Below are positions 1 through 49,755 of a stretch of DNA of 49,755 nucleotides, one piece after another (the first letter of the stretch is position 1; each line of letters opens with the position of its first letter). This DNA is from Thermococcus sp. (GTDB lineage: Archaea > Methanobacteriota_B > Thermococci > Thermococcales > Thermococcaceae), in the NCBI RefSeq assembly GCF_027011145.1, contig NZ_JALVAO010000063.1, forward strand, positions 1 through 49,755, written 5' to 3'. The notes under the pieces were generated by a model. It saw only the letters and a list, made by a program, of their open reading frames with translations, was not told the origin of the DNA and searched no databases. The translations under genes and the position numbers were made by a program.

Positions 1-103
1 CCTCCTCCCCGCGCTTGGCAAGCTCATGGGCTATAGTAACGCCAACTATTCCCCCACCGATGACCGTTATCTCGCTCTTTTCGGGAAGGTTTCTCGTCGG
101 CAT
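1..103 (-). CDS. FAD-dependent oxidoreductase, beta subunit (N-terminal fragment)
   Basis: Only the first 34 codons lie in the window; the gene runs off the left edge. The visible N-terminus has a beta strand followed by a Gly-Gly-Gly-Ile-Val-Gly dinucleotide-binding loop (about residues 16-21) and a helix, as in DAO-type FAD oxidoreductases. It begins two bases after the stop of the 106-1584 gene on the same strand, so the two are probably co-transcribed. In Thermococcales such a pair forms dye-linked L-proline dehydrogenase (alpha-beta type) and is often annotated as sarcosine oxidase. The substrate cannot be told from this fragment. Confidence 0.75.
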   Translation of the reverse strand, partial: MPTRNLPEKSEITVIGGGIVGVTIAHELAKRGEE

Positions 104-105
104 CT

Positions 106-1584
106 TCACTCCCTCCCGGCGACAACTTTCATCTTGACGTTCTTTATGGGTGGCCTGGCCACGGGTATGTCGAGCCTGTCCATCGGCGTTCCACTCCGCT
201 GTGAGACAAGCAAAGCTCCGTTGAATAGGCAGAAGCGCCCCTGACAGAAGCCCATCGCGAGGTGTGTGAGTCTCTTTATAATCTGGAGGTCCGTTATGCC
301 ACTCTTCACCACGTCGTCAACCTTCTTCAGCGTGACCCCACAGCCACATATCTGGACGTCATCGGCGTTGAGGCCCTCAAGCGGGAGCTTTGGAATCGGC
401 CTCGCTACCGGCTCGTATTCCTTCAGCTTCTCCTCGTAGATGCAGGGTTCTGCCTCAAGACCGAACTCCCTGAGGATATAGGCCCCGACGAGCTTTCCTT
501 CGAGGTAGTTAGCGTAGTGGGGCTTTATGCTGACTGCACTCCCGGCGACGTAGATTCCGTCGCGGATTCTGTGGTTCGAGTCTATGACCGGCCTGTAGTA
601 GCCCCGCTTGAAGTAGAGCTTCCCACCGGCCTGTGTGATTGGGTTTATGTCGGGAATCCTGCCATCGGCCATAATCACCGCGTCAACCTCGTAAACGTTG
701 CCATTCTCGTCTATGAGGCGCTCGACTTTGTCGTTTCCTTCAACGCGCTTTGGATTTGGAACTACGATATAGTCAATCCCCCAGTGCTCGAGCTCAGCAA
801 TTATCTCCTCAGGAAAGGCCCCAACGACGGCGACCTTCTTGCCAGGTGCAACGTTCCAGACGTTGATAACCTCAAGGGCATCACTCCTCCTGAAGACCCC
901 GGGATAATCGTTGTTCTCGAAGAGCATTATGGAATCGACGGCACCAGTGGCCAAAACGACTCTCTTCGCCATGAACTCTATTAGCTGATCGTTCCTAACG
1001 GCCGGAACGAGGAAGTACTCACCCTTGTCAAAGACACCGAGGGCCGAGGTCTTTAGAAAGACCCTGACGTTCTCGGGGAAGTTTGTGAGCTTCTCTATAG
1101 CCTCCCTCGGGTTTCCAAGGCCCTCCTGCTCGACTCCTTTGAGCCACATATCCCCTCCAAGCCAGCTCTTTTCCTCAATGAGCGCAACGGTAAGCTTTCC
1201 GCCGATTTCCTCAACAACACCCAGTCCAGCCGGTCCCGCACCGATGACGGCAACGTCAACGACATAGCGGAGAACGGGCTTGTTCTCGTCTATCTCAACC
1301 TGCTCCTGAAACTCGTCATAGCGTTGTCTCTCAATCCTCATGCCGTCCTTAAGGATGAGTTTCCTGCCGTTGACATTCTTGATACCGTTCACCTTAACTG
1401 GAAGCGGGCCGAAAGTAAACGCCCCGCGGTGCCTTCCCTCTGTACTCGTAGTGAGCCAGTAAACGCCGTTGGCGAGCATGGCAACGGGGAATTTTTCGCC
1501 CTCGTAGGCCTCGTAGGGCTTCCCCTCGAAGTAAATCGTGATTTTCCTAGAAGGGTCCTTCTCGGTCAGGTCGAGTTGTCTCAT
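106..1584 (-). CDS. Dye-linked L-proline dehydrogenase / sarcosine oxidase-type alpha subunit
   Basis: 492 residues. An N-terminal ferredoxin-fold-like segment (about 1-95) precedes a pyridine-nucleotide-disulphide-type FAD/NAD domain, with its Rossmann loop near residue 116 (VIGAGPAGLG) and a second GxGxxG-like loop near 250. The C-terminus carries CGCG and, further on, CQGRFC, a BFD-like [2Fe-2S] cysteine set. The N-terminal domain has no cysteines, so it should not bind a cluster. Family knowledge: these alpha subunits pair with the FAD beta subunit encoded next. The start has a GGGGTGG ribosome binding site, and a TATA-like element lies at about 1635-1643. Sarcosine oxidase alpha and proline dehydrogenase alpha cannot be told apart by eye. 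Confidence 0.8.
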   Translation of the reverse strand: MRQLDLTEKDPSRKITIYFEGKPYEAYEGEKFPVAMLANGVYWLTTSTEGRHRGAFTFGPLPVKVNGIKNVNGRKLILKDGMRIERQRYDEFQEQVEIDENKPVLRYVVDVAVIGAGPAGLGVVEEIGGKLTVALIEEKSWLGGDMWLKGVEQEGLGNPREAIEKLTNFPENVRVFLKTSALGVFDKGEYFLVPAVRNDQLIEFMAKRVVLATGAVDSIMLFENNDYPGVFRRSDALEVINVWNVAPGKKVAVVGAFPEEIIAELEHWGIDYIVVPNPKRVEGNDKVERLIDENGNVYEVDAVIMADGRIPDINPITQAGGKLYFKRGYYRPVIDSNHRIRDGIYVAGSAVSIKPHYANYLEGKLVGAYILREFGLEAEPCIYEEKLKEYEPVARPIPKLPLEGLNADDVQICGCGVTLKKVDDVVKSGITDLQIIKRLTHLAMGFCQGRFCLFNGALLVSQRSGTPMDRLDIPVARPPIKNVKMKVVAGRE

Positions 1585-1701
1585 ATGACCACCCCGAAAA
1601 TTTTACGGCCAGCGTTCGACCTTATACACCCATGCTTATAAACGTTGGGTTGTACAAGAATGGTTGAATTCCGGAGAGTCAGAAAAAACACAACAGAGTA
1701 G

Positions 1702-2868
1702 TCATCTGGCGTGAATCTCCACTATATCCCCATCTTCAAGCACGTGGTCGGCCCCAACCCTCTGACCGGGGAACTTGACGCTCTTACCCCAGACTCTAGC
1801 ATAGCGGAAGTTCTTGGCGAAGTCCTTGTGAATCCTCTCCGCCAAATCCATAACAGTCGAGCCCTTTTTGAGGGCAACTGGAGGATAGGCCGGCTCCTCC
1901 CCGGGGCTCTTCGTGAAGACGCGGATTATTCCGGCCAAATCATAGAGCTCGTCCTTGAGTTTGTCTAGGTTTATGCCCTTCTTAGCAGAAACGGGGACTA
2001 TCTTAAAGCGGTCGCCGTAGGCCTTTACCAGTTTCTCGTAGTTCTCCTTGCTTCCGGGAGCGTCGCCCTTGTTGGCTATGATTATCGCCCGCCTCCAGAC
2101 GAGGCTTTCATCTATTGCATCGGCGAACTCTTCCAGCGTTACCGGTTCTTTGACAGTTATCTCGGCGGAGTGAATCCTCTCCTCGCGGAGCATCTTCATG
2201 ACCTCGTTTATGTCGCCCTTGATGTTCTCCTGGCCGTTGATGACTATTCCACCCATTGCCGTCCTCTTTATTTCCACCCGGGGCTTCCTCTTGTTGACCT
2301 TTATCCCGGCCCTCTCGAACTCCCTGAGAAGGATTTCCATCTGCTTGAGCGGGTCCTGGGAGAGGTCCACCACGATGGCTATGGCATCGGCGTTCCTTAT
2401 GACGCTCAACAGTTGGGGCCCCATTCCCTTACCGAGCGCTGCCCCCTCAACTAAACCAGGAACCTCAACGAGCTGAATCTGAACGTCCTTGTGGTGCATC
2501 ATCCCCGGAATGGGCTGGACTGTTGTAAAGGCGTAGTCCGCCACATCCGCATCGACGTTGGTAAGGGCCCTCATGAGGGAGCTTTTGCCGACGTTTGGCA
2601 AACCGGCGAGAACTATCTGGGCGGCCCCTTCCTTTCTCACGGCCATTGAAGGCCCGCCACCGCCCTTCCTGAGCTGTCTCTGTTTCTCAAGCTCCTTTCT
2701 GAGCTCGGCCAGTTTTCTCTTTATGTGTAATCTGAGCTTCTCCGTTCCCTTGTGCTTCGGGACGGTGGCATACATCTTTTCGAGGGCGCGAATCTTCTCC
2801 GGGATTGTCTTTGCGTTTCTGTACTCCTCCTCAGCCGCTAGATACTCTGCCGTCACGTTCGTTGGCAT
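1702..2868 (-). CDS. Drg-family (Obg-HflX superfamily) GTPase with TGS domain
   Basis: 388 residues, the usual length for archaeal Drg proteins. A basic, helical N-terminus (about 1-75) precedes the G domain: P-loop GLPNVGKSS at 89-97, an atypical switch II EVPG near 135-138, and NKGD at 266-269. A TGS domain fills roughly 320-388. Family members bind ribosomes or RNA and act in translation. A TATA-like element on the minus strand at about 2908-2917 would serve this gene and lies close to the divergent Lrp promoter, so binding of that regulator could affect both genes (inference). Confidence 0.93.
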   Translation of the reverse strand: MPTNVTAEYLAAEEEYRNAKTIPEKIRALEKMYATVPKHKGTEKLRLHIKRKLAELRKELEKQRQLRKGGGGPSMAVRKEGAAQIVLAGLPNVGKSSLMRALTNVDADVADYAFTTVQPIPGMMHHKDVQIQLVEVPGLVEGAALGKGMGPQLLSVIRNADAIAIVVDLSQDPLKQMEILLREFERAGIKVNKRKPRVEIKRTAMGGIVINGQENIKGDINEVMKMLREERIHSAEITVKEPVTLEEFADAIDESLVWRRAIIIANKGDAPGSKENYEKLVKAYGDRFKIVPVSAKKGINLDKLKDELYDLAGIIRVFTKSPGEEPAYPPVALKKGSTVMDLAERIHKDFAKNFRYARVWGKSVKFPGQRVGADHVLEDGDIVEIHAR

Positions 2869-2983
2869 TCCTGCTCACCCCCGGCCCGGAACTAAAAGAC
2901 GAACGGCATTTTATAAACATATGGTTATTGTGAATCGGCAAATTTATAAGGACTATCGAAAATTTTCCATGCCGGTGATGAAT

Positions 2984-3439
2984 ATGTCGAGAAGTGGTTT
3001 GGATGATGTTGATAGAAAGATACTCATGATACTCCAGAGGAACAGCAGAACGCCCCTCCGAGAGATTTCCAAGGAAGTCGGCCTTGCCGAATCAACAATA
3101 TATGAGCGTATAAAGAAATTGAAAGAGAGAGGGATAATCAAGAAGTTCACAGTTATACTCGACCCCGATGCCCTGGGATTTAAAATCCTCGCTTTCATAC
3201 TCATAAAGGCCCGGGCCGGAATGTACGGCCATGTTGCAGATGAGCTCAAAAGGTATCCCCAGATATGCGAGGTATACGAGACTACAGGAGATTACGACAT
3301 GCTCGTCAAGATCAGAACGAGAAGTAGCGAAGAGCTCAACGAGTTCCTTGACAAGATTGGCGAGGTTGAAGGGGTAGAATCAACTCACACGATGGTCGTT
3401 CTGAAGACCCACAAGGAAACAACTGAGCTCCCTCTTTGA
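2984..3439 (+). CDS. Lrp/AsnC family transcriptional regulator, FL11-like
   Basis: 151 residues: an N-terminal winged helix-turn-helix (about 5-60, recognition segment around ESTIYERIKKL) and a C-terminal RAM ligand-binding/dimerisation domain. The ending KTHKETTEL is, from memory, that of the Pyrococcus feast/famine regulator FL11, which senses lysine and represses its own and metabolic genes. The ATG at 2984 is preferred over in-frame ATGs at 2969 and 2978 because GGTGATG at 2974-2980 gives correct spacing. A TATA element at about 2941-2949 lies upstream. FL11-type proteins normally autoregulate; the AT-rich divergent region with Drg is the likely operator. Confidence 0.9.
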   Translation: MSRSGLDDVDRKILMILQRNSRTPLREISKEVGLAESTIYERIKKLKERGIIKKFTVILDPDALGFKILAFILIKARAGMYGHVADELKRYPQICEVYETTGDYDMLVKIRTRSSEELNEFLDKIGEVEGVESTHTMVVLKTHKETTELPL

Positions 3440-3508
3440 ACATTTTTGCCCAGTTAGGGTTATAAATGGCCTGTGCTATTCTCTTTTGAGAGCTCAGGGG
3501 GTGGTGGA

Positions 3509-4009
3509 ATGAAGGTTCTGTTCCTCAGCGCCAATGATTTTGAGGACGTTGAGCTGATTTATCCGCTCCACAGGCTCAAAGAAGACGGCCATGACGTGTA
3601 CATAGCGAGCTTCCAGCGCGGAAGGATTACTGGAAAGCACGGCTACACCGTGAACGTTGACCTCGCCTTCGACGAAGTTGACCCGGATGAGTTTGACGCC
3701 CTCGTCCTCCCTGGCGGAAGGGCACCGGAGAGGGTCAGGCTCAACGAGAAGGCGGTCTCAATAGCCAAAAAGATGTTCGAGGACGGAAAGCCCATCGCGA
3801 CAATCTGCCACGGACCGCAGATACTCATCTCGGCAAAGGTTCTAAAGGGCAGGAAGGGAACGAGCTACGCGGGGATAAAGGACGACATGATAAACGCCGG
3901 CGTCGAGTGGGTTGATGAACCTGTTGTCGTTGACGGCAACTGGGTCAGCTCAAGGCATCCCGGAGATTTGTACGCCTGGATGAGGGAGTTCGTCAAACTG
4001 CTCCGCTGA
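3509..4009 (+). CDS. pfpI: PfpI/DJ-1 family intracellular protease (deglycase-like)
   Basis: 166 residues, exactly the length of Pyrococcus furiosus PfpI, and near-identical in motifs. The nucleophile elbow has Cys100 followed by His101 (ICHGPQ), and Glu74 (in RAPER) supplies the third catalytic residue from a neighbouring subunit in the family's ring hexamers. Family knowledge: cytosolic, thermostable oligomeric protease; related proteins are also reported to repair glycated groups. The start was set at the ATG behind the GGTGG site at 3502-3507. The longer upstream reading begins in the leader. TATA at about 3460-3467. Confidence 0.96.
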   Translation: MKVLFLSANDFEDVELIYPLHRLKEDGHDVYIASFQRGRITGKHGYTVNVDLAFDEVDPDEFDALVLPGGRAPERVRLNEKAVSIAKKMFEDGKPIATICHGPQILISAKVLKGRKGTSYAGIKDDMINAGVEWVDEPVVVDGNWVSSRHPGDLYAWMREFVKLLR

Positions 4010-4053
4010 GAAACCGTTTTAAGCCCTCCCTTCTTTCTTCTTCCGGTGGAAGA

Positions 4054-4977
4054 ATGAACCGGTGGGAGCTCATAAGAGCTTTTCTGACGGGGCCATTAGT
4101 CGAGGCCACAGTTCCAAAGCCCGGGAACGTGAGCAGGAAGAGGGACTTTGAGGATTTGAGCATCTACAACTTCCTCGTTGCATATCCAGCTCTGGGGAGT
4201 ATCTACCACGAGACGGTGAAGAGGGCCGAGTCCATACGCTCCGGCCTTCTAAAGCCAAACGAGGCCGGAATTGGGGAGCTCATAAGGAGGGGAGTGGAGG
4301 CAACGAAAAGGGTTCAAGATGCAAATCCCAACTTTGGGGTTATCGTCCTCTCGATTCCCCTAATCATGGGCCTAACCCTGACGAAGAAGATTCCGGAAGG
4401 TGGGGAAAAAGCGAGATTGTTCATCGAGGAATCAACGGTAAGGGACACCATGGAGCTTTACAGGGCCATAAGAACGGCGAACCCAAAGGGCCTGCCCAGC
4501 GGAGTGAAGTACGACGTCTATTCTGACAAAGCCTTCGAAGAGCTCTTCAGGGACCAGATAAACCTCATGGAACTTGCGAAGATGAGCGCCGGGAGGGAGC
4601 TCGTCTTCGGTGAGTGGGCTAACGGTTACGAGCTCACGTACAGAACGTTTTGGAGAATGGCAGAGGAGCTCCCATCGCCTTTGGAAGAAGCAATCCCAAG
4701 TGTTTTCATAGAACTGCTCTCCGAGAATATCGATACGTTAATCCTCAGGAAGGCCGGAAGAGATGAGGCAGAGCTCGTCAGAGATAAAGCCCGGGAAGTT
4801 CGGGAAGAAAGGTTGAGTTTGAAAGCGTTTGAGGAGTTCATGGAGGAAAAGGGCGACCTCAGGAACCCGGGCAGTTTGGCGGACGTCATGGCGGTTTCGC
4901 TGAGCCTGCTGTTTCTGGCCGGAGTGAGAGTCGAAATGAGAAACGGGAAGGCCTGGCTGGTCACCTCACGACGGTGA
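4054..4977 (+). CDS. CitG/MdcB family protein (triphosphoribosyl-dephospho-CoA synthase-like)
   Basis: 307 residues, all-helical, with the CitG hallmark KPGNVSR near residue 22 and a conserved KYDVY segment near 150. CitG enzymes make the 2'-(5''-triphosphoribosyl)-3'-dephospho-CoA precursor of the citrate/malonate lyase prosthetic group. No lyase or carrier-protein gene is visible here, so the true substrate in this organism is uncertain. A TATA-like element (TTTTAAG) lies at about 4015-4021, and a GGTGG site just before the ATG fixes the start. The 3' end overlaps the convergent DUF1884 gene by 17 bases. Confidence 0.8.
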   Translation: MNRWELIRAFLTGPLVEATVPKPGNVSRKRDFEDLSIYNFLVAYPALGSIYHETVKRAESIRSGLLKPNEAGIGELIRRGVEATKRVQDANPNFGVIVLSIPLIMGLTLTKKIPEGGEKARLFIEESTVRDTMELYRAIRTANPKGLPSGVKYDVYSDKAFEELFRDQINLMELAKMSAGRELVFGEWANGYELTYRTFWRMAEELPSPLEEAIPSVFIELLSENIDTLILRKAGRDEAELVRDKAREVREERLSLKAFEEFMEEKGDLRNPGSLADVMAVSLSLLFLAGVRVEMRNGKAWLVTSRR

Positions 4978-5239
4978 AACGTTTTGCAGCTGGAGAGTAG
5001 CCGAAGGCTTTACTGTCGATGACGACAGCGTCCTTTCCGAGCTCGTCAACGACCCTCACAGGAAGTCCGGAGAGTTCGAGAACTTCCTCGTCGCCACCGA
5101 ATTCCTCGTTTACCTGGGCCTTTATGAACTCGTAGGCTTCCTTTCCAACGAGAACAACATCGGGGTTAAATCCTTCAAGCTTTAACTCGTTTGCTTTCTC
5201 CTCAATCAAGCTGAGAACTCGTATCAACTCTCCACGCAT
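4961..5239 (-). CDS. DUF1884 family protein
   Basis: 92 residues, soluble and acidic, with no signal peptide or membrane segment. The layout (N-terminal helix, then a strand with VVLVGKEAYEFI and a C-terminal VVIDSKAFGYSP stretch) matches my recollection of the Thermococcales DUF1884 family, whose function is unknown. The ATG at 5239 is preferred over one four codons upstream because TGGTG at 5246-5250 gives six-base spacing. It is convergent with, and overlaps, the CitG-like gene. There is no obvious operon partner except snatA upstream, about 50 bases away on the same strand. Confidence 0.75.
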   Translation of the reverse strand: MRGELIRVLSLIEEKANELKLEGFNPDVVLVGKEAYEFIKAQVNEEFGGDEEVLELSGLPVRVVDELGKDAVVIDSKAFGYSPAAKRFTVVR

Positions 5240-5288
5240 TTTCAACACCATTCCTGTTTGGAAATCGACGCTTTAAGGGTTTTGGAAA

Positions 5289-5939
5289 TTAAAGACCAAA
5301 AGCCCCCTTGATGCCGTTTATAATCATCTGGACTGCCATCGAGGTCAGGATTAGACCCATCATTCTTGTCATAACCTTTATACCGACCCTGCCGAGACGG
5401 GCCTTTATCATGTTTGCCGAGCATAGAACGAGCCAGACCGTAATACCTATGAGAACTATTGTTATCAAGACAGCAACTCTCTCCGAAAAAGTTCCGGCCT
5501 TTGCCATGTAGAGCATGACAGTTGTTATAGCACCGGGACCGGAAATTAGGGGAATTGCCAGGGGAATTATGGCAACCTCCTCAAGGGTCACCACTTCCTC
5601 ATCGAACTCCTCGGTTTCTTCTCTGCTTATTTTGACGGAAGAAAGCCTGCCAGAGAGCATGTCCATGGCCATCCTGAAAAGAAGAATCCCACCCGCTATT
5701 GCGAAGGCATCGACGCTCGAACCGAAGAAGCGGAAAATCCACTGACCGATTAGGGCAAATACTAGGAGGGTAACAATGACAGTTATTGCAGTTTTTGTGG
5801 CAATTTCCCTTCGCTCCCTCAAGCTTAGGTCATGGGTAACGCTCAGGAATACAGGAACGGCCCCAATAGGGTTTGTTATTGCAAACAGCCCACAGTAGAG
5901 CAGTATGAGGCTTTTAAGGAAAGTTACAATGTCTATCAT
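5289..5939 (-). CDS. snatA: MarC/SnatA family membrane transporter
   Basis: 216 residues with six predicted membrane helices in two similar halves. The first contains AITNPIGAVPVFL and the second PLAIPLISGPGAITTV, the paired signature of the MarC (UPF0056) family. The family member SnatA from a Thermococcus was reported to carry small neutral amino acids such as glycine and alanine, which is the basis for the symbol. A cytoplasmic acidic loop (EETEEFDEE, about 104-112) separates the halves. The ribosome binding site GGTGAT lies directly before the ATG, and an AT-rich promoter region (about 5965-5985) is shared with the divergent 6057 gene. Confidence 0.88.
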   Translation of the reverse strand: MIDIVTFLKSLILLYCGLFAITNPIGAVPVFLSVTHDLSLRERREIATKTAITVIVTLLVFALIGQWIFRFFGSSVDAFAIAGGILLFRMAMDMLSGRLSSVKISREETEEFDEEVVTLEEVAIIPLAIPLISGPGAITTVMLYMAKAGTFSERVAVLITIVLIGITVWLVLCSANMIKARLGRVGIKVMTRMMGLILTSMAVQMIINGIKGAFGL

Positions 5940-6056
5940 CCAATCACCAACCGAGCACGAGGAAAGGGCTTTAAAAATTTAGTGGTTTTTCCTATTTGTA
6001 GTTTTATAATTAGAAAAACTTATTAAGGTTTCAAAATTACAGGTTTTGGTGATGTC

Positions 6057-6332
6057 ATGGGGCATTCAATCCACTACAAAACCAATATCGCTAGATGGAA
6101 AGACTTTGAAAAGCTAGTGGAAAGGATAGCCTACGGCATAGGCTACGAGGTTGAAGTTGGGAAGAACTACCTCGTGCTCGACCCGGGCCATCCTCTAGTC
6201 GAACCCCTGATTATAGAGAAAAAAGGGATGGGCTTTGCCAAGACCAACCTGGTAGAGCCCCACCATTCCATATACCTGCTGGTTCTTCACTCGGTTGCGT
6301 TTTTCGGCTCCGTTGAGCTCTGGGAGGACTGA
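6057..6332 (+). CDS. Small conserved-looking hypothetical protein
   Basis: 91 residues; I do not recognise the family. It is soluble, with a predicted alpha/beta layout and several histidines (GHSIHY at the start, HPLVE and PHHSIYLLVLH later) that might bind metal, though this is only suggestive. A TATA-like element near 6016-6025 and GGTGAT at 6048-6053 support it as a real gene. Its last 46 bases overlap the 3' end of the convergent DUF2101-like gene. Nothing around it indicates a role. Confidence 0.7.
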   Translation: MGHSIHYKTNIARWKDFEKLVERIAYGIGYEVEVGKNYLVLDPGHPLVEPLIIEKKGMGFAKTNLVEPHHSIYLLVLHSVAFFGSVELWED

Positions 6333-7042
6333 GAGAGGTAAACTTCAATTATTCTAATAGGCTTTGCACTTCTAAAGTTCCTATTCTCCACAAGGACTTT
6401 AACTATCCTGCCCGGTTCGGCATCTGGAACCGCAGGTAGCCAATAGAAGCCGGGTTTGACGTTGGCTGAGATGTCGTCGTGAACGAAAACCCTAACTAGA
6501 TCCCCTTTAATTTCTTCAACAACTCCATAGGTAAATTCTCTACCGAATTTTCTTTTAAAATATATCCAGAAAACAACTACTAAAATAACAATAAGCCCTA
6601 AGAATGAATAGTAGGAGTACGGACTCACCCCAGCCTTTTTCAACACAACGTAACCAACGAATGAAAATGAAGAAATAAGAGAAACACCTGTGTAAAACAC
6701 TCTATATGGCTCGGGTTCAATGAGAAATCCAGAGTATCGTTTTAAGTAATATCTAAGATACAGGAGATAACAAATGGACAGTATCCCCACTAGTCCAACC
6801 TCTTGTGTAGATACTACCAAGATAAACGCCAAAAGTACATATAGTAGAAATGCTATCTGAAGATGAAGACTTACCAATTCATGAACTGTAAATCCTTTTT
6901 TCATGAATTTTGAAATAAATCTATGGACAGGAGGTTTTTCGGACGGCTTAGGATTAAAGAACAAAGTTATACCCCTAATAATCATTCGTGCTAAGTTCTC
7001 AATTTTTTCACCTATAGAATAAAGAAAATCTTCTAAACTCAT
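6287..7042 (-). CDS. DUF2101-like membrane protein, last gene of the prepilin cluster
   Basis: 251 residues. An N-terminal cytosolic stretch (1-55) is followed by about four hydrophobic helices (roughly 58-100 and 115-165). A small beta-rich C-terminal domain (about 170-235) contains VVEEIKGDLVRVFVHDD and a PGxYWLP segment, resembling an NfeD/OB-like module. I recall similar Thermococcales proteins under DUF2101; the function is unknown. It starts seven bases beyond the stop of the 7049-8173 gene with a GGGGTG site, so it belongs to the prepilin operon and may be a membrane partner of the surface structure. Its A+T content is high, like the cluster. Confidence 0.65.
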   Translation of the reverse strand: MSLEDFLYSIGEKIENLARMIIRGITLFFNPKPSEKPPVHRFISKFMKKGFTVHELVSLHLQIAFLLYVLLAFILVVSTQEVGLVGILSICYLLYLRYYLKRYSGFLIEPEPYRVFYTGVSLISSFSFVGYVVLKKAGVSPYSYYSFLGLIVILVVVFWIYFKRKFGREFTYGVVEEIKGDLVRVFVHDDISANVKPGFYWLPAVPDAEPGRIVKVLVENRNFRSAKPIRIIEVYLSQSSQSSTEPKNATE

Positions 7043-7048
7043 GCGTTT

Positions 7049-8173
7049 TCACCCCGTGGTATTAAAGACTAGTATTTTCGTAACATTATCTAAATGGAAT
7101 GCTGGGTATTCTTGAGTAACAGTTTCACCAGGTACACAGTAAGACCCACCCATTGCCACACAGTTGAGGAAATAGAAGGCAACGCTATCATAATCTGGAG
7201 GCAAGGATATATGAAGACTCGTAAGAGCGCCTACTAATGCAGGATCTGTTGACTCAGAGGGGACCAAGAAGGTTATAATACCAACAGGGAGTGAAGAGTT
7301 AATCCCAAGTTCACGCTGAACTCTGAACGCCATATCTGTGTAAGCTTGTTGTCTTGCAACGTATGTTGCATATGGGACTCTTTCAAACCGGTTCAAGATT
7401 GTAGGATAATACACTGTCTGAGCACCGTAGTGTCCAGTTGAATTAACGCCGAGGTAACACCACCCATAGACTAAATTTGTAACGTTATCTATGTCATAAT
7501 AACCATAGAGGTTTCCAGGATATGGAATCTCGCATGGGTTAATAACTCTTGTGTATATACCATTAAGAGATGCCGGAAGTAATGGATCTTCAAAACCAGT
7601 AATGCTAACAGTAGCATAGATAAAACCTCTAGAGGGAATGCTTCCAGAGAACATGACTCTCCCGGAAGAGTCCCTAATGGTTATGTTGTTTATCTTAGCT
7701 ATTGCAACAATATGAAATGAATCCAGCGGAGCAATTGTTAGATTAAGGTGTGATTTAAACGCGGAGAAATTTGAAGGACTTATAGTTAGGCCCAAAGAGG
7801 ATAAATAACTAACTAAATTGTTAAACCAAGCTTTGAGTGTTACGTTTTCCATTTCACTTTGGGGAATACCATTTAAAGTCCCGTCTAACATTAGAGTTTT
7901 CATTGCATATGAAGCGTTGGTTGATGTTAAAAATCCATTAGTGATTACATAGTCGGTCAAAGATAAATATGCCCTTTTTAGGCTTAAATCAAGGGCATTT
8001 TGAAAATCTTTCTTAACGGTAGATATCGCAAAAGTATCCCTAGAAAGGAGCAAATTCTGAGACTGTGCGTTCACTATACTGGAAGAAACTCCCTCATAAA
8101 CCGCAACGAGGAGTAACAAGGGAATGAGTATAACTATAACAGCAACATTAATCAGGAATCCATTTCTTTTCAT
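7049..8173 (-). CDS. Secreted/anchored surface protein of the prepilin cluster
   Basis: 374 residues with one N-terminal hydrophobic segment (about 8-27) behind a basic MKRNGF start, then a long extracellular domain rich in Asn-X-Ser/Thr sequons. It lacks the Q-x-S-[LI]-[DE] motif of its neighbours, so it is either a divergent prepilin or an N-terminally anchored protein. Four cysteines (two in CEIPYPG...WCYLG, two near the end) could form disulphides. It starts four bases after the stop of the 8177-10285 gene, with the ribosome binding site GGAGGGG inside that gene's end, which suggests translational coupling. Confidence 0.7.
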   Translation of the reverse strand: MKRNGFLINVAVIVILIPLLLLVAVYEGVSSSIVNAQSQNLLLSRDTFAISTVKKDFQNALDLSLKRAYLSLTDYVITNGFLTSTNASYAMKTLMLDGTLNGIPQSEMENVTLKAWFNNLVSYLSSLGLTISPSNFSAFKSHLNLTIAPLDSFHIVAIAKINNITIRDSSGRVMFSGSIPSRGFIYATVSITGFEDPLLPASLNGIYTRVINPCEIPYPGNLYGYYDIDNVTNLVYGWCYLGVNSTGHYGAQTVYYPTILNRFERVPYATYVARQQAYTDMAFRVQRELGINSSLPVGIITFLVPSESTDPALVGALTSLHISLPPDYDSVAFYFLNCVAMGGSYCVPGETVTQEYPAFHLDNVTKILVFNTTG

Positions 8174-8176
8174 AGC

Positions 8177-10285
8177 TCATCCCCTCCAAATCCGTAAAGT
8201 AACTTCGATGGGAGCAATTGAATTGGGAACGTTCCTAATACCAATAGCCTCAATCTGAAGCCCTTGTAAATTAACCATAATTGGATTAGCCCGCGTACCG
8301 GGAAGGTTCAAGGTATCGTTCTTAGCTCCCAACTGAACAAACAATCTAAAAATTGCATTGTCCAGCGCATATTTAAGGGGCTTAAGCTCAGATGCAGATA
8401 TTGAGAGTGGTGTCTCAGTTGGTTTACAGTTGCCTATAATGACAGTTCCGTTGTATATTGTTCCGGTAAAATTATAATAATAAGTCAGGTTATATCCACA
8501 AGAGTTGTTTTGGGAATAATAAGGGAATACATTACCGTATGGAGCATAGCCATTAAGGAAGTAATACACAATAGCCCTGCTGTCCTCATATCTAAACGTG
8601 TAATCGATATTATCACTAAGTATGCGGAATGTATTCGTTTCGCCTGGAACCATTATGGAGTTCAAAAGTTTTGTGTAGGCAATTCTAATAAGATACAAGT
8701 CTAGAGGTTCACTTAAGACCTTAACATTGGCCCCTGGCCCTTCATATAGAGTCAAAGTTCCACTGGGCCAACCTGTAAACTGAATAGCACTCCACACATC
8801 AACGTACCATGGGATAACGTTTTGAGGAAGATAATAGCTGAATGTCATGCCAGTTGGCAAGCCGTTCCATGAAGCAGTAACTCCGTCGGGTGAAAGTTGG
8901 TATATGTTCCCAAGGGGTATCATGAATTTTGTTACTGACACTCTTGGAATATAAGTGATATTGATATAGGAATTGGGATATCCATAGAGTATCCTTTCTT
9001 GAGTATATGAGAGATTGTAGTCTTGTCCCTCATATTCCATTTTTCCAGTATTAGAGTTGTAGTAAGCATCGAGAGCAATAACTAGGTTAAAATTCTTCTT
9101 ACTCAACTCACTTAATGTAGTGTATTTTTTTAGTGCACTCACGAGTGTTGAATTGGATACTATAACCTCAGACGTTGTGGAAGGGTTAACCCGAGCAGTG
9201 TACAGAAGGTTCAGAGATGTCCCATTAGAGTAGTATATCCTCACAGTAGTTACTCCAGAAACAGTTAATTTCATGCTTATCCCAGTAATGTTTCCAGGAA
9301 CAAAGAGGGAGTTCAAATAATACACTCCAGTATGAGCACTTTCAATGGTATATAACTTTACCAGTCCTGGATTTTGAATCGCGGGATATGCCGTTTTGTA
9401 TTTCATAAAAATCCAGCTTCCGCTTCCAAAGCCTATTTCGTCTGCCCACCAAGGAGGATTCGTGAAGTATGCACTGAAAACATTTGACCCGTTTTTGAGC
9501 TCGCCTGTTATGTTTAAAGATTGAACTCCCGTGCGGGTAACAAGTCTGTTATTAACATAGAAATACACATTTTCACCGGACCTAGTTGCAAGGTTTAAAG
9601 TTCCATTTGTTATGTTAGCATCATTAGGCAGAGAGACTGAAAATGTCACATTAAGATCATTTTCATACCATCTACCCCAACCACTATAGTAATAGGCTCC
9701 AGCCAAAACCCTCTGTATGCCAATGAGTTTTTCTTGAGATGTTATTAGCTTTGTAATATAAGCCTTTGCAACATATCCCCTAGGAAGGGCGTTTTGGGAA
9801 TATCCGCTAACCAAAATAGTTGCGGATCCTACATCTTGAGCTGTAGAGTAGTTATTTCCAAAAGTTAGATAAGGACTCGTATAGTTATTTATTATAAGCT
9901 GGTAGCTGTAACCTTTGATAAGAGACCTTAGGAGGTACTGGAGAATTATTTCAGAATAGTTCTTAAACTGAGAATAGTTGTTCGCCAACGCCCAATAAGT
10001 GGCAACTATCTGAAGAGGTGGCATTTGGGGATTTACATAGGTTAAATTCAATATCCCTGAAGAAATCCACTCATCTATGACCGTTGAAGGAACCAAGTTA
10101 CTTATCGGAACCGTTCTGAGAGTATCGAGAACATGTTGAGCTATCATTTTGTTTTGAAAATGTGATTGAGTTAGATATACTCGTCCCGTGTTCTCGGCTA
10201 CAGCACTTATACTCGCAATGAATATAAGGGCTAAGACGAGAGCTAAAACTGCATCAAGGGTAAAAATGAAAGCTTTTCTTCTCAT
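8177..10285 (-). CDS. Large prepilin-like surface protein
   Basis: 702 residues. The N-terminus is basic (MRRKAF), then IFTLDAVLALVLALIFI, a pilin-type helix with an acidic residue at the usual place but without the Gly-Gln cleavage pair. The rest is a beta-rich, Tyr/Asn/Ser/Thr-rich ectodomain with many N-glycosylation sequons. The ATG at 10285 follows GGGGTGG at the proper distance; a GTG three codons upstream overlaps that site and is less likely. It follows the 918-residue gene with one base between. Probably a minor pilin or adhesin; the function is inferred from context only. Confidence 0.75.
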   Translation of the reverse strand: MRRKAFIFTLDAVLALVLALIFIASISAVAENTGRVYLTQSHFQNKMIAQHVLDTLRTVPISNLVPSTVIDEWISSGILNLTYVNPQMPPLQIVATYWALANNYSQFKNYSEIILQYLLRSLIKGYSYQLIINNYTSPYLTFGNNYSTAQDVGSATILVSGYSQNALPRGYVAKAYITKLITSQEKLIGIQRVLAGAYYYSGWGRWYENDLNVTFSVSLPNDANITNGTLNLATRSGENVYFYVNNRLVTRTGVQSLNITGELKNGSNVFSAYFTNPPWWADEIGFGSGSWIFMKYKTAYPAIQNPGLVKLYTIESAHTGVYYLNSLFVPGNITGISMKLTVSGVTTVRIYYSNGTSLNLLYTARVNPSTTSEVIVSNSTLVSALKKYTTLSELSKKNFNLVIALDAYYNSNTGKMEYEGQDYNLSYTQERILYGYPNSYINITYIPRVSVTKFMIPLGNIYQLSPDGVTASWNGLPTGMTFSYYLPQNVIPWYVDVWSAIQFTGWPSGTLTLYEGPGANVKVLSEPLDLYLIRIAYTKLLNSIMVPGETNTFRILSDNIDYTFRYEDSRAIVYYFLNGYAPYGNVFPYYSQNNSCGYNLTYYYNFTGTIYNGTVIIGNCKPTETPLSISASELKPLKYALDNAIFRLFVQLGAKNDTLNLPGTRANPIMVNLQGLQIEAIGIRNVPNSIAPIEVTLRIWRG

Positions 10286-10286
10286 T

Positions 10287-13043
10287 TTAACCACCCCATA
10301 TTAATACTTTCATCAGGCCATAGCTGTATACCGGTCTCATGTAGAGATTCATATTTGCAATGTCTTGCAAATCTACCCAGGGATACCCTGCTATAGAATA
10401 CGCCCATATGGTAAACGTCACGCCACCATTGAGAGTTTCAAAGGGTACTAAACACTTCCATGGAACGAGCAATACTGTCCCAGACACTTTTACATTACAT
10501 GAAGCAACTTCAGAGCTGGCGAAACCATAAACAACAGTATTATTTATAGAGGCCACCGCCAGGATTGAATATCCAGAGTAGTCTTCCCCAACATAAGTAG
10601 ATACCAACGTGAAGTTACCGGTCGTTGAGTTTGGCACTTCTATCTTTAAGTACCCTATTGGAGCGAACTGGAGCATGCCTCCATATAAGGCCTTAGGAAG
10701 AGATGTTCCAGTAAGATTGTACTCTTTAGAATACAAGAGCATTCTAACCGCAATAATCCTGCTTGCCTGTTCAACCCAACTTGATGACTTCATCGACTTA
10801 ACTGCCAGAGTGTTGTTAACAAGACTACCATTAATCATTGAAATCTGGAAATAGGAAGAACTGAGCTGAGAGAGACTTGGGTAAACATAGCTGACGTTTA
10901 ATGATGTGACGTTCAGTGAGAGAGTGGAAGTCGTTTGAGGTACGGTACAAATTGCTAACTCAAAAGGAGGCAATGGGGGAAGGGAATATATCCAGGTTGA
11001 AGATGAAATGTTGGAATAAGGTGGAACCTGCGGAAGAGTCTGATTTGGAGTTACGAGAGATACCCCATTTGGATCTATTAGCACATCTGCCGTTAGGGAT
11101 GTGGAAGAATATGAAACTAGTTTTAAAGGAGCTTCATATACGCTAGCTTGAAATCTTCTAACATAATAGTAGTCAACATATACATACCAATTCTTGTCCC
11201 AATTGGTAAGACTTGCATCTGATGAAGTCCAACCACTATTTCCTTGTTGGATATATCCAGTCATATCATAGTCAGAATCAGAATACAAATATCCCTCTAA
11301 AGCATACCAGTTATTATCATAGAAGTAAAGATATCCTCCATGTATTGTTAAACTCTTTCCTCTAGGACCAAGCACAACCCCATAATAATAATCCTCAAGT
11401 ATCCAGAGATATGAATCATAGTAGCCATTCTTATAGTAAACGAACACACTACCGTCGTTTATAGTTATTGTGCCGTTAGCATAGACCTGATAACCTATGT
11501 ATGCATTTTTGCCGACAGTCAACGAAACACCAGAGGACGTTAAGTTGAGATACTGATCAACAACGAGCTTATCCCCAACTGAAACAGGCACAGTTGAATA
11601 TTTTCCGGTCGTAAGGTTTCCTCCAACATAGAGACTTCCTCCGATTTCAACTCCATATCCGGCCAAAACTGTAAAATTGTCAAATACCACGGTAGTGTTA
11701 CCAGTTTTGAGGGTATAGTAAGATGATGAGCCTTGAATAACAACGCTCCCATTTACGACTAAGTTTTCCCTGGCCGAAACCACTCCAGTATAACCAAGTA
11801 TTTCCAAGCTTCCATTTACGTATATGTTTCTTCCAACAATAGTTCCATAAACAGTAGCGTTTCCATTTATATAGACGTCTCCAGAGGCATTTATAACTCC
11901 ATCATACCCCAAATAGAGAGGACCGTTTATGTAAACAGAGCCATTGCTCAAAATCTCTGAACTACTCAGGGATGCGTTACCAACTATGTAGACTGAACCA
12001 TTAGAAGATAAAGTAGCAGTTCCTCTAGCTAAGAGATTGCCACCAATGTAAGTTGAACCTCCAACCGCTAAATAAGCCCCATTTGCTAGTGTTAGGTTTG
12101 AGTACTCGTAGTATGAACCTCCAATAGTTGCAACTCCATAACTGGCTATGGTAGTGTTCTTTAATATGTAAACAGAGCCAGTAGCATTGAGAAGACCTCT
12201 GTTTCCAATATAAGCAGAGCCGTAAACGTAGAGCGTCCCAACATCAGCGACGTTTCCACTACCCGCTATATAGAGACTTCCATTGATATAAGCAACGTTT
12301 GAAGCACTCAGAGTACCACTATTGGCCACAGAGAGGTTCCCATTCACATAGAGAGAAGATGTATTTACCGAACCATCGGAGCCAACACTTAAAGAGCCGT
12401 TTACACTGAATGTTTGACCGACATACAAGTTAAAGTTGTTTCCAACAAAGGCTGAGTTCAAGATGCAGACACTGTAGGGATTACCATAATAATTATAGCT
12501 AATCCCTGAATGAGAGAAGTAAAATATGCCCGTTGGACAGTATATCACAATTGAAGTATCATTAGGCAATACACCGGCTTGTCTAAGACTACATATCTCA
12601 AGAACTGAAGGCACAGAAGGAAGTATTGATGAGACACTAAACGAGTAGTTTGCAGAGATTGAAGAGTTCACAAAATAAAAGGTAAGCCTGAAGTTATTGT
12701 GACCAGACAGGTTCCAGAGAGCATTCAAGAGAGCGGAGTTACCTGAGCGAACACCATCAAATAGGGTTGTAATTTTGTTGTAATCAACATACTGTCCATT
12801 GATTGACCTTAATCCCGGAACCCTAACAACACTTAAGTTCCCTGTCCAATTTGATGGTTCCCCTGGTGTGTTGATAAGAATGTCCAGCATGTTATCTGCC
12901 AGATTCGTTCTTTCATACCAGCTCAACATTGAAGAAAGTCCATTCCCTATGTTTTGAGATGCAGACGTAACAGCGGAAAGGATGAAAATCACTACAACAA
13001 GTGCGACCAGAGCATCTAAACTTAACAGCTGACCCTTTCTCAC
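10287..13043 (-). CDS. Giant class III prepilin-like protein with beta-solenoid repeats
   Basis: 918 residues from a GTG start behind a GGTGGTG site. The N-terminus MRKGQLLSLDALVALVV resembles class III signal peptides: cleavage would fall between Gly4 and Gln5, followed by the pilin helix. After a globular region (about 40-195) come many short imperfect repeats with the pattern Gly-Ser-x-Tyr-Ile-x-Gly-Asn (about 200-530), like a right-handed beta-helix or bactofilin-type solenoid. A Tyr-rich insert (about 535-640) and a C-terminal domain with Cys pairs follow. The stop codon of the preceding gene overlaps the start by four bases. Likely a surface adhesin displayed on or with a type IV-like pilus (inference). 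Confidence 0.8.
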   Translation of the reverse strand: MRKGQLLSLDALVALVVVIFILSAVTSASQNIGNGLSSMLSWYERTNLADNMLDILINTPGEPSNWTGNLSVVRVPGLRSINGQYVDYNKITTLFDGVRSGNSALLNALWNLSGHNNFRLTFYFVNSSISANYSFSVSSILPSVPSVLEICSLRQAGVLPNDTSIVIYCPTGIFYFSHSGISYNYYGNPYSVCILNSAFVGNNFNLYVGQTFSVNGSLSVGSDGSVNTSSLYVNGNLSVANSGTLSASNVAYINGSLYIAGSGNVADVGTLYVYGSAYIGNRGLLNATGSVYILKNTTIASYGVATIGGSYYEYSNLTLANGAYLAVGGSTYIGGNLLARGTATLSSNGSVYIVGNASLSSSEILSNGSVYINGPLYLGYDGVINASGDVYINGNATVYGTIVGRNIYVNGSLEILGYTGVVSARENLVVNGSVVIQGSSSYYTLKTGNTTVVFDNFTVLAGYGVEIGGSLYVGGNLTTGKYSTVPVSVGDKLVVDQYLNLTSSGVSLTVGKNAYIGYQVYANGTITINDGSVFVYYKNGYYDSYLWILEDYYYGVVLGPRGKSLTIHGGYLYFYDNNWYALEGYLYSDSDYDMTGYIQQGNSGWTSSDASLTNWDKNWYVYVDYYYVRRFQASVYEAPLKLVSYSSTSLTADVLIDPNGVSLVTPNQTLPQVPPYSNISSSTWIYSLPPLPPFELAICTVPQTTSTLSLNVTSLNVSYVYPSLSQLSSSYFQISMINGSLVNNTLAVKSMKSSSWVEQASRIIAVRMLLYSKEYNLTGTSLPKALYGGMLQFAPIGYLKIEVPNSTTGNFTLVSTYVGEDYSGYSILAVASINNTVVYGFASSEVASCNVKVSGTVLLVPWKCLVPFETLNGGVTFTIWAYSIAGYPWVDLQDIANMNLYMRPVYSYGLMKVLIWGG
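11456..12446 (-). repeat. Imperfect coding repeats for a beta-solenoid
   Basis: Within the 918-residue gene, codons for about residues 200-530 encode roughly 15 degenerate units of about 20-24 residues. Each is centred on a Val/Leu-Tyr-Ile/Val-x-Gly strand preceded by a Gly/Asn-rich turn (for example GSVYIVGN, GDVYINGN, GSLYVGGN). The repeats are recognisable in protein but diverged in DNA, so they are not a recent expansion. Such regular short strands are typical of stacked beta-helix coils. Confidence 0.65.
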
Positions 13044-13516
13044 TTCACCACCACCCCGACTTGGATTACATAACTCCTAAAGGACAACACACTTCCATTA
13101 TAAGCAAACCCCTTCATTGAAGAGAGACTCCTTACAATGTACTTCTCAAGCGCATTACTTAGGATTGTAGAATTAACCGAGTTAACACAGTTTATGTAAA
13201 CTGTTGTATTGATGAGGTTTCCGTTTTGAGTTAATCCGACTCCCTCGACGTTGCACTGTAGTGAGCTGTAGTTGTAGAGACTGACCACAGTATTAAGGGG
13301 AGAGTATTTTGAAGCATTCACAACAACACCAGAGTTTAAATACAAGCATCCACTCATCGCAGTTGTTTTAACATAATAAACTATTTGATTCTTTGTATCG
13401 GATTGATAATAAGCTCCGCTAACTATCACAATACCCACTAGTATTATAGCTAGGATAAACATCAGCTCTATTGATACTTGGCCTCTACTTTTGAAGGACA
13501 ACCGATATCCCCCCAT
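13040..13516 (-). CDS. Class III signal peptide (prepilin) protein
   Basis: 158 residues. The class III motif is unmistakable: SRG then QVSIELMFILAIILVG, with prepilin peptidase cleavage expected after the Gly, then a hydrophobic helix that packs the pilus core. The short ectodomain has five Asn sequons and three Cys. As drawn, the start overlaps the upstream gene by 32 bases and has no good ribosome binding site. A TTG at 13501, just after a GGGGGG stretch, would give MSFKSRG and may be the true start. The 3' end overlaps the next gene by four bases. Confidence 0.8.
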   Translation of the reverse strand: MGGYRLSFKSRGQVSIELMFILAIILVGIVIVSGAYYQSDTKNQIVYYVKTTAMSGCLYLNSGVVVNASKYSPLNTVVSLYNYSSLQCNVEGVGLTQNGNLINTTVYINCVNSVNSTILSNALEKYIVRSLSSMKGFAYNGSVLSFRSYVIQVGVVVK

Positions 13517-13922
13517 CTGGAGAGGTCATGGAAGTTATTTCAAATGTATCATTACCAGGAGTCAAAAGGACACTAGATTGTGAAAGCACGGGAACCTGAA
13601 GTCTTTGGATGACAAGATAGTGTTTTCCATTGAGTTGGGCATTTACAACCACGGTTTGATTTGTCGTTAGGGTAATGTTTATCCAGTCCCCAGGATACAG
13701 CTGAAACGGTGGCTTTTTTTGAAGTGTTATACCCGGTCCAGAGGCATAAACTTTTGCAACCGAGTCTCGGATATCTATTACAAATACCTTTAACTCCATC
13801 CCCTTTCCCAAGGTTTGCATTTCCTCAGTTTGGGAGGTCCCACTAACGATTAACCCAAGGACTGTTAAGGACACAAGGACAAGGGCAAACAATAAATCAA
13901 GGCTTATCTGGCCCTTTTTCAT
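13485..13922 (-). CDS. Class III signal peptide (prepilin) protein
   Basis: 145 residues. The N-terminus MKKG followed by QISLDLLFALVLV is a textbook archaeal class III signal peptide with cleavage after Gly4. The mature protein would be a pilin of about 140 residues with a small beta-rich domain (PPFQLYPGDWINITL near the middle). It starts immediately next to the stop of the 13923-14540 gene and overlaps the following prepilin gene. Role: structural or minor pilin exported by an archaeal type IV-like machine that is not encoded in this window. Confidence 0.82.
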   Translation of the reverse strand: MKKGQISLDLLFALVLVSLTVLGLIVSGTSQTEEMQTLGKGMELKVFVIDIRDSVAKVYASGPGITLQKKPPFQLYPGDWINITLTTNQTVVVNAQLNGKHYLVIQRLQVPVLSQSSVLLTPGNDTFEITSMTSPDGGISVVLQK

Positions 13923-14540
13923 TTACGAACCACCCGGATGAATGTTTATGTAAACCTCTTGGGAAGTTGAGTTATAGGTAATTCCTACGGGCAAATCTGG
14001 GTTCCATTCAACAACTACTTTAAGGGATGAGGGAAGCAGGGTAGGAGCGATGGTTACATTGAACCCTGGGTCTACTGTAGAGTTATAGGGGAAATAAGTT
14101 GGCACCCATACTCCCGTGCGGTTACTTCCAACTAACAGAGGGGCCGAGCCATTGTTAAATACGGCAACTGCAACAACTGAATTTGTAGCGTTTGGGGGGA
14201 ACAATGGGTGAGAACTACCAAGGAACATTATACTTACGACAGGATTGGAGAGGTTAAACGCCCTCTTTAAATACCCTTCATTACGAAGGAGAGCAAACTT
14301 AACATAAGCTGTGGCCTTTGATCCAGGTCCTTGAGCATAAACTTGGTCAATTAGTCCTGCTATGGTATTAGCAGTACTCTTTTCTTCAAGAGCTATTTGA
14401 ACTGCCAGGGCACCGTTGGAAGGAGAGTCCGAACTAAACGTAACGTTTCTAACTGAGTAGAGTAGCATAATTAACATTATCGCAAACACTAGCATGAATT
14501 CGAGCGAAATTTGACCCCGCCTTTTCAGGACTAACCCCAT
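13923..14540 (-). CDS. Class III signal peptide (prepilin) protein, first of the set
   Basis: 205 residues. KRRG then QISLEFMLVFAIMLI is a class III signal peptide with expected cleavage after Gly9. The mature domain includes an FNVTIAPTLLPSSLKVVVEW segment typical of an immunoglobulin-like beta sandwich and several Asn sequons. The start follows GGAGGGTGAG with correct spacing, and a promoter-like element lies in the 44-base gap upstream, so this gene probably begins a transcription unit that continues through five more surface proteins. Base composition changes here to markedly AT-rich compared with the upstream genes. Confidence 0.83.
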   Translation of the reverse strand: MGLVLKRRGQISLEFMLVFAIMLIMLLYSVRNVTFSSDSPSNGALAVQIALEEKSTANTIAGLIDQVYAQGPGSKATAYVKFALLRNEGYLKRAFNLSNPVVSIMFLGSSHPLFPPNATNSVVAVAVFNNGSAPLLVGSNRTGVWVPTYFPYNSTVDPGFNVTIAPTLLPSSLKVVVEWNPDLPVGITYNSTSQEVYINIHPGGS

Positions 14541-14584
14541 TACTCACCCTCCAATATAAAGATATAAGGAACAATATTTAACGA
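14541..14584 (-). promoter_or_regulatory. Likely internal promoter of the prepilin genes
   Basis: The 44-base gap between the two-helix membrane protein and the first prepilin is the only sizeable break in the cluster. Read on the minus strand it carries an AT-rich TATA-like element (GTTAAATATT, about 14573-14582), about 40 bases before the ATG, and a GGAGGGTGAG ribosome binding site. This suggests the pilin set can be expressed separately from cetZ. Confidence 0.5.
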
Positions 14585-15202
14585 TTACTCCTCAGATTTA
14601 CCTTCAACAACCGCAAAAATGCCGGATGGCGTTTTCTTGGTTCTAATACCGAAGTAACCCTCGGTAAAGAGTTTAAATTTATATTTGTCCGCGGAGAGAC
14701 GGTGCTTAGTTAGAATAACCCCCAACTCATCGATAAAGAACTGGGTGAGCTCGTAGTAAATCAAGTCAAGTGAACTTCTGACCCTGTCCCGAACCGCGAA
14801 CGCGAGGGGAAGGAGTGAGAGGCCGAGAAGCACGAGGGGCGAACCCGTAAGAGCTGTCAGTGCACCGGTCAAAACGATGACCCCTGCAAGAATGACGTAT
14901 GCAACCTTCTCCATCCTCTTAAGCCTCTTTCCCAGCTTAACTTTCTCCTCCCAGATGTCAAGCAACGCCGGATTGTAGAAGTCGAAGGCCGTATGTCTCT
15001 TCCCTTTGGCAATTCTCTCCCTTATCAGGGCATCCCAGTCGTCGGTGTAGTAAATAACCTCCCCGCGGAGCTTTGCCCTTTCCGCATCTAGGGAGGAGAT
15101 AATCCTGATTAGGTCCTCCGCGCTCTCATGGGCTATGTGGGAGTAAACCGATTTCTCATCGAGTTCGAGGGCCACTTCAACGGAGTCCCTGATTTCACTC
15201 AT
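14585..15202 (-). CDS. Two-helix membrane protein coupled to CetZ
   Basis: 205 residues; family not recognised. A charged N-terminal cytosolic part (1-98, probably coiled-coil around 80-98) leads to a hydrophobic hairpin (about 99-119 and 121-138). A C-terminal cytosolic domain of about 65 residues follows, ending FGIRTKKTPSGIFAVVEG. Both large parts would face the cytosol. The start overlaps the end of cetZ by eight bases, so translation is coupled and the product may anchor or regulate the tubulin at the membrane (inference). GC content is normal for the chromosome, unlike the prepilins downstream. Confidence 0.7.
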   Translation of the reverse strand: MSEIRDSVEVALELDEKSVYSHIAHESAEDLIRIISSLDAERAKLRGEVIYYTDDWDALIRERIAKGKRHTAFDFYNPALLDIWEEKVKLGKRLKRMEKVAYVILAGVIVLTGALTALTGSPLVLLGLSLLPLAFAVRDRVRSSLDLIYYELTQFFIDELGVILTKHRLSADKYKFKLFTEGYFGIRTKKTPSGIFAVVEGKSEE

Positions 15203-16355
15203 TCTTTTTCCTCCTGAGCCCCTTTATGAGACCACCTATATCCGGAAGCTCCCCGGAGGATTCATCGGGGATAACTGTGGGGTAGACATCATCAAAGTCT
15301 GGCAGACCGTTGAGGAGTTCACTCTTCTTTGTTTCGGCTTCCCTCTTAGCTTCCATGAAGGAGCGGGCGTATTCCTTGGCAGTCTTCACTATCTCCACTA
15401 TGCTCCGGCTCTCGTAGATTCCGCTGAGGAGCGTTACGACCTCAACCTCCCTCTCGCGCGGGTCCGGGTAGAAGCCACGGAAAATCTGCTTGCCCCGGAT
15501 TTTGCTCGTAAGGTAGTCCAGAGCTTCGAAGATGTCATTCGCCTTGAGAACCTCCGGCGGTCCGTGTATAGCGACGAGCCCGTAGAGAGCCGATTCTATG
15601 TTGGCGTCTAGGTAAAGGCCCTCGCTCTCGAAGGAGCGTATGATTAACCTCGACAGGCTCTTAACCTTGCTCGCATCGGCCTTCGCGTAGCCCACAGTGG
15701 CGAAGCTCCCGAAGGCCTTGAGGACGAACTTTAAGTCGCTGGCATCCAATGTCTGCTCACCCGGGACATCTACCAGAGCAAGCAGGGACGCTATCCTCTC
15801 CACTATGGTGTAATTAATCCTCTCGTAGGCCCGGCTTATGTCATCGTTGCCTTCCTTGAGCTTGTTGTTGTCTATCGCGATAATCGAGTCCGCTATCTTG
15901 GAGAGCTTGTCTATGGTTATGGCCGCGTTTATGGTCGGCCTTATGCCCTCCTCCTTCAAAGGCAGGGCCCCTATGGCGACCACCAGGGAGTCCGGGTACT
16001 CCTCCTTGAGTGCCTCAGCCAGGACGGGCGTTCCACCGGCACCGGTTCCGCCACCGAAGCCGAAGGTAAGGAAAAAGATGTCAACGTCCTCGTAGCCGAC
16101 TATGGAGTTTATTTTTCTCATCACCAGGGGCAAATCACGCTTCATGGCCTCCCTGCCAAGTATCGGGTTGGCATTGACGCCCTTTCCCCCAGTGAGAGCC
16201 TCTCCAATGAGGATTCTCCTGTCCTGAGGAACGTGCTTCAGGTAGTCTAGGTCGCCCCTTGAGGTGTTTATTGCAAGGGTCTCGAAATCAACCAGCGCGA
16301 ACAGGTCGGCTATCTTCGTCCCGCACTGGCCAATTCCTATTATCAGGGCCCTCAA
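15195..16355 (-). CDS. cetZ: CetZ-type tubulin/FtsZ superfamily GTPase
   Basis: 386 residues. The nucleotide-binding G-box at residues 7-12 (GIGQCG) and the tubulin signature GGGTGAG at 101-107 place it in the tubulin/FtsZ family. The short N-terminus and GGGTGAGGTP context fit the archaeal CetZ (FtsZ3) group rather than cell-division FtsZ. In Haloferax, CetZ proteins control cell shape and motility; the Thermococcales role is not established. The tail (about 335-386) is charged and may be flexible. The start is a TTG placed seven bases after an AGGTGA site. It sits between a secreted cyclase-fold protein and a membrane protein leading into the prepilin genes, suggesting a link to the cell surface. 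Confidence 0.88.
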   Translation of the reverse strand: MRALIIGIGQCGTKIADLFALVDFETLAINTSRGDLDYLKHVPQDRRILIGEALTGGKGVNANPILGREAMKRDLPLVMRKINSIVGYEDVDIFFLTFGFGGGTGAGGTPVLAEALKEEYPDSLVVAIGALPLKEEGIRPTINAAITIDKLSKIADSIIAIDNNKLKEGNDDISRAYERINYTIVERIASLLALVDVPGEQTLDASDLKFVLKAFGSFATVGYAKADASKVKSLSRLIIRSFESEGLYLDANIESALYGLVAIHGPPEVLKANDIFEALDYLTSKIRGKQIFRGFYPDPREREVEVVTLLSGIYESRSIVEIVKTAKEYARSFMEAKREAETKKSELLNGLPDFDDVYPTVIPDESSGELPDIGGLIKGLRRKKNE

Positions 16356-16361
16356 GGGCTT

Positions 16362-18587
16362 TCACCTCACCACTATCTGCCTGAACATGCCGTCTTCGTA
16401 CGTTAGTATCATTGCGTCTCCCCTTATGTAGCGTATGAATCCCGTGGTGAATAGCTCAACGGCCATCCACCGGCTTGAGTTGGAGTAGAACACGAAGAGG
16501 ACCCTTCCCTTGGAGGTGTAGCCCGGTATTAGGACCACGGAAGAATCCATGGGCACGGTGTAGTTGGCAACGATCACGGTGCCGTTTCCAAGGTCGAACG
16601 CCAGGTACGGGTTGTAAGCCGAAACGTCGTAGCTACCGTAGGGGGCTATTACTATGTAGTATCCTTTACCGATTCCAGTCATGTTGCTAAGGTTGAATGA
16701 ATCGCCATAGAGCCTTACAAGTGAATCGTAGACCTTCTGGGTATCGTTTGAGGGGAGGCCAATTGTTATTACGTTGAAGAGCTCTGAGCCAAGAGCGAGC
16801 CTAATTTCATCGAGGGTAACCTTTGGAACGAACTTGTAACGGGAAAGGTACATCACCGCGAAGGCCGTCTCGACGGTTTTACCATTGATTTCCCCACTTT
16901 CCTTGGCCTTTATCACGAAGTTAAGGGTGTCCCTGCTGAAATTGTAGCCGAAGTTTGCGAGAACGTCGGTGGCGCGGACGGTTAATTCAACAGTCGGCTT
17001 CATCTCTACAACACGACCGCTAACCGGGTCATAGTAGGGCTTCCAGTAGGCCCAGCCACCATCAAAACGCTGTGAAACGAGCCACTCGGCGTGAGGTTTG
17101 AGCTTCTCCTTGGGAACAACCCCGATAAACGCCTCTAGTATTGAGACCGTTGTTAGAACATCTGGCCGAAGCATGTAAGAGAAATACGGTGTTGAGACGT
17201 ATATTCCCCATCCCCCGTTGGAGGTGCTGAGAACCCAATTGATTGCCCTCTGGATTAGGGAATCGTTCGCCGGAACACCAAGGTCGAGAAGCGCCCTAAC
17301 GGCGAGGGCCGTTTCGTAGGGCTGGGGACCGAGGTTGTTGCCCCAGAGTCCGATTCCATAGGGGAGCTGAGAGGCGATTATATCCCTGATTGCTTCGTCT
17401 TTCTCCTCCTTTGAAAGGGCATTGAAGTGGATGAGCGTCTCGAGGGCGTAGAAGTAGGCCGGAGAAAACCTGTGGGTGCTTACCATCTTCTGGGCATCCA
17501 CCTTAAGTGCTTCCTTCGACCACTCAAGGGCCTTTTCAATGGACTCGTTTGAAGGAACACAGTATTTGAGGGCCAGAAGGGCGTAGTAGGTGGCCTTCTC
17601 ATTGGAGGGTCCCAACTCAACGAGAGGCCATCCCCCATCCTTGTTCTGGAGGGCCTTTAACTCCGAGCAGGGTGCCGCGTAGGGGTTCCTCTCAACGGGA
17701 ATCTCGGGAGTGTACTGCTCAAGATACGAAACCGCCAGAAGGGCGTAGGCAGATGTCTTAATAACTTCAGGGGTTGTTAAGGGATAGCTGGGGGCCGAAA
17801 GCCAGTATGAGTAGTTTCCAGAGACCCTTGCCAGTTCGAGGAGCTTGCTAACGAAATAGGAGGTTGTAAAGTCCAGAGGCCTCACAAGTTCAAGGGCGTA
17901 GGTGAGCATTGCCCTGTCAAGTACAGTTACATTCGTACCCTTCAGAACGTTTTCAATCTCAGAAACGAGCTCCTCCGGAACAGGGTAGCCAACGGAGTGG
18001 AGGGCTATCACTTTAAGGGCAAGGGTCTGTTCCTGCGGGAGTGTGGAAGGCGCTGACAAAAGAAAATTTACGGCTTCCTTTACAGGACTTTCCGTGTAGT
18101 AATAGCCATACTCCCCGAGGGCCCAGACGGCCATGGCCGTTGGATAAAACTCTGGCTTTGTTTGCGGAACGTAACCCCACCCGCTACCTGAGCTGGAATC
18201 CACCAGATAGGAAACCGCCTTGGATATTCCACCCGAAACAAGACCGGAATGAATCGGTGAAACGTAAGGCTTTGCCATGATTAAAGCTATGAGGGCATAG
18301 GAGGTATCCACAACGTTGCTCGTCTCGTTGGGGAGGTAACCCCATCCACCGTCAGGATTTTGAAGGGAAAGCAACTTCATAGCAAGGGAGTCAATTTCAC
18401 CGGAGCTGGCGTTACCAACGGCCTTCTGGGAACCCGAGAGAGCCATCAGAACGAGGCTCATGTCCCTAATGCTCTGAACGTTTGATGACGCATCGGAGAG
18501 AAATGCAACACCGCCATTTATCACTCCCGCGGAAGCAGTAGGAAGGACTATGAGCATAAGGATTAAAACTAAGGCTGTCCTCTTCAT
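16362..18587 (-). CDS. Secreted prenyltransferase/squalene-cyclase-fold repeat protein
   Basis: 741 residues with a clear signal peptide (MKRTALVLILMLIVLPTASA). At least five repeats carry a Gly-x-Gly/Gly-Gly-Trp motif (DGGWGY, GSGWGY, DGGWPL, NGGWGI, DGGWAY) between paired helices. This is the alpha/alpha-barrel repeat shared by squalene-hopene cyclases, protein prenyltransferases and complement-like thioester proteins. The DxDD-type cyclase acid motif is not visible, so a catalytic terpene role is unlikely outside the cell; binding or scaffolding is more plausible. The ATG at 18587 follows GGGGTG; a longer upstream reading lacks this support. It ends six bases before cetZ and likely heads that transcription unit. 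Confidence 0.78.
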   Translation of the reverse strand: MKRTALVLILMLIVLPTASAGVINGGVAFLSDASSNVQSIRDMSLVLMALSGSQKAVGNASSGEIDSLAMKLLSLQNPDGGWGYLPNETSNVVDTSYALIALIMAKPYVSPIHSGLVSGGISKAVSYLVDSSSGSGWGYVPQTKPEFYPTAMAVWALGEYGYYYTESPVKEAVNFLLSAPSTLPQEQTLALKVIALHSVGYPVPEELVSEIENVLKGTNVTVLDRAMLTYALELVRPLDFTTSYFVSKLLELARVSGNYSYWLSAPSYPLTTPEVIKTSAYALLAVSYLEQYTPEIPVERNPYAAPCSELKALQNKDGGWPLVELGPSNEKATYYALLALKYCVPSNESIEKALEWSKEALKVDAQKMVSTHRFSPAYFYALETLIHFNALSKEEKDEAIRDIIASQLPYGIGLWGNNLGPQPYETALAVRALLDLGVPANDSLIQRAINWVLSTSNGGWGIYVSTPYFSYMLRPDVLTTVSILEAFIGVVPKEKLKPHAEWLVSQRFDGGWAYWKPYYDPVSGRVVEMKPTVELTVRATDVLANFGYNFSRDTLNFVIKAKESGEINGKTVETAFAVMYLSRYKFVPKVTLDEIRLALGSELFNVITIGLPSNDTQKVYDSLVRLYGDSFNLSNMTGIGKGYYIVIAPYGSYDVSAYNPYLAFDLGNGTVIVANYTVPMDSSVVLIPGYTSKGRVLFVFYSNSSRWMAVELFTTGFIRYIRGDAMILTYEDGMFRQIVVR

Positions 18588-18644
18588 GCAATCACACCCC
18601 AACCAAAAATGGAGAAAGAAATAAATAAAGTTTTTCACGCCAAA

Positions 18645-19646
18645 TCAATCGCTGATAAACCTTCCCCTAAGGCCCCTGCCACGTGAATCAACGTCGTCAC
18701 GCATTATAAGCACGACCCTGCTCGGCTCGTATTCGTCCTCGATGTGATAACCGGGTAAGTGCTTCACGAGCTCCTCGGCGAAGGCCTTGATTTCCTCATG
18801 GCGGGGCATGTTGTTTATGGTCAGTCTGTTCCTTGAGAAGCCGACGAACATATAGGCCTTTGCCTCCACGAACATCGGGTTAGCTATCTTAATCAGCTCG
18901 GCGTACTTCTCTGGGCTGTGCATGTTCTCGCCCTTCACCAGCGTCAGCCTTATCACGGTCCTCGTCTCCGCGTCACGCATGAGCTTTAGCGTCTCCTTAA
19001 TCCTTTCCCAGCCGTCGGGAATCATGGGGACGTTTACACGGTTGTATGTCTCTATATCAGGAGCAGTGAGCGAGACGTAGAGCTGAGTCGGTAGCTTGTC
19101 CTCCCTCATCATCTCATCAAGCCTTTCCGGAACTGTGCCGTTGGTGACTATGAAGGTTGTGAAACCCCTCTTGTGGAACTCCTCGACGAGGTCACCCATG
19201 TAGGGGTAGAGCATCGGCTCGCCGGAGAGACTTATGGCTGCGTGCCTTGGGTTCCATGCCTCCTCGAACTTCTCCTTTGGAACCTTCGGATTGCCCTTGT
19301 AACCAACCAAAAGCTTCCTCTGGGCCTTGATGCTCTCCTCGACTATGAACGCTGGGTCGTCCCACGGCTGTGGAAGTTCGGTCCCGAGGAAGCCCTCCAT
19401 CGGGCGCCAGCAGAAGATACAGTTATGGGTGCACCAAGCTAAAACCGGCGTCATCTGGAGACAGCGGTGGCTCGCTATTCCGTAGAACTTCTGCTTGTAG
19501 CAGAACCTTCCCTTTGTCAGACTCTCCTTGAGCCAGTGGCAGAGTTTAACTCCGCTGTGCCTTCCAACTAGTTCGTAGTGCTGTTTTCTGAAGAGGAGCG
19601 CGATTTCCTCGGGCATATTGGGGTTGGCCTTAACCACTATCGCCAT
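18645..19646 (-). CDS. taw1: 4-demethylwyosine synthase (TYW1/Taw1), radical SAM
   Basis: 333 residues. The radical SAM cluster cysteines are C72, C76 and C79 (WCTHNCIFCW); a second set C36, C49 and C62 has the 13/13/10 spacing described for archaeal TYW1, which binds an additional [4Fe-4S] cluster. The enzyme condenses N1-methylguanosine-37 of tRNA-Phe with pyruvate carbons to form the tricyclic imG-14 base, the first wyosine step. The ATG at 19646 follows AGGTGAG; a GTG three codons upstream overlaps that site and is rejected. Confidence 0.95.
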   Translation of the reverse strand: MAIVVKANPNMPEEIALLFRKQHYELVGRHSGVKLCHWLKESLTKGRFCYKQKFYGIASHRCLQMTPVLAWCTHNCIFCWRPMEGFLGTELPQPWDDPAFIVEESIKAQRKLLVGYKGNPKVPKEKFEEAWNPRHAAISLSGEPMLYPYMGDLVEEFHKRGFTTFIVTNGTVPERLDEMMREDKLPTQLYVSLTAPDIETYNRVNVPMIPDGWERIKETLKLMRDAETRTVIRLTLVKGENMHSPEKYAELIKIANPMFVEAKAYMFVGFSRNRLTINNMPRHEEIKAFAEELVKHLPGYHIEDEYEPSRVVLIMRDDVDSRGRGLRGRFISD

Positions 19647-19770
19647 TAGTCTCACCTAACCGAAGACTCGGGGGAGGTTTTAAAAAGGTGATTGGTCGAG
19701 ACTGTGCATCGTCGAAAAATCTTTCGGCAATCTGCGAAAGATTTAAAAGGAAAAGGTCGAGGTTGCCACC

Positions 19771-19905
19771 ATGAAGACCATAAAACCCGAGCCCATGCTC
19801 AAGCCCAGAGAAATAGTTCTCTTTCCCGTTGAGGACGGGGAGGAAGGCAACGAGAGGCCCAAGGTCAGGCTCCTGCATGAGGTAAAACGCTATCGCCTGG
19901 CCTGA
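19771..19905 (+). CDS. Small protein of 44 residues, unannotated type
   Basis: An ATG at 19771 opens 44 codons ending in TGA at 19903-19905. The protein starts MKTIKPEPMLKPREIVLFPV, continues with an acidic Glu/Gly stretch and ends in a basic tail. Codon choice (AAG, GAG, CTC, CCC, AGG, GTC) matches expressed genes here. A TATA-like TTTAAAAG at about 19742-19749 lies at the distance expected for a leaderless or very short-leader transcript, and GAGGT is upstream. It overlaps the convergent methyltransferase by 16 bases. Family unknown; no membrane segment or cysteine. Confidence 0.55.
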   Translation: MKTIKPEPMLKPREIVLFPVEDGEEGNERPKVRLLHEVKRYRLA

Positions 19906-20465
19906 ACGACGACGATGTCCTCAAAAAAGACGTGCTTCCTTGCTACAACCTCGGCACTAAAGCCGGCATCCTCAAACCTTTTCAGAGTTTCCTCAATCCC
20001 CGTTATCGAGCTCTGGACGAGGTAGACCCGCCCTTCTGCGCTCAAATAGTCAGGAACCTCTGCTATGAAGCGGTCTATCACCTTCCTGCCCCTTTCCCCA
20101 CCGACCAAAGCAAAATCTATGGGTTCTTCAGGTCTGCCCGGGAGGTAGGGGGCGTTGAAGGTTATTACGTCGAACTTATCCCCAACCCGCTCGAAGAGGT
20201 CGCTCACCTTAAACTCAACGTTTTTAATGCCGTTCAGCCGGGCGTTTTTCCTCGCGAGTTCAACCGCCTTGGGGTTTATATCAACGCCGAGAACGTAACG
20301 GGCCTTCTTAGCCATTAAGAGCGCTATCAACCCGGTCCCAGTTCCAACATCTAGAGCTCTCTCGCCCGGTCTGACCTCAACGGTCTCGGCCAAAAGGAAC
20401 GTATCCTCTGCCGGCTCATAGACGTTTTCGTCAAGTAATATTTGAAGGCCGTAGTAGGTGGGCAT
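19890..20465 (-). CDS. HemK/Mtq2-like class I methyltransferase
   Basis: 191 residues from the ATG at 20465. It has the Rossmann SAM-binding motif LDVGTGTGLIAL and the catalytic-type NAPYLPG, where HemK/PrmC-family glutamine methyltransferases have NPPY. Short archaeal members of this group act with Trm112 as the Mtq2 equivalent, methylating the GGQ glutamine of release factor aRF1. The NAPY variant occurs in that subgroup as far as I recall, but the substrate is not proven. No good ribosome binding site precedes this ATG; an alternative TTG lies five codons upstream. Confidence 0.8.
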   Translation of the reverse strand: MPTYYGLQILLDENVYEPAEDTFLLAETVEVRPGERALDVGTGTGLIALLMAKKARYVLGVDINPKAVELARKNARLNGIKNVEFKVSDLFERVGDKFDVITFNAPYLPGRPEEPIDFALVGGERGRKVIDRFIAEVPDYLSAEGRVYLVQSSITGIEETLKRFEDAGFSAEVVARKHVFFEDIVVVQARR

Positions 20466-20699
20466 GATGGAAATTTTCAAAGATGCGTTTTATTGGTCTT
20501 TTGGTTTTATTTTCGAAAAATATTCGTAACCAAGCTGTAAATTTTGAGTATTTATCAATGTGATACAAGAGAAAAAGGCTTTTTGTAAAATTTCCTTTGA
20601 ATTCCATGATATTTAGCATTTTGTCATATGTAATATCCAAAAGACTTAAGTACATCAAATTTTATACGAGTGCGCCAAAACATACAGGGGTGAACAAAG

Positions 20700-21980
20700 G
20701 TGAAATGGAAAGATTTGATAGGTGGATTTTTGGTCTTGGCTTTAGTTGTGTCGCTCTTTGCAGTGCCCGTGACGGCCAAGGGTAGCGACACAGTAAGGGT
20801 TGTTGCCCTGATAGACAAAGACGATTTCAGGGGAGAGGCCGTAAGGGGCATTGGAGGTAAAATCGTCTACGAGTTCAAGTTGATAGATGCAGTTGTCATA
20901 GACATACCCAGCTACGCCGTTGGAAAACTCGCAAAGATTGAGGGAGTTAAGAAGGTCGAGTTCGACTCCCAGGCACAGCTCTACAGGGGCGGTCCCCCTT
21001 GGCTCATCAGTGAACCCACTCAGCCCGCTCAGGAAATTCCCTGGGGAATAGAGCGTGTTAAGGCTCCCGACACATGGAGCATAACCACCGGGGAAAGCAA
21101 CGGCGTCATTGAAGTGGCAATCCTCGATACCGGAATAGACTGGGACCACCCCGACCTCGTTGATAACATTGCATGGGGGGTTAGCACTTTAGATGGAGAG
21201 GTAAGCACCGACCCGGCGGACTGGTACGATGGAAACGGTCACGGAACCCACGTTGCTGGAACAATAGCCGCTCTAAACAACGACATAGGCGTTGTTGGAG
21301 TCGCCCCGAACGTTGAAATATACGCAATAAAGGTCCTCGACGACAGGGGAAGTGGAACCTACACGGACATAGCCATAGGAATTGAGCAGGCCCTCCTCGG
21401 CCCAGACGGAATACTCGACAAAGACGGCGATGGGATAATCGTCGGCGATCCCGATGACGACGCTGCAGAGGTAATAAGCATGTCCCTCGGCGGTCCGAGC
21501 GATGACGAGTACCTCCACGACATGATAATTCAGGCCTACAACTACGGAGTTGTCATAGTTGCCGCGAGCGGTAACGAGGCCGCAGACCAGCCGAGCTACC
21601 CGGCCATCTACCCAGAGGTTATAGCGGTCGGTGCAACGGATTCAAACGATGAGGTTGCATACTTCAGCAACCTCCAGCCAGAAGTCAGCGCTCCGGGCGT
21701 TGACATACTCAGCACCTACCCGGACGACACCTACGAGACCCTCAGCGGAACCAGTATGGCAACTCCACACGTCAGCGGTGTCGTTGCTCTGATTCAGGCG
21801 GCATACTACAACAAGTACGGCAAAGTCCTCCCGGTCGGAACGTTTGAGGACGATGACACAAGCACAGTGAGGGGTATCCTTCACGTTACTGCCGATGACC
21901 TCGGAGACCCCGGCTGGGACATCTACTATGGCTACGGAATAGTCAGGGCCGACCTGGCCGTTCAGGCGGCCATTGGGTGA
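20700..21980 (+). CDS. Tk-subtilisin-like secreted serine protease precursor
   Basis: 426 residues from a GTG start six bases after GGGGTGA. A signal peptide (about 1-26, ending PVTAKG) is followed by a propeptide of roughly 70 residues (inhibitor I9-like) and the S8 domain. The catalytic triad is Asp143 (ILDTGID), His181 (GNGHGTH) and Ser352 (SGTSMATP); the 38- and 171-residue spacings equal those I recall for Tk-subtilisin of T. kodakarensis. Asn292 supplies the oxyanion hole. A calcium loop DKDGDG (240-245) followed by Asp-rich PDDD matches the Ca2+-dependent folding insertion. Extracellular protein degradation; maturation is by autoprocessing. Single gene with its own AT-rich promoter region (about 20640-20670). 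Confidence 0.95.
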
Positions 21981-22065
21981 ATTTTCTCACCTTTTCTTTT
22001 CGATTTCCGTAAATAAAACCACGTTTTCCTTAGAAAAGCGTTGAAGTCAAAGGAAAAAGGGAGAA

Positions 22066-22236
22066 TCACTTCTTCCACTCGGTGTAGCCACACCTTCCAC
22101 AGGACCAGCGGTCCTTGTGGTTGGCCATAAAGACACCGGGCCCACAGCGCGGGCAGAACTTGTTCTTCCTGATGACCTTTCCGCCCTTAACCTCGTAGAG
22201 CTTCCACTTCTGGCTCGTCCTCTTTTTCTTCGCCAT
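22066..22236 (-). CDS. rps27ae: 30S ribosomal protein S27ae
   Basis: 56 residues, too short for many gene callers. A basic N-terminus ([16 protein letters not shown]) precedes a C4 zinc ribbon with CPRCG and CGRCG, ending YTEWKK: the archaeal S27ae without the ubiquitin fusion seen in eukaryotes. It binds near the head and beak of the small subunit. It starts ten bases after the stop of S24e in the same direction, and the AGGTGG site overlaps that gap. Confidence 0.97.
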
Positions 22237-22246
22237 TTACACCACC

Positions 22247-22543
22247 TCACTCCTCCTCTTTCTGGATGAGCCCGTCGCGGAGAAGTATGTACTCGGGCTC
22301 GATGTAGAGCATCCTCTCCCTCGTCTCGTAGGCCTTGGCGTAGCCCTTGGAAACGTGGCTTCCAAAGTAGCTCCTGATGTACTGTAAAACGGTCGTGTTC
22401 GGGTCGAGGTCGAGCATAGCGACGAGCTTACCCTTCACCGCTTCCCTGCTCGGGGTAGGCTCGCCCTCGTGGAGTATGTCGAAGTATATCTCCTTTCTCC
22501 CGAGGAGCTTGTTCTCCTTAATCTCGGTCACCTTAATCTCCAT
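22247..22543 (-). CDS. rps24e: 30S ribosomal protein S24e
   Basis: 98 residues, starting [18 protein letters not shown] and containing [10 protein letters not shown] and [10 protein letters not shown], characteristic of S24e. The ATG at 22543 follows GGAGGTGG; a longer upstream reading is not supported. Its first 11 bases overlap the 3' end of the dephospho-CoA kinase gene, indicating coupled translation within the ribosomal/transcription operon. Confidence 0.97.
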
Positions 22544-23060
22544 CACGAACCACCTCCATCTTGGCCAAGATGCGCGCACACCTGCGCTTGCATTCGGGTG
22601 TTACCTTTATAAGCACTACCCCCTCGTCGGGCTGGCCGTAGAGGACTATACTCCCGTAAGGGGCATATAGCACGGCGGGAATCGCGCCCAAATCCTCCTC
22701 ACCGCTGACTAGTATGTGAACCGGCCTGCCCCTCTCGACGAGGCGGAAGGCCTTTCTGATGGCATCTAATAAAGCTTTCGTTATCGTCCCGGGGGGATTT
22801 GAAACGGTCATGAAAACGGCCTTCGCGTTTATGTCGGGAGAATAGTCAGCTCTTTTGGTTTTGAGGTCGTATAAAGCCAGAGAAGGAGAAAGGCCGAGCT
22901 TGAGGACGTTCTCGGTGACGACGTCCCCAACCGTGACGACGGTTTTGCCTCTAAGCTCGTCCTTAATTCGAAAGTAGGGCTCCGGGATGGGGCCCCTTAT
23001 GAGCTCCCCCAGGGGTTTTTTAAGCTCCCGCCGGAGCTCTCTGGTTAGGCGGAACAGCAT
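22533..23060 (-). CDS. GTP-dependent dephospho-CoA kinase (DUF359)
   Basis: 175 residues. It matches the archaeal DUF359 family, which was shown in T. kodakarensis to phosphorylate dephospho-CoA with GTP as donor, the last step of CoA synthesis. Visible family features are GDVVTENVL near 45 and the acidic/Gly segment [20 protein letters not shown] near 120-140, with an Asp-rich active site rather than a Walker A loop. It lies between spt4 and rps24e, overlapping the latter by 11 bases, so CoA synthesis is co-expressed with translation and transcription genes. Confidence 0.92.
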
Positions 23061-23061
23061 T

Positions 23062-23265
23062 TCACCTGACCCTTATAGCGTATTTGCCCGGTACTTTGGC
23101 GGCCTCGGGTATGCTCTCACGGAGCTTCTTCGCTATTCTGCTCTCGGTGTCGAGGATTATAACCAAGTCGAACCAGTCGTCGCTTAAATCCCTGCTACCG
23201 CAGACTGGACAGCGATCCTCGGTGGTTATGTAATGACAGTGCCTGCAGGCCCTCTCCTTCGCCAT
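23062..23265 (-). CDS. spt4: Transcription elongation factor Spt4 (RpoE'')
   Basis: 67 residues with a C4 zinc finger (CRHCHY near 7 and CPVCGS near 20) followed by the Spt4 core (DWFDLVIILD, SRIAKKL, PGKYAIRVR). It pairs with Spt5 on the RNA polymerase clamp to promote processive elongation. The ATG at 23265 lies seven bases after GGAGG; an upstream GTG overlaps the stop of rpoE. It follows rpoE directly, as in most archaea. Confidence 0.96.
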   Translation of the reverse strand: MAKERACRHCHYITTEDRCPVCGSRDLSDDWFDLVIILDTESRIAKKLRESIPEAAKVPGKYAIRVR

Positions 23266-23267
23266 GG

Positions 23268-23828
23268 TCACTCCTCCTTGGCCTTTCTCTTCTCCTTCTC
23301 AATCCACTCGAACTTGCCGAGACCGGGCTGGCGCATCGTCATGTTAATCTTGTTCTCCCTGATGATCTTGCTCTTGACGCTTATGCCTATTATCCTCGCC
23401 CTGACGTAGTCGCCGAGCTTCAGGATACGTTTGGTTTCCTTGCCTATGAACTGCCTGTTCTTCTCGTCGAAGACGACGTAGTCATCCATGAGCTGGCTTA
23501 TGTGGACGAGGCCGTCCATCGGGCCTATTCTGATGAAGGCACCGTAGGGCATCATCTCGACTACCTCTCCCTCCACGACCTCGCCGTTTTCAGGCTTCCA
23601 GACGAGGACGTCGAAGATGACCTCGTGGTAAGTTGCCCCATCGCCCGGAACGATTATACCCTGACCGACGTCGTGGACGTCGAGGATGGCCAGAATAACT
23701 CCCTCGTCCCTGTCGTAGATGCCCTCGTAGGTCTCGCGGAGAACCTTTTTAGCGGCGTCCTTGGGATCCATTGTGAACATTCTCGGGGGTATTCTGACGA
23801 CGTCCTTAACCGTCAAAAGCTTGTACAT
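23268..23828 (-). CDS. rpo7: DNA-directed RNA polymerase subunit E' (Rpo7)
   Basis: 186 residues: an N-terminal tip domain (1-80, MYKLLTVKDVVRIPP) and an S1/OB RNA-binding domain (about 82-165, GEVVEMMPYGAFIRIGPMDG). With Rpo4 it forms the stalk of archaeal RNA polymerase, helping open-complex formation and binding nascent RNA. A strong AAGGAGG site precedes the ATG. It is probably co-transcribed with the upstream pyrophosphatase, with only 36 bases between. Confidence 0.97.
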   Translation of the reverse strand: MYKLLTVKDVVRIPPRMFTMDPKDAAKKVLRETYEGIYDRDEGVILAILDVHDVGQGIIVPGDGATYHEVIFDVLVWKPENGEVVEGEVVEMMPYGAFIRIGPMDGLVHISQLMDDYVVFDEKNRQFIGKETKRILKLGDYVRARIIGISVKSKIIRENKINMTMRQPGLGKFEWIEKEKRKAKEE

Positions 23829-23864
23829 GCCTCAACCTCCTTGTAAATAAGAGGGGAAAAGAAA

Positions 23865-24401
23865 TCACTCCTTCTTTCCAAACTTCTCCTTGTAGAGCTC
23901 TACGGCGCGGAGTATCTCCTTCTTCGCTTCCTCGGCGTTACCCCAGCCCTCGACAGTGGTAGTTTTACCCTGGAGCTCCTTGTAGCGCTGGAAGAAGTGG
24001 GCAATTTCGTCGAGAAACGCCTTTGGAACGTCGTCTATGTCCTTCCAGTCCTTGAAGTAGGGATCCTCGACCGGAACTGCCAGAACCTTCCAGTCCTTGT
24101 CGCCAGAATCTTCCATCTTCATTATCCCTATGGGCCTGGCCTCGATTATGGTGAGCGGGTAAACCGGCTCGCGCATTATGACCATTATGTCGAAGGGGTC
24201 GCCGTCGTCGTACCAAGTCTGCGGGATGATTCCGTAGTCAACTGGGTAGAAGAACGGGCTGTAAAGGACACGGTCGAGCTTAAGTAAGCCAGTCTTCTTG
24301 TCGAGCTCGTACTTGTTCCTGCTCCCCTTCGGAATCTCTATAAGAGCGTACACAACCTCAGGAACGTTTGGTCCGGGCTCAAGCTCGTGGAACGGGTTCA
24401 T
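23865..24401 (-). CDS. ppa: Inorganic pyrophosphatase, family I
   Basis: 178 residues, the standard family I length. The signature DGDPFDIMV (about 66-74) with the preceding DYGIIPQTW provides the metal-binding aspartates; upstream [10 protein letters not shown] and later DKDWKV carry the remaining active-site residues. It hydrolyses PPi in the cytosol and pulls nucleotide polymerisation forward. A TATA-like element (CTTTAAAAG) lies near 24460-24468, with an AGGTGG ribosome binding site, so it probably leads the operon that includes rpo7, spt4, dephospho-CoA kinase and two ribosomal proteins. Confidence 0.97.
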
Positions 24402-24479
24402 CTCTAACCACCTCTAACCCTTTTCTTAGAATTCCTAAGGTGGCTTTCCCCTTGGGCTTTTAAAGTTGTTGGTTCCGGG

Positions 24480-25442
24480 CTAATCCGCCCGGTACTCGTA
24501 AACGGTTTCGCCGTCTGCAATCGCGTAAACTTCAACTTCGCCGTCTCTGTAATGTATTACCGGCCTGTCGACTAGTTCAAAGACCCGTTCCAGGTCCTTT
24601 GGGGATGAGAGCTCAACGCGCCTCCCTCCGGGAAGAGTTCCATCAACCGTGTACTTTTCCAGGCCCTTAAGCACCTTGGGTTTGGTCTCTCTCCTTTCCC
24701 TCCTGGCATAGACGAACCCCGCCGGTGGAATCGCAAAGAGGAGCGCCATGGCCGGGAAAACAGTCCTGGCCGTTGAGATCTCAACGTCGGAGCCAGCTAA
24801 TGAGAGAGAGTTAGCCGTCACGCTGACGTTTCTGACGGTTTTCAGATAGCTTTTTTCGGCACCCTCGAAGTACAGCATGCCCGAGGCGTCGCGCTTCAGA
24901 CGGATTTCCTGAGTGAAGGGTTCCCTCCCGTTGGCCAGAACTTTCACAGTGACGTAGACTTCCCTCTCGGCCCTGTAGAGGCCCGTTCCCTCGCGGATTT
25001 TTCTGAGCTCCCCGTCCATCTCGGTGAAGTTCAGCTCAACGGGAACATTGAATGAATCTGCGAAGACACCCTTAGCGAGGAGCTTCGTCCCGTTGAGGAG
25101 GTAAACCCTCCGCTTTCCAGAGGTGACGTAGTAGTTAACGTGAAGCGTTACCTCGTAGCTTCCCCGCAAGCCGTTGGAGAGGAAGCGGTATTCGCCCACG
25201 ATTGAGTCTGTTATCTCGGCAGGATAATATTGGAGAGAAGTTCCGTTTCGATAAACGCTCTCGTTCGAGAAGAGCCCGTAGTTTGCGAAGTGACCCTCCT
25301 GCGTGTAGGCTGTCGAGTAAGTTGCCTCCGTTGTTGTAGGCTCCCTAGAGTAGGCAACGCCGGAATAGACGGCAAAGGTAAGGGATAGGAAAACCGAAAG
25401 GGCGAGGCCAGTAGCTATGGCCCGTTTTTTGTAAACCTTCAT
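24480..25442 (-). CDS. DUF5305-like membrane/surface protein
   Basis: 320 residues. An N-terminal anchor (about 8-30) leads to an extracellular beta-rich domain (35-225) with Asn sequons, then a second membrane helix (about 228-246, ending in ARRERR) and a C-terminal cytosolic domain with VIHYRDGEVEVYAIADG. This two-helix layout fits my recollection of DUF5305, which in archaea often sits beside type I signal peptidases and DUF1102 proteins. The ATG at 25442 follows GGAGGT at eight bases, and the ribosome binding site lies inside the upstream gene, so translation is coupled. It is the last gene of the TasA/SipW-like cassette; possibly an assembly or anchoring factor. Confidence 0.72.
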   Translation of the reverse strand: MKVYKKRAIATGLALSVFLSLTFAVYSGVAYSREPTTTEATYSTAYTQEGHFANYGLFSNESVYRNGTSLQYYPAEITDSIVGEYRFLSNGLRGSYEVTLHVNYYVTSGKRRVYLLNGTKLLAKGVFADSFNVPVELNFTEMDGELRKIREGTGLYRAEREVYVTVKVLANGREPFTQEIRLKRDASGMLYFEGAEKSYLKTVRNVSVTANSLSLAGSDVEISTARTVFPAMALLFAIPPAGFVYARRERRETKPKVLKGLEKYTVDGTLPGGRRVELSSPKDLERVFELVDRPVIHYRDGEVEVYAIADGETVYEYRAD

Positions 25443-25444
25443 AA

Positions 25445-26308
25445 TCAACGACCTCCCGTAACTGTGATTTTATTTGAAACGACGTCGGTACCGCAGAGGT
25501 GGGCCCCGCAGTTGAGGGTGTAACTCCCGGGAGAGAGGAAGACAGCTTCAAGGGGTATGTTCAGGGTAACCGTTTCTCCCCGGGCAACATGGACGCGCCA
25601 CACTATCCTCCAGCCGGAACAACCGCAGTGGCAGTGGTCCATCATCAAATCCGCCCTTCCAGAGCTTGGCCTCGGCAGACCAACGACGTAGAAGGCCCTC
25701 CAGCCGGGGTTAGGGATGGAGTCCATTATCACGAAGTCACCCTCTTCGCCGTTGTTGGTGAAGTTGAGCTGGAGCGTTATCGAGTTCCACTCACCAACGG
25801 GATAGAAGTAAACTCCCCCTACTATGGACTTAACCAGGACGTAGGGGGTTTCAACGCTCGCGTACATCGAGCAGTCCCCAATCCTAGCACTTCCGCCGTC
25901 CCACTCCGCGTAAACGGTGAGGGAAACCCCATAGGTGCCATCTGTGACGTCTTCATCGACGGAAAAGTTCCCACCGACTGCGACGGATTCACCCGGCTCA
26001 AGGGTATAGGTGGAGCTGTCAACATCGCCACTTAATCCCCGTGGAAGGGACGAGCCATCGGCCTCGACGTGAATGGTGATTGGCCTGTCCATCAGGTTCT
26101 CAACGGTTACCGCGGTGAACTCCACACCGGAACTCGCGTTAACAGGAACCGGGTCTGATAGACAGCGGTACGCGATGTAGGAATTGTCTCCCCCAACAAC
26201 CCCAAACTCAACATCCCTGCTGGAGGTGTAAGCCTGGAAGTTCCCGCTCGAACCCACAATGAAGAGCAGTCCGAGGAGGAAAGCAATAAGGGGTAAAAAC
26301 TTTCTCAT
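25445..26308 (-). CDS. Third TasA-like secreted protein, cysteine-rich
   Basis: 287 residues. A signal peptide (MRKFLPLIAFLLGLLFIVGSSG) is followed by NFQAYTSSRDVEFGVV, the same start as the two DUF1102 proteins in this cassette. A longer beta-sandwich region follows, with Cys pairs and a CHCGCSG cluster near residue 230. A second Ig-like or NEW3-type domain (about 150-285) distinguishes it from the shorter pair; it may cap or anchor the fibre. The ATG at 26308 is one base from the signal peptidase stop. Function inferred from neighbours. Confidence 0.7.
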   Translation of the reverse strand: MRKFLPLIAFLLGLLFIVGSSGNFQAYTSSRDVEFGVVGGDNSYIAYRCLSDPVPVNASSGVEFTAVTVENLMDRPITIHVEADGSSLPRGLSGDVDSSTYTLEPGESVAVGGNFSVDEDVTDGTYGVSLTVYAEWDGGSARIGDCSMYASVETPYVLVKSIVGGVYFYPVGEWNSITLQLNFTNNGEEGDFVIMDSIPNPGWRAFYVVGLPRPSSGRADLMMDHCHCGCSGWRIVWRVHVARGETVTLNIPLEAVFLSPGSYTLNCGAHLCGTDVVSNKITVTGGR

Positions 26309-26309
26309 G

Positions 26310-27368
26310 CTAACCATCTCCTAGAAGTTTGGAAAGGAAACTTCCCCTCCGTTTTCTGATTCTAAGGACGTCCCCCTCCGAAATCCCCGCAAGGCAGTAG
26401 AAGACCACGAGCAGTCCCGCGAGAAGAGTAGCGTAGGCAACGAGCGGAAGGTAGGGGCTGAGGGAGTAAAGGAAAACCACGAAGGAAGCAGGAAGAACGG
26501 CCGGATACGACCTGACCCCGAACTCCTCCCTGTAAATTCTCGTGTCCCGAGGAACGGTAACATGAACCGAGAAGGTGACACTTGAACCCCCACCTATGCG
26601 AAAGAACGTCGGCCCGGTCAGGTGTGCTCGCTCACTTTCACCGTCCACGAAGTAGTAGAAGGGGTAAAATGCGTTGTTCTCAAGGGTGAGGTTCCTATCA
26701 AAGGTCGAGCCGGGTAGATACCAGCCCTCCCTCTGGTTGCCGGCCAGGGTTGAGGAGTATGTAAGGGCTAGCGTTCCCCACGAGGCGACAGTAACAAAGA
26801 GGAAGCCCGCTATTATGAGGGCCGACGCGACGGCGTAGAGGGTCTTAACGCTCACTCGGTAGTATTTGACCCGTTTTCGTTTTTTATTCCCGCCGGAGAA
26901 GGTGAGAACGGCACCGGCGATGAGGAGAATGGCTATCGCATAGGGGTTGTCCAGCTTCAACCTTATGGAGTTAATCAGGTCTCCGCCACCTCTGAGGAGG
27001 AGTGGCTTACTGAAGAGAACGACCACCTTTCCTGCCACATCTGAATCTTTGACAGGAGGATAAAGGCCGTCCTGCTGGTCGGTGGCGACGTTGTTGTCGC
27101 CCTTGGTCAAGATGCCATTCCCCGTTATCGCGAAAATCCTGTGGACCGTCCAGCCGTCGCGCTTGTGGAAGACCACGATATCGCCGACCTCGAAGTTCCT
27201 CGCGAGCGGGTTCATCAGAAAGAGGTCGCCTCTGTTTATGGTGGGCGTCATGCTATCGGAATAGGCATAGGACAGAAACACGGGGCGGTTCAGGAAAAAG
27301 CCGGCTAACGAACCAAGGAGAAAGACAACCACGATGAAAGCAAACGTGAACTCGAGCAGTTTCTTCAT
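26310..27368 (-). CDS. ER/SipW-type signal peptidase I with extended membrane C-terminus
   Basis: 352 residues. N-terminal anchor (5-27), then the S26B active site: Ser39 (SDSMTP), His76 (TVHRIF) and Asp91 (TKGDNN). The use of His in place of the bacterial Lys makes it ER/archaeal/SipW type. After the catalytic domain come a helix (about 143-160), another (about 177-200), an extracellular beta domain and a final helix near 305-328, an extension absent from minimal signal peptidases. Placed among DUF1102 proteins, it is probably a dedicated peptidase for them, as SipW is for TasA in Bacillus. The start is an ATG with a GGTGAG site. Confidence 0.88.
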   Translation of the reverse strand: MKKLLEFTFAFIVVVFLLGSLAGFFLNRPVFLSYAYSDSMTPTINRGDLFLMNPLARNFEVGDIVVFHKRDGWTVHRIFAITGNGILTKGDNNVATDQQDGLYPPVKDSDVAGKVVVLFSKPLLLRGGGDLINSIRLKLDNPYAIAILLIAGAVLTFSGGNKKRKRVKYYRVSVKTLYAVASALIIAGFLFVTVASWGTLALTYSSTLAGNQREGWYLPGSTFDRNLTLENNAFYPFYYFVDGESERAHLTGPTFFRIGGGSSVTFSVHVTVPRDTRIYREEFGVRSYPAVLPASFVVFLYSLSPYLPLVAYATLLAGLLVVFYCLAGISEGDVLRIRKRRGSFLSKLLGDG

Positions 27369-27413
27369 AGCTACTCACCCTCAAAAGGGTTGGGGCAAGG
27401 CCCCGGAAGAAAA

Positions 27414-27959
27414 TCACGGGCCCTCGCTAGGGCAGGCTCCAGCGACGGCCTCAATGCTCATCTGGAACTGGTATCCCTGCATTGCGGAGTTGGTGTTGTC
27501 GAATACCATTCCAATCGGAACGGGGTTTCCGTGGGTTACGGTGAAGTTTATGTTGTGGGCCGATCCGGCCATAGGGCTGTCGTAGGTTCCGGCGAAGATA
27601 AGTACATCTGGGTGTGAGGTCTTTATGGTGACGCATATCGGGTAGTCCGTCCCGTTGTTCTCCCAGAGCTCGTTGCTTACCTCGAACATCTCCTCAAAGA
27701 CGTAGGTTGTGTTCGGGCTCATTCCGGCACCCCCATCGGCAGGGTGGTTTGGATTATACTGGCTGATGTCAACGTAGAGCTTTCCAGCGTCGTAGGTCAC
27801 GTAGGGCTGGAGAGCAGTTAAGTCAATAAGCTCGTTGTCGTCGGACACAACGTCGAAGCTTGCCTGCCTCTCGGCAGAGTAATACCTGAAGTTCGCCCCG
27901 GCACCAACTGCCAGGAGCATTCCAACCATCAGTAAAGCCAGTCCAAACAGTTTATTCAT
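27414..27959 (-). CDS. DUF1102 / TasA-like secreted fibre-type protein (copy 2)
   Basis: 181 residues. The signal peptide (1-22) ends AVGAGA before NFRYYSAERQASFDVVSDDN, a start shared with the neighbouring copy. The body is beta-rich with NPNHP and SPNTTYVFEEMFEVSNELWENN, the DUF1102 core. DUF1102 proteins are related to TasA/camelysin and to the archaeal bundling pilus subunit AbpA, which polymerise by donor-strand complementation using the freed N-terminus. Two Cys (VCVT-like ICVTIK and ACPSEG) may pair. It lies 14 bases after the 27974-28573 gene and is co-transcribed. Copy 1 and copy 2 are clear paralogues. Confidence 0.82.
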   Translation of the reverse strand: MNKLFGLALLMVGMLLAVGAGANFRYYSAERQASFDVVSDDNELIDLTALQPYVTYDAGKLYVDISQYNPNHPADGGAGMSPNTTYVFEEMFEVSNELWENNGTDYPICVTIKTSHPDVLIFAGTYDSPMAGSAHNINFTVTHGNPVPIGMVFDNTNSAMQGYQFQMSIEAVAGACPSEGP

Positions 27960-27973
27960 CTCTCATGCCCCCC

Positions 27974-28573
27974 TCATGACCCCTGGCCACACTTGCCGAC
28001 GAGTTCACTGGGTTCAGTGCCGAGCCTGTATGCCTGAATGTGTATCGTGCTACTTTCCGTGGTGTTGAGAGGTAAGTTCCCAACGTCGAAGTCCATACCG
28101 ACCTTAACGGCCTCCCCCGGACTAAGGAGGAAGCAGACGTCGTTCTTGGCCATGTCGCTGGCGTAAACAACTGCCCCGGTGCTGACGTCGTGGATATCGT
28201 GGTCCGCCCCATAGAACTGTATAGCGGTGTTGGCGTTGGTAATCCTCACGACTATGCTCATGTTGTCCTCCCAGAGGTCGTTGCTTACGGCGAAGACCTC
28301 ATCAAAGTTGTACTCCGAGTTCGGGCTCAGACCCTGGCCGTAGCCCGGGTAGTTCGGGTTGTTGGGACTTATATCAACGACGAGGACGCCACCGTCGTTT
28401 ATGTAGGCGTAGGGCTGAATCGGCGTCAGGTCAATAAGCTCGTTATCGTCGCTGACTATGTCCCAGTGGACACTCCTGTCAGCATTGTAGTCCCGGAAGT
28501 TGGCTCCAGAGCCAAGAACGAGACCAAAGGCCACGAGCAGGCCAAAAATTCCAAGTGCAAGGTTTTTTCTCAT
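27974..28573 (-). CDS. DUF1102 / TasA-like secreted fibre-type protein (copy 1)
   Basis: 199 residues. The signal peptide (1-23) ends in LGSGA, followed by NFRDYNADRSVHWDIVSDDN. The middle carries SPNSEYNFDEVFAVSNDLWEDN, which aligns with copy 2 almost residue by residue, while the C-terminal third differs. Likely the major or first fibre subunit, because it is the promoter-proximal structural gene. Its ribosome binding site GGAGG (28582-28586) lies inside the 3' arm of a perfect 7-bp hairpin (see the leader feature), so its translation is probably controlled. Confidence 0.83.
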   Translation of the reverse strand: MRKNLALGIFGLLVAFGLVLGSGANFRDYNADRSVHWDIVSDDNELIDLTPIQPYAYINDGGVLVVDISPNNPNYPGYGQGLSPNSEYNFDEVFAVSNDLWEDNMSIVVRITNANTAIQFYGADHDIHDVSTGAVVYASDMAKNDVCFLLSPGEAVKVGMDFDVGNLPLNTTESSTIHIQAYRLGTEPSELVGKCGQGS

Positions 28574-28716
28574 CTTTTTCGCCTCCAGATTGGAGGCACT
28601 GTGGAAACGGAAGCCAGCGGTGAACGAATTCTCACCACTGCAATGGTGAAATCAACGCAGTGCCCGGCAACCCATAGGGTTGCTCAATGATACCTTGAAC
28701 CATTGGAGTATATATG
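28574..28716 (-). promoter_or_regulatory. Promoter and structured leader with a hidden ribosome binding site
   Basis: A TATA element (CATATATAC on the minus strand, about 28708-28716) predicts a start near 28686, giving a leader of about 110 nt. It contains GCAACCC/GGGTTGC arms (28667-28673 and 28677-28683), TCACCA/TGGTGA arms (28632-28637 and 28644-28649), and a GCCTCCA/TGGAGGC hairpin (28581-28597) whose 3' arm is the ribosome binding site. GGCACTG (28595-28601) can pair with CAGTGCC (28658-28664) and shares three bases with the last hairpin, so the two are mutually exclusive in part. The TCACC/GGTGA half-sites (a further one at 28619-28623) could instead be DNA operator sites. Confidence 0.6.
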
Positions 28717-28760
28717 AAATGCCAGATTAACGGCGGGTAATGGAGGATTACCCAAAAATC

Positions 28761-29192
28761 TCAGACCCGCCTCATCATCCTCCGGTGAATCATACCCACT
28801 CCTGCGTAGACCAGCGAGGCGAAGGCTAGGTGAGGGTTCTCCAGGTAGAGGGCCGCCGCGAGAAAAATCAGGGAGAGGCCCACGTAGAAGGAGCTCCAGC
28901 TTATGTCGTTCTTCTTGACCGTCTCCATGTAAAGGGTAACGTCCTCGGGAACCTTAACCAAGGTTACAATCCCGTGCCTGAAGGTTATAACTCCCTCGCG
29001 CTCAAGTTTTGGAATGTGGGTCTGGATTAGACTCACGTAAACGCTCTTCCTGTGCTTCCTATCGGTGTTCCCCTCGCTCTCGGCTATGTACTCGACCATG
29101 TCCCTCAGCTCGGCCCTCCCCTCGGACTTCTGGAGGTACTCAATCATGAGCATCCTCCTGCTGTTTCCCAGTATGACCGAGGAGGTTCCCAT
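28761..29192 (-). CDS. Winged-helix regulator with C-terminal membrane helices (DUF7344-like)
   Basis: 143 residues: a winged helix (about 5-90, with RRMLMIEYLQKS, VYVSLIQTHIPKLEREGVI and FRHGIVTL) followed by two hydrophobic segments (about 106-137) and a basic tail MIHRRMMRR. Such membrane-tethered small regulators (DUF7344 type, from memory) accompany signal peptidase/DUF1102 loci in other archaea. The ATG at 29192 follows CGGTGAT, which overlaps the stop of the preceding gene. Probable regulator of the fibre cassette that begins 190 bases downstream. Confidence 0.72.
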   Translation of the reverse strand: MGTSSVILGNSRRMLMIEYLQKSEGRAELRDMVEYIAESEGNTDRKHRKSVYVSLIQTHIPKLEREGVITFRHGIVTLVKVPEDVTLYMETVKKNDISWSSFYVGLSLIFLAAALYLENPHLAFASLVYAGVGMIHRRMMRRV

Positions 29193-29197
29193 GGCAA

Positions 29198-29404
29198 TCA
29201 CCGTGCCAACCTGTAGTGCTTTCTGCCGTTGGTGCCTACTCTCGTCTCAACGATACCATCTTCGGCAAAGCGCCTCAAAGCCCGTTCAACTCCCTGTCTT
29301 GTGACGTCAAAACCCCGTTCCATGAGAAAGCGTGTGATGAATGCAACCGTCAGCTCTCCATCATTGAGAACGTCAACAATCTCACCCTCGAAATCGTGCC
29401 TCAT
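29198..29404 (-). CDS. Small winged-helix DNA-binding protein
   Basis: 68 residues, almost entirely one winged helix: VAFITRFLMERGFDVTRQGVERALRRF is helix-turn-helix, then a wing with IVETRVGTNGRKHYRLAR. The ATG at 29404 follows GGGAGG at eight bases and is preferred over a longer reading. It is co-translated with the membrane-tethered regulator (its stop overlaps that gene's ribosome binding site). TATA-like AT-rich DNA lies near 29461-29470. Likely a co-regulator or autoregulator of the TasA-like cassette. Confidence 0.68.
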   Translation of the reverse strand: MRHDFEGEIVDVLNDGELTVAFITRFLMERGFDVTRQGVERALRRFAEDGIVETRVGTNGRKHYRLAR

Positions 29405-29796
29405 TTTTTCAACCTCCCTGCCAGAGTAAGATCCGGCCATGGTAAAGTTAGGGGAGGAAAGTATTTAAACATGCCCAAAAAGTTCGTTGATCAAAGTTTC
29501 AACATAAATAAAGCTAAAACTGGCCGTTTTTCAAAAACGAACCCTGAACTCGGAGTTACCGCCAATGGAACCAGTGGTAGAGTGGAACAATGGATGGGGT
29601 GTGGGCATTAAAAATCCGAAAACATCACACATGAAGAGAGCAAAAAACATCAATTGATAAAACTGCTCAGAGATTTCCCCAAAAGCCAGGAATTGCTGAG
29701 TAAAAAAACAACCAATCCGGATACTCATAGGGGTATAATATGAGGTTCGAGAAACGAAGTATGGAGGGGGTTCGGGGTTCTGGAGCCCTTAAGCGA
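29405..29796. other. Gene-free region upstream of the fibre regulators
   Basis: About 390 bases without a convincing gene. It holds the regulator promoter (AT-rich near 29461-29470) on the minus strand and a TATA-like GGTATAATATG near 29731-29743 on the plus strand that points to no visible gene. A 65-residue minus-strand reading (29531-29728) has poor codon use and no ribosome binding site. The part nearest tRNA-Gln is rich in G (29761-29780) and would be its 3' trailer. Confidence 0.4.
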
Positions 29797-29872
29797 TGGT
29801 AGCCCCGCGGGGATTCGAACCCCGGTCGCGGGATCCAGAGTCCCGCATGCTTGGCCGCTACACCACGGGGCT
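29797..29872 (-). tRNA. tRNA-Gln (CTG anticodon)
   Basis: A complete cloverleaf on the minus strand: acceptor AGCCCCG/CGGGGCT, anticodon stem CGGGA/TCCCG with loop CTCTGGA (anticodon CTG), and T-arm with GGTTCGAATCC. Discriminator A; the CCA end is encoded in the DNA at 29797-29799. Its promoter TATA box TTTATAAAT lies at about 29901-29909, the expected distance upstream. Confidence 0.96.
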
Positions 29873-30209
29873 GTGCCCGTTGAATAGCTAAAGAGGAGGA
29901 TTTATAAATTTTACTCCCAGAAACTTTGCCTTCTCAAAGTTTCATCAAAGTTGGAGATTTCCAAGCGGGGAGTTAGAGAGTTTGCACATTCAAACCGCTC
30001 TTTTGAAATTCACGTTTCACAGGCCTCAAAACACGGTTTAACACCAAGAAGCGCTCCTTTGGAGCACTTTTAACAAATAAAAATCCCAACTAAAGGAATT
30101 TTGAAAACAAATTTTCAATTTAAATTCCTCCTAGAGATGCAAACACTCTAGAAATCCCCGGAATCCCCGGAAAAGAATCACAAGCCTTGATCAAACCGAA
30201 GTTTGTAAC
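29873..30209. repeat. Gene-free spacer between two tRNAs with several inverted repeats
   Basis: No gene is seen. The spacer holds the tRNA-Gln promoter and three clear stem-loops: GAAACTTTG/CAAAGTTTC at 29920-29928 and 29935-29943 (9 bp, 6-base loop); GCTCC-TTT-GGAGC near 30052-30065; and a long one at 30094-30129 (AGGAATTT with AAATTCCT outside, TTGAAAA with TTTTCAA inside). A short tandem AATCCCCGG pair lies near 30152-30171. These could be terminators, protein-binding sites or remnants of an integrated element; no integrase is seen. Confidence 0.5.
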
Positions 30210-30287
30210 TGGCGGGCCGGGCGGGATTTGAACCCGCGACCTTCGGCTCCGGAGGCCGACGCTCTGTCCAGGCTGAGCCACCGGCCC
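30210..30287 (-). tRNA. tRNA-Arg (CCG anticodon)
   Basis: A complete cloverleaf on the minus strand: acceptor GGGCCGG/CCGGCCC, D-arm GCTCAGCCTGGACAGAGC, anticodon stem TCGGC/GCCGA with loop CTCCGGA (anticodon CCG), and T-arm GGTTCAAATCC. Discriminator G, with CCA encoded at 30210-30212. A TATA-like element (TTTTTAAGTT on the minus strand) lies at about 30311-30320. Confidence 0.96.
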
Positions 30288-30380
30288 AACCCAGAATGAG
30301 TATCTAACGTAACTTAAAAACATTAACCCCTGCCAAAACACTTTTTAGGATAAAGAAAAAAGTATTGGTAGGTGAGACAA

Positions 30381-30746
30381 ATGGAGCCCCATGAGTTCAA
30401 GCTCACAGAGGAGGGCATTAAAGCTGTTCTTCCTCCACTTGAGGCTGAGATAATGGAACACATGTGGAAAGTGAAAGTCGCAACCGCAGGCCAAGTTTAT
30501 GAGTACATGAAACAAAAACACCCAGAAATAAGACGATCTACCATAAGTATTCTAATGAACCGCCTCTGCGAAAAAGGGCTTTTATCAAGGAGAGTTGAGA
30601 AGGGCAGAGGTGGAATGAGATATGTATACTCAATAACAACGACAAGAGAAGAGTTTGAGCAAAAAGTTGTTCAGAGTATTCTCGATGCTTTGATGACGAA
30701 CTTCAGAGAGGCAACTTATGCATATATCTCAAGGATAAAGAAGTGA
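30381..30746 (+). CDS. BlaI/MecI (CopY) family transcriptional repressor
   Basis: 121 residues: a penicillinase-repressor-type winged helix (about 18-90) with LPPLEAEIMEHMWK, ATAGQVYEYM, RRSTISILMNRLCEKGLL and a wing around RGGMRYVY, then a C-terminal dimerisation helix. In bacteria BlaI is controlled by cleavage through the membrane metalloprotease BlaR1. Here the next gene, six bases on, is an M48 membrane metalloprotease, so a proteolysis-controlled switch is possible but not shown. The ATG at 30381 is set by AGGTGAG; the GTG inside that site is rejected. Confidence 0.85.
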   Translation: MEPHEFKLTEEGIKAVLPPLEAEIMEHMWKVKVATAGQVYEYMKQKHPEIRRSTISILMNRLCEKGLLSRRVEKGRGGMRYVYSITTTREEFEQKVVQSILDALMTNFREATYAYISRIKK

Positions 30747-30752
30747 TGAATA

Positions 30753-31532
30753 ATGCTTTACCTCATCCTTATAATCGAGGTTATACTCCTCCTTGGTGCT
30801 CTCGGAGACCTCGGGATTATAACCACAATAGGAGCAATGGCATTCCTCACCGTGCTGTACATATGGGCAACAAAACACAAATTTGGAGAGAACCTCATTC
30901 CCCTAGACCGGGAAGAAATGCCCTGGCTCTACGATGGCATCGCTGAACTCGCCAGAAAGGCAAACATTCCAATGCCCCGAATTTATCTGCTCGACGACTA
31001 CATACCCAACGCATACTCCTTTGGGAATACAATAGTTTTATCTCTTGGCCTCTTCGAAGTTCTGGATGAAGAGGAGATAATAGCAGTTGCTGCGCATGAA
31101 CTTGGCCATATAAAGAACCGCGACACCAGGTGGTTTCCTTTGATAATTTACGGTAGGGCCCTGATGATGATAACAACGTTACTTCTTGTTTTGGCTGGAA
31201 ACCTGCCAGTAAAAGCCACATCTCTCATTCTTTACCTGGCGTACGAACTTGCGAGAAGTGACTTCATGAAAAAGAGGGAGTTCTTAGCAGATGAAACTGC
31301 CCTTAGACTACTGTCAGTTCCCCTAAGCCTCAAAAGGGCTCTTGAAGAGCTTAAGTACTACGAAGACCTGAGAATGAAGGTAAAGGTCAGCGCCGTTCCG
31401 AGCATTGAGCCAAATATAGAGAGGGAAAAGCGCTTTGCATTTTTCACGGAAACACATCCAAGCTACGAGGAAAGAATCATACGAATAACCTTTGAAATGA
31501 ACAACCTAATGAGAATGAAGCAGGTGCAGTAA
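30753..31532 (+). CDS. M48 family (HtpX/BlaR1-like) membrane metalloprotease
   Basis: 259 residues. Two N-terminal hydrophobic segments (1-18 and 21-38) precede the zinc site H115-E-L-G-H119 and a later acidic ligand in REFLADE (about 178). A further hydrophobic stretch lies at about 128-158. It is shorter than HtpX (about 290) and lacks a BlaR1 sensor domain. The GTGATG ribosome binding site overlaps the repressor's stop codon, so it is co-translated with the BlaI-like protein. Likely membrane protein quality control or regulated cleavage. Confidence 0.85.
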   Translation: MLYLILIIEVILLLGALGDLGIITTIGAMAFLTVLYIWATKHKFGENLIPLDREEMPWLYDGIAELARKANIPMPRIYLLDDYIPNAYSFGNTIVLSLGLFEVLDEEEIIAVAAHELGHIKNRDTRWFPLIIYGRALMMITTLLLVLAGNLPVKATSLILYLAYELARSDFMKKREFLADETALRLLSVPLSLKRALEELKYYEDLRMKVKVSAVPSIEPNIEREKRFAFFTETHPSYEERIIRITFEMNNLMRMKQVQ

Positions 31533-31533
31533 C

Positions 31534-32067
31534 ATGGGAATAGAGATTTACCTCGACAGGGAAAAGGCCGAGAGGATTAGAAGGATAAGACCCACTAAAG
31601 ACGAATACTTCATGCTCATAGCCAAACTCGTTTCCCTCAGGGCAACGTGTCCAAGGCTTCGCGTTGGGGCCGTGGCTGTTAAGGACGGCTACATCTTGGC
31701 TACTGGCTACAACGGTGCACCGAGGGGAATGAACCACTGCATTGATGTAGGCTGTCTCATCGTTGACGGCCACTGCCATAGAGCCGTTCACGCGGAGCAG
31801 AACGTCATAGCGATGGCGGCTAGAAAGGGCATAAGCCTCGAAGGGGCAACGCTATACGTTACTCACTTTCCCTGCGATACCTGTTTCAAGCTTCTGATAA
31901 ACGCTGGCATAAAGGAGATTGTTTACGAGGAGATGTATCCAAACGAGGCAACGGAAATACTCCTCAGAGAGGCCCAAGAGAAGGGAATAGTAAAGATTAG
32001 ACAGTTCAAACTACCAAAGGAGCGCGTTAGAGCGTTCCTCGAAGAACTCTTTGGGGAGTTCATTTGA
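31534..32067 (+). CDS. Deoxycytidylate (dCMP) deaminase family protein
   Basis: 177 residues. The cytidine-deaminase zinc site is complete: His86-Ala-Glu88 (VHAEQN), Cys114 and Cys117 (PCDTC). GYNGAPRGMNHC near 58-69 is the dCMP-deaminase-specific substrate loop. It converts dCMP to dUMP for dTTP synthesis. It begins two bases after the protease stop and may be in the same operon, although no functional tie is evident. The 3' end overlaps the convergent DUF2304 gene by eight bases. Confidence 0.92.
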   Translation: MGIEIYLDREKAERIRRIRPTKDEYFMLIAKLVSLRATCPRLRVGAVAVKDGYILATGYNGAPRGMNHCIDVGCLIVDGHCHRAVHAEQNVIAMAARKGISLEGATLYVTHFPCDTCFKLLINAGIKEIVYEEMYPNEATEILLREAQEKGIVKIRQFKLPKERVRAFLEELFGEFI

Positions 32068-32428
32068 GCTTTTTCTCAATTTCCTCAAGCCTTTCGTTTA
32101 TTTCCTCAAGCTCGATGGCGACCTTTCTAGTGAGTTCCGTTATTTCGCGCTCGGTTCTGTCAACGGCCAAGTAAACCTTGAATATCATGAGATATGCCAG
32201 ACCTATGGCAACGACGAAAAGGGCATCCAGCCCACGGCCAAGGCCAAGTATATTTTTGATTTCGTTTGCAATCCTAACCGGGAAAAACGCGACGATGAAC
32301 AGACCGAGCAGAATTGCCTCCCAGAACAGGAAGTCCCCCCACTCAACTTCACCGCTCCTGTATTTGCCGAGGACATAAACCATGAGGGTAACCACAACGA
32401 CGAGGGTTATCATCTGGACTGCGTACAT
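32060..32428 (-). CDS. DUF2304 membrane protein
   Basis: 122 residues with three hydrophobic helices (about 5-20, 35-52, 68-86) and a long charged C-terminal coiled coil (about 90-122: EREITELTRKVAIELEEINERLEEIEKK). DUF2304 proteins commonly sit beside dolichol-phosphate sugar synthases, as here, and may be their membrane partners. The ATG at 32428 follows AGGTGAG. It starts five bases after the stop of the HAD-glycosyltransferase gene, so the two are co-transcribed. Confidence 0.8.
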   Translation of the reverse strand: MYAVQMITLVVVVTLMVYVLGKYRSGEVEWGDFLFWEAILLGLFIVAFFPVRIANEIKNILGLGRGLDALFVVAIGLAYLMIFKVYLAVDRTEREITELTRKVAIELEEINERLEEIEKKLK

Positions 32429-32433
32429 TTCCC

Positions 32434-33756
32434 TCACCTCAGCTTGTCAAAGAGAAGGTTGAGCGCTATCTTAACGCCTTCCAAAACGTTCGTTCCCTTC
32501 TTCATTGAATACTCGGTATAGACAGCCTTAATTGGCACCTCAACGATTCTACAGCCGGCCTTTGATGCCTCAATGATAATCTCACTCGACACGGCATAGC
32601 GGTCGCAGGTTATCCGTATCTTCCTCACGCAGTCACCGCTGAGGCACCTCAGCCCGCTCTGGCTGTCGCTGACGTATCTTCCGGCAAAGAGGGCCGTGAC
32701 CGCGTCGAGAACGAAGTTGCCGAACTTCTTTATAAGGGGCATCTCACTGGTATCGCCCTTGAGCCTCGAACCGACGGCAAAATCAGCCCTTCCTTCAGCT
32801 ACTGGTTTCATGACGCGAAGTGCATCGCCGATTAGGTGCTGTCCATCGGCGTCAAAGGTGATGACGAGCCTCGCGTTTTTTCTTACCGCGTAGGCAAAGC
32901 CCGTTCCAAGAGCACCGCCGAGTCCCCTGTTGACGAGATGATTGAGAACGCGAACACTGTAGGAGCGTGCTATCTCCTCAGTTCTGTCCCGTGAGCCGTC
33001 GTTTACAACCACTATTTCCTCCCTCTTAAAGTACCTCAGAAGGTCCTCCAGAACGGAGCCGATGGTCTTTTCCTCGTTATAGGCAGGAACAACGACGTAG
33101 GTCGAGAGGAGCCTCTCAATGAGTTCCTTCAGGTGAATCAGGTTGGTCACTTCAAAATGGGACTCTGCCTTGACCTGAAAGCTCATCCTGCCGTGTTCAT
33201 GCCCCATAACAAGAACGCTGAGCGAACCAAGCTCCCTAGCGGGGATAACGTCATAGCCGTGGTCCCCAACGACGAGGGTTTTTTCGGGAGGGACGTTCAG
33301 GGTTTCGAGAATTTTCTTCAGCTGGCCCGGATTTGGTTTAAGCTCTTCAACGGGAACGTCGTCCCTCGTTAAGATTACATCGAAGTAACTGGACAGGTTA
33401 TGGCTTTCTAGGGCAATGAGAGTGGCTTTTCTGGAACTCCGGGTCATGAGGGCGAGCTTTATTCCCCTGCCTTTGAGGTAATCGAGGAGTTCAATAGCGC
33501 CATCGAAGAGGAAGCTATCCTTCATTCTTTCCCCTTCCAGCTCAACGAGAATCGAGTAGAGCTCCTCGAAAGGCCTTCCCGTCTTTCGCGACAGCTCCAT
33601 AAGGCCCTCGTACATGGGAGTTAGCTCGCCTATTTCCTCGGCCGGAATCCCAAGGGAGACCAGCCTTCCCCTGAGCTCTCTTTTAACTTCGCTGAAGGGC
33701 TTCTCAGCCCCAACGAGAGTCCCATCGAGGTCGAAAACAACCGCCCTGATGTCCAT
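32434..33756 (-). CDS. HAD phosphatase-GT2 glycosyltransferase fusion
   Basis: 440 residues. Residues 1-212 are a HAD hydrolase: nucleophile motif FDLDGT (8-13), Thr in LMTRSS (103-108), Lys140 and GDHGYD (164-169). Residues 218-440 are a GT2 domain of the DPM/DPG-synthase type: VVPAYNEEKTIG, DGS at 253-255 and DADGQH at 302-307, with the acceptor-side segment YAVSSEII later. There is no C-terminal membrane helix; the DUF2304 partner may supply it. Likely makes a dolichyl-phosphate sugar for N-glycosylation, with the phosphatase acting on a sugar phosphate (inference). The ATG at 33756 follows GGTGG. Confidence 0.85.
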   Translation of the reverse strand: MDIRAVVFDLDGTLVGAEKPFSEVKRELRGRLVSLGIPAEEIGELTPMYEGLMELSRKTGRPFEELYSILVELEGERMKDSFLFDGAIELLDYLKGRGIKLALMTRSSRKATLIALESHNLSSYFDVILTRDDVPVEELKPNPGQLKKILETLNVPPEKTLVVGDHGYDVIPARELGSLSVLVMGHEHGRMSFQVKAESHFEVTNLIHLKELIERLLSTYVVVPAYNEEKTIGSVLEDLLRYFKREEIVVVNDGSRDRTEEIARSYSVRVLNHLVNRGLGGALGTGFAYAVRKNARLVITFDADGQHLIGDALRVMKPVAEGRADFAVGSRLKGDTSEMPLIKKFGNFVLDAVTALFAGRYVSDSQSGLRCLSGDCVRKIRITCDRYAVSSEIIIEASKAGCRIVEVPIKAVYTEYSMKKGTNVLEGVKIALNLLFDKLR

Positions 33757-33809
33757 GCTACCACCGAAGGGTTTATTTTCGCTCCCGCGTAGGGAAGCCG
33801 GTGTCAAAG

Positions 33810-34706
33810 ATGATAGTGATGATTTCACTTATAGCTTTAATCCTTTCGCTCGCACTAACGGCGTACATAAAGGACGCGATGAAAAGGGCAGGAATCGTGG
33901 GTAAAGATATACACAAGCCCGAAAAGCCCGAGGTTCCCGAGATGGGGGGGTTGGCGATAGTTCTGACCGTTGGAATCCTCGGGGCGCTCCTGGGGTCAGA
34001 TGCACTCGCGGTTTTCCTGCTCTTCGGTCTGATTGGGGTTGTTGATGACATAACGAACCTGAGGCAGTCCCATAAAGTGGCACTATCGCTCCTCGTCTCA
34101 GTCCCGGTGGCGTTTTTAAATGTCGGAAGGAGCGTTGACGTTTTCGGATATTCACTGAACCTAGGCCTTCTCTACCCGGTATTTGCCGTGCTCTTCGTCA
34201 CGGGTTCGGCAAATTTGGTCAACATGCTGGCCGGATTCAACGGTCTCGAAGTTGGCACGAGCGCGATAATACTCTGCTTTTTAGCGCTCATCACGGAAGG
34301 AACCGCAAGGGACCTCGCGTTGATTGGCCTTGGGGCCTCCCTTGGCTTCCTCTGGTGGAACAGGTATCCTGCAAGGGTCTTCCCCGGCGACACAGGAACG
34401 CTGAGCCTTGGAGCTCTGATAGGCCTCGTTGGAATTCTCGGCAAGGTCGAGGTTTACACAGCAATCATGCTGATTCCCCACTTTCTGGACTTCACGATAA
34501 AAGCCCTGGGAGTTCGTTTTGGCGTGAGGAAGCACGGGAGAACGGAAGTTTTGCCAGACGGAACGCTAAAGGCACCGCCGTATCCGAGCTTCCTGGGAAC
34601 GATAATGAAAAGGGTTAGGGTTACGGAGCCAAAACTCGTGGCAATCGTCTGGGGAATAGAGTTTATCCTTGGCCTTCTCGTCTGGGTTCTGAGTCAATTA
34701 CCTTGA
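33810..34706 (+). CDS. MraY/GPT-family polyprenyl-phosphate sugar-1-phosphate transferase
   Basis: 298 residues with about ten hydrophobic helices. Family motifs are GVVDDIT (the DDxx(D/N) pair, residues about 71-77), NMLAGFNGLEVG (about 137-148) and FPGDTGTLSLG (about 191-201). Archaeal members transfer GlcNAc-1-P or a similar sugar phosphate to dolichyl phosphate, the first step of lipid-linked oligosaccharide assembly (AglH-like). It is divergent from the HAD-GT2 gene, with which it shares a short promoter region, supporting a common glycosylation role. The start is uncertain: ATG 33810 follows GGTG, and a GTG at 33801 is possible. Confidence 0.87.
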   Translation: MIVMISLIALILSLALTAYIKDAMKRAGIVGKDIHKPEKPEVPEMGGLAIVLTVGILGALLGSDALAVFLLFGLIGVVDDITNLRQSHKVALSLLVSVPVAFLNVGRSVDVFGYSLNLGLLYPVFAVLFVTGSANLVNMLAGFNGLEVGTSAIILCFLALITEGTARDLALIGLGASLGFLWWNRYPARVFPGDTGTLSLGALIGLVGILGKVEVYTAIMLIPHFLDFTIKALGVRFGVRKHGRTEVLPDGTLKAPPYPSFLGTIMKRVRVTEPKLVAIVWGIEFILGLLVWVLSQLP

Positions 34707-35412
34707 CCATTCCAAAGCCGTACCTTGTCTTTTCTCCAAAACCCGTCTCATAGCCAAATCTCGCCAGCTCTACCGAACCGGTGTAGCGAAACACCATGAG
34801 GGAACTCCTGAAGTACGTGTCCCTGACAAGAATCCTTACGGGCTTGAACTTGAGAACCTCAAGCTTGAACTCCTTGTCCTCGGGCATGTGACCGTAGATT
34901 GCGGAATAGCGCATTAGCATTACCTTGCGAAGCTTGTCAAAGAACATCTCATCGCTGGGATAAAGGTCCCATATCTTCATCCTGCCGTTGACAAACTTGA
35001 CAGTTCTCACCATTATCGGACTTAAAGTCGAGAAGAGGACTTCGTTTTTGATTTCGGGTTCTTTGAGCACTTTAACATTATCGGCAATGAACGCGGCGTT
35101 TCCAATCTTGAGGAGGGGATCATCGAGAAAACCCTCCGCAACGGCTTTTATTAGCTCTGGAGAATGTGAGGAAACGTAAAGGGAAACGTCGTCAGAGAGA
35201 ACTCTAATCCCAGCATCGGGTAAAAGCTCCCGCTTACGAACCATTATCCGCGAAAATGTAAAATGGTCGGCGTGACTCGTTTCAACTTCACGAGCAAGTT
35301 CAGGAGAAACAAGATAAATCTTTTCAATAATTTGAGAATAAACTTCATAGTTATAATTAAACGGCAATATTGTACCTTCTTCGGCAGGTCTTAGTTTGAT
35401 CTCTATTCTCAT
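34663..35412 (-). CDS. cas6: Stand-alone Cas6-family protein, probably non-catalytic
   Basis: 249 residues with the RAMP layout: two ferredoxin-like folds, STLSPIMVRTVK in the middle and the terminal glycine-rich loop GYETGFGEKTRYGFGMVK. Cas6 cleaves CRISPR precursor RNA in its repeats. The Tyr-His-Lys triad of P. furiosus Cas6 (positions 31, 46, 52) does not align with equivalent residues here. The N-terminus (MRIEIKLRP, then LPFNYNYEVYSQI) resembles the P. horikoshii non-catalytic Cas6 as I remember it. No CRISPR array or other cas gene is in the window. The ATG at 35412 follows GGGGTGG; the 3' end overlaps the convergent gene by 44 bases. Confidence 0.88.
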   Translation of the reverse strand: MRIEIKLRPAEEGTILPFNYNYEVYSQIIEKIYLVSPELAREVETSHADHFTFSRIMVRKRELLPDAGIRVLSDDVSLYVSSHSPELIKAVAEGFLDDPLLKIGNAAFIADNVKVLKEPEIKNEVLFSTLSPIMVRTVKFVNGRMKIWDLYPSDEMFFDKLRKVMLMRYSAIYGHMPEDKEFKLEVLKFKPVRILVRDTYFRSSLMVFRYTGSVELARFGYETGFGEKTRYGFGMVKVIDSEPRREGQG

Positions 35413-35591
35413 TCCACCCCACCCCGGTTTCAGCATGGTGAGTTGGAACTTAAGGTTAATAAGAATTTCGCGGGTTAAACATCCATCTAATTACTATTTC
35501 AAAGAGTGAGAATGAATTGTTTAATGAATGCATAAACCCAACAAGGTTAAAAAGGGTCAATAAATAATGAAATAGCAGAGAGGTGAGATGC

Positions 35592-36782
35592 ATGAGTATT
35601 GAAGATGCCAACATCCCGGAAAGTTACGATGACTACATCACATTCTTGAAAAGAAGGATTAGACAGCTCGAACTCCAAGTGAGAACGCTCGAAGCCGATA
35701 AGGAGAGACTGGAGAGGGAACTTTCGCGATTGAGGATGGAGATGTCGAGGCTCAGACAGCCCCCGGCCTTTGCGGGCAACGTTATCGAGGTTCTCGACGA
35801 CGAGAGGGCTATAGTCCAGAACTACAACGGACCGCGCTTCGTTGTTAGAATCGCCCCCTGGATTGAGAGGGACAAGCTCAAGCCCGGCTCAAGGGTAGCC
35901 CTCGACCAGAGGACGATGGCGATAGTGGAACTCCTTCCGACTGAGAAGGACCCGAGCGTTCTCGGCTTCGAGGTCATAGAGAGGCCAAAGGTCACGTACG
36001 ATGACATCGGCGGTCTGGAGAAACAACTCCAGGAACTCAGGGAGGCCATAGAGCTTCCGCTCAAACATCCAGAACTCTTTGAAAAGGTCGGGATAGAACC
36101 GCCAAAGGGCGTCCTCCTCTACGGCCCGCCGGGCTGTGGAAAGACCCTTATGGCAAAGGCCCTTGCGAGGGAAGTTAACGCCACCTTTATACGCGTAGTC
36201 GGTAGCGAACTCGTGAGGAAGTTCATCGGCGAGGGTGCCCGGTTGGTTCACGAGCTGTTTGAACTCGCCAAGGAGAAGGCCCCAACGATAATCTTCATAG
36301 ACGAGATTGACGCCATAGGCGCGAAGAGGATGGACGAAACGACGGGTGGCGAGAGAGAGGTTAACAGAACCCTCATGCAACTTTTAGCGGAGATGGACGG
36401 CTTCGACCCGCGCGGAAACGTCAAGGTCATAGCCGCAACCAACAGGCCCGACATACTCGACCCTGCATTGCTAAGGCCGGGCAGGTTCGACAGACTCATA
36501 GAGGTTCCGCTCCCGGACTTCCGCGGAAGGCTTGAGATACTCAAGGTTCACACGAGGAAGATGAACCTGAAGGACGTTGACCTGCGCATCATAGCCGAGC
36601 TCACAGAGGGCGCGAGCGGCGCTGACCTAAAGGCGATAGCGACGGAAGCTGGCATGTTCGCAATCAGAGACAGGCGCGAGTACGTTACGCAGAATGACTT
36701 CCTCAAGGCGGTCGAGAAGGTCTTGGGAGCCGAGAGGAAGCTCGCCCAGGCGATAGCGATGCACGAGGTCATGTACGGCTGA
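35592..36782 (+). CDS. pan: Proteasome-activating nucleotidase (PAN)
   Basis: 396 residues. An N-terminal coiled coil (about 14-56) is followed by an OB domain (57-120) and the AAA+ domain with Walker A GPPGCGKT (178-185), Walker B IIFIDEID (233-240) and the arginine-finger region RPGRFDR. The last three residues, Met-Tyr-Gly, fit the HbYX motif that docks into the 20S proteasome and opens its gate. PAN unfolds substrates for degradation. The ATG at 35592 follows GAGGTGAG; an AT-rich promoter region fills the gap upstream (about 35540-35575). Confidence 0.97.
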
Positions 36783-37878
36783 CCCTCGTTTCTGTCTCCT
36801 TTATTATTACCTCGGCCAGAACGTAGAGAACCGCTATGGAAAAGAACGCTTCTCTATAACCCAGCCTGTCTATCAGGTAGCCGGTGAAATAGGGCCCGAC
36901 GGTAGCCCCAAAGAAGCCCACCATGTTAACGAATCCCATAACGGAGCCCAGGTTATCCTTTTCCGCTGTTTCTGCTGTGAAGGCTGTGACCATCGGCCCC
37001 ACGGAGTAGAACGTCAGGCCGAGTATCAGAACAGGAACGAGGCCGGGCCTTAGGGCAAGGAGCACTATGAAAACCGCGTTGAAGATGAACACTACCTCCA
37101 GCGCCCTTCTTCCGAGCCTGTCGTAGAGAAAACCTCCCGCGAGAGAACCAACTACACCAACTAAGGAGAGCAGGGAGAACAGGTAGGAAGCCCTCTCAAC
37201 CCCCATTCCCCCGTGGGTCAAGAACGCCACGAGAAACGTCAGAACTCCAAAAAAGGCCATGAGCGAGAGAAAGTTGGCAAGGGCAAGGTTTGTTGACCCG
37301 ACTTCAATGGAAAGCCTTGCCCTTACCCGTTTCTCCTCAAGCTTTCTAAGGGACGAGAGGAGCAGGACTCCCACAGCCGAACTCATTATACCCAAAACCG
37401 GAAAGGCGTAGCGCCATCCGAGGTTCAGGGCTATCGGCACGACAATGAATGGAACTATGCCGGAACCGACGGGAGGACCGAGCATAAAGACACCAAGGGC
37501 AGAGCCCTTCCTCCTACCGTAGGCCTCGGCTATTAAAGCCGTCGCAGGGGCGTAGTAGAGACCGGAGAAGAAGCCGTAGAGGGCCCTGAAAGCCAGAACC
37601 TCCCAGTAACTCGATGCAAAGAAGAGCATCGCCGATGAGAGGGAGTAGCCAAAGATACTCAGTGTGAGAAGCTTTCTCCTTCCAAAGCGGTCTCCGAGGT
37701 AACCGGCGGGAACCTGAACGATGGCGTAGGGAAGGAGCAACGCTGTCATCAAAAGACCGGCCTGAGCGTTCGTGAGATGGAACTCTGACTTAATCATGGG
37801 CAGGAGCGGAGAAACCACCATCCTGTGGGCGTAGTTGAAAATCCAGCCCAGAGTTATGAGTAGCAACTGGAGGAGCAT
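36769..37878 (-). CDS. MFS transporter
   Basis: 369 residues from ATG 37878, with twelve predicted helices and the MFS loop 2-3 motif [13 protein letters not shown], plus a repeat of it in the second half ([13 protein letters not shown]). Substrate unknown. The start was chosen because a TATA-like TTTTTAAC lies at about 37901-37909, 26 bases upstream, as for a leaderless transcript, and no ribosome binding site exists. A reading 26 codons longer would span the promoter. An inverted repeat GGACA-AAGG-TGTCC (37915-37928) just upstream of the TATA box could be an operator. Overlaps PAN by 14 bases at the 3' end. Confidence 0.82.
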
Positions 37879-37980
37879 AGCTTCGATGAACAACTGAGCG
37901 GTTAAAAATCTGTCGGACAAAGGTGTCCAACTAAGGTTTATAAGAATCCAAGACAAGTAACGCCGGGAGGAGAGAAGGAG

Positions 37981-38913
37981 ATGGTAAGCAAACTGCTGGC
38001 TCTTGAGGCCTACCCGCGCCTCCGCGACCTGGACTTCAGAATCCTCAGGGGAGTAGAGCTAAACATGAGACACCACAAGTGGGTTCCACTGGAGGACATA
38101 GCCCGCTTCGCGAGGGTGGACGTTGAAACGGCGTCCTTTCGGTTGGGCAAGCTAGACGACATGTCCCTAGTCAGACGGAGGAGCGACATAGGATACATAG
38201 GCTACCAGCTGACGATACACGGCTACGATGTCCTGGCCATAAGGGCACTCGCGAGGAAGGGTGTCGTGGAGGCGATAAGTACAACCCAGATAGGCGTTGG
38301 AAAGGACGCCGACGTTTACGTTGGAATAACGCCAACCGGCGAGAAGGTCGCCGTTAAGTTCAACAGGATAGGCGGAAGGACGGCTTCCCGGAGGGCGGGC
38401 TACCATTCCCACGTCTTCGCGGACAAGCACCACACGAGCTGGCTCTACGTTTCAAGGCTCATAGCCAAGAAGGAGTACGACGCACTGGTTCTTCTCAGCC
38501 CAATAGCGAGGGTTCCAAAGCCGGTAGCGTGGAACCGGCACGTTCTGGTAATGGAGTTCGTTGAGGGAACCGAACTGGCCGAGCTAAGGGACGACGAGCT
38601 CACCAGAGAGGAAGCCGAGAACTTCCTCGACAGAATCCTGGAGGAGTACCTCAAGATAGTGCGCTTTGGAATAGTCCACTCCGACCTGAGCGAGTTTAAC
38701 GTCGTATTAACAGGGGACGACATCCTGATAATAGACTGGGCACAACACCTCACAACCGCCAACCCCGAGAGCTACGAGCTGTTGAAGAGGGATTTGAACG
38801 TCATAATCAACGCCTTTAGGAGAAGGTGGAGAGTTAACAGGAGCTTTGATGAAATCTGGCCGGCCTTTGAGGAGGCATGGCATGAGAGCAGGGGGGAGGG
38901 GCATGGTGATTAA
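37981..38913 (+). CDS. rio2: Rio2 serine/threonine protein kinase/ATPase
   Basis: 310 residues. An N-terminal winged helix (1-90) typical of Rio2 precedes the RIO kinase domain: an ATP loop IGVGKDADVY (about 103-112), VAVKFNR with the catalytic Lys, the flexible loop with TASRRAGYHSHVF, the catalytic loop HSDLSEFN (about 231-238) and the metal-binding IIDWAQ. Rio2 acts in late maturation of the 40S/30S subunit. A TATA box (GTTTATAAG) near 37935-37943 and a GGAGGAGAGAAGGAG leader give a strong start. Confidence 0.95.
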   Translation: MVSKLLALEAYPRLRDLDFRILRGVELNMRHHKWVPLEDIARFARVDVETASFRLGKLDDMSLVRRRSDIGYIGYQLTIHGYDVLAIRALARKGVVEAISTTQIGVGKDADVYVGITPTGEKVAVKFNRIGGRTASRRAGYHSHVFADKHHTSWLYVSRLIAKKEYDALVLLSPIARVPKPVAWNRHVLVMEFVEGTELAELRDDELTREEAENFLDRILEEYLKIVRFGIVHSDLSEFNVVLTGDDILIIDWAQHLTTANPESYELLKRDLNVIINAFRRRWRVNRSFDEIWPAFEEAWHESRGEGHGD

Positions 38914-39394
38914 GTACGAACCCCTGAACAGGCGCGAGAGAATAGTTAGGCTCTTCCGCGAGGCCATCGAGGCGGAAAACAGGCGAGACCTCGAAACCGC
39001 AAAGAAGAAGCTCGACGAGATACTCCACGAGAGCCTGGAAGTCGAGCCTGAGTTCTACTTCGAGGCCTGCTTCCGCCTGGCCGACATCTTCCTTCAGGAG
39101 GACAACTACAGGGGAGCCGTCAAGTGCGCCCTCAGAGCCATTCTAAGGGCTCCAAGCGAGGACCACTACAGGCTCGGCATTAAGAGGCTCGGCGACATAC
39201 TGGCGATAATCAAGAGGGAAAACCGCCTCAGCGAACTTGCCGAGAACATGGAGGCGACGCTCAGGCTCATAGAGGAGGACGAGGAACTGCACCGCTTCAC
39301 CCTAGCGCTTGTAAAGCTCGCAAAGGGCGAAAAGGTAAGGGAAAAGTTCCTCCTGCCAGAGTTCAACGAGGTCTTCGAGAGCCTAATCGAGTAA
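38903..39394 (+). CDS. TPR-like helical protein coupled to rio2
   Basis: 163 residues, all-helical, with paired helices suggesting two to three TPR-like units (EAIEAENRRDLETAKKKLDE, FRLADIFLQEDNYRGAVKCA, LGDILAIIKRENRLSEL). The ATG at 38903 follows GGGAGGGG and overlaps the last codons of rio2 by 11 bases, so translation is coupled. A partner or scaffold for Rio2 or ribosome maturation is plausible but only by context. The 3' end overlaps the convergent radical SAM gene by 32 bases. Confidence 0.78.
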   Translation: MVIKYEPLNRRERIVRLFREAIEAENRRDLETAKKKLDEILHESLEVEPEFYFEACFRLADIFLQEDNYRGAVKCALRAILRAPSEDHYRLGIKRLGDILAIIKRENRLSELAENMEATLRLIEEDEELHRFTLALVKLAKGEKVREKFLLPEFNEVFESLIE

Positions 39395-40301
39395 GGGTTT
39401 CCTCCACATACCCTTTTTCCGGCGGAAACGGGAAGTTGTAGGGCTCTCTTCTCGGCCTCTCGTTGTAGTATGGCCTGTTACATGCCGGACAGCCGTGGGT
39501 AGAGAAAACAGACGGCGGAACATTGAGGTTATCAAGGTCAAAGCCGACTATTTCATTGCCCTCAAGGAGTATTCTGTCCACCAGGCCGTTCTCCACCAGC
39601 CACCTTGCAAGTTGAATCCTCCTGTAGCGCTCAAGGCTCGGTGGTGAAAGGTTCTCAAGCCTCGTTCCCTTAAGGGGAGTGAACGCGAAGAGAGAAACGT
39701 CTGCTCCTGTAGAATAGGCCCTCTCAAACGTCTCGATTAGCTCTCTGTCGGTTTCTCCGAGGCCGACTATAACGTGGACGAAGGCCCTTCCAGAACCGAG
39801 GACATCAACGATTCTCTCGGCGAAATCCCACATCTCTCGCCAGTCAAAATCGGGCTTGAGTGTTTTGAAAAGCCTCTCGCTCGCCACGTCGAGGCCGACG
39901 CCAACGTAGTCAACGCCCAAGGATTTGAAACGCCCCAGCGTTTCAGAATCAACGGGCGTTATTGAGATTGAAACGGGAAGTTTAAGGGGTCTGAAAGCCT
40001 CGAGAAGGGCAAAAACGTCGTCGAGCATGCCCGGATAGTCTATGGTCTGGAGGCATATCCTTCCGAAGTGGCCGTTAGGGAGGGCTTTAACCACTTCCTC
40101 AAGCTCAAAGGCCGGCCACGTCACGCGGGAAAGCCTGTCAAGGTTAGCTTTGCTCGTCCTTGCCTGGGCGCAGAAGGCGCAGTCGTTGGAGCACTTACCG
40201 GGCCAGTACGTCATGAGATAAGCGGTCGTTGGCCTGGCCATGAGCCTGGCCCTGATTAGTCCCATCGCTATCGCGGTTCCGTAGGAGACCCTAACGAGCA
40301 T
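39363..40301 (-). CDS. lipS2: Radical SAM protein, probable LipS2 subunit of archaeal lipoyl synthase
   Basis: 312 residues. The SAM-cluster motif CSNDCAFCAQ (C37, C41, C44) is of the biotin-synthase type, and a second Cys pair near the C-terminus (HGCPACNRPYYNE) could bind an auxiliary cluster. In T. kodakarensis, from memory, the two-protein lipoyl synthase is TK2109 (LipS1) plus TK2248 (LipS2). The gene order seen here (PAN, MFS, Rio2, TPR-like, this gene, MFS, asparaginase) matches TK2252 to TK2246, which places this gene at TK2248. Sulphur insertion into octanoyl groups would be its role. A plain biotin-synthase-like enzyme remains possible. Confidence 0.72.
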   Translation of the reverse strand: MLVRVSYGTAIAMGLIRARLMARPTTAYLMTYWPGKCSNDCAFCAQARTSKANLDRLSRVTWPAFELEEVVKALPNGHFGRICLQTIDYPGMLDDVFALLEAFRPLKLPVSISITPVDSETLGRFKSLGVDYVGVGLDVASERLFKTLKPDFDWREMWDFAERIVDVLGSGRAFVHVIVGLGETDRELIETFERAYSTGADVSLFAFTPLKGTRLENLSPPSLERYRRIQLARWLVENGLVDRILLEGNEIVGFDLDNLNVPPSVFSTHGCPACNRPYYNERPRREPYNFPFPPEKGYVEETLTRLGSRRPR

Positions 40302-41451
40302 TCAGCTTCCCCCACAAAGCTGGAGCATAGAGGGTTATAAAACCAGCCCCCAAAATGAGTGGCAGGAGCGGGAAAACACCGTAGTAGCCCTTAAGCTGGG
40401 CGACGTAGCCGAGGCTCACCTGGCCTGCCAGCATTCCAAGGTCGAAGAACATCGTGTATATTCCCGAACCCATCGTCCGTATCCTCTTTGGAAGACTTCC
40501 GAGGGCCATAAGTTGCATGGCAGGAACGGCCAGACCAAAACCAGCCCCTATGAGACACGCACTCAGATAGGCCATAGGCGGGAACAGGTAAACGTTGAGG
40601 AGCACGTAGCCTGCAAGGAGGAGGATTAGTCCAAGGGTTATCACTGGAACGGGTCCCTTCCTGTCGGCGCTTTTACCGCCGATAACCCGCGTCATAAAGG
40701 AGAAAAGCCCTATTACCATCATGTAGTAACCGAAGAGGCTCTGGGGAAGCGAGAGGGACTTGTAGAGCGCCGGCAGATATGTTGTAACACCCGCGTAACT
40801 AACGGAGAAGAGAAAGAGCGTCAGCGATGCCGAAACGAAGGAAACCCTGAGTAGCTCGCGGTAGCTGGCCTTCTCGTGCTCCCTCGGTTTAGCTATATCT
40901 CCTGCTTCCTTCCATGCCACGAGGGCAAAGAGAGCTCCAACCGCCGAGAACAGGGCAGTAAGAGCAAAGGCCCCCGAGAAACCTATGGCATCGGAGGCGT
41001 AGCCACCTATGGCGGGACCAACTATATTCCCCAGGGAGAACATCATCCCACGCCAGCCGAGTGTTTCTCCGACCCTGCCTTCAGGAGCTAAATCCACCGC
41101 CGTTGAGAGGCTGGAAGGAAAGAACAGGCCCATCGAAAAGCCGTGGATTGCCCTCGCGAAGGCGAAGAGGTAAACGTTGGAGCTTAATGCAGAGACCACG
41201 TAGAGAACCCCTGCGAAAAGACCGAGTAAATTGCCCCCAACGAGGGCATGAAATCGATAACCTTTATCCCCAAAGGCACCGCCTATGGGCTTTGAAACCA
41301 GAGAGAGGAAAGAGGTTATTCCAGCGATAAGGCCCACGAGGAATGGCTCGGCCCTTAAGCTGACGAGAAATGGAGAAACAACGGGGGTAACCACACTTAT
41401 CCCGAGGAAGAAAAAGAACGTTGAAAAGTTCAAAAGCCAGACGTTCCTCAT
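40291..41451 (-). CDS. MFS transporter
   Basis: 386 residues and twelve hydrophobic helices, with MFS signatures GGAFGDKGYRF in loop 2-3 and GGKSADRKGPVPV in the second half. Start ATG 41451 lies just after the asparaginase stop codon (41460-41462), close enough for coupling. Substrate unknown; co-transcription with an asparaginase hints at an amino acid or dipeptide (weak). The 3' end overlaps the radical SAM gene's start by 11 bases, so all three genes appear to form one leftward operon. Confidence 0.82.
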   Translation of the reverse strand: MRNVWLLNFSTFFFFLGISVVTPVVSPFLVSLRAEPFLVGLIAGITSFLSLVSKPIGGAFGDKGYRFHALVGGNLLGLFAGVLYVVSALSSNVYLFAFARAIHGFSMGLFFPSSLSTAVDLAPEGRVGETLGWRGMMFSLGNIVGPAIGGYASDAIGFSGAFALTALFSAVGALFALVAWKEAGDIAKPREHEKASYRELLRVSFVSASLTLFLFSVSYAGVTTYLPALYKSLSLPQSLFGYYMMVIGLFSFMTRVIGGKSADRKGPVPVITLGLILLLAGYVLLNVYLFPPMAYLSACLIGAGFGLAVPAMQLMALGSLPKRIRTMGSGIYTMFFDLGMLAGQVSLGYVAQLKGYYGVFPLLPLILGAGFITLYAPALWGKLNAR

Positions 41452-41459
41452 CGAACCCA

Positions 41460-42380
41460 CTAAACACCAGCCTCCGGCTCGTCCATGCCGTCCTTCATGA
41501 AGGCGTAGCTCATGTGCTTTGTATTCTTCGCGAAGCCGACGTTTCCGCGGGAATCAACCATGATTATGCCCATAGTGTCCTTCCCGAAGTACTTGGTCGC
41601 GAGGCTTATCGCGGCATCGCTGGCCGTCTGTGCGTCCATGCCGAGCCTTACAAAGTCGGTGGCGCTCTTCGCCAAAGCCAACTTTATGGCAACCTCTCCG
41701 AGACCCGTGCAGGAAGCCCCGGCAACTTCGTTGGCGTACGTTCCCCCACCGATTATTGGGGTATCACCAACGCGACCGAACATCTTGAGGAAAACCCCGC
41801 CCGTTGAGGTTCCCGCAACGACTTCATCACCGTCGAAAGCAACAGCTCCAACCGTGCTCCTCAGAACCTCGGGATACTCCTTTATCAACTCGTTGAGCTT
41901 CTTCCAGTGCTTGGTTTCGCCCTTCTCAAGGAGTTTTTTCCTGAGCTCCTTCCACTGCTTCAGCCTCTCCTCTGTTATGGGGTCGTACTCCTCGAAACCA
42001 AGAAGCCTCGCGAATTTTACGGCACCTTCACCGATTAGGAGAACGTGGTCAGTCTTCTCCATTACCTTTCTGGCAACGCTTATCGGATTTTTAACCCCCC
42101 AGATTCCGGCAACTGCACCAGCATCTAAAGTTTTCCCGCGCATTATTGCCGCGTCCATCTCGACCCTTCCGTCAAGAGTTAGAACACTCCCTGTTCCTGC
42201 GTTGAAGAGCGGGTTGTCCTCGAGGGCTTTTACAGCCTCCTCAACGGCATCTAGAGCTGAGCCCCTCTTAAGCTCGCGCCAGCCGGCAAGAACAGCCTCC
42301 CTAACACCGGCTATAACCTTGGGTATTCTCTCCTCCTTTTTGATAGTCCCGGCGCCACCATGGACTATTATCGCGACCAT
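41460..42380 (-). CDS. Plant-type L-asparaginase / isoaspartyl peptidase (Ntn hydrolase)
   Basis: 306 residues, the length of the characterised T. kodakarensis enzyme. Motifs are HGGAGTI at the N-terminus, NPLFNAGTGSVL (about 56-67), and the autocleavage site RSTVGAVAFD, where Thr176 would become the new N-terminal nucleophile. A Ser rather than the usual Gly precedes that Thr. GDTPIIGGGTYAN binds substrate. The proenzyme splits into alpha and beta chains and hydrolyses L-Asn or beta-aspartyl peptides. The ATG at 42380 follows GGTGG. Confidence 0.93.
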   Translation of the reverse strand: MVAIIVHGGAGTIKKEERIPKVIAGVREAVLAGWRELKRGSALDAVEEAVKALEDNPLFNAGTGSVLTLDGRVEMDAAIMRGKTLDAGAVAGIWGVKNPISVARKVMEKTDHVLLIGEGAVKFARLLGFEEYDPITEERLKQWKELRKKLLEKGETKHWKKLNELIKEYPEVLRSTVGAVAFDGDEVVAGTSTGGVFLKMFGRVGDTPIIGGGTYANEVAGASCTGLGEVAIKLALAKSATDFVRLGMDAQTASDAAISLATKYFGKDTMGIIMVDSRGNVGFAKNTKHMSYAFMKDGMDEPEAGV

Positions 42381-42439
42381 TAGAACCACCGGAAAAAGTT
42401 CCCTCGAAGGGTTAAAAGAATTGTGGAAACGAGAAGAAA

Positions 42440-43351
42440 TCAGCTGAGGGACATGTTTATTATCGTCTCTCCGATGTTCTCGATGTACTCAAGGATTCTC
42501 CTGAAGCTCTCCTTCGCTATCGACTGCCTGTAGTCGGTGGCCTTAATCGTGGCGCGGATTTCAAGCATGAGCCTGTCTATCTCCTTGAGATCGCGCCTCT
42601 CAATCTGGGTTACCATGGCCTCAAACTTTTCCCTAAGATATGGAACGTCGATTTCACTGGGATTCTCGGCGATTCGAATGATGTGGTCGCCTATCCTCTC
42701 GATGTCCCGGGCAATGAACAGGATTCCCATGAGGTCAAAGGTTCTCTTCACGATTCCGCTCTCTTCAGTAACGGTGTGCTTGCTTAGAAGCCTGTTGACG
42801 GTTCTTATTATCAGGAAGTAAAAGCGGTCGAGCTCGTTTTCTAGGTCGTTTATGTCCCGTTTTATCTCGCCGTCTTCTCCCCTAATGAGAAGCTCGAGGT
42901 CGCCGAGCATCGAAACGACGATGGAGCGAATTCTCCTGAGGAGCTCAGCGAGGTTTACTTCGTCCTCATCAAGCAAACTCTTGGCGACTATCCTGGTCGG
43001 CTCGTCAAGGATTATCTCAACGCCCGGAAGACTCTGGAGAACCTTCCTGATTTTTACCTTGTAAATCGGCATGTCTTCATTTAGTTGAATCTCAAGAACG
43101 TCGTAGCCCTGAATGTAAGCAGAGATTACAAGCCTGATAGCCATGTCCGGTGAAAACTCCTTTGAGAGGGCTAGAACTTTCTTCTCACTCACTTCCTTTG
43201 GCTCGCTTGGGAATATAGTTATGCTCCCGTCAGGATTTATAACCAGTGGTATCGTGTCCCCCTGCTTTAGGCCATGCTCCCTAACCCACTTTTTGGGGAG
43301 GGAAATTATGTATGAGCTTCGCCCCGTGAACTGTATTTTCCTGAACTCCAT
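42440..43351 (-). CDS. PhoU-like regulator with N-terminal AbrB DNA-binding domain
   Basis: 303 residues. An N-terminal SpoVT-AbrB swapped-hairpin domain (MEFRKIQFTGRSSYIISLPK, to about 50) is followed by PhoU-type helical bundles (about 95-300) with the acidic metal-binding pattern RDIERIGDH. This architecture is common in archaea and is thought to link phosphate signalling to transcription. No pst transporter genes are adjacent. The ATG at 43351 follows TTGGTG; the promoter region is shared with the divergent MFS gene. Confidence 0.88.
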   Translation of the reverse strand: MEFRKIQFTGRSSYIISLPKKWVREHGLKQGDTIPLVINPDGSITIFPSEPKEVSEKKVLALSKEFSPDMAIRLVISAYIQGYDVLEIQLNEDMPIYKVKIRKVLQSLPGVEIILDEPTRIVAKSLLDEDEVNLAELLRRIRSIVVSMLGDLELLIRGEDGEIKRDINDLENELDRFYFLIIRTVNRLLSKHTVTEESGIVKRTFDLMGILFIARDIERIGDHIIRIAENPSEIDVPYLREKFEAMVTQIERRDLKEIDRLMLEIRATIKATDYRQSIAKESFRRILEYIENIGETIINMSLS

Positions 43352-43434
43352 AGCTGGCACCAACGATATATAGAGGTAGGAACTTAAAGGCTTCATTTCG
43401 ATAATCTTATAAACGATTTGAAGAACATTTTATC

Positions 43435-44610
43435 ATGTTCTCTGAATACGGTAGGGACGCGAAAATCCTCATAGGGGCAAACGCAGTTGGCCAGACATTT
43501 CTGTGGTTCTCCTTTTTTCTCCTGCCCTTTTACCTTAGAGCTCTCGGTTATAACATGCGAGCAATAGGAGCATTTTTCTCAACACAAACAATTGTGGGCG
43601 GTATATTTTTCCTCCTTGCAGGGCCGATATCTCTCCGTCTCGGCTACAGAAAAACCCTCCTCCTGAGCGCGTTTCTAGGCTTAACAGGGAGGCTCCTCCA
43701 GGTGCTGGCCATAAATTCCCTCGTTCTCTTCCTGGGCTTCCTCCTCGTTGGGATGAACATGGGACTAAGGCAACCTAACTACAACGCCTACCTGAGCGAG
43801 CTCGTTCCCGAGGAGAGGAGACACGAGGCCTTTTCCAAGAGCTTTGGACTCGGAACCCTCTTCAACTCATTGGGGGTTCTCCTCGCGGGTTTTCTGCCGG
43901 GCTATCTTACGGGCCTGTCCCTCGCCGAGGAAACCGCGTACAGAATAACGTTTTCCCTCTCGCTCCTCCAGTTCGTCTTCGTTATTCCCGCCCTGCTTAT
44001 GGTCAGGGACGTCGTTGTAAGGGAAAGAAAGATTAGGTGGGAAAAGACCCTCGTTCTCAAAATCCTCAAGTTCTCCCTGCCGAGCGCACTCATAGGCCTC
44101 GGCGCGGGAATAACGATACCCTTTATGAGCCTCTACTTCAAGCTCCGCTTTGGAGAAACCCTCCAAGCAATAAGCTGGATTTTCTTCTTCCAGCAGTTGG
44201 CCATGGGGCTCGGCTCCTTTGGATTGCCCGAGCTCGTCAAGAAATACGGGCCCGTAAAGGTCATAACAGCATTCCAGGGGACGGCCACCTTCCTCCTCGT
44301 GGTGTTTCCATCAATAGAGACCTTCGCTTTAGCGGGAGCGGTTTACGTCCTCAGGGCAATACTCATGAACATAATCTGGCCCATAAACAGCTCCTTCATG
44401 ATGGGGTTCTTCAGAACCGAGGAAAAGGCCACGGCCAACGGAATCCAGCAGGCGTTTTCGACGTTTATGAGGGGAGTAGGAAACTCAATAGGCGGAACGC
44501 TCTTCGCCGTTTCCTTAGCTTATCCCTTCTACGCCACCGCGCTCCTCTATGCCTCTGCAACGGCACTCTTTTACGCCTTCTTCATCAAACACAATGGGGA
44601 GAAAAGATAG
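43435..44610 (+). CDS. MFS transporter, leaderless
   Basis: 391 residues, twelve hydrophobic helices. Loop 2-3 (GPISLRLGYRKTL) and a second-half loop fit the MFS fold; the substrate is unknown. There is no ribosome binding site, but CTTATAAA at 43406-43413 lies about 26 bases before the ATG, so the mRNA probably starts at the initiation codon. Possibly under the divergent PhoU-AbrB regulator, whose start is 84 bases away. Confidence 0.85.
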   Translation: MFSEYGRDAKILIGANAVGQTFLWFSFFLLPFYLRALGYNMRAIGAFFSTQTIVGGIFFLLAGPISLRLGYRKTLLLSAFLGLTGRLLQVLAINSLVLFLGFLLVGMNMGLRQPNYNAYLSELVPEERRHEAFSKSFGLGTLFNSLGVLLAGFLPGYLTGLSLAEETAYRITFSLSLLQFVFVIPALLMVRDVVVRERKIRWEKTLVLKILKFSLPSALIGLGAGITIPFMSLYFKLRFGETLQAISWIFFFQQLAMGLGSFGLPELVKKYGPVKVITAFQGTATFLLVVFPSIETFALAGAVYVLRAILMNIIWPINSSFMMGFFRTEEKATANGIQQAFSTFMRGVGNSIGGTLFAVSLAYPFYATALLYASATALFYAFFIKHNGEKR

Positions 44611-45195
44611 TTACTCCTTAGCCAGCTCCTCACCGCGCTCTAGAGCTTTAAAGTTCATCTCCCAGAGCTTCTCGCGGAGGGTGAGCTTTATGCCCTCAAG
44701 CAGGGACTCGCGCCTCAGAGGAACTAGGCCCTTACCGTGGGCGTAGCCGAGCATCAGAACGCCCAAAGTACGGGGGTTTATCTTATCAGCTTCCCTCTGG
44801 AAGTTGGCCATGTGAACCGAGCAGATTTTTCCTATAGCGTCCCTTATCTCCTCGAGCTCGGGATAGCGCTCCTTGCCGACCAAAGTGGTTGCAGTGTGGA
44901 TTGGATAGGCGTTGATTATCGCCACGCTCTTCTTTCCTAAAAAGCGGGCGTTCCTCAAAGCCTCGGCCGGCTCGAGTGCCAACATGAGGTTGGCCTTGCC
45001 CTCCTCGATGAGGGGCGAATAAACCTCCTCACCGAAGCGCAGATAGCTCAGAACGCTACCGTAGCGCTGGCTCATTCCAAGGGTCTCACCTATCCTAACG
45101 TTGTAACCCTCGACCATAGCCGCGTTCCCGATTATCCTGGAGAGGGTCAAACTGCCCTGGCCACCGACACCGGTGATGATAAGGTTGAACTCCAT
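44611..45195 (-). CDS. iorB: Indolepyruvate ferredoxin oxidoreductase beta subunit (orphan)
   Basis: 194 residues of the pyruvate:ferredoxin oxidoreductase gamma domain family: ITGVGGQGSLTLSRIIG at the start, GMSQRYGSVLSYLRFGE and LALEPAEALRNARFL in the middle. IorB pairs with IorA to oxidise aryl pyruvates from aromatic amino acids to aryl-acetyl-CoA, passing electrons to ferredoxin. No iorA is adjacent: the next gene leftward is convergent and the next rightward divergent. It may serve a distant iorA or another 2-oxoacid oxidoreductase. The ATG at 45195 follows GGTGGTG. Confidence 0.85.
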   Translation of the reverse strand: MEFNLIITGVGGQGSLTLSRIIGNAAMVEGYNVRIGETLGMSQRYGSVLSYLRFGEEVYSPLIEEGKANLMLALEPAEALRNARFLGKKSVAIINAYPIHTATTLVGKERYPELEEIRDAIGKICSVHMANFQREADKINPRTLGVLMLGYAHGKGLVPLRRESLLEGIKLTLREKLWEMNFKALERGEELAKE

Positions 45196-45355
45196 GAACA
45201 CCACCGAGATTGATTGGGGAGAGGGAATAAAAAGCTAAGCTCAAAAAAATTCGCCTAAATACGTAATTTTCCCGAAAAATTCCTTGTCTTTCTCACTATA
45301 TCTTGCTCAAATGTCATAGAATTCTATTTAAGGGACAACACCAAAATCTAAGAAC

Positions 45356-46042
45356 ATGACGTTCGAGGAGTACTACTCGGCATTCAAGGCATACAGCGAC
45401 ATATACTCCGACGAATACAAAAGGAGAATCGAAAGCCTGGAGCCACTCCTTGTAAAGTTTATGAAAGAAAAGGGCAAAGTTCTCGACCTCGGATGTGGGG
45501 CGGGGGGATTTTCCTTCCTCCTCGAGGACCTTGGGTTCGAAGTTATTGGAGTTGACAACAGCGATTACATGCTGTCCCTTGCACAGAGCTTCGCAAAGGA
45601 GAAGGGCTCAAGGGTCGAGTTCGTTAAAGGTGATGCCAGGAATTTGCCCTTCGAGGACAGCTCCTTCGACTACGTCCTCTTCATTGACAACCTCGTGCAC
45701 TTCGAGCCTTTGGAACTCGGGAAGGCCTTTCGAGAGATCGCCAGAGTTCTGAAACCCGGAGGAAAGCTATTCCTCCAGTTCACGGACCTTAGGGAACTTC
45801 TCCCTGTTCTAATGAACGGACAGGTTGTCGGTGCCGAGTACTGGATTAGCAAGGTTCTACCGGACAAAGACGAGAAAACCGTTCTCATAGAGTTTCAGAG
45901 TGAGGATAAATCCTTCCGCGTCAGGTTCAACGTCTGGGGAAAAACAGCAGTTGAACTTCTGGCAAAGCTCTACTTCAAAAAGATTGCCGAGGAAAAAATA
46001 AACGAGCACAGCTACTTTCAGGTCTATGTGCCAAAAAAATAG
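45356..46042 (+). CDS. Class I SAM-dependent methyltransferase
   Basis: 228 residues with the SAM-binding motif LDLGCGAGGFSFLLEDLG (about 42-59), acidic motif II IGVDNS and a FDYVLFIDNL post-motif, as in Methyltransf_11/25 proteins; the substrate is unknown. It looks leaderless: TATTTAAG at 45325-45332 lies about 27 bases before the ATG and there is no ribosome binding site. It ends one base before the lysS stop on the other strand. Confidence 0.85.
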   Translation: MTFEEYYSAFKAYSDIYSDEYKRRIESLEPLLVKFMKEKGKVLDLGCGAGGFSFLLEDLGFEVIGVDNSDYMLSLAQSFAKEKGSRVEFVKGDARNLPFEDSSFDYVLFIDNLVHFEPLELGKAFREIARVLKPGGKLFLQFTDLRELLPVLMNGQVVGAEYWISKVLPDKDEKTVLIEFQSEDKSFRVRFNVWGKTAVELLAKLYFKKIAEEKINEHSYFQVYVPKK

Positions 46043-46043
46043 G

Positions 46044-47624
46044 TCAGGCCTCAAGGCGGAGGCGTTTGATGACGAATTCCCTGTCGAGGGAAGCCAGGAA
46101 AGGAGCCAACCTCGGTCCGCGATCCTTTCCGATGAAGAGATTATAAAGGATCTTGAACCATCTCTTACTGGGAATTCCACGTTTTTTGGCAACGTTGAAA
46201 ATGACATTATTTAACATATCAACAGTAAAGTTCTTATTTGTTTCAAGCCATTCTGCAAGTTCTTCAAGAGCGTCTCTTATATCATGTTCAAGTTTGAGAT
46301 TAGGTAAATTTTCAAGTACTTTGAACTTTACGTTATCGGGGGCATATTTTTCAACCCAGTTCTTGGCGAGCTTTATGCGGAGCCTAATTCTCTCTAGGTC
46401 TTCTTCGCTCAGCTCCTTTGGAACGTGACCCTGCTCCTTGAGAACGCGAATTATTCCTTCCTCGTCAAGGTGTGGCATCTGGACGAGAGTTACGAGGAAG
46501 CGGAACGGGGCCTGGGCCACCAGCCTTTCAGGAACCTTTGGCATCGAGAGCTCGTAGGTTCTCTTCAGTTCCTCCTCTTCCTCAGAGTTCTTGGCCTTTT
46601 CAAGGCCGAAGTATATCCTTTCGACCTTGTCGAACTCGTCGTAGAGGTTAAGGAGCCCAAGGCCAAGGTCAATCTTAAGCTCTTTATTTGGCCTCGCCTT
46701 TGCGTAGATAAACCGGATTATACCCGGCTCGAGAACTTCATAAAGGTCACTGAGGAGAATAACGTTACCCTTTGAGCCACTCATCTTGCCCTTCTGACCC
46801 TTTATTCCGACGAACTCGTACATCAGCGTCATCGGGGCCTTCCAGCCAAAGACCTTCTCGGATATCTCCTTTCCGGTGTCATAGGAGCTTCCAGCAGCTA
46901 AGTGGTCCTTTCCGGCCGGTTCAAAGTCAACCTTGAAGTGCGCCCAGCGCATCGGCCAGTCAACGCGCCAGCGAAGTTTGACGTTGCCCTCCCTTATGTC
47001 GGTCTCTCCTTCCTCTCCACAGTGCTCACAGCGATATTTAACCTTCCACTCGCCATCCCAAGAAACGAACTTCGCCTCGCGCCTACACTTCGGACAGTAG
47101 ACCATCACCGGTTGCCAGCTCTCTTCGAGAGGTGGCTGTTTGGCCCTCTCGCGGTACTTGTCGAGTACTGCCTTAATTTCGTCCCTCTTTTCGAGGGCGA
47201 GCCTTATCTCGTTGGCGTATTCTCCAGATTTGTACAGTTCGCTCGCGTAGAGGAAATCCGCCTCGATGCCGAGCCTTCTCACTTCTTCCTCGAACTTCTC
47301 CATGAAGTGCTCTGCATAACTATCATGACAGCCCCAAGGATCAGGAACCTCGCGAACGGGTTTCGTGAGGTGCTCTCTCCACTCCTGCGGGACGTTCTTC
47401 GGAACCTTTCTAAAGCGGTCGTAGTCATCCCACATGTGGATGTGCCTCACCTTCTTGCCCCTATCTCGGAGGGCGTGGCCGACAATGTAAGCCGTGAAGA
47501 ACTCTCTAAAATTGCCTATGTGAACATAACCACTCGGGGTGATTCCACTCTCAACGACGTACTCCTCCTTATCGCCCCTTTCTTTGAGTATCTTCTCCGC
47601 CATGTAGTCAGCCCAGTGAACCAT
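46044..47624 (-). CDS. lysS: Lysyl-tRNA synthetase, class I
   Basis: 526 residues. Class I signatures HIGN (HIGH variant, about 35-38) and KMSGS (KMSKS variant, about 280-284) and a CPKC/CEHC zinc insertion (about 172-203) identify the archaeal class I LysRS, distinct from the class II enzyme of most bacteria and eukaryotes. The C-terminal helical cage (about 350-526) binds the anticodon. The ATG at 47624 follows GGGGTGGTG. A stretch at about 46140-46350 (C-terminal domain) is noticeably AT-richer in third codon positions than the rest of the gene. Confidence 0.97.
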
Positions 47625-47733
47625 CCTCACCACCCCACTTAGCTCGGGAAAAGGACTTTTAAGGTTAAGCTTTGTAAAAAGAATAAACGAAAAATTTTTC
47701 TGACAACAGGCTTTACATTTCGCGGGAACAAAA

Positions 47734-48342
47734 ATGATTGAATGGATACCCTACGCAGGTGTTGCCGCAGGTATTATTCTCCTCGCAATAGGCATAACAC
47801 AAAAGCTAGGACATGAATGGGCGTGGATAAACCGGAAGATAATTCATTTCAGCATTGTTCCAGCCGTTCTAATGTTCTACTACGGAAAAATTCCAGCCAA
47901 AGTCTTCAGCGTTTCGGCTTTCGCCTTTGGACTAGTTCAGCTGTGGCCACACATTAAAAAGAAAGAGTTCTCGTGGTATCAAATTGAGCACAACTACGGC
48001 GAGGTTTTCTTCGCATTTTCTGCCTCGGTAATCCCGCTTATTCTGCCGGTTAAGTACGCCACAGCCCTGTTACTCGCGATGGCAATAAGCGATGGGGTTA
48101 CGGGCATAGTGAGGCACCATTACTTTAGAAGGCACGGGTTCAACGTAAAGCTGAAAAAGCACTGGACCGGAAGCCTGGCCTACCTAATTACCGCAGTTCT
48201 GATAGCATTTGCGTTCCTCGATGGAGGGATAATAAAAAAGATTGCGTGGGCCGGAATACTGACGCTGGCAGAGTATCAGGGCTGGCTCGACGACAACCTT
48301 GCAGTTCCGCTCGTTGGAAGTTTGCTGTTTTTCATCTACTGA
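47734..48342 (+). CDS. Dolichol kinase / phosphatidate cytidylyltransferase-like membrane protein
   Basis: 202 residues with about six to seven hydrophobic helices. Motifs fit the Sec59/DGK1/phytol-kinase group of CTP-dependent lipid kinases: NRKIIHFS (about 33-40), [14 protein letters not shown] (about 115-128) and [11 protein letters not shown] (about 141-151). It may phosphorylate dolichol or another polyprenol, feeding glycosylation. AT-rich DNA about 23 bases before the ATG and no ribosome binding site suggest a leaderless mRNA. The 3' end overlaps DUF366 by seven bases. Confidence 0.75.
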
Positions 48343-48902
48343 GCCCACCGAACCTTAAGGCTGTCCTTCTTTACCTTTTTGAACTCAGCAACAAGGGCCT
48401 CTCCGGTCTTCTCCATGAAGTCATCAATGTCTGTTATTCCAAGCTCCTTGAGACCGACTGCATCCACACCCTCGGGGATTCCTTTGGCTTCAACGTTTAT
48501 CCCGATGTGAATCTTGACGCTGACGGGGGAAACTGTGGCTATTGAGATGCTAAGCTTTCTGCCGTTCACGTAGATGTCGTCGCCCTTTCTGGTAGTCTTT
48601 ATCCCGTATTCGCCGAGAACTTCACAGAGCCTTGCTATAAACAGCTTCTGGAGGGTTGAGGCGAAAAGCGCGTTGACCAAATCAAAGACCTCAATTATGT
48701 AGTGCACCATGTCGTCGCTTTTGATTTCCTTGCTCGCCCTCAAATCTTCTATATCAATCATTTCCTCGACTTTAACGTCGCACTTCCCGCGGAAGACGAC
48801 GAGCGAATTTCCAAGGATTCCAAAATTCCTGTAGGCCCAGTGGCTTTTAATTGCCGAGCCGTCGTAATCAATGCGCCTATCCTTGACAACCAAAAGCTCC
48901 AT
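48336..48902 (-). CDS. DUF366 family protein
   Basis: 188 residues, soluble, alpha/beta. It starts MELLVVKDRRIDYDGSAI and contains HWAYRNFGILGNSLVVFRG and an IKSDDMVHYIIEVF segment, as I recall for the archaeal DUF366 family (structure known, function unknown; possible nucleotide or tRNA-related fold). The ATG at 48902 follows GGGGTGA, which overlaps the stop of the upstream pseudogene, so the two were once an operon. Confidence 0.78.
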   Translation of the reverse strand: MELLVVKDRRIDYDGSAIKSHWAYRNFGILGNSLVVFRGKCDVKVEEMIDIEDLRASKEIKSDDMVHYIIEVFDLVNALFASTLQKLFIARLCEVLGEYGIKTTRKGDDIYVNGRKLSISIATVSPVSVKIHIGINVEAKGIPEGVDAVGLKELGITDIDDFMEKTGEALVAEFKKVKKDSLKVRWAQ

Positions 48903-48907
48903 ATCAA

Positions 48908-49202
48908 TCACCCCAGCTTTTCAAGAAGTTCCCTTAGTTCTTCAAAAGATTTCGCATCCACCCACATGTGCACGAAGTCAACCCGAGGATGGTCATCTTT
49001 ATCATGTCGGCCCTGTTGGATGATATTCGATTTTTTTGGAAGTAGTCCCAGAGGCTGAAGCCCTCAAGGATGGGCCTTACCTTATCCTCGATGTTCCAGC
49101 TGGCGATGGTTAGAACAAACCTTTCGCCTGTCCATTTGAGGAACTCGCATCTCCATGGTTCCAGAGTGTGCTATCTAAATCAAGAACTAGCAGTTTTATC
49201 AA
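48908..49202 (-). pseudogene. Frameshifted MDP-1-type HAD phosphatase remnant
   Basis: Minus-strand translation in shifting frames gives recognisable pieces of a magnesium-dependent phosphatase-1-like HAD protein: KLLVLDLDSTLWNH (the DxDxT nucleophile motif) from a TTG at 49200-49202, then after a shift EFLKWTGERFVLTIASWN and VRPILEGFSLWDYF, then KIEYHP in a third frame, and finally RVDFVHMWVDAKSFEEL to a stop at 48908. At least three frameshifts plus missing sequence are needed, so it cannot be functional. It lies between the 23S rRNA 3' end and DUF366. Confidence 0.75.
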
Positions 49203-49269
49203 AATCACCGAGATAAGAACGGCAGGAAGAATTTAATCTTGTTGAGTTCTACAGAAGAGTCAAGTTAGG

Positions 49270-49755
<486 letters not shown>

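What the first reader, a model, noticed from the sequence alone, without database searches (positions are those of the whole stretch)
6287..18587. Prepilin-CetZ-cyclase-fold surface cluster
Ten consecutive leftward genes join a secreted alpha/alpha-barrel repeat protein, a CetZ tubulin, a two-helix membrane protein, three clear class III prepilins, two very large prepilin-like proteins (918 and 702 residues), an anchored glycoprotein and a polytopic membrane protein. Gene overlaps of 4-32 bases show tight coupling. No pilus ATPase or TadC-like platform is present, so export must use a shared machine. I know of no described system that links a CetZ cytoskeletal protein with a dedicated pilin set and a cyclase-fold exoprotein.
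Basis: partly seen in the sequence, partly recalled or inferred. Interest (0 to 1): 0.78.

Follow-up and report, generated by a model that had tools for sequence, protein, structure and literature searches.

The report
Tubulin-linked minor pilin gene cluster
These ten neighbouring genes are the Thermococcales version of an already published locus that keeps a tubulin-like cytoskeleton gene (CetZ) beside a set of type IV minor pilins; the comparison adds that a nearly constant inner part (CetZ plus a membrane protein found only in this order) sits next to an outer pilin part that is repeatedly swapped between species.

Summary
Ten minus-strand genes (6287-18587) encode a secreted alpha/alpha-barrel protein, CetZ, a two-helix membrane protein (g8), three canonical prepilins, two large prepilins, a pilin-like protein (g2) and a DUF2101 membrane protein. 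The order is identical in 71 of 71 Thermococcales loci. The claim that no such system has been described is wrong: Makarova et al. 2016 (citing Szabo 2007) and Brown & Duggin 2023 report this CetZ/pilin linkage across Thermococcales, Makarova also the squalene-cyclase-like gene. The 'shared machine' inference is supported: the only non-archaellum ATPase/TadC locus lies on another contig.

New here: (1) a conserved internal TATA box (67/71) splits the cluster into barrel-CetZ-g8 and a pilin operon; (2) CetZ carries an invariant C-terminal peptide (LLsGLPDFDDxYp) and, species phylogeny removed, co-varies only with g8, while g8 also co-varies with pilins and barrel; (3) g2 has the signature of a tip-initiating minor pilin and switches type with g3 (at least nine changes); (4) the 918-aa prepilin carries a predicted beta-solenoid.

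Most likely, CetZ polymer attached to the membrane through g8 organises the base of a clade-1 type IV pilus with interchangeable tips. This coupling is inferred, not shown.

The parts
16362..18587 (-). g10: secreted alpha/alpha-toroid (squalene-cyclase-fold) protein, 741 aa; not a cyclase by motif
   Evidence: Pfam SQHop_cyclase_C/N, TED, Prenyltrans; PDB sequence hits to SHC and SQHop_cyclase_C proteins; DxDD in only 3 of 69 orthologues, GCGEQ in none
18620..18629 (-). presumptive TATA box (TTTATTTATT) of unit A, 33-42 nt before the barrel ATG
   Evidence: box type present upstream of g10 in 44 of 69 loci, background about 1.5%
15195..16355 (-). g9: CetZ tubulin-family GTPase, 386 aa
   Evidence: Tubulin 106 bits and CetZ_C 60 bits, both over cut-off; best PDB relatives 4b46, 3zid, 4b45; orthologue in 89 of 94 genomes
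15279..15320 (-). invariant C-terminal peptide of CetZ (residues 346-359, ELLNGLPDFDDVYP), followed by a variable tail
   Evidence: core GLPDF in 68 of 68 orthologues examined; region after it has mean majority frequency 0.23
14585..15202 (-). g8: two-helix membrane protein, candidate CetZ membrane adaptor; conserved cytoplasmic N-domain (residues 1-95)
   Evidence: found only in Thermococcales at usable scores, next to cetZ in every assembled case; N-domain conservation 0.85 vs 0.47 for TM region; AlphaFold pLDDT 82.6, no PDB match
14575..14581 (-). presumptive internal TATA box (TTAAATA) of unit B, 41 nt before g7 start
   Evidence: TTAAATA at this junction in 67 of 71 loci, at the other internal junctions 0-2
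13923..14540 (-). g7: class III prepilin, 205 aa (KRRG|QISLE)
   Evidence: Pfam Class_IIIsignal over cut-off; E at +5 in 71/71
13485..13922 (-). g6: class III prepilin, 145 aa (KKG|QISLD)
   Evidence: D at +5 in 65/65 with a recognisable site
13040..13516 (-). g5: class III prepilin, 158 aa (SRG|QVSIE)
   Evidence: Class_IIIsignal 22.9 bits, cut-off 23.7; E at +5 in 69/69
10287..13043 (-). g4: large prepilin-like protein, 918 aa, longest of 71 orthologues (331-918)
   Evidence: class III-like site with D at +6 in 69 of 70
11436..12470 (-). beta-solenoid insert of g4 (residues about 192-536), bactofilin-like, about 20-residue coils
   Evidence: AlphaFold pLDDT mostly above 90 over 200-400; Pfam Bactofilin 3.8e-6 just below cut-off, over cut-off in orthologue L053
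8177..10285 (-). g3: large prepilin-like protein, 702 aa (RRKA|FIFTLD)
   Evidence: D at +6 in 67/71; sequence type co-switches with g2
7049..8173 (-). g2: pilin-like anchored protein, short (374 aa) type without DUF2341; candidate tip pilin
   Evidence: pilin-like N-terminus lacking acidic +5/+6 in 71/71; last pilin gene; long orthologues tested carry DUF2341
6287..7042 (-). g1: DUF2101 polytopic membrane protein, 251 aa
   Evidence: Pfam DUF2101 6e-72

Best explanation
This is the minor-pilin locus of the Thermococcales clade-1 type IV pilus, organised as two transcription units. [quoted passage not shown] Unit B (g7-g1) supplies the minor pilins: g5-g7 prime the filament, g3 and g2 form the tip, g2 being the tip-most subunit and in many species carrying a PilY1-type DUF2341 adhesin domain; g4 is a variable decorated minor pilin, here with a beta-solenoid. 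The secreted barrel protein is likely a structural or binding partner at the outside of the base (it co-varies with g5). Filament extension is done by the unlinked machine (DUF515, ATPase, two TadC-like proteins on contig C16) with unlinked short major pilins (contig C50). Shown: gene content, order, conservation, two promoter-like boxes, co-variation, tip-pilin signature, repeated exchange of g2+g3. Inferred: CetZ polymerisation, CetZ-g8 contact, g8-pilus contact, tip position, adhesive role.
For: Identical order in 71/71 loci; CetZ and g8 orthologues both in 89 of 94 genomes and missing in the same five assemblies, both without a usable match in 21 other genomes of the class (two weak C-terminal g8 hits, E about 1e-4). 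CetZ_C domain, CetZ structures as best PDB hits, Gly-rich and T7-type loops kept. Invariant CetZ tail peptide. Partial co-variation controlling for an rpoB+rpoA1 tree: CetZ-g8 0.48 and CetZ with all others 0.13 or less; g8-g10 0.47, g8-g6 0.41, g8-g5 0.40; g10-g5 0.56 although not adjacent; g3-g2 0.62; adjacent pairs g10-g9 0.13, g8-g7 0.17, g4-g3 0.22. Acidic +5/+6 in g3-g7, none in g2; the same traits (large, no Glu5, 3' end of cluster) are proposed as marks of filament-initiating pilins in PMC5207764. g2-short and g3-long types coincide in exactly 11 loci, 9 parsimony changes. Machine and major pilins elsewhere.
Against: The internal TATA box allows unit A and unit B to be expressed apart. 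CetZ itself shows almost no co-variation with any pilin, and between sister species unit B can be replaced while unit A stays 94-99% identical, so CetZ need not touch the pilins. Joint transfer of neighbouring genes can also create co-variation, and slow CetZ evolution limits power; outside the window's genus (25 loci) CetZ-g8 drops to 0.33 and g8-g7 rises to 0.77. Methanococci have a clade-1 pilus (PMC4858521), and the control genome M. jannaschii has no CetZ_C match, so CetZ is not needed for such pili in general. g8 has no structural relative that would reveal a function.
Confidence: 0.5

Rival explanations
1. Passive neighbours: CetZ-g8 is a cell-shape or envelope unit of its own (as CetZ1 in Haloferax) that happens to sit upstream of the pilin operon; no physical coupling to pili.
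For: Own promoter-like box for each unit; CetZ does not co-vary with any pilin; unit B replaced independently of unit A in sister species; cetZ of Archaeoglobales, Methanomicrobiales and Methanosarcinales is not pilin-linked (PMC9856176).
Against: Linkage never broken in 89 genomes; g8 co-varies with g5, g6 and the barrel; a second CetZ-pilus linkage (CetZ2 with pilB2/C2) exists in Halobacteria (PMC9856176, PMC4858521).
Confidence: 0.27
2. The filament is a short pseudopilus-like device for DNA uptake or protein export, not an adhesive pilus; CetZ-g8 place the uptake site.
For: M. maripaludis type IV-like pilus genes are needed for natural transformation (PMC10133366); T. kodakarensis is naturally competent (PMC7137780); minor pilins are unusually many and large.
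Against: DUF2341 (PilY1-type) domains in long g2 orthologues and repeated exchange of g2+g3 fit a surface-recognition tip better; short stand-alone major pilins exist.
Confidence: 0.15
3. The prepilins and the barrel build a cell-envelope-attached binding complex (bindosome-like) rather than a filament.
For: Large heads, secreted barrel, no major pilin in the cluster.
Against: Acidic +5 residues conserved in g5-g7 are typical of pilins that enter a filament; separate short major pilins and one clade-1 type machine in the genome.
Confidence: 0.08

Closest known systems
Clade-1 archaeal type IV pilus loci with FtsZ-family arCOG02202 and squalene cyclase arCOG03396 in Thermococci (Makarova et al. 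2016, PMC4858521, citing Szabo et al. 2007)
   Same: Same CetZ-family and cyclase-fold genes with several prepilins in Thermococci; at least five minor pilins, adhesin-like large proteins; ATPase, two TadC-like proteins, short stand-alone major pilins in the genome.
   Different: In this window the adhesin gene is the short type without DUF2341, the 918-aa prepilin has a beta-solenoid, and ATPase/TadC lie on another contig.
Thermococcales cetZ/pilin synteny (Brown & Duggin 2023, PMC9856176)
   Same: All analysed Thermococcales cetZ regions carry the pilin arCOGs with conserved organisation; CetZ proposed as pilus scaffold.
   Different: Not found in the passages read: the internal promoter-like box, CetZ-g8 co-variation, the invariant CetZ tail peptide, the tip-pilin signature and the g2+g3 type exchange.
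CetZ2 next to the pilB2/C2 regulon in Halobacteria
   Same: CetZ-family gene beside a type IV pilus gene set.
   Different: That regulon includes its own ATPase and PilC; whether a g8-like protein is present was not tested.
GspK/PilX-type tip minor pilins with PilY1 (bacterial T2SS and T4P)
   Same: Large, lacks Glu5, last gene of the pilin cluster, DUF2341 domain in long orthologues.
   Different: Analogy in traits only; no homology tested, archaeal class III signal, single membrane.

Membership tests
CetZ (tubulin superfamily) | Tubulin GTPase domain plus CetZ_C domain over curated cut-off | tested here: met
   106.4 and 60.1 bits, cut-offs 33 and 21.6
CetZ (tubulin superfamily) | Closest solved structures are CetZ proteins | tested here: met
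   4b46, 3zid, 4b45 are the top three hits; that these are CetZ entries is from my own knowledge
CetZ (tubulin superfamily) | GTP-dependent polymerisation | not testable with these tools
   GGGTGAGG and DASD loops invariant or nearly so, compatible only
Clade-1 archaeal type IV pilus | Set of at least five class III minor pilins | tested here: met
   g3-g7 with acidic +5/+6
Clade-1 archaeal type IV pilus | DUF2341 adhesin in the locus | tested here: not met
   Absent in the window's short g2; present in all four long g2 orthologues scanned
Clade-1 archaeal type IV pilus | Secretion ATPase with two TadC-like proteins | tested here: met
   On contig C16, not in the window: T2SSE 688 aa, T2SSF 350 and 306 aa beside DUF515; clade placement by tree not done
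Clade-1 archaeal type IV pilus | Short (about 70 aa) stand-alone major pilins | tested here: met
   57 and 63 aa class III ORFs on contig C50
Clade-1 archaeal type IV pilus | Dedicated prepilin peptidase EppA | tested here: inconclusive
   one hit on C68, 23.9 bits against cut-off 29.9
Squalene/terpene cyclase | Toroid repeats of the cyclase fold | tested here: met
   Pfam and PDB sequence hits
Squalene/terpene cyclase | Catalytic DxDD motif | tested here: not met
   DxDD in 3 of 69 orthologues
GspK-type tip minor pilin (works like) | Largest or large, no acidic residue at 5, at 3' end of pilin genes | tested here: met
   0 of 71 with acidic +5/+6, last pilin gene in 71 of 71; up to 1217 aa, though only 359-377 aa in the short type seen in the window
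GspK-type tip minor pilin (works like) | Located at filament tip | not testable with these tools
   needs imaging or crosslinking
Bactofilin | Bactofilin domain over cut-off | tested here: not met
   27.5 bits against 27.9 in the window's g4, 31.5 in one orthologue; beta-solenoid fold predicted

The most novel reading that the evidence does not exclude
Thermococcales possess a dedicated tubulin-based scaffold for type IV pili: CetZ polymer, tied to the membrane by an order-specific helical-hairpin adaptor (g8) that reads the invariant CetZ tail peptide, forms a nearly constant inner core on which a recombining, interchangeable set of minor pilins and tips is mounted.
Probability: 0.3. Interest if true: 0.75.

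Novelty: new member of a known kind. Interest (0 to 1): 0.45.

Why it matters
The role of CetZ outside haloarchaea is unknown. This locus gives a tractable test case in organisms that are naturally competent and genetically accessible: one CetZ per genome, one candidate membrane partner, one pilus type. The constant-core/variable-surface split, with a tip pair that is exchanged as a unit, also points to a surface under diversifying selection (viruses, substrates or kin recognition).

Tried and rejected
DUF2101 in the literature library: no paper. Squalene-cyclase enzyme activity: rejected, DxDD missing. Alpha-2-macroglobulin-type thioester domain: rejected, no GCGEQ motif in 69 orthologues. 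g8 as SepF-like or other known anchor: no structural match. g4 model against PDB: no significant whole-protein match, so the solenoid rests on the model's confidence and the Pfam hit. g8 beyond Thermococcales: only two weak C-terminal hits (E about 1e-4, G096 and G113), not followed as homologues. T. kodakarensis and T. onnurineus primary-transcriptome papers searched for these genes: not named in the main text, supplements not available. Mirror-tree with only TYW1 as control was replaced by an rpoB+rpoA1 tree. CetZ-g8 complex prediction not possible with the monomer tool.
Full report
Check of the observation. The ten minus-strand ORFs are present at the stated coordinates. Pfam assigns Tubulin and CetZ_C to g9, DUF2101 to g1, class III signal to g7 (g5 just below cut-off), toroid repeats of the squalene-cyclase/prenyltransferase type to g10, and a sub-threshold Bactofilin match to g4. 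The genome holds three tubulin-family genes; the other two are FtsZ-like by their distance from this CetZ. The barrel start at 18587 is preferred because the ORF extension to 18638 contains the promoter-like box.

Already described. Makarova et al. [quoted passage not shown] 2007. Brown & Duggin 2023 (PMC9856176) found all analysed Thermococcales cetZ regions pilin-associated with conserved organisation, and proposed CetZ as a pilus scaffold.

Conservation. An orthologue of this CetZ occurs in 89 of 94 Thermococcales genomes at about 80-97% identity; g8 is missing in the same five assemblies only and is adjacent to cetZ wherever assembled. The barrel gene is adjacent in all complete cases except two related species, where it is cleanly gone and the TYW1 gene precedes cetZ directly. 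In 71 loci read in full, all genes found have the same order and strand. Outside the order but inside the class, 21 genomes have no CetZ_C match, and g8 has at most two weak C-terminal hits there.

Two transcription units. TTAAATA occurs at the g8/g7 junction in 67 of 71 loci, against 0 to 2 at the other eight internal junctions and 1.5% in random 90-nt stretches; it lies mostly 27-47 nt before the g7 start. A TTTATTTAT/TTTATATA box precedes g10 in 44 of 69. T. onnurineus TSS mapping places TATA boxes at -30 to -20 (PMC5316973). This is a motif inference; no transcript data were read.

Co-variation. Distances of each protein were compared after removing rpoB+rpoA1 tree and protein distance (68 loci). 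CetZ co-varies with g8 (0.48) and with nothing else (0.13 or less). g8 also co-varies with g10 (0.47), g6 (0.41) and g5 (0.40). g7-g6-g5 form a block (0.44-0.66), g10 pairs with the non-adjacent g5 (0.56), g5 with g1 (0.57), g3 with g2 (0.62), while adjacent pairs g10-g9, g8-g7 and g4-g3 are low (0.13, 0.17, 0.22). Values are stable on subsampling and dereplication; outside the window's genus (25 loci) CetZ-g8 falls to 0.33 and g8-pilin values rise. Shared transfer of neighbouring genes is an alternative cause. An earlier run with only TYW1 as control gave the same blocks.

CetZ tail and g8. All 68 aligned CetZ proteins keep the motif LLxGLPDF(D/E)DxY after the CetZ_C domain, followed by a tail with almost no conservation. 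The cytoplasmic N-domain of g8 is strongly conserved (mean 0.85, motif KGKRHTAFDFYNP) and its membrane segment is not (0.47). AlphaFold gives a long helical hairpin with mean pLDDT 82.6 and no PDB match better than E 0.5. I infer, but did not show, that the CetZ tail binds g8.

Tip pair. Class III-like anchors with an acidic residue at +5 or +6 occur in g7 (71/71), g6 (65/65), g5 (69/69), g4 (69/70) and g3 (67/71); g2 has the anchor but never the acidic residue (0/71). A single large pilin without Glu5 at the 3' end of the cluster is proposed as the mark of the filament-initiating subunit (PMC5207764). Long g2 orthologues scanned carry DUF2341, the domain Makarova et al. compare with PilY1. 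The g2 length classes are 359-377, 463-485, 720-862 and 1067-1217 aa. Short g2 and one g3 sequence type coincide in exactly 11 of 71 loci, the window included, with nine parsimony changes on the species tree (shuffled mean 10.4), i.e. scattered. A second type (L053, L071, L085, L100) also coincides exactly between g2 and g3, with four changes.

Constant core, variable surface. In sister species, unit A can be 97-99% identical while g6-g1 fall to 32-66% (L096/L064; g7 still 90%), and the barrel can be replaced on its own (L049/L051, 37%). The window's g4 is the longest of 71; AlphaFold predicts a beta-solenoid of about 20-residue coils at residues 192-536, mostly pLDDT above 90 between 200 and 400. 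g4 proteins of 690 aa or more occur in five loci with five parsimony changes; the three scanned have Bactofilin matches.

Machine. T2SSE genes are on C16, C68 and two weaker places, T2SSF on C16 (two) and C68; none on this contig. C16 reads DUF515, a secreted protein, a 688-aa ATPase, two T2SSF proteins. Short class III pilins of 57 and 63 aa are on C50. I take C68 as the archaellum locus from general knowledge; a weak prepilin-peptidase hit is on the same contig.

Verdict. A real and well-conserved locus, already published as a linkage. The added results refine it into a testable model, in which the coupling of CetZ to the pilus through g8 is inference.

Noticed in passing
window 4961-5251 (-): Small protein matching Pfam ENCP4, 'putative type 4B encapsulin shell protein' (105 bits), two genes downstream of the cluster next to a MarC family gene; found at the same end of the locus in only four of the first 35 relatives.
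   Followed up: partly
window 6057-6332 (+): A 91-aa ORF converges on and overlaps the 3' end of the DUF2101 gene by 46 nt; no Pfam match.
   Followed up: partly
L066 and L067 (G020, G072): Clean loss of the barrel gene; a TATA-like box (AAAACTTTATGTATT) now precedes cetZ directly.
   Followed up: partly
L092 (G023): g2 (720 aa) and g3 (811 aa) are singletons of their own types, a possible further co-switched tip type.
   Followed up: no
L076 to L078 and L106 to L110 (one genus): The barrel protein forms a separate, strongly diverged group in this genus.
   Followed up: no

Follow-up and report, generated by a model that had tools for sequence, protein, structure and literature searches.

A cassette of seven genes in Thermococcus probably specifies a thin, AbpA-type pilus on the cell surface, a reading to which we assign a probability of roughly 0.7. 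That the cassette builds a surface fibre is strongly suggested by its genes and by the predicted folds of their products; an extracellular matrix can be one among several roles open to a donor-strand pilus, and is a putative one here.

The seven genes are all encoded on the minus strand, within positions 24480-29404 of the window (the whole 49,755-nucleotide stretch of DNA that was analysed), as an earlier note on this DNA had reported, and neighbouring genes overlap by 4 and 8 bases (Table 1). The arrangement is far beyond chance, the order and strand being the same in 35 of 35 Thermococcus loci, and the cassette is a real, conserved unit. Gene order is also kept in six Archaeoglobi loci; one locus in that survey (L058) departs from the pattern, the third secreted protein not being detected there. 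In a haloarchaeal locus the genes for DUF5305, signal peptidase, DUF7344 and DUF1102 adjoin one another. Among 94 Thermococcaceae genomes, DUF1102 is present in 87 and DUF7344 in 84. The genome has one other short signal peptidase; a search around it for a further private cassette found one adjoining small secreted protein and nothing more.

Table 1. Features of the cassette, in window coordinates.
Feature	Position	Strand	Remarks
DUF5305-like membrane protein: ectodomain, membrane segment, conserved cytoplasmic tail	24480..25448	-	PF17231 27.4 bits
Third secreted protein: DUF1102-like domain and DUF11-type domain	25445..26317	-	predicted cut SSG/NFQAY; hhalign 96-97%
ER-type signal peptidase (~1-120), three more membrane segments, ectodomain (~197-300)	26310..27368	-	SEC11A 1.8e-12
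DUF1102b, second predicted fibre subunit	27414..27959	-	PF06510 7.6e-51; predicted cut AGA/NFRYY
DUF1102a, predicted fibre subunit	27974..28573	-	PF06510 7.4e-54; predicted cut SGA/NFRDY
Predicted leader hairpin P3, TGCCTCC-AATCT-GGAGGCG	28580..28598	-	covers Shine-Dalgarno GGAGG
Predicted leader helix P2, 3' strand CAGTGCC	28595..28601	-	bases shared with P3
Predicted leader helix P2, 5' strand GGCACTG	28658..28664	-	pairs with 28595-28601
Predicted leader hairpin P1, GCAACCC-TAT-GGGTTGC	28667..28683	-	
TATA box TATATA of DUF1102a promoter	28709..28714	-	21-22 bases past palindrome in 47/54, 31-32 in 5/54
Third half-site GTTAAT, between palindrome and TATA box	28726..28731	-	offset 4-5 in 47/54, 14-15 in 4/54
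Putative operator palindrome GGTAATCCTCCATTACC	28736..28752	-	54/63 upstream regions
DUF7344 winged-helix regulator, C-terminal hydrophobic (membrane) segment 100-118	28761..29201	-	PF24035 E 2.4e-18
Small winged-helix protein	29198..29404	-	68 aa; 80 aa from open earlier ATG at 29440

The two DUF1102 proteins, members of a family that goes unnamed in the literature searched, score 182.2 and 172.5 bits against PF06510 (Pfam cut-off 22.2 bits) and are 42% identical, which bears out their description as paralogues. A structure model of mature DUF1102a (pLDDT 85.3, pTM 0.82) has AbpA (PDB 7ueg) as its best PDB match, both by Foldseek (E 1.0e-5, probability 1.00, with low TM-scores of 0.34) and by VIA-align 2; the superposition on AbpA gives an rmsd of 2.7 over 116 aligned, with a Z of 8.2 that barely exceeds the 7.8 of unrelated beta-sandwiches at rank 2. 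In the monomer model the first 9 residues have a pLDDT under 50, as would be anticipated for a strand lacking its acceptor. A profile search of PDB sequences with DUF1102 returned no AbpA or TasA match, a Pfam search with the three secreted proteins found no TasA/camelysin family at E <=1, and TasA, camelysin and TapA are absent among the fold matches listed for DUF1102a. Since TasA is absent from those listed matches, the link runs to AbpA and to TasA only by way of AbpA; of the kinship with both that had been proposed for the secreted proteins, the AbpA part is supported by the predicted fold, and the TasA part is not supported in the form proposed.

In each of the three secreted proteins the cleavage region resembles that of TasA, with Phe in the P2' position, and the common pattern at the mature start is small-[Ala/Gly]-[Asn/Thr/His]-Phe-x-x-[Tyr/Phe]. 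The start formerly ascribed to all three, Gly-Ala/Ser-Asn-Phe-x-x-Tyr, needs amending for the third, which reads Ser-Ser-Gly-Asn-Phe-x-x-Tyr. Across 264,656 bases of the genome, 78 gene calls have a hydrophobic stretch at the N-terminus, and 3 of them, all in the cassette, show the pattern; because it was drawn from these same proteins, the informative count is 0 of the 75 other gene calls. Phe occupies the P2' place in 56 of 56 third proteins, while the count of 120/120 for DUF1102 is circular, the rows having been picked by the motif; 23 DUF1102 rows without it are third paralogues. The mature start of the secreted proteins is strongly constrained. The first domain of the third protein is homologous to DUF1102, although the hhalign probability drops from 96% to 18-22% once the first 40-50 residues are removed; its DUF11 domain, overlooked in the earlier note, was detected in 11 of 22 orthologues. 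PDB sequence searches with profiles of the third protein, the peptidase ectodomain and DUF5305 gave no informative match.

The signal peptidase of the cassette passes the archaeal model TIGR02228 (59.4 bits, cut-off 51.85) and has four hydrophobic segments. Among 25 orthologues, His76, Asp91 and Asp97 are invariant and Ser39 almost so; going by work on Sec11, Asp97 may be the catalytic Asp. The enzyme had been called ER/SipW-type with a Ser39/His76/Asp91 triad; the ER type and the conservation of these residues hold, whereas against the SipW orthologue model NF046067 it reaches 29 bits with a curated cut-off of 190. What had escaped attention is its extra ectodomain, modelled at pLDDT 92.5 and predicted to adopt a PapD/MSP-type Ig fold. 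An origin of this domain as a DUF5305 paralogue was dropped, since hhalign found no link to DUF5305, DUF1102 or the third protein. The fold matches of the ectodomain include chaperones of chaperone-usher systems (Caf1M, FaeE, DraB, YadV, CupB2), none standing out, with Z at most 7.3 overall and many other Ig-like domains tied with them; unlike those chaperones, it is a single, membrane-tethered domain, and the cassette contains no usher gene. We speculate, while thinking it on balance rather unlikely, that the protein doubles as peptidase and pilus chaperone, coupling cleavage to polymerisation with no usher. While a DUF1102 subunit is still tethered through its signal peptide, the last, long beta-strand of the ectodomain would fill the subunit's open groove; cleavage by the peptidase would follow, and the freed N-terminal strand of the same or the next subunit would displace the ectodomain strand. 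If true, this would be a further route for donor-strand pilus assembly, one that fits cells with a single membrane.

The DUF5305-like protein, the putative anchor, has two hydrophobic segments and a tail whose conservation was read from an alignment of 22. Its earlier assignment as a DUF5305 membrane protein holds for the membrane part; the family match has an E of 2.7e-6 with a score below the cut-off of 29 bits, and a clear DUF5305 member of haloarchaea belongs to a cassette of this kind.

The gene order, the families, the predicted folds, the operator and the leader structure come from computation; strand exchange, the roles of single parts, binding partners and function we infer. DUF1102a and DUF1102b would be exported via Sec with signal peptides ending in a special site, small-Ala/Gly before the cut and Asn-Phe after it, at which the cassette's own ER-type peptidase would cut and free the N-terminal strand. 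The subunit that follows may take up this strand in its open beta-sandwich, extending a head-to-tail chain. The third secreted protein shares the mature start and carries a DUF11 domain; it could be an end piece or adhesin, and the DUF5305 protein may anchor the fibre to the membrane. The palindrome at a fixed distance from the DUF1102a TATA box would be the target of the membrane regulator DUF7344 and of the small winged-helix protein paired with it, and in this Thermococcus clade a folded leader RNA over the ribosome-binding site may add control of translation.

Several known systems resemble the proposed fibre in part. AbpA of Pyrobaculum calidifontis shares the predicted beta-sandwich of the mature subunit, a presumed N-terminal strand and an archaeal surface, but has no detectable sequence similarity to DUF1102 (7ueg is absent at E <=10). 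The TasA-SipW-TapA operon of Bacillus subtilis and the sipW-calY1-calY2 layout of B. cereus, in which two related subunit genes lie beside a private peptidase, likewise combine an ER-type peptidase with more than one subunit gene, and TasA, cut by its dedicated SipW, has Phe at P2'; the cassette differs in the ancestry and the extra ectodomain of its peptidase and in its DUF5305 and DUF7344 partners. The Sulfolobus thread Saci_0406 (7pnb) is a donor-strand sandwich of a surface fibre, matched by the DUF1102a model at Z 6.0 and processed at a signal peptidase I site; the passages of the thread study consulted describe no private peptidase, and the study reports no definite chaperone or usher in the thread gene cluster. 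Weak matches to the NCBIfam fimbrial proteins TafA (NF052520) and TafE (NF052522) appear in 16 and 8 of 60 DUF1102 sequences (best E 1.3e-6 and 0.0018); the scores in the cassette studied here, 24.3 and 17.9 bits, lie far below the curated cut-offs of 190 and 155. TafA had no match in 61 genomes of the order, and the source organism and paper of the two families were not found in the literature searched.

The description of two winged-helix regulators, one membrane-tethered, proved right: DUF7344 scores 66.7 bits to PF24035 (cut-off 27.8) and its gene overlaps that of the preceding small protein, which has weak GntR/MarR/PadR-type matches and is in place in most orthologous loci, by 4 bases. 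Two further elements, both overlooked in the earlier note, are new here. One is a putative operator marking a single promoter, a palindrome of consensus RGTAAY-N5-RTTACY at a fixed distance from the TATA box, which co-occurs with the cassette; two genomes (G090 and G006) depart from the pattern in having none. Of its two sites in the genome, the intergenic one occurs only at the DUF1102a promoter; the other, on contig C69, falls within a reading frame and was taken as chance. The second element is a predicted leader RNA that covers the ribosome-binding site and is conserved in part of the genus. P3 was found in 30 of 94 genomes, each with a single copy, which lies upstream of DUF1102a. Six of its seven pairs are the same in all 28 leaders compared and the remaining one in 25 of them, whereas the loop varies; RNAalifold on a MAFFT alignment of the leaders recovered nearly invariant P3 only. 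In P2, 98.4% of cells are paired and three of seven pairs change on both sides, a helix first spotted by eye, then located by script and counted, and hence not selected blindly. For one row (L053) the site was reset manually, the script having picked another GGC. Rfam covariance models had no match at E <=1 in 24400-29800.

Two alternatives concern these elements. The candidate operator might be bound by a regulator encoded elsewhere, with the linked winged-helix proteins acting on other targets. This we consider doubtful, while granting it a real chance: no palindrome was found in 46 regions upstream of the regulator genes themselves, and three Archaeoglobi loci (L062, L063, L065) keep the core genes while both a detectable DUF7344 gene and the palindrome are missing. 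Against it, DUF7344 is single-copy in nearly all genomes and sits beside the cassette, and two genomes lack both DUF1102 and the palindrome: G075, where DUF7344 is missing too, and G091, which keeps only a broken DUF7344 remnant. The leader, for its part, may be no switch at all, its hairpin merely protecting the transcript or positioning the ribosome in a hot cell. We regard the odds here as even. Covariation cannot show P3 because its stem hardly varies, and at 85 C the hairpin persists in the predicted fold of some sequences only; yet P2 covaries and shares bases with P3, so that both cannot form in full together, and the leaders fold more stably than shuffled sequences do (mean z -2.5, n=28).

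A broader alternative touches the fibre itself: the three secreted proteins could be Ig-like monomers or S-layer attachments, such as adhesins or binding proteins, which the peptidase merely matures and which build no fibre. Ig-like sandwiches are indeed common, and MSP and PapD-type domains match at Z 6.6-7.8, close under AbpA. The top Foldseek matches of the DUF1102a model, however, are donor-strand pilins, those following AbpA being of the FimA type, and the likeness to the B. cereus layout and the strong constraint on the mature start also argue for a polymer, so that we think secreted monomers quite unlikely.

An AbpA-like pilus would give a probable function to DUF1102 and to a locus of nearly every Thermococcaceae genome, in a family that includes genetically tractable species. 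It also bears on how archaeal donor-strand pili may assemble, anchor and be regulated without outer membrane or usher, for one operon brings together a private peptidase and its extra ectodomain, a candidate anchor, a pair of regulators, a putative operator and a predicted leader RNA, all open to deletion or mutation.

The seven same-strand genes that the earlier note had placed at 24480-29404 were all found, on the minus strand, and the gap between the DUF7344 gene and DUF1102a carries a separate promoter. The DUF5305-like membrane protein that closes the cassette has a cytoplasmic tail, its last 60 residues, that is strongly conserved across Thermococcales and Archaeoglobi; such conservation is odd for a mere anchor, and the tail may report the state of the fibre to the cell. 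Beyond the cassette, an M48 membrane peptidase directly follows a penicillinase-repressor-type (BlaI-like) regulator, and the two seem to form a regulator-protease pair of their own.

Cassette genes, neighbouring features and related sites in other genomes
Feature	Location	Strand	Remarks
Small winged-helix protein (gene 1)		minus	most upstream
DUF7344 winged-helix protein (gene 2)		minus	C-terminal hydrophobic segment
DUF1102a (gene 3)		minus	downstream of 187-base promoter gap
DUF1102b (gene 4)		minus	starts 14 bases past DUF1102a
Signal peptidase (gene 5)		minus	starts 45 bases past DUF1102b
Third secreted protein (gene 6)		minus	8-base overlap with signal peptidase gene
DUF5305-like membrane protein (gene 7)	24480-25448	minus	4-base overlap with third secreted protein gene
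Pyrophosphatase	23865-24401		next gene after cassette
Palindrome, window copy GGTAATCCTCCATTACC	28736-28752		upstream of DUF1102a
BlaI-like regulator and M48 peptidase	30372-31532	plus	
Second palindrome, GGTAACTAAA[A/G]GTTACT or complement	G015:C1:264769, G018:C1:909509, G033:C1:394309, G035:C1:1211540, G063:C1:807791, others		away from cassette
Broken DUF7344 remnant	G091:C3:48657-48856		
Second short ER-type signal peptidase	L083:17446-18465 (same genome, contig C15, about 50445-51464)		

Structure prediction with the signal peptide removed, a check proposed at the outset and carried out for the DUF1102a monomer, placed AbpA, the bundling pilin of Pyrobaculum calidifontis (PDB 7ueg), at the top in both Foldseek (E 1.0e-5) and VIA-align 2 (Z 8.2, rmsd 2.7, 116 aligned residues, 11% identity). 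The model, built from an alignment of 60, has a pLDDT of 85.3 and a pTM of 0.82, with pLDDT below 50 at residues 1-9. The margin over the next VIA-align 2 match is small, since a CEP192 domain reaches Z 7.8; the Sulfolobus thread gives 6.0. Foldseek rows 2-8 are FimA-type donor-strand pilins, and the weight of this model-based link to AbpA lies in the top rank in both programs together with the donor-strand pilins alongside. The third secreted protein resembles DUF1102 over its first 120-130 residues (96-97% probability), an alignment that leans on the common start, because the probability drops to 18-22% once the first 40-50 residues are removed. In 11 of 22 orthologues its second part belongs to the DUF11 type (best 4.6e-9), and some orthologues reach about 450 aa with an extra repeat. 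Of four families compared, the third protein diverges most, with a median identity to the window of 31.9%; the corresponding values are 34.1% (DUF5305), 46.3% (peptidase) and 63.8% (DUF7344). Such divergence might be expected for an exposed or terminal piece.

All three secreted proteins have a hydrophobic signal followed by small-[Ala/Gly]-Asn-Phe-x-x-Tyr, a pattern seen in none of 75 other gene calls that begin with a hydrophobic stretch, sampled over 264,656 bases of the genome; the Phe is present in all 56 aligned third proteins. If the cut falls before Asn, Phe occupies P2′. TasA, cleaved by SipW, also has Phe at P2′, and an aromatic P2′ is poorly handled by E. coli LepB, according to passages of PMC10269814. 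Third DUF1102 paralogues, found in some genomes and absent from the window, lack the cleavage site in 23 rows; in many relatives (loci L013, L018, L019, L022 and others) this copy precedes the peptidase and has an N-terminal hydrophobic stretch with no small-Ala-Asn-Phe site. These paralogues may remain membrane-bound and serve as the base of a fibre.

The genome encodes three ER-type peptidases; the open frames of the two outside the cassette are 174 and 191 aa long. The cassette enzyme has 352 aa, four hydrophobic segments and a profile match to SEC11A (1.8e-12), and its extra part is conserved among 25 orthologues. Modelled alone, that part gives a pLDDT of 92.5 and seven strands, the last of 12 residues; the helices after it correspond to a membrane segment of the full-length protein. 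Foldseek returned nothing under 1e-3 for this ectodomain; many of the listed matches are MSP, PapD-like or pilus-chaperone domains (Caf1M, FaeE, DraB, YadV, CupB2). VIA-align 2 gave at most 7.3, inside the range that the program's note calls ordinary. From the model and these searches, the ectodomain is likely an Ig-like domain of the PapD/MSP type, and we hypothesize a chaperone role. The second short ER-type peptidase, at locus L083, has a secreted protein of 128 aa as its neighbour; the two may be a further small pair with private processing.

At an E-value of 1e-3 or lower, DUF1102 was detected in 87 of the 94 genomes of Thermococcaceae, representing all six genera, and in 72 of the 74 of good quality. 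DUF1102, peptidase, third protein and DUF5305 keep identical order and strand in 35/35 Thermococcus loci, counting L029, where a contig end cuts the DUF5305 gene; each has two or three DUF1102 copies. A further locus, L048, has none of these four genes; it comes from a genome outside the family, whose DUF1102 match is below threshold. Five loci, one from each of the five other genera of the family, all hold the cassette, with the peptidase frame split in two at L108. Among 28 loci from named records, which partly overlap the 35 in genomes and include six from Archaeoglobi, the core of five genes is complete in 23, four stop before its end, and in L058 no third protein was detected. On a plasmid of the haloarchaeon Halocatena salina, DUF5305 and DUF7344 lie together with a signal peptidase of 344 aa and a DUF1102 that retains the Phe after the predicted cut.

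Upstream of DUF1102a lies a palindrome, RGTAAY-N5-RTTACY, present with 34 different spacers in 54 of the 63 regions having at least 200 bases upstream (a few genomes are counted twice). It stands 21-22 bases before the start of the TATA box in 47 of the 54 and 31-32 bases in five; a third half-site follows it after 4-5 bases in 47 and 14-15 in four. The shift of about ten bases is one helical turn, which a protein touching one face of the DNA would tolerate. No palindrome was found upstream of the gene for the small winged-helix protein (0/46 regions), and the 35 found in 36 loci (549,755 bases) are every one at DUF1102a. The window's whole genome has two sites, the second inside a reading frame; 86 of the 94 genomes have at least one, but lone matches elsewhere mean little, since a reversed control pattern also matches some genomes. 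A near-identical second palindrome recurs away from the cassette in several Thermococcus genomes. DUF7344 was detected in 84 of the 94 genomes. Genomes G075 and G091 have neither DUF1102 nor the palindrome; G075 lacks DUF7344 too, and the broken DUF7344 of G091 suggests loss of the entire cassette. At L041 (genome G029), L054 and G107 the regulator pair lies about 5 kb from DUF1102a, where the operator remains. Membrane-bound transcription regulators such as ArnR are known for archaeal pilin genes (described in part of PMC10269533).

Judged from the TATA box, the leader in the window's clade is roughly 110-150 bases long. Directly before the start codon, the P3 stem TGCCTCC/GGAGGCG masks the GGAGG of the Shine-Dalgarno sequence. 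Of the seven stem pairs, six do not differ in any of the 28 leaders and the seventh is the same in 25; the loops vary. In the P2 helix, GGCACTG/CAGTGCC, 98.4% of cells in 18 distinct rows are paired, and three of seven pairs show changes on both sides; partners shifted by 1-3 columns pair in only 21-52%. The mean folding z of the 28 leaders is -2.5, and P3 appears in the predicted fold of 20. A stricter leader pattern occurs in 30 of the 94 genomes, once each, only in this genus and immediately upstream of the first DUF1102 match. Rfam gave no match to the leader. The sequence shows that P2 and P3 have bases in common and therefore compete; we infer that the leader may act as a switch.

Of the TasA/AbpA-type fibre first proposed, the predicted fold of mature DUF1102a favours AbpA as its best match. 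The cassette probably works like TasA/SipW, yet it is not classed as TasA. TasA fibres assemble by donor-strand exchange with SipW encoded in the same operon (PMC9674648), and sections of PMC10151520 give the B. cereus layout as sipW-calY1-calY2. Threads use donor-strand complementation, from a cluster that excerpts of PMC9715654 describe as having no definite chaperone or usher. A literature search for DUF1102, DUF5305, DUF7344, PF06510 and PF17231, with subscription journals mostly outside its coverage, found no paper. Among the new facts, those on operator geometry, leader RNA and peptidase ectodomain are the strongest. With a probability of roughly 0.7, we regard the locus as an AbpA-like pilus cassette that brings its own private processing and regulation.
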